From a virus, in IMG/VR virus record IMGVR_UViG_3300023184_000434, positions 1-27,756 of that record: a stretch of DNA of 27,756 nt. One strand, written 5' to 3'. Positions 1 to 27,756 of the stretch are shown here, piece by piece (the first letter of the stretch is position 1; each line of letters starts with the position of its first letter). Below the pieces are notes generated by a model. That model was not told the DNA's origin and searched no databases. It saw only the letters and a program-made list of their open reading frames with translations. The translations under genes and the position numbers were made by a program.

Positions 1-195
1 GGTAATTTGAATCGCGCACTTCACGATTCTTATAGCGAAGAATTCATTAGTGATTTCATTAATGCATTTGAAGATAACAAAGAAAAGAAAATTGCCGCAG
101 CCAAACCTAGAAAGAAAAAGAAAGATGCCGTAGTTTCTGTATTTGATGAGTTTATGGAGAAATTAGATGCAAACCCCGATTCCAGCCCAACTTGA
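1..195 (+). CDS. C-terminal part of an unknown phage protein (cut by window edge)
   Basis: The reading frame is open from the first base to a TGA at 193-195, so this is probably the tail of a gene that begins outside the window. A TTG at 7 could serve as a start but has no visible ribosome binding site. The visible part is hydrophilic, with an acidic helix-prone stretch, then a lysine-rich patch (KPRKKKKD) and a final amphipathic segment. The next gene starts inside it at 167, 29 bases before its end, which is typical of phage operons. In related T4-like phages genes near 47 include the late sigma factor gene 55, but too little is visible to make that assignment. Function unknown. Confidence 0.6.
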   Translation, partial: GNLNRALHDSYSEEFISDFINAFEDNKEKKIAAAKPRKKKKDAVVSVFDEFMEKLDANPDSSPT

Positions 196-355
196 ACATT
201 GGCTAAAAATTGTTGAAAATAAAAAAGCGCCTAGAGACTTAAGAGAGTCAGCAGTCTTGCATTTGACTGCAATTCGTGATATAATCAACAAGTCTTTAGG
301 TACAACAATTAAGAAGCAAGGTTTAAGTAAATATGAGAGTATGTCTATTAGGTGA
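167..355 (+). CDS. Small unknown phage protein (62 aa)
   Basis: The ATG at 167 is preceded by GGAGA at 156-160, a well-placed ribosome binding site, which supports this as a real gene despite its size. It overlaps the end of the upstream gene by 29 bases, and the start of gene 47 by 23 bases, so it is probably co-translated with both. The protein is mostly helical and mildly basic, with no cysteine pairs, membrane segment or recognisable catalytic motif. Its position directly before 47/46 suggests membership of the same early or middle transcript. I do not recognise the family. Confidence 0.65.
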   Translation: MQTPIPAQLEHWLKIVENKKAPRDLRESAVLHLTAIRDIINKSLGTTIKKQGLSKYESMSIR

Positions 356-1412
356 TACACATTTTGGTGTTAGAAATGACTCCAAAGCATTTCACGCATA
401 CTATGAAAAGTTTTATGATGAAACATTCTTTCCGCAATTAGCAGAGAGAGGCATTCGTACAATCATTCAACTTGGTGATTTGTTTGATAGACGTAAGTAC
501 ATCAACTTTCATTCTCTTATGGAAAGTCGTAGATACTTTTTTGATAGATGTGTCGAAGAAGGCATTACACTTCATGCATTGATTGGTAATCACGATATCT
601 TTTGGAAAGAAAGTCTTGAAGTAAATTCTCCAGACTTGTTGTTGCGTGACTATCATAACGTTCGCCTGTGGCAAACACACGGAACATTAGAAATCGATGG
701 AATCAAAATTGATATGATACCATGGATTTGTAAAAGCAATGAAACTGAAATCTTTGAATTCATTAAGAACAGCACATCACCTATGTGTATGGGACATTTT
801 GAACTTGCAGGATTTCCATTGTCTAGAGGCGTAGATAGCCACGATGGTATTGACTATAAGTTTCTAAGCAACTATAATAGAGTATTCAGCGGACACTATC
901 ATACTTTCTCCGAACATGATAGCATTACGTATGTTGGAACTCCATACGAACTATTTTGGTCAGATTACCAAGACCAAAAGAAATTTGCTATTCTAGATAC
1001 CGAAAGCATGAAAGTTGAGTATGTAAATAATCCACACAGAATGTTTTACAAAGTCAACTATGATGATGGTGTTGATAAGCTGAAGATTGAAGACTTGAAG
1101 AATATGGAATTCTCTAAGTATGCAAATGCTTATGTGAAAGTTGTCGTTGTCAATAAACAAGACCCATACTTATTTGAGAAACTAGTTGATGAAATATATA
1201 AAGTAGGTCCAGTCGATGTTACAATCGTTGAAGACTTTACAGAATTTAGTGAAACAGAAGATGAAGACATTGTTAATCAAGCTGAAGACACTATGTCCAT
1301 TCTATCTAAATTTATTGATGGACAAAGTTTGAGTATCAATGATCCAAATAAACTTAAAACATTGATGCGTGAACTTTATGTTGAGGCACTATCTACAGAA
1401 AACATTGAATGA
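333..1412 (+). CDS. 47: gp47-like recombination endonuclease subunit (SbcD/Mre11 family)
   Basis: Nuclease subunit of the gp46/gp47 complex, the phage counterpart of SbcCD/Mre11-Rad50. It processes double-strand ends so that UvsX can start recombination-dependent replication, and contributes to host DNA degradation. The calcineurin-like metallophosphoesterase signature is complete and in order: GDTH at residues 7-10, GDLFD at 48-52, GNHD at 85-88, GHFE at 154-157 and GHYH at 187-190. These supply the two-metal ligands. At 359 residues it is close to T4 gp47 length. The C-terminal third is acidic and probably forms the cap and gp46-binding region. The ATG at 333 lies within the preceding gene, has only a weak upstream AAGG, and is probably coupled. 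The stop overlaps the ATG of gene 46 (ATGA). Confidence 0.95.
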   Translation: MRVCLLGDTHFGVRNDSKAFHAYYEKFYDETFFPQLAERGIRTIIQLGDLFDRRKYINFHSLMESRRYFFDRCVEEGITLHALIGNHDIFWKESLEVNSPDLLLRDYHNVRLWQTHGTLEIDGIKIDMIPWICKSNETEIFEFIKNSTSPMCMGHFELAGFPLSRGVDSHDGIDYKFLSNYNRVFSGHYHTFSEHDSITYVGTPYELFWSDYQDQKKFAILDTESMKVEYVNNPHRMFYKVNYDDGVDKLKIEDLKNMEFSKYANAYVKVVVVNKQDPYLFEKLVDEIYKVGPVDVTIVEDFTEFSETEDEDIVNQAEDTMSILSKFIDGQSLSINDPNKLKTLMRELYVEALSTENIE

Positions 1413-3121
1413 TTATTTTTCGTAATTTACGTTGGAAAAACTTCCTAAGCACTGGCAATTTTTTTACTGAACTCAAATTAGATAACGACAATACAACATT
1501 GATTGTCGGCTCTAATGGTTCAGGTAAATCAACCATGCTTGATGCATTGACATTTGTTTTGTTTGGCAAACCTTTTCGCAGTATTAACAAAGGACAACTT
1601 GTAAATACTATCAATGGTAAAGATTCTGTTGTTGAAATTGAATTTGACACGGGCAACAAGTCGTACAAAATTGTTCGTGGTATCAAACCAAATGTATTTG
1701 AGATTTACTGCAATGGGCATTTAGTCAATCAAGATGCCGCAGTCAAAGACTATCAAGAACATCTAGAGAAATTCATTCTCAAACTCAATTACAAATCATT
1801 CACTCAAATCGTTGTATTGGGTTCAGCATCATTTACTCCATTCATGCAATTGTCTGCTTCTGACAGACGTTCTATCATTGAAGACTTGTTGGATATTCAA
1901 ATCTTCTCTCGCATGAATAGTGTTCTCAAAGATAAATTTCTCTTGTTGAAAGAAAAACATTCACAGTCAAAGTATGCGGTAGACTTGAAGAGCGAAAAAA
2001 TTCAATATCAGATTCAATTTATTGATTCGCTGAACAAGAACAATGCAACTCAAATTTTATCTAAGCAACAAGATATTGCGAATACGCAATCATTGATTGC
2101 AGAGAGTGAAACTAAATGTGCGACAATACAATCAAGTTTGTCTGAAATGATTACACAAATTTCAGACAAATCTAAAGTCAATGCAAAGCTATCTAAGTTT
2201 ACAACATTGCAACAAAGTCTAGTAAAGACGCATAAGAAAATTGATAGTGATATTGAGTTTTATCATAACAATGATGACTGTCCAACATGTAAGCAAGCAA
2301 TTGGTAATGAATATAAACTACACATTGTGGAAGAGAGAAATAAAAAACTAGTTGAAGTTGATGACGCATTGTCAAAAGTCAAAACTGAACTTGATGTTGT
2401 GAATGGTAGACTTACTGAGATTGAAAGAATCGCAGAACAAATTCAAACATTGAATTCGCAATTGACTTTTGAACAGAGTGAGATTAGAGTTAATCAGAGA
2501 CACATTGATAATATCAATAAAGAAATCGAAAGATTGAATTCTGTTAAAGATGATGTTACTGCTGAACAAGAAAAACTTGCAACGTTGAATGTGGAACTTG
2601 CAGAATTAGAATCTGAAATTAAAGTTATTGCCGAAGAACGATTATACTATGAAGTCGCAACAAACTTATTAAAAGACACAGGTATCAAAACGAAAATCAT
2701 TCGACAATATATACCAGTAATCAACAAGTTAGTTAATAAATATCTTGCGGCATTAGATTTCTTTGTGAACTTTAATTTGGATGAATCTTTCAAAGAAACA
2801 ATTAAGTCTCGCCATCGTGATGACTTTACATATGCATCATTCAGCGAAGGTGAAAAGCAACGTATTGATATGGCATTGATGTTGACATGGCGTGCTGTTG
2901 CTAAGTTGAAGAACTCGGCAAGCACAAACATATTGATACTTGATGAGATTTTTGATTCGTCATTAGATACGAATGGTACAGAAGACTTAATGAAAATTCT
3001 AAACATGCTTGAAGGTTCTAATTTGTTTGTCATATCACACAAAGGTGATATTCTGCAAGACAAGTTTGCTAACGTGATTAGGTTTGAAAAGGTCAATAAT
3101 TTTTCAAGGATAACAAAATGA
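1409..3121 (+). CDS. 46: gp46-like recombination endonuclease ATPase subunit (SbcC/Rad50 family)
   Basis: ATPase partner of gp47. ATP-driven opening and closing of this SMC-like protein controls access of DNA ends to the nuclease. Visible in order: Walker A GSNGSGKST at residues 34-42; a long coiled coil from about 170 to 410 broken by a zinc-hook CPTC at 291-294; the ABC signature region FSEGEKQR at 478-485; Walker B ILILDEIFD at 508-516; and the switch histidine in ISHK at 542-545. At 570 residues it is near T4 gp46 length, so the coiled coil is short compared with cellular Rad50. The start forms an ATGA overlap with gene 47. The stop overlaps the next ATG in the same way, so the cluster is translationally coupled. 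Confidence 0.96.
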   Translation: MIIFRNLRWKNFLSTGNFFTELKLDNDNTTLIVGSNGSGKSTMLDALTFVLFGKPFRSINKGQLVNTINGKDSVVEIEFDTGNKSYKIVRGIKPNVFEIYCNGHLVNQDAAVKDYQEHLEKFILKLNYKSFTQIVVLGSASFTPFMQLSASDRRSIIEDLLDIQIFSRMNSVLKDKFLLLKEKHSQSKYAVDLKSEKIQYQIQFIDSLNKNNATQILSKQQDIANTQSLIAESETKCATIQSSLSEMITQISDKSKVNAKLSKFTTLQQSLVKTHKKIDSDIEFYHNNDDCPTCKQAIGNEYKLHIVEERNKKLVEVDDALSKVKTELDVVNGRLTEIERIAEQIQTLNSQLTFEQSEIRVNQRHIDNINKEIERLNSVKDDVTAEQEKLATLNVELAELESEIKVIAEERLYYEVATNLLKDTGIKTKIIRQYIPVINKLVNKYLAALDFFVNFNLDESFKETIKSRHRDDFTYASFSEGEKQRIDMALMLTWRAVAKLKNSASTNILILDEIFDSSLDTNGTEDLMKILNMLEGSNLFVISHKGDILQDKFANVIRFEKVNNFSRITK

Positions 3122-3306
3122 AAATATTGAGTGAATATTTTGGAGACGAAATTGATAGACATGCAGAAATATACTTTGATGAAAACTTTTTCAAAGTTAG
3201 GGTAAGAAACGAACTTGGTTCTTATTTTGTTGCATTTTTTAATAATCTTGATGAAGCAGAAAACTTTGCAGAAAATTATGTAAGAGGAGAAACAAATGAA
3301 CCTTGA
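3118..3306 (+). CDS. Small unknown acidic protein (62 aa)
   Basis: The ATG at 3118 overlaps the gene 46 stop as ATGA and has AAGGATA upstream at 3105-3111, so translation here is well supported. The 62-residue product is acidic and rich in aromatic residues. It looks like a small beta-alpha domain: strands around residues 14-41 containing IYF, FFKVRV and YFVAFF, followed by an acidic helix. There are no cysteines or catalytic motifs. It overlaps the deformylase start by 11 bases. Its function is unknown; a small accessory role linked to the 46/47 operon is only a guess from position. Confidence 0.7.
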   Translation: MKILSEYFGDEIDRHAEIYFDENFFKVRVRNELGSYFVAFFNNLDEAENFAENYVRGETNEP

Positions 3307-3799
3307 ATTCGTACCAGAAACATCATCAGTTCTTTTAAGTGAATGTGATGATTTTGATTTTAATAATCCTCCATACGATCCCAAAGAACTCGCACAAGCG
3401 TTACACGATAAAATGGTAGAGAGTGATGGACTTGGATTATCAGCAAATCAAGTTGGAATTCCATATCGTGTTTTTGTTATGAGAACTGGCGATGAGCCTT
3501 TTGCAATTTTTAATCCTAAAATTGTAGATGTATCGGATAGAGAACTTGTAATGAAAGAAGGTTGTTTAAGTTTTCCATTATTGTATTTGAATGTTAAACG
3601 TCCAGATGGCGTTCGTATTCGTTATCAGAAAGAAGATGGAAGCACCACAACCGAAAAGTTTATTGGTATGACTGCCAGAATTGCATTGCACGAATTTGAC
3701 CACATGATTGGAAAAGTGTATACTCAAAAGGCTTCACAATTTGAAACTCAACGTGCATTACGTAAACGCATGATTCTAAAACGTAAGGTAAAAAAATGA
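3296..3799 (+). CDS. def: Peptide deformylase
   Basis: Removes the formyl group from the N-terminal methionine of new proteins, using an Fe2+ or Zn2+ ion. All three family motifs are present: GLGLSANQ at residues 45-52, EGCLS at 88-92 with metal ligand Cys90, and HEFDH at 132-136 with ligands His132 and His136 and catalytic Glu133. The protein is 167 residues, full length for the core enzyme, with a strongly basic C-terminal tail instead of a long helix. The start has a good AGAGGAGA site at 3283-3290. The stop overlaps the next gene as ATGA. Phage deformylases are known from cyanophages, where they are thought to sustain turnover of host proteins during infection; here the role is inferred by homology. 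Confidence 0.95.
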   Translation: MNLEFVPETSSVLLSECDDFDFNNPPYDPKELAQALHDKMVESDGLGLSANQVGIPYRVFVMRTGDEPFAIFNPKIVDVSDRELVMKEGCLSFPLLYLNVKRPDGVRIRYQKEDGSTTTEKFIGMTARIALHEFDHMIGKVYTQKASQFETQRALRKRMILKRKVKK

Positions 3800-4155
3800 G
3801 TGAAGATATGGTAGCGATGCGAGACAAGTACTGGTGGGAACATTATCCGTTGCATCAATTGTGGTGTAATGATTTGTGTCCATTGGTACCACGATTTGAA
3901 TATCGTAAAGGCGATGAATACAACGCAAATAACTGGTCGTTACATTGGTTGTTTCTTCATGTGTGGACGATGGAACATTTTTCATTTGGTCTAGACGCAG
4001 GTCTAAGTTTTGATGAAATCTATGTTGGTGCTATTGTTCCTTGGTTTCGTATTACATTTGGAATTCGTCATGCACACTCACAATTAGGATGGAAAATTTC
4101 TAGAATGCTACGCAGGCGATCAGCACTAAAGAATGAAAACGGTGAATACAATTAA
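3796..4155 (+). CDS. Unknown Trp/His-rich phage protein (119 aa)
   Basis: The ATG overlaps the deformylase stop as ATGA, and TAAGG lies just upstream. The 119-residue protein is unusually rich in tryptophan, histidine and aromatic residues in its first 100 positions, with HWLFLHVW near residues 49-56. A basic segment, RMLRRR, follows near the C-terminus. The hydrophobic stretch around residues 70-95 is interrupted by charges and is not a clear membrane segment. Similar proteins are, as far as I recall, common unannotated members of T4-like genomes, but I cannot assign a family. Cotranscription with deformylase is likely. Confidence 0.7.
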   Translation: MSEDMVAMRDKYWWEHYPLHQLWCNDLCPLVPRFEYRKGDEYNANNWSLHWLFLHVWTMEHFSFGLDAGLSFDEIYVGAIVPWFRITFGIRHAHSQLGWKISRMLRRRSALKNENGEYN

Positions 4156-4172
4156 ATTGGGGGATGAATATT

Positions 4173-4628
4173 ATGAGTAACATGACACGACACGCAGAAC
4201 ACGAACTTGACATTATCGGAATGACTGATGATGATGAAATGAATGGAATGATGCGAAAGCATATTCTTCACATGATAGAAGAGTTTGCCGAAGAAGGACA
4301 TAGTGGATTCTCAGCAAGTTATGCCATTCAATGTTTAGAAAAACTTTTGCGCTTTGAACCTTTGTCTCCTTTACAGGGTACAGATGATGAATGGGAAGAT
4401 GTAGCAAGTATAAACGGTTCGCCTACGTGGCAGAACAAAAGATGTAGTAGAGTATTTAAAGATGAAACAGGCGCATATGATATTAATGGAAAAGTTTTCT
4501 GGGAATGGTATACAGATGAAAATGGTGAAAAATTCAAATCGTATTTCACCGGACGTGAAAGCAGAGTTTATGTTACATTCCCGTATGTACCTACAACTGT
4601 CTACGAAGAAAGCGTTGCAGAGTCGTGA
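4173..4628 (+). CDS. Unknown conserved phage protein (151 aa)
   Basis: Two in-frame ATGs exist, at 4164 and 4173. The ribosome binding site GGGGGA at 4159-4164 touches the first but is ideally spaced (8 bases) from the second, so I place the start at 4173. The N-terminal third is helical, acidic and methionine-rich. The remainder is beta-rich, with many aromatic residues in a pattern such as VFWEWYTDENGEKFKSYF. There is no metal-binding cluster or known catalytic motif. The gene ends in a GTGA overlap with the following zinc-knuckle protein. Function unknown. Confidence 0.7.
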   Translation: MSNMTRHAEHELDIIGMTDDDEMNGMMRKHILHMIEEFAEEGHSGFSASYAIQCLEKLLRFEPLSPLQGTDDEWEDVASINGSPTWQNKRCSRVFKDETGAYDINGKVFWEWYTDENGEKFKSYFTGRESRVYVTFPYVPTTVYEESVAES

Positions 4629-4849
4629 AAAAGTATAATTGTTGGTGCTACAACTGCTTGGACGAATTACAAGATCCGGTAACAATGTTGCCGCTGACAA
4701 TGAACATGTTTATTGTATGTCCTAGTTGTGGAAATAAACGTTGCCCGAGAGCAACTTGGCATGGATTAGAATGTACAAATAGTAATGAACCTGGACAAGA
4801 AGGGAGTAGATATGGCAATAGCGCAGGCGTTCAATTTCAATCAAAATAA
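4625..4849 (+). CDS. Small zinc-knuckle protein widespread in phages (74 aa)
   Basis: Starts with GTG at 4625 inside a GTGA overlap with the previous stop. The protein has two paired-cysteine knuckles, CYNC at residues 8-11 and CPSC at 32-35, followed by CPRATWHGLEC (Cys40, His46, Cys50) and a conserved NEPGQEGS tail. I recognise this arrangement, including the CGNKRCP and TNSNEPGQ blocks, from uncharacterised small proteins found in many unrelated phages and prophages. It very likely binds zinc and may bind nucleic acid, but no function is established to my knowledge. It overlaps the next gene by 38 bases. Confidence 0.75.
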   Translation: MKKYNCWCYNCLDELQDPVTMLPLTMNMFIVCPSCGNKRCPRATWHGLECTNSNEPGQEGSRYGNSAGVQFQSK

Positions 4850-5147
4850 TCCTACAGATTTTTTTCCCAACGCAGACATAAACATACACGAATATGCAAT
4901 TCAAGGTAAGATGATTGTCGCATCGTGTAGGATTAGCAGTTCACAAACTATTGGAATGACAGCAGATGTTAAAGATAAAATCAGAACAGAATTGATTCAT
5001 CAGATTGCAGATTACGTTCTACAAAACAACTTAGTAGAATTTACCCAAATTAAAGATCCGATAACATTAGACTTACTTGTTAAGGCACGGTGTTTTATGG
5101 CACCAAATGACAATGTACAAATTTTAAGAAGCCTACATAAAGTATAA
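4812..5147 (+). CDS. Unknown phage protein (111 aa)
   Basis: I chose the ATG at 4812 because AAGGGAG lies at 4799-4805 with correct spacing. An earlier in-frame ATG at 4785 would add nine residues but has no ribosome binding site. The product looks like a compact alpha/beta domain: a strand-rich middle (KMIVASCRIS), a helix (VKDKIRTELIHQIADYVLQ), and a C-terminal part with LLVKARCFMAP. It has no obvious catalytic motif. The start lies inside the zinc-knuckle gene, so the two are translated from the same message. Not recognised; structural or accessory roles are both possible. Confidence 0.65.
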   Translation: MAIAQAFNFNQNNPTDFFPNADINIHEYAIQGKMIVASCRISSSQTIGMTADVKDKIRTELIHQIADYVLQNNLVEFTQIKDPITLDLLVKARCFMAPNDNVQILRSLHKV

Positions 5148-5161
5148 TAGTGGAGAATGAA

Positions 5162-6262
5162 ATGAAACCTTGGCAACATGGATACGATATAGACTATCTT
5201 AAAGGACTTGAAGCGCAGTATGCAGACTACAATGCATATACGTTATCTCCTTTTGCGAAGTATAAGAAGAATAACATTGCTGAGTCTTTGAAAAAAGGAA
5301 CTCTTGTTTTGCTTGGTGATGCAATGATTGATGTAACAGTAAACAAAGTTGCGTCAGACATTACAATGCATGGCGACACAGTTATTGCAACAAAATTAAA
5401 AGGTGATGTTTCAATCGGAAAACTTTCGGGGAACATTAATACCATCAAACAACAAATTTCTGGATTGTCAGGAAATAATTTTTGGTTGACTGTGTGGGCA
5501 GAAAACAAAGCGCATTGTGACTTAGCAGAAGAGTTAGGTTTCTGTTATGTTGGTCCTAAGATTACAACATACGGAGAAGTACATGCAATTTATTTTAAGA
5601 GTAACAGTCCTATTCCACGTTCGTTTCCTAAAGTAGAATCGACTGAATATCTAAGCATCAAAAAGATTGGTGCAATCACACCAGAATTTATTCAATCGGT
5701 TTCTGCTAAGTTAGCAACATTGCCTGCGTTCACAAATCATTACAGTAACTACAACAAAGACAAAGCATGGTCTGCATTATCACTACGTGGTTATCGTCCA
5801 GAGTCAGACTTTATTACAAAGCCCTCAGAGATGAGTGATGAGTGGAAAGAAAAAAACAAAGATGTAAAATTTGAATTGCAAGATACACCACTCTATGATA
5901 TGTTTCCTGAAGTGCGTGAGTTGCTAAGTAAATATAGAGAAGTTCATCGTATTCGTTTCATGCAATTGAAACCTGGCGGTGGAGAACTAGAACGACACAC
6001 GGATCAAGTTGATAAAGACTCTGGTGGTTCTAAAGGCAAACTCGCAAGACTACACATACCAATTATTACTAATCCAAACATGATTTTTACTGTGTGGGAT
6101 ACAAAAGGTAATCCACAAAAGGTGCATATGGAAGTTGGAGACTTGTGGTTCTTAGATACACGTAAGCCACATCAAGCAATCAACGATGGAACAGATAATA
6201 GAATTCATTTAGTCATAGACGCAATTTCTGAAGGAGAACTGTATGAGTCGCTTGTATCCTGA
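5162..6262 (+). CDS. Aspartyl/asparaginyl beta-hydroxylase-like dioxygenase with a possible N-terminal GNAT-like domain
   Basis: The C-terminal half matches the aspartyl/asparaginyl beta-hydroxylase branch of 2-oxoglutarate/Fe(II) dioxygenases. Visible are the iron-binding HTD (His279, Asp281), the strand RLHIPI, the distal histidine in KPHQAIN (His337) and the 2OG-binding arginine in RIHLVID (Arg347). The N-terminal region (about residues 1-150) contains WLTVWAENKAHCDLAEELGF, a pattern like the end of a GNAT acetyltransferase fold; that assignment is tentative. A GTG at 5150 would add four residues, but ATG 5162 has GGAGA at 5152-5156 and is preferred. The gene overlaps the PLP-enzyme gene by 20 bases, so a joint pathway is plausible. 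The substrate is unknown; protein side-chain hydroxylation or a small-molecule reaction are both possible. Confidence 0.8.
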   Translation: MKPWQHGYDIDYLKGLEAQYADYNAYTLSPFAKYKKNNIAESLKKGTLVLLGDAMIDVTVNKVASDITMHGDTVIATKLKGDVSIGKLSGNINTIKQQISGLSGNNFWLTVWAENKAHCDLAEELGFCYVGPKITTYGEVHAIYFKSNSPIPRSFPKVESTEYLSIKKIGAITPEFIQSVSAKLATLPAFTNHYSNYNKDKAWSALSLRGYRPESDFITKPSEMSDEWKEKNKDVKFELQDTPLYDMFPEVRELLSKYREVHRIRFMQLKPGGGELERHTDQVDKDSGGSKGKLARLHIPIITNPNMIFTVWDTKGNPQKVHMEVGDLWFLDTRKPHQAINDGTDNRIHLVIDAISEGELYESLVS

Positions 6263-7007
6263 AGAAGTTTCTGATATAATTAAAGATTGGAAAGACCCAA
6301 ACCCTGCACCGATAGTTGAGATGCACAATGGCTTTCATGTTGTGCGTGATGACCTGTTAGAGTATGGTAGTAAAAGTCGATTCATTGACTATCTTGTGAA
6401 GTCTACTGAATGTGATGAGTGGGTCTTTGGTGGTGCAAACAAAGTTGGTTGGGGTCCTATCTCTTTAACGTATGTGTGTAATCTCTATGGAAAAAAAGCA
6501 ACGTTCTTTATGGCTAAACGCAAAGAGCCCACATGGCATCAGCAAAGAGTATTGGACCTTGGCGGCACTATTCATTGGGTTGACAATGGTATGCTTACTG
6601 TGACTAAAGCAAGAGCAAGACGTTATCAAGAAGAAGATACAAAGCACAGACAATGCTTGCCTTTAGGATTAGAACATCCATCTGTGCTTGCATCGATTGT
6701 TAAAGTTGCTAGAGATTTGAAAATCAAACCAACAGAGATTTGGACTGTTGCATCAAGCGGAACATTGAATCGTGGTTTGCAAATGGCATTTCCGGATGTG
6801 CCTGCATATGCAGTAGAGATTGGACATAAGATGAGTGACTACGAAAAAGGTCGTGCTGTGACAATGCGTTCACCATATAAGTATGACCAAGCAGTAGAGG
6901 AGGACCAAGCACCTCCATATCCATCTGAGAAATACTATGATGCTAAACTTTGGCAGTTTGTAGTGACTAGCGGGAAACCAGGCGCATTAATCTGGAATGT
7001 AGCGTAA
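6243..7007 (+). CDS. PLP-dependent enzyme of the tryptophan-synthase-beta fold (ACC deaminase/D-cysteine desulfhydrase-like)
   Basis: The likely Schiff-base lysine is Lys44 in the motif YGSKSRFIDYL, which resembles the GGNKTRKLEYL motif of ACC deaminase and D-cysteine desulfhydrase. The segment QQRVLDLGGTIHWV and the phosphate-binding loop SSGTLNRGL also fit fold-type II PLP enzymes. At 254 residues it is clearly shorter than the roughly 330 typical of that family, so part of the small domain is missing or reduced. The start has AAGGAGA at 6231-6237 and lies inside the preceding dioxygenase gene, suggesting coupled production. The reaction could be a lyase, deaminase or beta-replacement on an amino acid; a role in making a modified nucleotide or protein residue is speculation. 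Confidence 0.8.
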   Translation: MSRLYPEEVSDIIKDWKDPNPAPIVEMHNGFHVVRDDLLEYGSKSRFIDYLVKSTECDEWVFGGANKVGWGPISLTYVCNLYGKKATFFMAKRKEPTWHQQRVLDLGGTIHWVDNGMLTVTKARARRYQEEDTKHRQCLPLGLEHPSVLASIVKVARDLKIKPTEIWTVASSGTLNRGLQMAFPDVPAYAVEIGHKMSDYEKGRAVTMRSPYKYDQAVEEDQAPPYPSEKYYDAKLWQFVVTSGKPGALIWNVA

Positions 7008-7030
7008 TTAATATTCAAAGGAGTCGGAAC

Positions 7031-7288
7031 ATGAGTACAGAAGAAGATAAATTTAAAAAATCTAAACGAATCCTTAAAGACGAAAATGCGATACGAAAGC
7101 AAATGAGAATTGCTAAAGCATATAAAATACCAGTTGAGACTCCACATCAATTAGCTAAACATCATGTATTAGATTGTGGTAATCCAAATTGTGTCATGTG
7201 TGCAAATCCTAGAAAAGTTTGGAAAGAAAAAACGATTCAAGAAAGACGTTTTGAACAAACTGAAAAGTACAAAGAAGAAAATGATTAA
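7031..7288 (+). CDS. Small basic protein with a CGNPxCxxCxNPRK zinc-binding motif (85 aa)
   Basis: The ATG at 7031 is preceded by AAAGGAG, an excellent ribosome binding site. The protein is highly charged and basic, with a single cluster HH-x4-CGNPNCVMCANPRKVW (His44/45, Cys49, Cys54, Cys57) and a downstream ERRFEQ helix. I recall the CGNPxCxxC-NPRK block from many small uncharacterised proteins of T4-like phages of marine bacteria. Zinc binding and nucleic-acid association are likely from the cysteines and basic charge, but no function is known. Its last eight bases overlap the dCMP deaminase start. Confidence 0.75.
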   Translation: MSTEEDKFKKSKRILKDENAIRKQMRIAKAYKIPVETPHQLAKHHVLDCGNPNCVMCANPRKVWKEKTIQERRFEQTEKYKEEND

Positions 7289-7739
7289 AGAAAAATATCT
7301 TGGCGTATACATGAAGACTGCAAGAGTCTTTGCCGAACTGAGTAGTGCTAAACGTAAACAAGTTGGTGCTGTTGTCGTTAAAGATGATCGCATCATCTCA
7401 ATTGGTTACAATGGTATGCCAAGTGGATGGGACAATAATTGTGAATATGTTGCCGATGTTCATCCTAGTGATCCTAGATATGATTACAATCATTTCAGCA
7501 AAGAACTCAAAACAAACCCCGAAGTTCTCCACGCAGAATCAAATGCTATTGCTAAGTTAGCAAAGTCTACCGAAAGTGGTGATGGTGCAAGTATGTTTAT
7601 CACTTGCGCCCCATGCATAGATTGTGCTAAAATGATATTTCAAAGCGGTATCAAAGAAGTATTTTACGGTGAAGACTACCGTGATGATGATGGTATTCGT
7701 TTCCTAAATAAATGCGGAATAACTGTAAAACAAATATAA
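7281..7739 (+). CDS. cd: Deoxycytidylate (dCMP) deaminase
   Basis: Converts dCMP to dUMP, feeding thymidylate synthesis for phage DNA. The zinc site is complete: HAE at residues 84-86 (ligand His84, proton shuttle Glu86) and PCIDC at 111-115 (ligands Cys112 and Cys115). The N-terminal KRKQVGAVVVKDDRIISIGYNG matches the deoxycytidylate deaminase core. The frame is open further upstream to an ATG at 7176, but those extra 35 residues would be shadow translation of the previous gene, so ATG 7281 is the sensible start. The result is 152 residues, shorter than T4 Cd (193) but normal for many phage and bacterial enzymes. No thymidylate synthase or dCMP hydroxymethylase lies in this window. Confidence 0.93.
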   Translation: MIKEKYLGVYMKTARVFAELSSAKRKQVGAVVVKDDRIISIGYNGMPSGWDNNCEYVADVHPSDPRYDYNHFSKELKTNPEVLHAESNAIAKLAKSTESGDGASMFITCAPCIDCAKMIFQSGIKEVFYGEDYRDDDGIRFLNKCGITVKQI

Positions 7740-7740
7740 T

Positions 7741-9315
7741 ATGACAAAACATTTTTATGAACGCAATGATTGGTTGTTGAATCACGAAACAAACAAGACA
7801 TTTGAAGAAGTGCAATGGATGACTGAAGACGAATTTCGTCAATGGTTTATCGATTTGCGTAAAGCAGTTGTACACTCATGGGACACTATGGGTCAACCAC
7901 CAAGAGTTGGTTGGGATAAAGATGCAATCAAAAAACAATTCAAAGAGATGTATGGATTTCCTGTACACGAATTTGAACACGTTGATGAATTGACTGGTGA
8001 GAAAGATGTAATTCGAAATACTAGCGTAGTTGGCAATGCGGCTAATCAATGGTTCCCAACTATGATGAAGACACGTATCAACTACACTAAGAATGACGAT
8101 GGGCTTTCAATCTATGACCACTTTCTCAAAGATGAATTGCTTGAGAAGACATTGAAGTATTCGAAACGACACTTCAAGCGTGATTCATTCTATGCATACT
8201 CAAACACAATCAAAGTCAATGAGATTATCAACGTTGGTTCTTATAACGTGAAGTTTAAGAATGGCAATGACTTTGTTCGTTGGTTTGAAGAGAACAACAT
8301 TCGTCAATATGGTTATGACTATTGGGTAGAAAGCCGTGATGATGATGAAGAGTACACTGGTTACAATGAAGAACTCAAAGGTGTAAAGTATCTTGAAGTA
8401 ACGCAAGATATTCTAGATACAATTCCATCTAAGTCTACAATGAATATTAAATCGCACGACCAAACAAAGTATCGTCTGCGTATGTACAAATATGGACAAA
8501 AGATTTTTCCTGTTGGCTTGAAAGCATTCCGAGTATCGTGGTGCCAATATGCTGTTAACTTTCCTCCATTGACTGCAAAATTACTTTATGAAAAATTTAC
8601 TAGACACGTTAAGAACCAAGACAGAATTGTTGTTTACGATCCCTCTTCTGGTTGGGGTGGGCGTATTTTGGGTGCTATGGCTTCTAGGACTTCTCTTCCT
8701 TTACATTATGTGGGGACTGATCCTAATACCGACCACAGCATTGTTAGCGATAGCGGCAACCCTAGTACTAAATATGCCGACTTGGCTGAATTCTATAACT
8801 CCGCAAAGAACGAAGGAGTTTTGTTCGAACAGTCCAACACTTATGAAATTTTTCAACTTGGTTCAGAAGTTGTCCGAGATGATAGTTCGTTCCAAAAGTA
8901 CAAGGGTGAATTAGATATGGTGTTCACTAGCCCTCCTTACTTTGCTAAGGAAGCGTATAGTGAAGACCCAACACAATCATATAAAAAGTTTACTGGCTAT
9001 GATGCATGGCGTGAAGGCTTCTTGCGTCCAACATTAGAGACTGCTGTTGAGTATTTGCGTAATGACAGATACTTACTTTGGAATATTGCTGATGCTAAGT
9101 TTGGACAAGACATGTTGCCACTTGAAAAAGATAGCAAAGACATTTTGGAATCACTTGGGATGCAATTCAAAGGTGTAGTTAAGATGGCACTAGCACAAAT
9201 GCCAGGCGGCAATCGTATCGATCCTGATACTGGTTTACCTAAAGCAAAGAATTTTTGCAAGGTGAATGGAATGTGGCTGAAATATGAACCAATTTTTGTA
9301 TTTTATAAACCATGA
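7741..9315 (+). CDS. DNA methyltransferase (amino-methyltransferase type, TSPPYF motif)
   Basis: An S-adenosylmethionine-dependent DNA methyltransferase. The AdoMet-binding motif I region is VVYDPSSGWGGRILGA (residues 297-312), followed by YVGTDPN (323-329). The catalytic motif IV is TSPPYF at 396-401, typical of N4-cytosine or N6-adenine enzymes. The first roughly 280 residues match nothing I recognise and may serve target recognition or another role. Total length 524 residues is large for an orphan phage methyltransferase. No restriction partner is encoded nearby, so self-protection or regulation is likely. No ribosome binding site is visible before the ATG at 7741, one base after the previous stop, so translation is probably coupled. 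The segment around 8640-8800 switches to T-ending codons, unlike its surroundings. Confidence 0.88.
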   Translation: MTKHFYERNDWLLNHETNKTFEEVQWMTEDEFRQWFIDLRKAVVHSWDTMGQPPRVGWDKDAIKKQFKEMYGFPVHEFEHVDELTGEKDVIRNTSVVGNAANQWFPTMMKTRINYTKNDDGLSIYDHFLKDELLEKTLKYSKRHFKRDSFYAYSNTIKVNEIINVGSYNVKFKNGNDFVRWFEENNIRQYGYDYWVESRDDDEEYTGYNEELKGVKYLEVTQDILDTIPSKSTMNIKSHDQTKYRLRMYKYGQKIFPVGLKAFRVSWCQYAVNFPPLTAKLLYEKFTRHVKNQDRIVVYDPSSGWGGRILGAMASRTSLPLHYVGTDPNTDHSIVSDSGNPSTKYADLAEFYNSAKNEGVLFEQSNTYEIFQLGSEVVRDDSSFQKYKGELDMVFTSPPYFAKEAYSEDPTQSYKKFTGYDAWREGFLRPTLETAVEYLRNDRYLLWNIADAKFGQDMLPLEKDSKDILESLGMQFKGVVKMALAQMPGGNRIDPDTGLPKAKNFCKVNGMWLKYEPIFVFYKP

Positions 9316-9956
9316 TACACACAATAACACCTTTGCCTAACATAGGTATACTTAATGCTAAATTTAGTAATGCGGAATTAAAGCCAGTAATCGATGAGAT
9401 TAATGACATACGCATGAAAAATTTCTCTGGCACAAAAATGAATTCGAGTTTAGCTGGAAACATAGAACACGAATTTGAATTGTTCGAATGTGTTTCTCAT
9501 GTAAATCATTTATTAATGCCTCTATTAAAAACTTATGATAAACAATTCAGAATCATTGATGAAGTTGCTGGTGGTGTATTTCATAAACCAACTCCAGTTT
9601 GTTTAGACAGACTATGGGTAAATTTTCAAAAGAAACACGATTTCAATCCAACACATCGTCATGGTGGCGTTATAAGTTTTGTTATTTGGATTGATGTTCC
9701 TTATGATATTGATATTGAAAAACAACATCCAACATCAAAAGACTCCTCTGCAAATTTTCCTGGACATTTTCAATTTGTGTATACAAATGTTTTGGGTGAG
9801 ATTTCAACATATAATATTCCTGCGGATTTAAAATTCAAAAATCAAATGGTGATGTTTCCTGCAAAATTATCTCATTGTGTATATCCGTTTAGAACTTCTG
9901 ACGAATATAGAATTAGTGTGTCGGGAAATTTTGGATTTGATTTGAATACAATCTAA
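9312..9956 (+). CDS. Putative 2OG-Fe(II) oxygenase (214 aa)
   Basis: Starts in an ATGA overlap with the methyltransferase. The second half has the double-stranded beta-helix pattern of the 2-oxoglutarate/Fe(II) oxygenases seen in many marine phages: LWVNFQKKHDFNPTHRHGG with His115 and His117, then SFVIWIDVP, a distal histidine in MFPAKLSHCVYPF (His188), and an arginine in YRISVSGNF (Arg200) in the position that binds 2-oxoglutarate. The first 80 residues are less distinctive. The HxH in place of the common HxD is seen in related phage families as far as I recall. Substrate unknown. It is the last gene of the long overlapping array that begins at gene 47; downstream lies a 193-base gap and a new promoter. 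Confidence 0.72.
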   Translation: MIHTITPLPNIGILNAKFSNAELKPVIDEINDIRMKNFSGTKMNSSLAGNIEHEFELFECVSHVNHLLMPLLKTYDKQFRIIDEVAGGVFHKPTPVCLDRLWVNFQKKHDFNPTHRHGGVISFVIWIDVPYDIDIEKQHPTSKDSSANFPGHFQFVYTNVLGEISTYNIPADLKFKNQMVMFPAKLSHCVYPFRTSDEYRISVSGNFGFDLNTI

Positions 9957-10088
9957 TTAAAATAGATTTTTTTTATAATTCGGCATATAAGTTGTTGATT
10001 TTAAAGGGTTTTTTACTCTGTTTTTGGTAAAATGTTGTTTAAATGCAACAAATGTGTTGTTTTGATGCTACACTACGTCAAATAATCG

Positions 10089-10116
10089 TTGACTTTAGTT
10101 CCTACTGTGCTATACT
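10089..10116 (+). promoter_or_regulatory. Sigma-70 promoter with extended -10, upstream of the OB-like gene
   Basis: The -35 element TTGACT (10089-10094) and the -10 element TATACT (10111-10116) are separated by 16 bases. TGC directly precedes the -10, giving an extended -10. It lies in the longest gene-free stretch of the window (9957-10149). The predicted start, near 10123, leaves a leader of about 27 bases with AGAGGA at 10138-10143. Confidence 0.75.
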
Positions 10117-10149
10117 GTATACATAGATTGAGATTACAGAGGAATTCAC

Positions 10150-10749
10150 ATGTCACATATCGAACGTCCTGGTGCCTACGAAGCCGCTATCAAGCGCAAC
10201 ATTTTGAACAATGCCACCAAAACTTTCTACAGGACATATCCTGATGCTGGCGATATTGTCACATTCCTGAATGCTAATTACAAAAATTCGTTTTACTCAA
10301 ACCTTCTTCATTCGTTGGACACCTACGGCAAGTTGACGGAAAAACAAGTCCTTGCTGTACGCAAGTCTATGGCAACAATGGCTGAACGTAAAGCGCAATG
10401 GCAAGCCGAGGCGGTTGCTAAAAACGCAACCCGTACATTCGTTGGTGATGAAAAGAAAAAGATTACTGTTACCATTACAGTTAAAAAAGCAATTGTGGTT
10501 GAGCGTCCTCGCTTTCACTACTATGATTCTGGCACCAGCCTTCTCCGTATTTGTGAAGATACCGCTGGCAATGTTATCGTATTCAGCGGCAATGCAGATT
10601 TTCCTGCCGAAGGCGAGACTGCCACTATCACCGCTACTGTAAAAATGCACCGCTACTATAAACAAGGTGACATTGAAGTGCCACAGACAGTTATCATCCG
10701 TCCCAAGATTGTTGTAACGGCACAACAACCTGTTGCAGAAACCGCTTGA
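10150..10749 (+). CDS. Unknown protein with a C-terminal OB-like beta domain (199 aa)
   Basis: The ATG at 10150 has AGAGGA at 10138-10143. Residues 1-95 are helical and contain SFYSNLLHSLDTYGKLTEKQ (48-67), a pattern I associate with uncharacterised phage and plasmid proteins. Residues 103-186 are strand-rich. The order is ITVTITVKKA, a turn with YYDSGTSLLRICEDTAGN, VIVFSG, ATITATVKMHRYYK, then VIIRPKIVV, which looks like an OB fold and could bind single-stranded nucleic acid. This is a pattern-based guess. The gene uses more C-ending and GCC codons than its neighbours, which may reflect high expression or different origin. Its TGA stop is part of the -35 box of the next promoter, so it forms a single-gene unit. 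Confidence 0.8.
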   Translation: MSHIERPGAYEAAIKRNILNNATKTFYRTYPDAGDIVTFLNANYKNSFYSNLLHSLDTYGKLTEKQVLAVRKSMATMAERKAQWQAEAVAKNATRTFVGDEKKKITVTITVKKAIVVERPRFHYYDSGTSLLRICEDTAGNVIVFSGNADFPAEGETATITATVKMHRYYKQGDIEVPQTVIIRPKIVVTAQQPVAETA

Positions 10750-10774
10750 CATTTAATTCATACTGAGTTAAGAT
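10746..10774 (+). promoter_or_regulatory. Strong sigma-70 promoter overlapping the upstream stop codon
   Basis: A perfect -35, TTGACA (10746-10751), contains the TGA stop of the OB-like gene. The -10 is TAAGAT (10769-10774) with an optimal 17-base spacer. The -10 ends six bases before the ATG at 10781, so the message would start at or within a few bases of the start codon. Confidence 0.8.
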
Positions 10775-10780
10775 ACATAC

Positions 10781-12967
10781 ATGCTTAATAAACAACTTTC
10801 AAAATCCACTTTAGCAAAGTTACTTGCTACGGAGAATATTTCGGTAGAATATCGTAAGGTGCAGACTGCATCATTCGATATCGTGAATCGCCGTCTTACT
10901 CTTCCTATTCTAAATGACGTTACACCTGAAATAACTGACCTGTTGGTTGGGCATGAAGTTGGTCACGCATTAGACACACCACAATCATACGTTGATGCCG
11001 CAAAGGCTGGTTCATCTGGATATGCTACATTTTTGAATGTAGTTGAGGATGCACGTATCGAACGTAAAATCAAAGATCGTTATCCTGGTTTGCGTAAACC
11101 AATGTCCATTGCGTATCGTCAATTTACTGAACGTGACTTCTTTGGCATCAAAGGTCAAGATGTAAATGCAATGATGCTGATTGATAGAATCAATTTGCAT
11201 TTTAAACTTGGTGCTATTGCAGGCATCAAATTCAATGCCGAAGAAATGGTGTACGTTAACGAAGTTGAAAATGCAGATTCGTTTGAACAAGTGAAAGATA
11301 TCTCCGAACGTTTGTATGATTTCTGCAAAGCAGAATTAGAACAAAAACGTAAAGAAGCCGAAGAAGAATTCGAAAAGCGTAAGGCTGATGGCGAATTTGA
11401 TGACAATGAAGATTTTGGTGATGATAGTTTCGGTAGCGGTGAAGGTATCGAAGACTATGAAGACAAAAATCCAAATGACTTTGATTCTGGTTTCGATGAT
11501 GATTTCGGTGATGAAGAACCAGAAGACAATTTTGACAATGGTTACTCCAATACGCCAACATTCGAAGATGTTATGCCTAATGAATTGCGGGCATACAATG
11601 ATGAAGTGAAGTCTGTAACCGATGAACGGTTGCAAAAATCATTGAAGAGTCTTGCCGAGACAAAAGAAATTTATGTCGGCAATATCGCTAGCCAAAATCA
11701 AATCAACGTAAAAGAATATATTGTTCCTTTCAAGGAATTAAAATTCTTTGAAGATAACTTTTACAATGATCCCGATTTGAGAGACTATGAGCGTTATGAT
11801 TCTACTTTGCTAACAAAATTCGAAGCCAAAAATAAGAATCCAATTGCGTATCTTGTAAAAGAATTCGAAATGAAAAAGAAAGCGGCTGAGTTGCGCCGTG
11901 TAACAGTCTCTGATACTGGTACTCTAGACACAAACAAGTTGCATACTTACAAATTCAATGACGATATCTTCCGTAAGATTGGTTCTGTTGCAGAAGGTAA
12001 GAATCACGGTATTGTGATGTTCATTGACTGGTCTGGTTCTATGATGGACAATCTGTCTGGCACAATTGAACAGTTGATTACAATGGCAACGTTCTGCCGC
12101 AAAGTGAATATTCCTTTTGATGTTTATGCTTTCAGTACTGAGTGCAATAAAGGAATTCGAAAAGAATATGTTCCTACGGCAAATGGTCAATTGCAAATTG
12201 ATAATTTTTCTCTGTTAAACATTTTGTCTAGCAGTATGAAGAATGCAACATATCGCAAATTTGCAAATGACTTGTTGCAAGTGGCCGAGGCATATCAGCC
12301 CTATGTAAATCACCGTAGAAATTACAAGTCCAATTTTATCTGTGATAATATGAAACTTGGTGGTACTCCGTTGAATGCGACAATTCAAGTTGCATCTAAT
12401 GTTGTGAATGATTTCCGTAAACGTACTCGGTCGGAAATCGTGAATGTTATCTTTTTGACTGACGGAGAAGATTCTTCTACTCTTTGGACTGATAATGAAT
12501 TGGGACGTAGCCAACGCATCGGACCTTCTGACTTCCGTTCAGTATCTTATATTGAAGATAAAGATTCCGCAAAAACTTATCGTGTAAGTGACAAAGGTGT
12601 AACACCTACTCTGTTGGAAATTCTAAAGGATCGTACTGGTTGTAATTTGATTGGATTCTACATCCTGCCAAAAAGCAAACGTTACTTCCAAAATGCAATG
12701 TCACGTTTCAACATGATGATGACGGATGATAAGTACAAACAATTCCGTAATGAGAAATTTTTCTCTGTTAACGGATATGGCTACTCAGAATATTTTCTGA
12801 TTCCTGGTGGTGATGATTTGTCTACCGAAGATGATTCGCTATCAGATATTCTTGGCGAAGCCAAAGATGTTTCCGCACGTAAGTTGAAAGGTGCATTCTT
12901 GAAAATGAACCAAAACCGATTGACAAACCGTGTTCTACTCTCTAAGGTAATCAAGGAAATTGCTTGA
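10781..12967 (+). CDS. CobT-like protein: HEVGH metalloprotease motif plus C-terminal VWA domain (728 aa)
   Basis: The N-terminal region carries a zinc-protease motif, HEVGH at residues 58-62, followed by NVVEDARIER at 86-95, where an acidic residue could be the third ligand. Residues about 200-255 are extremely acidic and disordered-looking (Asp/Glu/Gly rich). The C-terminal part is a von Willebrand A domain with a complete MIDAS: DWSGS at 416-420, the threonine of GGTPLN at 527-532, and FLTDGED at 558-564. This combination resembles CobT, the VWA partner of the CobS AAA+ ATPase, and the next gene is such an ATPase. No cobalamin or chelatase genes are nearby, so a MoxR/VWA-type metal insertion, remodelling or protease role is more likely. 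There is no ribosome binding site; see the promoter at 10746. Confidence 0.88.
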   Translation: MLNKQLSKSTLAKLLATENISVEYRKVQTASFDIVNRRLTLPILNDVTPEITDLLVGHEVGHALDTPQSYVDAAKAGSSGYATFLNVVEDARIERKIKDRYPGLRKPMSIAYRQFTERDFFGIKGQDVNAMMLIDRINLHFKLGAIAGIKFNAEEMVYVNEVENADSFEQVKDISERLYDFCKAELEQKRKEAEEEFEKRKADGEFDDNEDFGDDSFGSGEGIEDYEDKNPNDFDSGFDDDFGDEEPEDNFDNGYSNTPTFEDVMPNELRAYNDEVKSVTDERLQKSLKSLAETKEIYVGNIASQNQINVKEYIVPFKELKFFEDNFYNDPDLRDYERYDSTLLTKFEAKNKNPIAYLVKEFEMKKKAAELRRVTVSDTGTLDTNKLHTYKFNDDIFRKIGSVAEGKNHGIVMFIDWSGSMMDNLSGTIEQLITMATFCRKVNIPFDVYAFSTECNKGIRKEYVPTANGQLQIDNFSLLNILSSSMKNATYRKFANDLLQVAEAYQPYVNHRRNYKSNFICDNMKLGGTPLNATIQVASNVVNDFRKRTRSEIVNVIFLTDGEDSSTLWTDNELGRSQRIGPSDFRSVSYIEDKDSAKTYRVSDKGVTPTLLEILKDRTGCNLIGFYILPKSKRYFQNAMSRFNMMMTDDKYKQFRNEKFFSVNGYGYSEYFLIPGGDDLSTEDDSLSDILGEAKDVSARKLKGAFLKMNQNRLTNRVLLSKVIKEIA

Positions 12968-12998
12968 TGTTGCGTAAAAACAACAGTTTAGATAACCC

Positions 12999-13027
12999 TT
13001 GACATACCATAAATACTCCGTTATACT
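12999..13027 (+). promoter_or_regulatory. Strong sigma-70 promoter for the AAA+ gene
   Basis: A perfect TTGACA (12999-13004) and TATACT (13022-13027) are separated by 17 bases, in the 103-base gap before the ATPase gene. A weak hairpin (TGTTG at 12968-12972 pairing with CAACA at 12981-12985) lies just upstream without a T-run. The leader would be about 37 bases. Confidence 0.82.
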
Positions 13028-13070
13028 ACTAGTATTGAAATTGATTTTTAACTGAAAGGCAAATTATATT

Positions 13071-14258
13071 ATGATTACGCAAAGTGAAAAAGTTGCATTC
13101 GTTACCGAAGCCGCCAAACGTTTCGGTGCCATTGTAACCCGCCAGCAATTGGTGACACTTTCTGAAGAGACTGGCGCAAAACGTCAGTTCTGGCTTGAAG
13201 CCGATCAATACCGAGTTGGTCGTGGCAAGTATCAGTTGCCCCTCCAAGAATTTAACGTTAACATGGCTGGTCTCGCACTAGTGCAATCCACTCCAGTTCC
13301 TTCTATGCCAATTACTGAACCTATCAAGGCTCCTATTGCAAAGGCAGTAGCAAAAATGTCTTCCGTTGCACGTATGCAAGAAGGTGCAATTATTCCTAAA
13401 GTGAATTCGTTGTATGTTCCTTTTGGATTCTTTGACAACATGAAACGTATTGTTGCATCTAAGAAATTTTATCCAGTATTTGTTTCTGGTCTCTCTGGTA
13501 ACGGCAAGACCTTCATGGTCGAACAAGCCTGTGCCCAATTGAAAACTGAATGCCTCCGTGTGAATATCTCACCAGAGACTGATGAAGATGATTTGATTGG
13601 TGGTTTCCGTTTGATTGACGGTGAGACAAAATGGTTTGATGGTCCAGTTGTTCAAGCAATGAAGTCTGGCGCTGTTTTGATTCTTGATGAAATTGATCGT
13701 GGTTCAAATAAACTAATGTGTCTGCAAGGTGTACTTGAAGGCAAAGGTTTGTTCGTTAAAAAGACTGGTGAATTTGTTGAGCCAATGCAAGGCTTCAACG
13801 TTATCGCTACTGCAAACACCAAAGGTAAAGGTGATGAGTCTGGTCGCTACATGGCCGCTACAATTCTTGATGATGCGTTCCTTGAGCGTTTCCCGATTAC
13901 AGTTGAGCAAGAATATCCTGATGTTAAAGTTGAAACAAAGATTTTGACTAAGTTGTTTACCAGCCTTGGTATTGATGACAAAGCATTCGCAGAAAATCTT
14001 GTGAAGTGGGCTGATATCATTCGTAAGACTTTCGAAGAAGGTGCTATCGATGAATTGATTTCCACTCGCCGTCTGTCACACATTGCCGAAGCATATACTA
14101 TCTTCAATGATAAGATGGAAGCAATCAAGTACTGTATCAACCGCTTTGATGCAGAAACCAAAACATCATTCCTTGATTTGTATACCAAGATTGATGCTGG
14201 TATCGACCCTACTGCGGAAATGACACCTGCGCCAGCAGTTGATGAAGTACCGTTCTAA
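13071..14258 (+). CDS. cobS: MoxR/CobS-like AAA+ ATPase (395 aa)
   Basis: An AAA+ ATPase of the MoxR/CobS type. Walker A is GLSGNGKT at residues 140-147, Walker B LILDEID at 203-209, and a sensor-1 strand with VIATANT follows. The ATPase core runs from about 115 to 340. The first 60 residues may form a small helical domain, followed by a Pro/Ala-rich linker (72-92). CobS-like genes are known in T4-like cyanophages. Together with the preceding VWA protein this makes a complete AAA+/VWA pair of the kind that drives metal insertion or protein remodelling. It has its own promoter (12999) and an AAAGG at 13055-13059, somewhat far from the ATG. A perfect intrinsic terminator follows. The symbol denotes similarity, not a proven role in cobalamin synthesis. 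Confidence 0.88.
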   Translation: MITQSEKVAFVTEAAKRFGAIVTRQQLVTLSEETGAKRQFWLEADQYRVGRGKYQLPLQEFNVNMAGLALVQSTPVPSMPITEPIKAPIAKAVAKMSSVARMQEGAIIPKVNSLYVPFGFFDNMKRIVASKKFYPVFVSGLSGNGKTFMVEQACAQLKTECLRVNISPETDEDDLIGGFRLIDGETKWFDGPVVQAMKSGAVLILDEIDRGSNKLMCLQGVLEGKGLFVKKTGEFVEPMQGFNVIATANTKGKGDESGRYMAATILDDAFLERFPITVEQEYPDVKVETKILTKLFTSLGIDDKAFAENLVKWADIIRKTFEEGAIDELISTRRLSHIAEAYTIFNDKMEAIKYCINRFDAETKTSFLDLYTKIDAGIDPTAEMTPAPAVDEVPF

Positions 14259-14281
14259 ATCTCCTTGGCAGTAATGCCTTT

Positions 14282-14310
14282 AGAGGCTACTTGACGTAGC
14301 CTCTTTTTTT
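14282..14310 (+). terminator. Intrinsic terminator ending the VWA/AAA+ island
   Basis: A perfect 9-bp stem, AGAGGCTAC (14282-14290) with GTAGCCTCT (14296-14304), encloses the loop TTGAC and is followed by six T (14305-14310). It is the clearest terminator in the window. Its loop also contains most of the -35 box of the next promoter. Confidence 0.93.
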
Positions 14311-14319
14311 ATATATAAT
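14291..14319 (+). promoter_or_regulatory. Sigma-70 promoter embedded in a terminator
   Basis: TTGACG (14291-14296) forms the terminator loop plus the first base of its descending arm. A perfect TATAAT (14314-14319) follows after 17 bases, just beyond the T-run. It would drive the glycosyltransferase, whose ATG at 14353 has GGAGA at 14344-14348. Confidence 0.75.
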
Positions 14320-14352
14320 AGTGAGATTAATTTTTAATAATATGGAGAAATT

Positions 14353-15207
14353 ATGCAATTTGAAATTGATATTGGTAAGCTAAGAGAAAAGAAACTATTC
14401 ATTGCAACACCAATGTATGGTGGACAATGCCATGGTTCTTATACTAAAGCAATCGCAGACTTGATGACACTATGCACAAAGTATGGAGTTGAAGCTAAGT
14501 TGTTTTTCATTTTTAATGAGTCTCTAGTGCAACGTGCTAGAAATTATTTGACAGATGAATTTGTACGTAGTGGATATGACTTGATGATGTTTATCGATAG
14601 CGATATTCACTTTGATGCACAAGATATTTTTGTTATGATGCACCATGCAATCGAACGTGATGACATGGATGTTATTTGTGGACCATATCCAAAGAAAGCA
14701 ATTTCTTGGGAGAAAATTAAATCCGCAGTTGATAAAGGATATGCAGATAAAAATCCAAATGACTTAGAAGAGTTTGTTGGTGATTTTGTTTTCAATCCAT
14801 CAGACAATCAAACTTCATTCCGAGTTGATGAGCCAGTTGAAGTGAAAGAATCCGGAACTGGATTTATGATGATTAAACGTAGCGCATTGGAAAAATTCGA
14901 CAAAGCATTCCCAATGCAAAGTTACAAACCAGACCACGCACGTACAGTAAACTTTGATGGTAGCAGAGAAATCATGGCTTACTTTGATTGTGTTATTTGT
15001 CCAGATACAAAACGTTATCTTTCAGAAGACTATATGTTCTGTCAATGGATGCGTAAAGCTGGTGGGAAGATTTGGTTGCTTCCATGGTTGCGTTTGAAAC
15101 ATGCTGGTAGTTATATCTTTGGTGGTTCTCTAACTGCACTTGCCGCAATCAATGCATCACCTACTGCGGGTAATAATGTTCCAAAGAAAGAGAATGCTTT
15201 GAAATGA
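14353..15207 (+). CDS. Glycosyltransferase-like protein (GT-A fold, 284 aa)
   Basis: The N-terminus KLFIATPMYGG, a Rossmann-like helix-strand pattern and the metal-binding motif FIDSDIHF (Asp82-x-Asp84 around residues 80-87) indicate a GT-A glycosyltransferase. Later features fit the same family: SGTGFMMIKR (167-176), SEDYMFC (224-230) with acidic residues in the catalytic position, and LKHAGSYIF (248-256). There is no signal peptide or membrane segment, so it acts in the cytoplasm. Substrate could be modified phage DNA, a host surface precursor or a protein; nothing in the window decides it. It is the first gene after the terminator-embedded promoter and overlaps the next gene by four bases. 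The initiation region TGGAGAAATTATG resembles the T4 RegA target in gene 44 mRNA. Confidence 0.78.
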   Translation: MQFEIDIGKLREKKLFIATPMYGGQCHGSYTKAIADLMTLCTKYGVEAKLFFIFNESLVQRARNYLTDEFVRSGYDLMMFIDSDIHFDAQDIFVMMHHAIERDDMDVICGPYPKKAISWEKIKSAVDKGYADKNPNDLEEFVGDFVFNPSDNQTSFRVDEPVEVKESGTGFMMIKRSALEKFDKAFPMQSYKPDHARTVNFDGSREIMAYFDCVICPDTKRYLSEDYMFCQWMRKAGGKIWLLPWLRLKHAGSYIFGGSLTALAAINASPTAGNNVPKKENALK

Positions 15208-15491
15208 TTGACTATCGATATAATGAAGACAAGACTTTGGAGGAACTAAAGTCTTATATTGATGCAACATATGGACAACATTACTCACGCACTAAATTCC
15301 AAGCAACAGAATTCATCATCGATGGTGGACACGGTGAAGGATTCTGTATCGGGAATGTGCTGAAATATGCACAAAGATATGGCAAGAAAGAAGGACGTAA
15401 TCGTAAAGACTTGCTAAAAATTATACACTATGCTATAATCATGCTACACGTACATGACTTGAATGAAGGAAAACAAAATGAAATTAAGTGA
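15204..15491 (+). CDS. DUF3310-like small protein (95 aa)
   Basis: Overlaps the glycosyltransferase stop by four bases (ATGA). The core, GFCIGNVLKYAQRYGKKEGR followed by DLLKIIHYAIIML (residues about 46-80), matches the GNaxKYxxRxgkK-DLxKaxxYl pattern of DUF3310 proteins. These occur in many phages, often near nucleotide metabolism or replication genes, and have no agreed function. The gene tail carries an internal promoter for the sliding clamp, and the last 14 bases overlap gene 45. Confidence 0.75.
   Translation: MIDYRYNEDKTLEELKSYIDATYGQHYSRTKFQATEFIIDGGHGEGFCIGNVLKYAQRYGKKEGRNRKDLLKIIHYAIIMLHVHDLNEGKQNEIK
15411..15439 (+). promoter_or_regulatory. Internal sigma-70 promoter for the sliding clamp gene
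   Basis: TTGCTA (15411-15416), a 17-base spacer, and a perfect TATAAT (15434-15439) preceded by TGC (extended -10). It lies inside the DUF3310 gene, about 40 bases before ATG 15478, and would allow extra expression of the clamp. Confidence 0.65.
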
Positions 15492-16149
15492 ATCAACAAT
15501 CAATGTGTTAAAGAACTTCTCTAACATTAACTCCGGTATGCTAATCAAAAGCGGAAACGTTATTCGTACTATTTCAAAACAACAAAACGTTTTGGGTAAA
15601 GCTACAGTAACAGAAACATTTGATAGTGACTTTGTTATCTATGACTTGAATCGTTTTTTGGGTTTGGTTGGCTCTCTTACCGATCCCGAAATCGCAATCA
15701 ATAGTGCCGCAAAGAATCTGACAATCAAGTCTGGCTCTTCAAAAACTACATACGGACTTTCTGATGAATCTATGATTGTTGCGCCGCCAGCAAAAGAGAT
15801 TAAAGTAGAAAATGCGGAAGTGAATTTTCGACTGACAAAAGATGACTTGAATCAAGTATTGAAGTTGTCTGGCATCTTAGGTCTTCCAAACATTGCAGTT
15901 GTTGGTGATGGTTCTGAAATCTCTATCTCTGCACTTGATGTTAAGAATACTGACTCTGATAATTTCTCTATCAAAGTTGGTGAGACTACATCCAATTTCA
16001 AAATGATTTTCAATACAGAAAACTTGAAGATGATTCCTGGCACATATGATGTTGCAATTTCATCTAAAGGTATTTCACACTTTAAACATAGCACAGACCC
16101 AATTGAATATTGGATTGCTACTGAAGCTGGTTCTAAGTACGAGGGTTAA
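15478..16149 (+). CDS. 45: Sliding clamp (DNA polymerase processivity factor), gp45-like
   Basis: Trimeric ring that tethers gp43 to DNA and, in T4, also activates late transcription with gp33 and gp55. The identification rests on clamp-like residue patterns (KDDLNQVLKLSGILGLPNIAV, residues about 121-141), a length of 223 residues against 228 in T4, and position directly upstream of 44-62-regA. I place the start at ATG 15478, seven bases after GAAGGA (15465-15470). An upstream in-frame ATG at 15463 would only prepend five residues. Its own promoter at 15411 fits the high copy number needed for a clamp. Confidence 0.92.
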   Translation: MKLSESTINVLKNFSNINSGMLIKSGNVIRTISKQQNVLGKATVTETFDSDFVIYDLNRFLGLVGSLTDPEIAINSAAKNLTIKSGSSKTTYGLSDESMIVAPPAKEIKVENAEVNFRLTKDDLNQVLKLSGILGLPNIAVVGDGSEISISALDVKNTDSDNFSIKVGETTSNFKMIFNTENLKMIPGTYDVAISSKGISHFKHSTDPIEYWIATEAGSKYEG

Positions 16150-16153
16150 TATT

Positions 16154-16414
16154 ATGAGTAATGTGATTGTTCCGTCTTCTCCAGAGGACCGTAAAAAAAT
16201 TCTGGATGCACTTGTAGAAATCTCCGCATCACTAACTCGCATTGAAGCAGAGCGTGATTTGATTAAAGATATTCTCACTACAGTTGAAGATAAATTTGAG
16301 TTACCTAAAAAGTATACTCGCAAACTTGCAAAAATTTATCACAAACAAAACTTCACCGAGGTCCAACAAGAACAAGATGACGTTGAGACCCTTTATGAGA
16401 GTGTTGCTAAGTAA
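16154..16414 (+). CDS. DsbA-like small helical protein (86 aa)
   Basis: ATG 16154 is preceded by GAGGG at 16141-16145 and lies four bases after the clamp stop. The frame extends upstream to 16046 but that part only shadows gene 45. The all-helical product contains ISASLTRIEAERDLIKDIL (residues 19-37) and YHKQNF (56-61), which I associate with proteins annotated as the T4 DsbA double-stranded DNA-binding, late-transcription accessory protein in related phages. The assignment is from memory and moderate. A bistable terminator-like hairpin follows, separating this gene from gene 44. Confidence 0.75.
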   Translation: MSNVIVPSSPEDRKKILDALVEISASLTRIEAERDLIKDILTTVEDKFELPKKYTRKLAKIYHKQNFTEVQQEQDDVETLYESVAK

Positions 16415-16426
16415 CACTCAGCTTGC

Positions 16427-16460
16427 ATTCTAACATGCAATGTGTTAGAATATATTTTTT
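16427..16460 (+). terminator. Terminator-like hairpin between the DsbA-like gene and gene 44
   Basis: A 9-bp stem, ATTCTAACA (16427-16435) with TGTTAGAAT (16443-16451), is followed after three bases by six T (16455-16460). A competing 6-bp hairpin, TTGCAT (16424-16429) with ATGCAA (16435-16440), uses the same bases, so the two structures exclude each other. Confidence 0.6.
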
Positions 16461-16481
16461 ATGTTATGATAAGGTGAACAC

Positions 16482-17420
16482 ATGCTACAAGATTATTTGT
16501 GGGTAGAAAAATATCGTCCTCAAACTGTCGAAGATACAATTCTTCCGGCAGACATGAAAGCAACATTTCAAAAATTTGTTGACGATAAAAATGTACCAAA
16601 TCTAATTCTTACAGGCGGTCCTGGTGTTGGTAAGACTACCATCGCTAGGGCTATGCTTGAAGAACTTGGATGTACTTATATTGTTATTAACGGATCGATG
16701 AATGGAAACATCGATACACTACGCAACGAAATTAAAAACTTTGCATCTACCGTTTCATTTTCTGGTGGAAGAAAATATGTTATACTTGACGAGGCTGATT
16801 ACCTTAACCCGCAATCTACTCAACCCGCATTACGGAACTTCATGGAAGAGTTTTCTGCTAACTGTGGCTTTATCCTTACTTGCAACTTTCTTAATCGTAT
16901 CATCGCCCCTCTTCACAGCCGATGTTCTGTTGTACAGTTTAAGATAACCAATTCTGATAAGCCAAAACTTGCTGGTCGTTTTATGAAACGTGTGACTGGC
17001 ATTTTGCAAAAAGAAAATATTGAGTTTGAAGAGAAAGTTGTTGCTGAACTTATTATGAAACACTTCCCCGATTGGAGGCGTGTTCTTAATGAACTACAGC
17101 GTTATGCGGCTACAGGTAAGATTGATACTGGAATTCTTGCAAATATTTCAAGTGACAATTTTAAAGCATTGACAGAAAAACTGAAAGCAAAAGACTTTAC
17201 TGGTATGCGTAAGTGGGTTGCAGAAAATCTTGACAATGAACCATCTGTTCTATTCAAACGAATCTTTGACAACACCAACGAATACTTAGTGCCAAATTCT
17301 GTTCCACGTATGGTATTAATGCTTGCCGAATATCAATACAAGTCTGCATTTGTTGCCGATCAAGAAATTAATTTTGTTGCATTCTTGACTGAAGCAATGA
17401 TGGACTGCGAATTCAAATGA
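16482..17420 (+). CDS. 44: Clamp loader large subunit, gp44-like
   Basis: AAA+ ATPase that with gp62 opens gp45 and loads it on primed DNA. Walker A GGPGVGKTT is at residues 45-53, Walker B VILDEAD at 100-106, and the SRC motif (arginine finger region) at 146-148. The N-terminal LWVEKYRPQTVEDTILP is the typical clamp-loader start. At 312 residues it matches T4 gp44 (319). AAGGTG at 16471-16476 supports ATG 16482. The stop overlaps gene 62 as ATGA. In T4 this gene is translationally repressed by RegA, which is encoded two genes downstream here. Confidence 0.96.
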   Translation: MLQDYLWVEKYRPQTVEDTILPADMKATFQKFVDDKNVPNLILTGGPGVGKTTIARAMLEELGCTYIVINGSMNGNIDTLRNEIKNFASTVSFSGGRKYVILDEADYLNPQSTQPALRNFMEEFSANCGFILTCNFLNRIIAPLHSRCSVVQFKITNSDKPKLAGRFMKRVTGILQKENIEFEEKVVAELIMKHFPDWRRVLNELQRYAATGKIDTGILANISSDNFKALTEKLKAKDFTGMRKWVAENLDNEPSVLFKRIFDNTNEYLVPNSVPRMVLMLAEYQYKSAFVADQEINFVAFLTEAMMDCEFK

Positions 17421-17836
17421 CACCATTTGACTACCTAAACGCTATCAATCAATCAAAAGAAAACATGATGGTTGGTACCGACAATGATGAACTTGCAGAA
17501 AAATCGTACAATCCATATATCGTTAATAAAGGACTATCTTACTTTCCAGACACAATCCTATATTCAAATGAAATGAATATGCGTCATTTCTTAGACAATA
17601 AACCACAGTTTTTGTATTTACTAAATACCATCAGGCCTAAAAAAAGGTTCAGTAAATGGTTTAAGAATGAAGTGGTAGAGGATATTAATGTGATTTCAGA
17701 ATATTTTGGCTATAGTTACGCTAAAGCTAAACAAGTACAGAATCTCATAACCTCAGACCAACTTAAAATCATGCGACAAAAACTAGAAAAAGGTGGATTG
17801 AAGTCTAAGGAGAAAAAGAATGGCGGTGAACATTGA
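17417..17836 (+). CDS. 62: Clamp loader small subunit, gp62-like
   Basis: Assigned by position between 44 and regA and by residues shared with gp62, notably NPYIVNKGLSYFPDTILYSN (residues 32-51), NMRHFLDN and RFSKWF. It forms the clamp loader with gp44 and has no ATPase motifs of its own. At 139 residues it is shorter than T4 gp62 (187), as in many marine T4-like phages. It starts in an ATGA overlap with gene 44, and its last 17 bases overlap regA, implying tightly coupled synthesis. The C-terminus is lysine-rich. Confidence 0.88.
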   Translation: MTPFDYLNAINQSKENMMVGTDNDELAEKSYNPYIVNKGLSYFPDTILYSNEMNMRHFLDNKPQFLYLLNTIRPKKRFSKWFKNEVVEDINVISEYFGYSYAKAKQVQNLITSDQLKIMRQKLEKGGLKSKEKKNGGEH

Positions 17837-18227
17837 AGACTTACTTGAAGTAAGATTAAAACAAGAAGACGATTTTCTTAAAGTAAAAGAAACACTAACC
17901 CGTATTGGAGTTGCATCTCGCAAAGATAAAACGTTATATCAATCGTGTCATATTTTACATAAAAAAGGTAAATATTATATTGTACATTTTAAAGAGTTGT
18001 TTGCATTAGATGGCAAACCAACTGATTTTGAAGAGAATGATTTAGCAAGACGCAACACAATAGCAAAATTGCTAGCCGAATGGGGACTCATTGAGGTTAT
18101 AAATAAACCTACAAATGTAGAACAACCAATTGCACCACTATCGCAAATCAAAATTATTTCTTTTAAAGAAAAAGATGATTGGATGTTAACTGCAAAATAT
18201 AACATCGGAAGCAAAAAAAGGGACTAA
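17820..18227 (+). CDS. regA: RegA translational repressor
   Basis: RNA-binding protein that represses translation of early genes by binding near their start codons. Identity is strong: DFLKVKETLTRIGVA (residues 18-32), LYQSCHILHKKGKYYIVHF (39-57) and EWGLIEV (87-93) match T4 RegA closely. At 135 residues it is a little longer than T4 RegA (122), with about ten extra N-terminal residues. AAGGAG at 17807-17812 supports the chosen ATG, which lies inside gene 62. Candidate targets in this window include the clamp and clamp-loader start regions, as in T4. In T4 gene 43 follows directly, but here about 2.5 kb intervene. Confidence 0.96.
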   Translation: MAVNIEDLLEVRLKQEDDFLKVKETLTRIGVASRKDKTLYQSCHILHKKGKYYIVHFKELFALDGKPTDFEENDLARRNTIAKLLAEWGLIEVINKPTNVEQPIAPLSQIKIISFKEKDDWMLTAKYNIGSKKRD

Positions 18228-18228
18228 A

Positions 18229-18666
18229 ATGGAAGAACTAGTACAATCATTAAAAGTGGTTTTAGCAAATCACTATGCATTTTATTTAAAAACGCATTAT
18301 TATCATTGGAACGTAACCGGTCCTAATTTTCCTCAGTATCATGGTTTCTTAGAAAACATTTATACTGAAGTCTATGATGTTGTGGATAAAATTGCTGAAG
18401 AGATTCGTGCATTAGATGCATATGCACCAGGAAGTTTTAATCGTTTTATTCAACTATCACAAATTCAAGGTGACGAAACTGTGCCACCAGCAGAAGTGAT
18501 GTTGCAGAGATTGTTAGATGACATTCCAGTAATGTTGACAAGTATTGAACGTGCATATGAATTGGCAGAACAAAATCACGCACACCATTTGAGCAACTTC
18601 ATGGCTGAACGTCAAGATGCATTTGGTAAACACGCATGGATGATTAAGTCAACGTTAAAGGCTTGA
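18229..18666 (+). CDS. dps: Dps/ferritin-like iron-storage and DNA-protection protein
   Basis: A Dps-family four-helix protein that oxidises and stores iron with peroxide and protects DNA. The intersubunit ferroxidase residues are all in place: His26 in HYYHWNVTG, His38 and Glu42 in YHGFLE, and Asp53 and Glu57 in VDKIAEEIR. At 145 residues it lacks the lysine-rich N-terminal tail that E. coli Dps uses to bind DNA, so direct DNA binding is uncertain. It starts one base after regA, with AAGGGA at 18218-18223, so it is transcribed with the clamp-loader operon. Its TGA stop is part of the next promoter. It may protect replicating DNA or capture iron for the phage's iron enzymes; both are inference. 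Confidence 0.92.
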   Translation: MEELVQSLKVVLANHYAFYLKTHYYHWNVTGPNFPQYHGFLENIYTEVYDVVDKIAEEIRALDAYAPGSFNRFIQLSQIQGDETVPPAEVMLQRLLDDIPVMLTSIERAYELAEQNHAHHLSNFMAERQDAFGKHAWMIKSTLKA

Positions 18667-18691
18667 CAAACGTTAATATATATGAGATAAT
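18663..18691 (+). promoter_or_regulatory. Sigma-70 promoter overlapping the dps stop codon
   Basis: A perfect TTGACA (18663-18668) includes the dps TGA stop. GATAAT (18686-18691) follows after 17 bases. The -10 sits inside an 18-base palindrome, suggesting repressor control. Confidence 0.78.
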
Positions 18692-18700
18692 GTTATCTCA
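18683..18700. promoter_or_regulatory. Palindromic operator-like site covering the -10 element
   Basis: TGAGATAA (18683-18690) and TTATCTCA (18693-18700) are perfect inverted repeats separated by TG. The site covers the -10 box of the promoter at 18663, the classic position for a repressor operator. An HTH protein is encoded 280 bases downstream. Confidence 0.6.
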
Positions 18701-18719
18701 AAACAAATTAGGAGATTCT

Positions 18720-18938
18720 ATGAAATCCATTAAAGCATTGACAGCAGTAGCATTGACTACTCTCTCCCTAGTTGCCGTTGCGGCAGACAAACCAGCAGAA
18801 ACAAAACCTGCACCTGCAACAACAGCATCAGCACCTGCACCTAAAGCAGACTCTAAAGAGAAACCACATCCCAAAGTGATTACTCCAAAAGAGAAAGCCG
18901 AACGAGCAGAGGCTAAAAAAGCAGAAGCTAAGAAATAA
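18720..18938 (+). CDS. Small exported Ala/Lys/Pro-rich protein with signal peptide (72 aa)
   Basis: I start the gene at ATG 18720, five bases after GGAG; the frame extends upstream but would run back through the promoter. Residues 1-21 form a clear Sec signal peptide: MKSIKA, a hydrophobic core, and an AVAA cleavage-like end. The mature part is only about 50 residues, low complexity: Pro/Ala/Thr-rich, then charged, ending in Lys/Glu/Ala repeats. No cysteine lipobox is present, so it is probably periplasmic. It resembles small unannotated exported proteins of proteobacteria more than typical phage proteins, so transfer from a host is plausible. It has its own promoter and operator. Function unknown. 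Confidence 0.75.
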   Translation: MKSIKALTAVALTTLSLVAVAADKPAETKPAPATTASAPAPKADSKEKPHPKVITPKEKAERAEAKKAEAKK

Positions 18939-18979
18939 TTCTTAGTAATTTTTTATCATTATTTGATGAGGTATTTAAA

Positions 18980-19207
18980 ATGGCATTTGTAAATTCTAGC
19001 AAAACACAGACAGAACTCTTGGTATCGTACTTGCGTGGTACTGGTCGTGGAATCTCTGCACCACAAGCACGGTCTTTGTTTGGTATTAAAAACCTTCGTG
19101 CCCGTATCAGCGACTTGCGCCAAGCAGGTTTCAAGATCCGTAAGGACATGAACACAGAAGGTAACACAACATATTTTGTTTCACGCAGAATGGTTGGACA
19201 GGCTTAA
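18980..19207 (+). CDS. Small helix-turn-helix protein (75 aa, HTH_39-like)
   Basis: The 75-residue protein has the pattern TELLVSYLRGTGRGISAPQA, then RSLFGIKNLRARISDLRQAGF (residues about 11-51), followed by a short hairpin with TTYFVSRR. This matches small phage and prophage winged-helix proteins of the HTH_39 type (alignment from memory). The leader has a GATGAGG at 18964-18970, spaced for ATG 18980. It is the only obvious small DNA-binding regulator here and follows a gene whose promoter contains a palindrome, so local repression is a reasonable but untested idea. The stop lies inside a 10-base palindrome, GGCTTAAGCC (19201-19210). Confidence 0.78.
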   Translation: MAFVNSSKTQTELLVSYLRGTGRGISAPQARSLFGIKNLRARISDLRQAGFKIRKDMNTEGNTTYFVSRRMVGQA

Positions 19208-19211
19208 GCCT

Positions 19212-19219
19212 TATAAATA
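19212..19219 (+). promoter_or_regulatory. T4-type late promoter box TATAAATA
   Basis: An exact match to the T4 late promoter consensus TATAAATA, just after the HTH stop codon. It is the only exact copy I noticed in the window. It would start transcription near 19225, giving a roughly 150-base leader before the phasin-like and hsp20 genes. Late transcription in T4 needs gp55, gp33 and the gp45 clamp encoded upstream. Confidence 0.65.
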
Positions 19220-19224
19220 AACGT

Positions 19225-19351
19225 ATCTCAGGGATGGGAACGTAAACGGCTCTTCTACCTTAGGAGCGTCTGGCTGGCACAACGATATGGTGCCCCTGTA
19301 TTCAGTAAGCAGGATTAATGATACGCCTTCGGGGTATCGAATTTTATTTTT
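19225..19351 (+). ncRNA. Putative structured RNA or long structured leader
   Basis: This gap is visibly richer in G and C than its AT-rich surroundings and holds nested pairings. A closing stem pairs CAGGG (19229-19233) with CCCTG (19294-19298). A hairpin pairs ACG(G)CTC (19246-19252) with GAGCGT (19264-19269). A second hairpin pairs GCAC (19277-19280) with GTGC (19290-19293). The terminator-like hairpin with a TTCG tetraloop follows. No ORF of useful length exists here, and it has no tRNA features. It could be a free small RNA or a cis-regulatory leader of the downstream genes. I do not recognise a known family. Confidence 0.4.
19320..19351 (+). terminator. Terminator-like hairpin with TTCG tetraloop
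   Basis: GATAC (19320-19324), one bulged G, and CC (19326-19327) pair with GG and GTATC (19332-19338) around a C(TTCG)G tetraloop, one of the most stable known. After GAA comes TTTTATTTTT (19342-19351). If functional, transcripts from the late promoter would partly stop before the phasin-like gene. Confidence 0.5.
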
Positions 19352-19374
19352 AACTCGCTTAATAGGAGAAAACT

Positions 19375-19602
19375 ATGTTACAAAACATCAATACAGCAAT
19401 TGATACATTTCAAGGCGCAAAAAAGCAATTCGTCAAAACATTCGTTAAGAATGAAGAACTTGCAAAACCCCTCAATACTTTCGTTGATGCACAAACTTCT
19501 TATGCAAAAACTGTAGCCGAAGAAGCCAATAAGTTTTTTACAACTTTGGGCATGTCTTTGTATACGTTTGATGCTAAGAAAGCATTTTCAACATCTAAGT
19601 AA
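19375..19602 (+). CDS. Small helical protein, possibly phasin-like (75 aa)
   Basis: ATG 19375 follows GGAGAA with good spacing. The 75-residue product is almost wholly helical and amphipathic, with phenylalanines at regular intervals: AIDTFQGAKKQFVKTF, then FVDAQTSYAKTVAEEANKFF. This looks like the short helical repeat of phasins, proteins that coat polyhydroxyalkanoate granules in proteobacteria, but the similarity is by eye and weak. Alternatives are a small structural or chaperone partner, since the next gene is Hsp20. The structured leader upstream suggests regulated expression. Confidence 0.65.
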   Translation: MLQNINTAIDTFQGAKKQFVKTFVKNEELAKPLNTFVDAQTSYAKTVAEEANKFFTTLGMSLYTFDAKKAFSTSK

Positions 19603-19614
19603 GAGGAGATAAAC

Positions 19615-20127
19615 ATGGGACACACACCATTACCCGCAGTCTTTGGCGGTGCAGGATTCAAAGACTTTGATAAATTCTTTGTTGGTTTCGATGACCAATT
19701 CAATCGTCTAGCAAAGATACATGATGATGTAACTAAAAACATTCCAAACTACCCACCTTACAACATTCGCAAGACTAGTGACAACACTTATGTCATTGAA
19801 ATTGCTGTTGCTGGTTTCGGTAAACAAGAAATCGATATCACACTAGAAGATAATAAACTTATTGTTTCTGGTAATACAAAAGATGATAACGACAATTTCT
19901 TGTTCAAGGGAATCGCTAATCGTGCATTCACTCGCACGTTTGCATTGGATGACCAAATCGAAATTCAAGATGCCGCTTTGATTAATGGTATGTTGAAGAT
20001 TGCTTTGGAACGAATCATTCCAGAACACAAGAAGCCTAAGAAGATTGAAGTTAAGGACACAGTTGATACTGAGCCTAAGACTAAAAAATCATCTAAGCAA
20101 TACTTGACTGAGGATGACTCACTATGA
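19615..20127 (+). CDS. hsp20: Hsp20 small heat-shock protein
   Basis: An alpha-crystallin-type chaperone that holds unfolding proteins. The domain spans about residues 46-140, with YPPYNIRKTSDNTYVIEIAV, GFGKQEIDITLEDNKLIVSG and a final NGMLKIALERIIPE strand. It most resembles the IbpA class, ending in PEHKKPKKIEV. A hydrophilic tail rich in Lys, Thr and Asp follows. Hsp20 genes are common in T4-like cyanophages and are thought to help scaffold or tail proteins. Strong AGAGGAGA site before ATG 19615. The stop overlaps the next gene (ATGA). Expression from the late box at 19212 would fit a role in virion assembly. Confidence 0.94.
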   Translation: MGHTPLPAVFGGAGFKDFDKFFVGFDDQFNRLAKIHDDVTKNIPNYPPYNIRKTSDNTYVIEIAVAGFGKQEIDITLEDNKLIVSGNTKDDNDNFLFKGIANRAFTRTFALDDQIEIQDAALINGMLKIALERIIPEHKKPKKIEVKDTVDTEPKTKKSSKQYLTEDDSL

Positions 20128-20315
20128 CTTCAATCACACGTAGGCAATTAGTTCCTACTGTTGTCAAAAACTTTTTTTCTGGTTTGTTTGAAGGCATTCA
20201 AGATGCAAAAAACTACAAAGCGAAAGGTTTTGCCGAGTACTATCTTTCAAAATCTGTAGACCATCGTGATTTGGAACTCAGACAAAAAGAGTTAGTAAAA
20301 CGAGGCATACTATGA
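20124..20315 (+). CDS. Small DUF3563-like protein (63 aa)
   Basis: Starts in an ATGA overlap with hsp20 and ends in an ATGA overlap with the next small gene, so its coding status is well supported. The C-terminal half, FAEYYLSKSVDHRDLELRQK (residues 36-55), matches the YLxxSxDxxDLExRxrxL pattern of DUF3563, a family of small proteins mainly of proteobacteria. The assignment is from memory. The N-terminal half is basic with an amphipathic helix (VVKNFFSGLFEGI) that might touch membranes. Function unknown. Confidence 0.68.
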   Translation: MTSITRRQLVPTVVKNFFSGLFEGIQDAKNYKAKGFAEYYLSKSVDHRDLELRQKELVKRGIL

Positions 20316-20443
20316 TTGATACGTTATTAACACTCTTCAGATGGAAGAGAAATGGATGGGAAGTACATCCATGCGTAACAAATTGGTGGCCTGTTAGCGA
20401 TGAAGAATGGGAACGTCTAAACTTCCCAGAGCGTTTTAAATAA
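20312..20443 (+). CDS. Tiny Trp-rich protein (43 aa)
   Basis: A 44-codon frame starts at ATG 20312 in an ATGA overlap with the previous gene and ends at TAA 20441-20443, eight bases (including the TAA's last two) before the terminator stem. Tight coupling and correct placement before the terminator argue that it is real. The 43-residue product has five tryptophans, in LFRWKRNGW, TNWWPV and DEEWERL, and a single cysteine. There is no signal peptide. Such short aromatic phage proteins are sometimes host-directed inhibitors, but nothing here proves that. Confidence 0.6.
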   Translation: MIDTLLTLFRWKRNGWEVHPCVTNWWPVSDEEWERLNFPERFK

Positions 20444-20450
20444 ACACCGA

Positions 20451-20472
20451 GGGGGCGCAATGCCCCCTTTTT
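20451..20472 (+). terminator. Intrinsic terminator ending the hsp20 segment
   Basis: GGGGGC (20451-20456) and GCCCCC (20462-20467) form a perfect 6-bp GC stem with loop GCAAT, followed by five T (20468-20472). It separates the stress cassette from the DNA polymerase unit. Confidence 0.92.
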
Positions 20473-20487
20473 ATTATAGGATATAAA

Positions 20488-20790
20488 ATGGCAAACTTAA
20501 GAATTTTAAAATTGACAACGAATGAAGAAATTGTTGGTGACATTGTAGAAGAAACTCCAGAAAAATATCGTATTGAAAATCCATGCATTCTTGGAATTGC
20601 AATGGGTCCAAATGGTAAAGCAAGTCTACAAATGCAACCAATGCTTCTGTTTTCAGAGCAAAAAGTTGTAGAACTTAAACCAGAACACGTTTTATACAAC
20701 GTTTCAGTTGCAATTGAGATCAAAAACAAGTATAATGAGATTTATGGTTCGGGTATTGTCGTTCCGCCACAACAATCTATTATTATTTGA
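20488..20790 (+). CDS. Unknown small protein with Sm-like beta pattern (100 aa)
   Basis: The ATG at 20488 follows an AGGATA site. The sequence LRILKLTTNEEIVGDIVEET, then KYRIENPCIL (residues 4-35) is the strongly bent beta-strand pattern of Sm/Lsm-like barrels, in which a gene product reads TGEEIIGxV. The remainder is also strand-rich. Similar proteins precede or neighbour replication genes in related phages as far as I recall. It could bind RNA or be purely structural. The stop TGA shares a base with the polymerase start (TGATG), so it is coupled to gene 43 and may regulate it. Confidence 0.7.
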   Translation: MANLRILKLTTNEEIVGDIVEETPEKYRIENPCILGIAMGPNGKASLQMQPMLLFSEQKVVELKPEHVLYNVSVAIEIKNKYNEIYGSGIVVPPQQSIII

Positions 20791-23282
20791 TGAAATTTTA
20801 CACACACTTCTCTAAACTTGGTAATCATATTCTTGTCCGTGGATATAACAACGGCAAGAAATTTATTGATAAAGTTGAGTACAATCCAACTCTATATTTA
20901 CCATCTAAAGATGGTGAGTATAGAACATTGGATGGTCAACCAGTTGCGCCTGTGTCACAAGGCACAATGCGTGATGCTATGGAGTTTATGAAACGTTATG
21001 AAGACGTTGATAACTTTAAAGTATATGGCTCAACAAACTTTCCCTACGTTTATATTAATGAAGCCTATCCAGGCAAAGTAGATTATGATCCGCAACAAAT
21101 TAAAATTGCAAATATTGACATTGAGGTTGGTTCTGAAAATGGTTTTCCTGAACCTGCATCTGCGAGTGAGCCAATTACTGCCATCACGTTTAAGATAGCA
21201 GGACACTTTTATGTGTTTGGTTGTGGCGACTTCAATAACTATCGTGATGATGTAACATACATTATGTGCCGTGATGAGAATAATCTTATCATGCGTTTCC
21301 TTGACATGTGGGAATCAACATCACCAGACATTGTGACTGGTTGGAACATTCAATTCTTTGATATTCCATATCTGCACAATCGCATCAATAAACTCATGGG
21401 CGAGAGTACTGCAAAACGTTTATCTCCATTCCGTAGAATTGGCGAACGTACAACTACAATTCATAACAAACAACAAACAGCATTTGACTTGGTAGGTATT
21501 GCTATTCTTGATTACATTGAATTGTACAAGAAGTTTACTTACTCACAACAAGAAAGTTTTAGTCTTAATCACATTGCGTTCCTTGAACTCGGTGAAAAGA
21601 AACTTGATTACTCTGAAGTCGAAAGTCTACATCAGTTGTACCGAACAAACTTTCAAAAGTTTATTGAGTATAACATCCATGACGTTGAACTTGTGGACCG
21701 TATTGATGCTAAGATGCAATTGATTGACATGGCACTTGCACTTGCATATGATGCTAAAGTTAATTACACCGATGTGTTCACGCAAGTACGTATGTGGGAT
21801 ACTTTGATTCACAACGAATTGATTGCAGACAATATTGTTGTGCCTCAAAATGTTCATACTGCAAAAGATGAACAGTATGCTGGCGCTTATGTGAAAGACC
21901 CAATCGTTGGTATGCACGAATGGGTTGTGTCGTTTGACTTGAACTCATTGTATCCACACTTAATTATGCAGTACAATGTTTCACCTGAAACAATTGTTGA
22001 AGGTCGCCATACAAGCGTCAGCATTGATGGTCTTTTGAGTGGTGACTATGAAGCGTCTACTCAATATTGTATGGCAGCCAATGGACACTATTTCAAGCGT
22101 GACAAGCAAGGCTTCTTGCCTGCTATGATGCAACGCATGTATGATGATCGGTCATTGTACAAAAAGAAAATGATTGAGTCTCAAAAGGCTTACGAAAAAG
22201 AAACAGACAAAGAACGTAAACGTGAAATAACAAATCAAATTTCAAAGTACAAGAATTTGCAACTTGCAAAGAAAGTGCAATTGAACTCCGCTTATGGCGC
22301 ACTTGGTAATCAATATTTTAGGTTCTTTGATATTCGACAAGCAGAGGCAATTACTCTGTCCGGTCAGTTGTCCATTCGATGGATTGAAATGAAGTTGAAT
22401 GGTTACCTAAACAAACTATTGAAAACTAAAGAGGTCGATTATGTTATCGCATCGGATACAGATTCTGTATACGTCAATCTTGGTCCGCTGGTACATATGG
22501 TCTACGGACAAAAGAGTGAAACGAAAGTTGAAACGATTGTTGATTTCGTCAACAAAGCGTGTATCGAAAAATTCGAACCATTCATCGACAAGTCATACCA
22601 AGAACTAGCAGACTACATGAATGCATTCGACCAGAAGATGCAGATGAAGCGTGAAGTCATTGCAAACAAAGGCATTTGGACTGCAAAGAAGCGATACATT
22701 CTAAACGTATATGACTCTGAAGGCGTTCGTTTCGCAGAGCCAAAGTTGAAGATGATGGGCATTGAAGCAGTTAAGTCTTCCACTCCTATGTCGTGTCGTG
22801 AGAAGATTAAAGAATCTTTGAAGATTGTGATGAATGGCAATGAACAAGAGTTCCAATCTTTCGTTGAAGCATTCAAACAAGAATTCAAAACTCTTCCATT
22901 TGAAGACATTGCATTTCCACGTGGTGTTAGTGACCTATCTAAATATATGGGTAGTACGGAACTATATTCAAAAGGCACACCTATGCATGTGCGTGGTGCG
23001 ATCATGTTTAATGCGTTTCTGAAAAAGTATAAACTGACTAAGAAGTATCAACTTATTCAAGATGGCGACAAGACTAAATTCTGTTACATGAAAGTTCCGA
23101 ATCCGATTCAAGAAAATGTATTTTCTATTTTAACTGTTTTGCCTAAAGAGTTTGGTGTAGAAAAATATATCGACTACGACACACAGTTTGATAAAGCATA
23201 TCTTGAACCATTAAAAACAATCGTAAACACAATCGGTTGGAAGACTGAACGTGTTTCTTCATTGGAGGGTTTTTTCGCATGA
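20790..23282 (+). CDS. 43: Family B DNA polymerase, gp43-like
   Basis: Replicative polymerase with a 3'-5' proofreading domain. Exonuclease residues: Exo I NIDIEV (Asp110, Glu112), Exo II NIQFFDIPYL (Asp191), Exo III YNIHDVELV (Asp298). Polymerase motifs: motif A SFDLNSLYPHL (Asp383), motif B KVQLNSAYGALGNQ (495-508), motif C IASDTDSVY with DTD at 556-558. All catalytic residues are present. At 830 residues it is shorter than T4 gp43 (898), as in cyanophages. The start is ATG 20790, overlapping the upstream stop by one base, with no visible ribosome binding site. Translation therefore probably depends on the small Sm-like gene, a likely control point. The stop overlaps the next gene (ATGA). 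Confidence 0.97.
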   Translation: MKFYTHFSKLGNHILVRGYNNGKKFIDKVEYNPTLYLPSKDGEYRTLDGQPVAPVSQGTMRDAMEFMKRYEDVDNFKVYGSTNFPYVYINEAYPGKVDYDPQQIKIANIDIEVGSENGFPEPASASEPITAITFKIAGHFYVFGCGDFNNYRDDVTYIMCRDENNLIMRFLDMWESTSPDIVTGWNIQFFDIPYLHNRINKLMGESTAKRLSPFRRIGERTTTIHNKQQTAFDLVGIAILDYIELYKKFTYSQQESFSLNHIAFLELGEKKLDYSEVESLHQLYRTNFQKFIEYNIHDVELVDRIDAKMQLIDMALALAYDAKVNYTDVFTQVRMWDTLIHNELIADNIVVPQNVHTAKDEQYAGAYVKDPIVGMHEWVVSFDLNSLYPHLIMQYNVSPETIVEGRHTSVSIDGLLSGDYEASTQYCMAANGHYFKRDKQGFLPAMMQRMYDDRSLYKKKMIESQKAYEKETDKERKREITNQISKYKNLQLAKKVQLNSAYGALGNQYFRFFDIRQAEAITLSGQLSIRWIEMKLNGYLNKLLKTKEVDYVIASDTDSVYVNLGPLVHMVYGQKSETKVETIVDFVNKACIEKFEPFIDKSYQELADYMNAFDQKMQMKREVIANKGIWTAKKRYILNVYDSEGVRFAEPKLKMMGIEAVKSSTPMSCREKIKESLKIVMNGNEQEFQSFVEAFKQEFKTLPFEDIAFPRGVSDLSKYMGSTELYSKGTPMHVRGAIMFNAFLKKYKLTKKYQLIQDGDKTKFCYMKVPNPIQENVFSILTVLPKEFGVEKYIDYDTQFDKAYLEPLKTIVNTIGWKTERVSSLEGFFA

Positions 23283-23683
23283 GCAGAATACCATCAGAAT
23301 ATCTAGCGTTTAGAAAAGAAGATGATTTTGGATTTAGTGCAGTTGATGAATCGACATTAACTAGAATCACAGACCCAAACACATTAGAAGATACAATTGC
23401 AGTTAAAGAAACAGTAGTGCAGTCTTCAGAATCTTTACAACGTGTAGAAGAAAAATTAGATGCAATGTTATCATTGTACAATCAAGGTAAACTTGGACTT
23501 GATGCAGAACGTCAGAACATGATAGCAGAAGTTAAAACTAATCTAAAAGAATTAGAACAGCTTATCATGCCTTTGCTTGTTAACTTAATGAAGAATCCAG
23601 AGAAAGAATATATCTACTGGCCTAATCGTACTGCAAAGATTCAAGAACAGATAGACAAAGTGTTATCGTTAACAAGAGGATAA
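23279..23683 (+). CDS. Unknown conserved helical phage protein (134 aa)
   Basis: Starts in an ATGA overlap with gene 43, with GGAGGG at 23264-23269. The N-terminal 40 residues look flexible. Residues 45-95 are a helical, coiled-coil-like stretch (SSESLQRVEEKLDAMLSLYN, then NLKELEQLI). The C-terminus has NPEKEYIYWPNRTAKIQEQI, a block I recall from unannotated proteins of T4-like phages. The YIYWPNR block is short and strongly patterned and could be a binding motif. Cotranscription with the polymerase suggests a replication- or morphogenesis-linked role, otherwise unknown. Confidence 0.75.
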   Translation: MSRIPSEYLAFRKEDDFGFSAVDESTLTRITDPNTLEDTIAVKETVVQSSESLQRVEEKLDAMLSLYNQGKLGLDAERQNMIAEVKTNLKELEQLIMPLLVNLMKNPEKEYIYWPNRTAKIQEQIDKVLSLTRG

Positions 23684-23686
23684 TCT

Positions 23687-24571
23687 ATGCTATTTGCTCT
23701 AATCACATTGCTGAGTGCATTTTCACTTTCTGCTATTGCCGCATACTATTCTGTTATTGGTCTAATGGCTATCTTTGCGGCTAGTCCAATTCCAATTGCA
23801 ATCATGGGTGGTGCGCTTGAGTTTTCTAAACTCATTGCCGCATCGTGGGCATACAAGAACTGGAAGATTGCGCCAAGATTTTTAAAATATTATTTCACGA
23901 TAGCGGTTGTGATTTTAATGTTCATCACATCATTGGGAATTTTTGGATATCTTTCTAAAGCACATAACGACCAAAACTTAGTAGGTGGTGATGTTCAGGC
24001 ACAGATTGCACTTATTGATGAGAAGATTAAAGTTGAAAAGGATAATATAGATGTTAATCGCAAAACGCTCAAACAGATGGATGAGGGTGTGGACCAAGTT
24101 ATGGTTCGCTCAAAAGATGAAAAGGGTGCAGAGAAAGCGGCAAGTCTACGCAAAGCCCAACAGGCAGAACGTAATCGCCTACTTAAAGAAATCGAAACAT
24201 ATAACAAGCGGATTTCGACTCTTAATGAAGAAAGATCACCTATCGCCGCTCAAGTTCGTAAAGTGGAAGCGGAAGTCGGTCCTATAAAATATATTGCGGC
24301 CTTAATATATGATGACGTTGATTCTAACGTACTAGATAAGTCTGTACGATTCGTTATTATTCTTTTGGTTCTTGTGTTTGATCCGATGGCAGTTTTACTT
24401 GTCATTGCAGGCAATTTTTCTTTGAGAGAAATTGAAAGAGAAAAGCGAGAAAAGTCGGGCGGATATGAAATTAATATTCCATCCGTAACTACTGTTGGAC
24501 CTGTTCCGATGAATAAGGATGAAGTTGTTAGCGCAAGAGAAATGTATCATAGAGATCAGGATTCAATGTGA
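23687..24571 (+). CDS. Membrane protein with long coiled coil (294 aa)
   Basis: ATG 23687 has AGAGGA six bases upstream. Predicted membrane segments lie at about residues 3-25, 28-50, 68-90 and 222-246, judged from runs of hydrophobic residues. Between the third and fourth, residues 100-205 form a charged coiled coil (VQAQIALIDEKIKVEKDN, then RKAQQAERNRLLKEIETYN). The C-terminal 45 residues are hydrophilic. The N-terminus could also be read as a signal anchor. Related T4-like phages carry similar unannotated membrane proteins. Possible roles include membrane anchoring of the replication apparatus, superinfection exclusion or lysis control; none is supported beyond topology. Confidence 0.8.
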   Translation: MLFALITLLSAFSLSAIAAYYSVIGLMAIFAASPIPIAIMGGALEFSKLIAASWAYKNWKIAPRFLKYYFTIAVVILMFITSLGIFGYLSKAHNDQNLVGGDVQAQIALIDEKIKVEKDNIDVNRKTLKQMDEGVDQVMVRSKDEKGAEKAASLRKAQQAERNRLLKEIETYNKRISTLNEERSPIAAQVRKVEAEVGPIKYIAALIYDDVDSNVLDKSVRFVIILLVLVFDPMAVLLVIAGNFSLREIEREKREKSGGYEINIPSVTTVGPVPMNKDEVVSAREMYHRDQDSM

Positions 24572-25179
24572 ATGAAATACAAGTTATTGAAAATTTAATT
24601 CCAAAAAAATTACAAGATGAAATCGAAGATTGGATTAAATCTGAAGAAGTAAATTGGAGATTCCTTCCCACTCCAGCACCAAATATTTTTTTAAATGATG
24701 CAAATATTTCTCACACATGGCAACTAACACATGCATTTTATATGCACGGAATACAAAACACATCGCCTAAATTTGTTCCTTTTATAATTCCAATAATATA
24801 TGGTATAAAATCATCCACCGGGTTTGATTTTAGAAAACGTATGGGTAAAATAAAAGCAAACACACTTTTTAAAAATGTTGATATCAATCATCATAATTAT
24901 AATGTACCACATGTGGATAACAACAATCCAAACTATAAAAGTCTTATATATTACATTAATGATAGTGACGGCGATACTTTTATTTTTAATGAAAAGACTG
25001 CCGAAATTAATGATACACAGCCAACTGAATCCAAATTAACTCTGGAACGCAGAGTTACGCCTAAAAAAGGTACTGCAATATTATTTGATTCGAATCGATA
25101 CCACGCAAGTTCTTCTCCAAAAAATACTGATAGGAGATTTATAATTAATTTTGTTTTTTCGGAGAAAGATTTAATATGA
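24568..25179 (+). CDS. 2OG-Fe(II) oxygenase, prolyl-4-hydroxylase-like (203 aa)
   Basis: Begins with GTG at 24568 in a GTGA overlap; a nearby ATG at 24572 is out of frame. The iron-binding HVD (His115, Asp117) is in NYNVPHVDNNNP, followed by SLIYYINDSDGDTFIF, a distal histidine in LFDSNRYHASSSP (His179) and an arginine in DRRFIINFVF (Arg189 or Arg190) that would bind 2-oxoglutarate. This is the P4H-type double-stranded beta helix. The N-terminal NLIPKKLQDEIEDWI is typical of phage oxygenases of this group. Substrate unknown. This segment is more AT-rich than the polymerase and has A-ending codons. Confidence 0.83.
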   Translation: MNEIQVIENLIPKKLQDEIEDWIKSEEVNWRFLPTPAPNIFLNDANISHTWQLTHAFYMHGIQNTSPKFVPFIIPIIYGIKSSTGFDFRKRMGKIKANTLFKNVDINHHNYNVPHVDNNNPNYKSLIYYINDSDGDTFIFNEKTAEINDTQPTESKLTLERRVTPKKGTAILFDSNRYHASSSPKNTDRRFIINFVFSEKDLI

Positions 25180-25256
25180 AATTTCTTGGCGAAGAATACG
25201 AAAATAAAGATTTTACCCGTAAACAGTATTGCATTGAGGACAGAATTGAGTTATAA
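25176..25256 (+). CDS. Tiny ORF (26 aa), coding status uncertain
   Basis: ATG 25176 overlaps the preceding stop (ATGA). GGAGA at 25161-25165 lies 10 bases upstream, somewhat far. The 26-residue frame is charged (MKFLGEEYENKDF, then CIEDRIEL) and ends at TAA 25254-25256, inside the -10 box of the uvsX promoter. It may be a real micro-protein or a remnant of a longer gene. Confidence 0.4.
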   Translation: MKFLGEEYENKDFTRKQYCIEDRIEL

Positions 25257-25257
25257 T
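25229..25257 (+). promoter_or_regulatory. Sigma-70-like promoter for uvsX
   Basis: A perfect -10, TATAAT (25252-25257), with TTGCAT (25229-25234) after a 17-base spacer. The -35 is only half matched. The leader to ATG 25293 is about 30 bases and includes AAAGGA at 25279-25284. Confidence 0.55.
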
Positions 25258-25292
25258 ATTTTATTAAACATATATCATAAAGGAAAAACACA

Positions 25293-26363
25293 ATGAGTAA
25301 TTTTTTTACAGACTTGGTGGATCAGTTAAAAGACGAAGACACTAAAATTTTATCTGATGGTGGCGCATCTGCTGAGTATAGTGGATGTATTGATACAGGT
25401 TCATATGCATTGAATGCTGTTCTATCAGGTAGCATCTATGGTGGTGTGCCTAACAATAAAGTGACTGCATTCGCTGGCGAATCGTCAACTGGTAAAACAT
25501 TTTTCGTGCTTGGTATTGTAAAACAATTCCTTGACGCAAATCCCGAAGGCGGTGTCATCTACTTTGATACCGAAGCCGCAGTTACAAAACAAATGATGGA
25601 ATCCCGTGGCGTTGACACTAAACGTGTTGTTATCTCCGAGCCTGATACTATTCAGAAGTTTCGTCATACTGCATTGCAAATCATTGAGAAATATCAAGCG
25701 CAACCAGAAGCGAAGCGCAAGCCAATGATGATGGTTCTTGACTCTCTTGGTCAGTTGTCTTCTACTAAAGAAATGGAAGATACTGCTGAAGGTAAAGAAA
25801 CAAAAGATATGACTAAGAGTGCTATTCTCAAAGCAACATTCCGTGTGTTGAATTTGAAACTTGCTAAGATTGGTGTCCCATTGCTTGTAACGAATCACGT
25901 TTATGATGTTGTTGGTGCGTACATCCCAACTAAAGAAATGTCTGGTGGTTCTGGTCTGAAGTATACGGCATCTACAATTGTTTATTTGTCTAAACGTAAA
26001 GACAAAGATGGTACAGAAGTTGTTGGTAATATCGTTCGTTGCAAGTTGCAGAAATCACGTTTGACTAAAGAAAATTCTCAAGTCGAAGTTAAGATTACGT
26101 ACAGCACAGGTCTTGACAGATACTTTGGCTTGCTTGATATTGCAGAGAAGTATGGCATCATTAAGAAAGTATCTACACGATACGAATTATCTAATGGCGT
26201 TAAAGTGTTTGGTAAAAACATTAACGAAGAGCCAGAAAAGTATTTCACCAAAGAAATCTTGGATCAAATTGATGAAGCATGTAAGAAAGAATTCTTGTAC
26301 GGACAAGAAAGTGATGGTGGCATTGTTGATGAAGAAGAAGTGGAGTTAGTCAATGAAGATTAA
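25293..26363 (+). CDS. uvsX: UvsX recombinase (RecA-like)
   Basis: Strand-exchange protein that starts recombination-dependent replication and repair, working with gp46/47 and the helicase encoded here. Walker A is GESSTGKT at residues 62-69, Walker B MMVLDSL with Asp150, and an ATP-loop glutamate lies in YFDTEAA (90-96). [13 protein letters not shown] matches the L2-like region. At 356 residues it is close to T4 UvsX (391). The C-terminus is acidic ([12 protein letters not shown]), as is usual for RecA-type tails. AAAGGA precedes ATG 25293 by eight bases. The stop overlaps the following gene by 11 bases. Confidence 0.95.
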
Positions 26364-26697
26364 TGAGGATTATGAAATCACCGAGCGTGACATAAGATAC
26401 AAAGACAAAGACGTTGTTGCATCCATTAAAATTAATTCTGGTAAATACAAAGGTATAGAATTTACTTTTGGTGAAATTAATTTTGCCGAAGAAGAAAATC
26501 CCGATGGAACGTATTCAATCGGCTTCAACTATGATATAATAGATGAAGAACACAAGGCTCTACAAGGTAATAGTGACTTTGAAGAAACCCTAGGTGAAAT
26601 TTTAAATGATCTTCTAAAACACTCATTAGAAGAAGCTGAGAAAAGGTATAAGAATGAACTTGGAACGAAAAATACTGAAACACCTGATATTGGATGA
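26353..26697 (+). CDS. Unknown acidic protein between uvsX and gene 41 (114 aa)
   Basis: ATG 26353 lies within the uvsX tail. The 114-residue protein is strongly acidic. The first 65 residues are strand-rich ([20 protein letters not shown]) and the last third is a helix, [20 protein letters not shown]. The last 44 bases overlap the helicase gene, so production is coupled to both uvsX and gp41. I recall a protein of this kind at this location in related phages but know no function. An adaptor of the recombination machinery is one possibility. Confidence 0.72.
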
Positions 26698-27756
26698 AGA
26701 GTATACACGTAAGACACTACCATTCATTAGGGGCGAGTATTTTCAAGAGTCTTCAGAAAAACTATTGTTTACTGAGATTCAAAACTATGTAAATAAGTAC
26801 AACTCAATGCCAACGCAAGAAGCGTTGGTTATTGAGATTGACAAGAAAATCAATTTAACAGACGATCAGCACAAGAAAACAATTGCACTCGTTAAAGAAA
26901 TCACAATCGATCCTGAAGTATCAGACACCAAATGGTTGATTGATGCGACAGAAGATTTCTGTCAAGAAAAAGCAATCTATAATGGCATCATGCAGAGTAT
27001 TCAAATTCTGGATGATAAAAACAAAACAGAAAAACTTGATAAAGGTTCAATCCCTAAAATTCTAGCAGATGCTCTTTCGGTCTCTTTTGATAATCACGTT
27101 GGTCACGATTTTATTGATGACGCAGAAACACGCTATGACTTCTACCATAAAGTTGAAAAGCGTATCCCATTTGACCTTGACTACTTGAATAGAATCACTA
27201 AAGGTGGACTTGCAGAAAAGTCTTTGAACATTGTACTTGCTGGTACTGGTGTTGGTAAGTCATTGTTCATGTGTCATTGTGCGGCAGCCAATTTGACGAT
27301 GGGTAAGAACGTTCTCTACATTACAATGGAAATGGCTGAAGAGCGTATTGCAGAACGTATCGATGCTAACTTGATGAACGTTGAACTTGATAGGCTTGTT
27401 GGTATGCCTAAAGAAACATACTTGAAGAAAGTTGAAACTTTGCGTGAGAAGACTAAAGGCAAACTAATCATCAAAGAATATCCAACCGCTAGTGCAAACG
27501 TAAATCACTTCTCACATTTGTTGAATGAGTTGAAGTTGAAGCGTCAATTTATTCCTGATATCATCTACATCGACTATCTGAACATTTGTTCTTCCGCACG
27601 TATGAAGATGGGTTCTTCTATTAACTCATACACATACATTAAAGCAATTGCAGAAGAGTTGCGTGGACTTGCAGTTGAACATAAAGTGCCAGTTGTATCA
27701 GCAACACAAACAACACGAAGCGGTTATACAAACTCTGACGTTGGACTTGAAGATAC
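26654..27756 (+). CDS. 41: Replicative DNA helicase gp41-like (DnaB family), 3' end cut by window
   Basis: Hexameric 5'-3' helicase that unwinds DNA at the fork and binds primase gp61. ATG 26654 follows AAAAGG at 26641-26646, and the opening [17 protein letters not shown] aligns with the T4 gp41 start. Visible in 367 residues: the N-terminal domain, GHDFIDDAE (150-158), Walker A GTGVGKS (197-203), NVLYITMEMAEERIAERIDA (219-238), Walker B IIYIDYLN (303-310, Asp307), and the sensor SATQTTRSG (349-357). All match T4 gp41 order. About 100 residues, including the last motifs, lie beyond the right edge. Confidence 0.95.
   Translation, partial: MNLERKILKHLILDEEYTRKTLPFIRGEYFQESSEKLLFTEIQNYVNKYNSMPTQEALVIEIDKKINLTDDQHKKTIALVKEITIDPEVSDTKWLIDATEDFCQEKAIYNGIMQSIQILDDKNKTEKLDKGSIPKILADALSVSFDNHVGHDFIDDAETRYDFYHKVEKRIPFDLDYLNRITKGGLAEKSLNIVLAGTGVGKSLFMCHCAAANLTMGKNVLYITMEMAEERIAERIDANLMNVELDRLVGMPKETYLKKVETLREKTKGKLIIKEYPTASANVNHFSHLLNELKLKRQFIPDIIYIDYLNICSSARMKMGSSINSYTYIKAIAEELRGLAVEHKVPVVSATQTTRSGYTNSDVGLED

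Follow-up and report, generated by a model that had tools for sequence, protein, structure and literature searches.

The gap that opens at position 19,212 of the window (the whole stretch of DNA analysed, a linear virus contig of 27,756 bases, IMGVR_UViG_3300023184_000434, from a freshwater T4-type virus of bacteria) holds a conserved, covarying structured RNA that follows a late promoter of T4 type, and the most plausible reading of this RNA is as the 5′ leader of a small-protein/hsp20 operon. Three modules make up this leader: a 5′ hairpin (D0), a short form of a central RNA domain (D2) and a ROSE-like module, in which a conserved helix sequesters the SD, and the leader is associated with hsp20 and the small-protein gene. 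With somewhat better than even confidence, it is interpreted as a late-mRNA leader in which a ROSE-like thermometer controls a small helical protein and Hsp20; the leader probably hides the ribosome-binding site until warmed. The element is described here as a phage ROSE-like leader combined with D2, an RNA domain of phages that appears to be new.

The T4 replication cluster gp45-gp44-gp62-regA ... gp43 is present in the window, the gp45 homologue included, and the leader occupies a gap between regA (17820-18227, plus strand; RegA translational repressor, PF01818, E = 2.9e-45) and gp43 (20787-23282, plus strand; a gp43-type DNA polymerase with ~54% identity to Synechococcus phage gp43). On the 5′ side it is flanked by two genes, one ferritin/Dps-like and one of the HTH_39 type, and its 3′ neighbours are the first gene of the operon, encoding a 75-aa helical protein (19375-19602, plus strand), and the gene of the small heat-shock protein Hsp20 (19615-20127, plus strand; PF00011, E = 2.5e-17; phrog_432, E = 8e-44). 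The 75-aa protein, though conserved beside hsp20, gave nothing above noise in Pfam or PHROGs, and the label 'phasin-like' given to it in a preliminary description of this DNA is unsupported by either collection; the leader which that description placed ahead of the 'phasin-like' and hsp20 genes was borne out as a conserved, covarying RNA. Cyanophage hsp20 lies in the same regA-gp43 interval, with the order regA-hsp20 in S-PM2, S-SM2 and others, and hsp20 belongs to the core genes of the T4-like cyanophages (PMC3037559). Elsewhere in the window, a strong match to a sigma-70-type promoter (18663-18691; TTGACA-17-GATAAT, extended -10) overlaps the end of the Dps-like gene and is followed by a gene whose product is lysine-rich and begins like a signal peptide, and an intrinsic terminator far better than the candidate in the leader (20449-20469; a 9-pair, G+C-rich stem and a T-run) is located 3′ of hsp20 and 5′ of gp43. 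In related phages, tRNA genes occur in dense arrays near the hsp20 leader (L147, L173, L201, L206).

Homologous gaps were collected via their flanking proteins only, yielding 42 distinct sequences, in which the promoter box TATAAATA was kept in 42/42, the D0 sequence GGGATGGG in 41/42 and the central domain D2 in 38/42; the bulged-G hairpin and the motif CUCGCUU..AGGAG were each found in all 42. A consensus structure of 28 homologues was supported, with 92.5% of cells paired compared with 88.2 ± 0.4 in shuffled alignments, six pairs with double changes and a covariation score of 0.202 (0.118 shuffled; reached in 0 of 500 shuffles). The single-sequence fold of the gap was no better than that of shuffled sequences (z = -1.29). 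Covariation among homologous gaps, which the preliminary description had named as a check, was found, in a structure other than the one it had proposed: its long-range stem (19229-19233 with 19294-19298) showed pairing in 87.1% of cells, with not one pair changed on both sides. That stem was discarded; it also competes with the helix 19295-19298/19310-19313, and the equivalent of this helix in the long form of D2 covaries. The second suggested check, a search of Rfam at curated thresholds, returned no family, and ARAGORN returned no tRNA or tmRNA in the gap, in agreement with the preliminary description, which had recognised neither a tRNA nor a common riboswitch. No DNA similarity to the gap was found among named phages. 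The functional unit extends beyond 19351, as far as the SD at 19364-19368.

The late promoter box TATAAATA (19212-19219, plus strand) is an exact match at the start of the gap, as had been noted previously, and lies upstream of a late gene. The same octamer occurs twice in the window, where 1.9 occurrences are expected by chance, and its likeness to a T4 late promoter is known here from the sequence: the box is exact and the genome is of T4 type, with gp45, gp44 and gp62. By analogy with T4 late promoters, late RNA polymerase would start ~6 nt 3′ of the box, near 19225 and just upstream of D0. The hairpin D0 (19226-19239, plus strand; UCUC-AGGGAU-GGGA, with the GGGAU loop) is weakly supported as a stem, with 77.5% of cells paired and changes that are mostly one-sided, and its loop is GGGAU-conserved to near invariance. 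The hexaloop consensus of CsrA/RsmE binding sites is ANGGAN, which the loop of the window, C-AGGGAU-G, fits, and the hairpin could be imagined as the binding site of a CsrA/Rsm-type translational regulator that the leader titrates or by which it is controlled. However, other lineages carry CGGGAU, which is not ANGGAN; this explanation is considered very improbable.

The 3′ module consists of two hairpins and was analysed using alignment A5, as the SD was misaligned in alignment A4 owing to loop length. Hairpin I (19320-19338, plus strand; GAUAC-G(bulge)-CC-UUCG-GG-GUAUC) has the general form N5-G(bulge)-CC-loop-GG-N5′ with strong covariation, comprising three pairs with double changes in the 28-homologue structure and five in the set including cyanophages. 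Hairpin II (19354-19368, plus strand; CUC-G(bulge)-CU-UAAU-AG-GAG) pairs the anti-SD (19354-19359) with the SD AGGAG (19364-19368) around a bulged G at 19357. For the two-hairpin structure, 98.1% of cells were paired and the covariation score was 0.432 compared with 0.112 in shuffled alignments (0/500). The SD helix itself is largely invariant, its covariation being confined to G-U variants and two lineages, in which compensatory changes replace CUC/GAG with GUC/GAC (S-CAM4) and AUC/GAU (HTVC104P) around an invariant bulged G. The same two hairpins were located directly 5′ of hsp20 in 17/17 database phages (P-SSM2, Syn1, S-PM2 and 14 others), comprising 16 cyanophages and one pelagiphage, the podovirus HTVC104P.

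Hairpin I had been described as a terminator-like hairpin with a TTCG tetraloop. The UUCG hairpin and a T-rich stretch 3′ of it are indeed present in the window, and five or more T among 8 bases follow the hairpin in 91/121 freshwater modules, as would be expected if a transcription attenuator stopped most transcripts to release a discrete RNA of ~120 nt while the rest read through into hsp20. The reading as a terminator is weakened, however, by the GAA that separates the stem from the T-run, by a terminator scan that did not list the hairpin, by the AT-richness of these genomes and by the database phages, all 17 of which keep the hairpin without a U-run, there beside the hsp20 start codon. 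As hairpin I of the two-hairpin module before hsp20 the structure is conserved, and it does not present the immediate, conserved U-tract that accompanies the stable hairpin of an intrinsic terminator. Attenuation is considered a distinctly improbable account, though it may occur in part in the freshwater modules with a U-rich stretch.

The signature of ROSE thermometers is a UYGCU/AGGA pairing around a bulged G, and hairpin II pairs the SD in this manner. The other features of ROSE elements are likewise found here: a 5′ UTR position immediately before a small heat-shock gene or its operon, a stable 5′ hairpin preceding the SD hairpin, and an SD paired with a UYGCU anti-SD, with the bulged G and two compensatory changes. 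To our knowledge, the Rfam ROSE_3 model was built without these phage sequences. In searches with this model, ROSE_3 was the top and full-length match to the module of L168 (E = 0.012), Syn1 (0.0072) and L298 (0.11), and its best match in the whole contig was the leader in G019 (8e-5), G020 (5e-4), G015 (7e-4), Syn1 (0.003) and P-SSM2 (0.08). All scores were under the gathering threshold (25.3 bits at best, against 43) and the window itself gave no match to ROSE_3; therefore, the module is termed 'ROSE-like' and is not filed in RF02523. By its presumed working principle the leader is a ROSE-like thermometer, and by the Rfam threshold it is no member of ROSE_3.

A model of the phage module (R2) was built from 12 sequences with the window left out and matches the window at 19318-19368, hairpin I included, with E = 1.2e-9. 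The same model, unprompted, found a second copy in contig G008 before a small-protein gene ~74 kb from hsp20; this module was read in locus L398 (73057-73109, minus strand). Against 143 gammaproteobacterial genomes, the phage model gave weak matches only, without clear heat-shock genes. Among 860 SD-bearing starts, 66 ORF starts carried UYGCU..AGGA, comprising 63 of Hsp20 and 3 of other genes; before a start codon the motif is otherwise rare in these phages. The loci of this analysis were gathered partly by pattern, so that counts from them are not free of bias. The ROSE signature, the best matches of ROSE_3, the matches of R2, the rarity of UYGCU..AGGA and the two-hairpin precedent of the short ROSE-like thermometers of Pseudomonas ibpA, in which a stable first hairpin is followed by a melting second one (PMC3669281), together suggest a thermometer.

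Like ROSE_3 (RF02523), ROSE_2 (RF01832) and the Pseudomonas ibpA element, the phage module is situated in the 5′ UTR of a small heat-shock gene and combines a stable hairpin I with an SD hairpin II and a bulged G; hairpin I shares the ROSE_3 core GAUGCC...GGGUC, whereas hairpin II is shorter and weaker than the ROSE_3 consensus (-2.5 compared with -7.8 kcal/mol). Unlike the known ROSE elements, it is phage-borne, stands behind a T4-type late promoter with extra RNA modules upstream, and is also found 5′ of a small-protein gene away from hsp20. The thermometer of cyanobacterial hsp17 (PMC4477652) likewise occupies the 5′ UTR of a gene for a small heat-shock protein, in hosts of some such phages, and is described as one hairpin bearing a 1x3 internal bulge, in contrast to the two hairpins and ROSE signature of the phage element.

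The SD hairpin could be real and yet not sense temperature, either holding translation at a constant low level or yielding to a protein or to a different stretch of RNA, for instance if GAGCG of D2 paired with CGCUU and freed the SD. RNAalifold proposes this GAGCG/CGCUU pairing in both alignments, and the computed melting is shallow: in ViennaRNA, hairpin II of the window stays mostly closed even at 42 °C (P unpaired 0.14), a calculation that is non-discriminating, as ROSE consensus hairpins are also predicted to be mostly closed at this temperature. However, GGCGUCC is just as well conserved where D2 lies remote from hsp20 leaders and is therefore not kept for anti-SD pairing; the GAGCG/anti-SD pairing was rejected as the reason for the conservation, since isolated D2 has the same bases. 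Both the bulged G and the association with hsp20 are in keeping with thermometers, and a non-thermal clamp is judged rather unlikely.

In the proposed thermometer mechanism, D0 and D2 would fold at the 5′ end of the late transcript, and hairpin I would then fold stably. In the cold, the anti-SD CUCGCU of hairpin II would pair with the SD AGGAG around the bulged G, giving poor ribosome binding; by analogy with ROSE-like thermometers, this weak, AU-rich hairpin would open on warming or proteotoxic heat and allow better ribosome binding. The small protein and Hsp20 would be produced when misfolding threatens virion assembly, and a capsid scaffolding function has been suggested for phage Hsp20 (PMC3037559). 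D2 would be co-transcribed with the thermometer here as a separate domain.

In the window, D2 is present in its short form (19248-19313, plus strand), with the helices 19249-19252/19264-19267, 19276-19280/19290-19294 and 19295-19298/19310-19313, of which the third has double changes in three pairs. The long form (~94 nt, alignment A3) has six helices including a pseudoknot, with 98.0% of cells paired, 10 double-change pairs and a covariation score of 0.428, compared with 0.132 in shuffled alignments (0/500) and at most 0.052 in slid controls. Searched with the long-form model R1, short-form relatives of the window score E = 8.7e-5, 1.5e-4 and 2.6e-3, and D2 had no match among the Rfam 15 curated covariance models. 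It is, like the Melnitz phage glutamine riboswitch (PMC9004378), a structured cis RNA of T4-type aquatic phages, from which it differs in sequence and structure. In a strict pattern search of 84,980 bacterial genomes, a single match was obtained, inside a Thiofilum coding gene, and was taken as chance.

Each contig having D2 (up to 364 kb) contains one strong match to its model, second matches being marginal only. In G021, G024 and G028 it lies 40-50 kb from hsp20, which still has the late promoter box and the ROSE-like module, and eleven D2 contigs, which may be fragments, are without hsp20. These isolated copies begin with, or right behind, a stop codon (consensus TAAGAACCCACCTTAGG), and in many cases the next late promoter adjoins them; examples are L281 3376-3469 (minus strand), L293 4819-4911 (plus strand), L294 40-131 (plus strand) and L356-L369, and the genes upstream of them vary (nuclease-like, RegA and others). 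Stop-codon read-through by D2 was considered and rejected, as in-frame stops follow (e.g. L285, L362). As D2 is found far from hsp20 in several phages, it is an independent RNA domain with its own role and not an hsp20-specific sensor. The 5′ hairpin and D2 might even form the principal functional unit, a phage RNA in its own right (trans-acting, protein-binding, riboswitch-like or self-cleaving) that merely shares the promoter of hsp20, for which the covarying, pseudoknotted structure, the single strong copy per contig at such distances from hsp20 and the frequent position between a stop codon and a late promoter all argue. However, among the relatives of the window D2 is always in the hsp20 leader and shortened, the contigs apparently lacking hsp20 may be incomplete, several phages have the ROSE-like module without D2, and D2 has no known ligand, partner or cleavage. 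This alternative is held at well below even confidence, and it and the thermometer reading are not mutually exclusive. A more specific proposal is more tentative still: that D2 represents a novel phage RNA class, pseudoknotted and trans-acting, catalytic or ligand-binding, present as a single copy per genome in many aquatic T4-type phages and moved between gene 3′ ends and the hsp20 leader, where it was joined to a phage ROSE-like thermometer.

Scans for D0 and the central domain revealed modular leaders across relatives, in which D0 is followed by an optional H-type pseudoknot, an optional D2 and then the ROSE-like module. The stems of the pseudoknot are hypervariable yet complementary in 17/17 leaders having it, with a mean score for all 21 candidates of 12.2 compared with 3.1 for shuffled sequences. 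Such pseudoknots were seen directly 3′ of the 5′ hairpin in L147, L163, L168, L184, L204 and L263, with wholly different stem sequences between phages, and more optional RNA modules, e.g. ACGGCGGAT...ATCCGTTCTTC, were noted between pseudoknot and D2 in L269, L272, L324 and L312. The 113-nt gap of L047 has one perfect hairpin, AAGCGTCAG...CTGACGCTT, instead of the 5′ hairpin and D2 and retains the promoter and the ROSE-like module. The upstream part (5′ hairpin/D2) is missing in most cyanophages examined; from this and the plain hairpin of L047, part of the role of the upstream modules may be the generic one of giving the mRNA a structured 5′ end.

No report of a phage hsp20 thermometer was found in a literature search that fell short of covering all literature. 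D2 is a well-defined, covarying, single-copy phage RNA that is now searchable and testable. If the thermometer reading is true, the ROSE-like SD hairpin before hsp20 in every cyanophage examined would mean that RNA thermometers are carried by viruses that are among the most abundant on Earth, and a phage chaperone would be tied to water temperature or heat stress.
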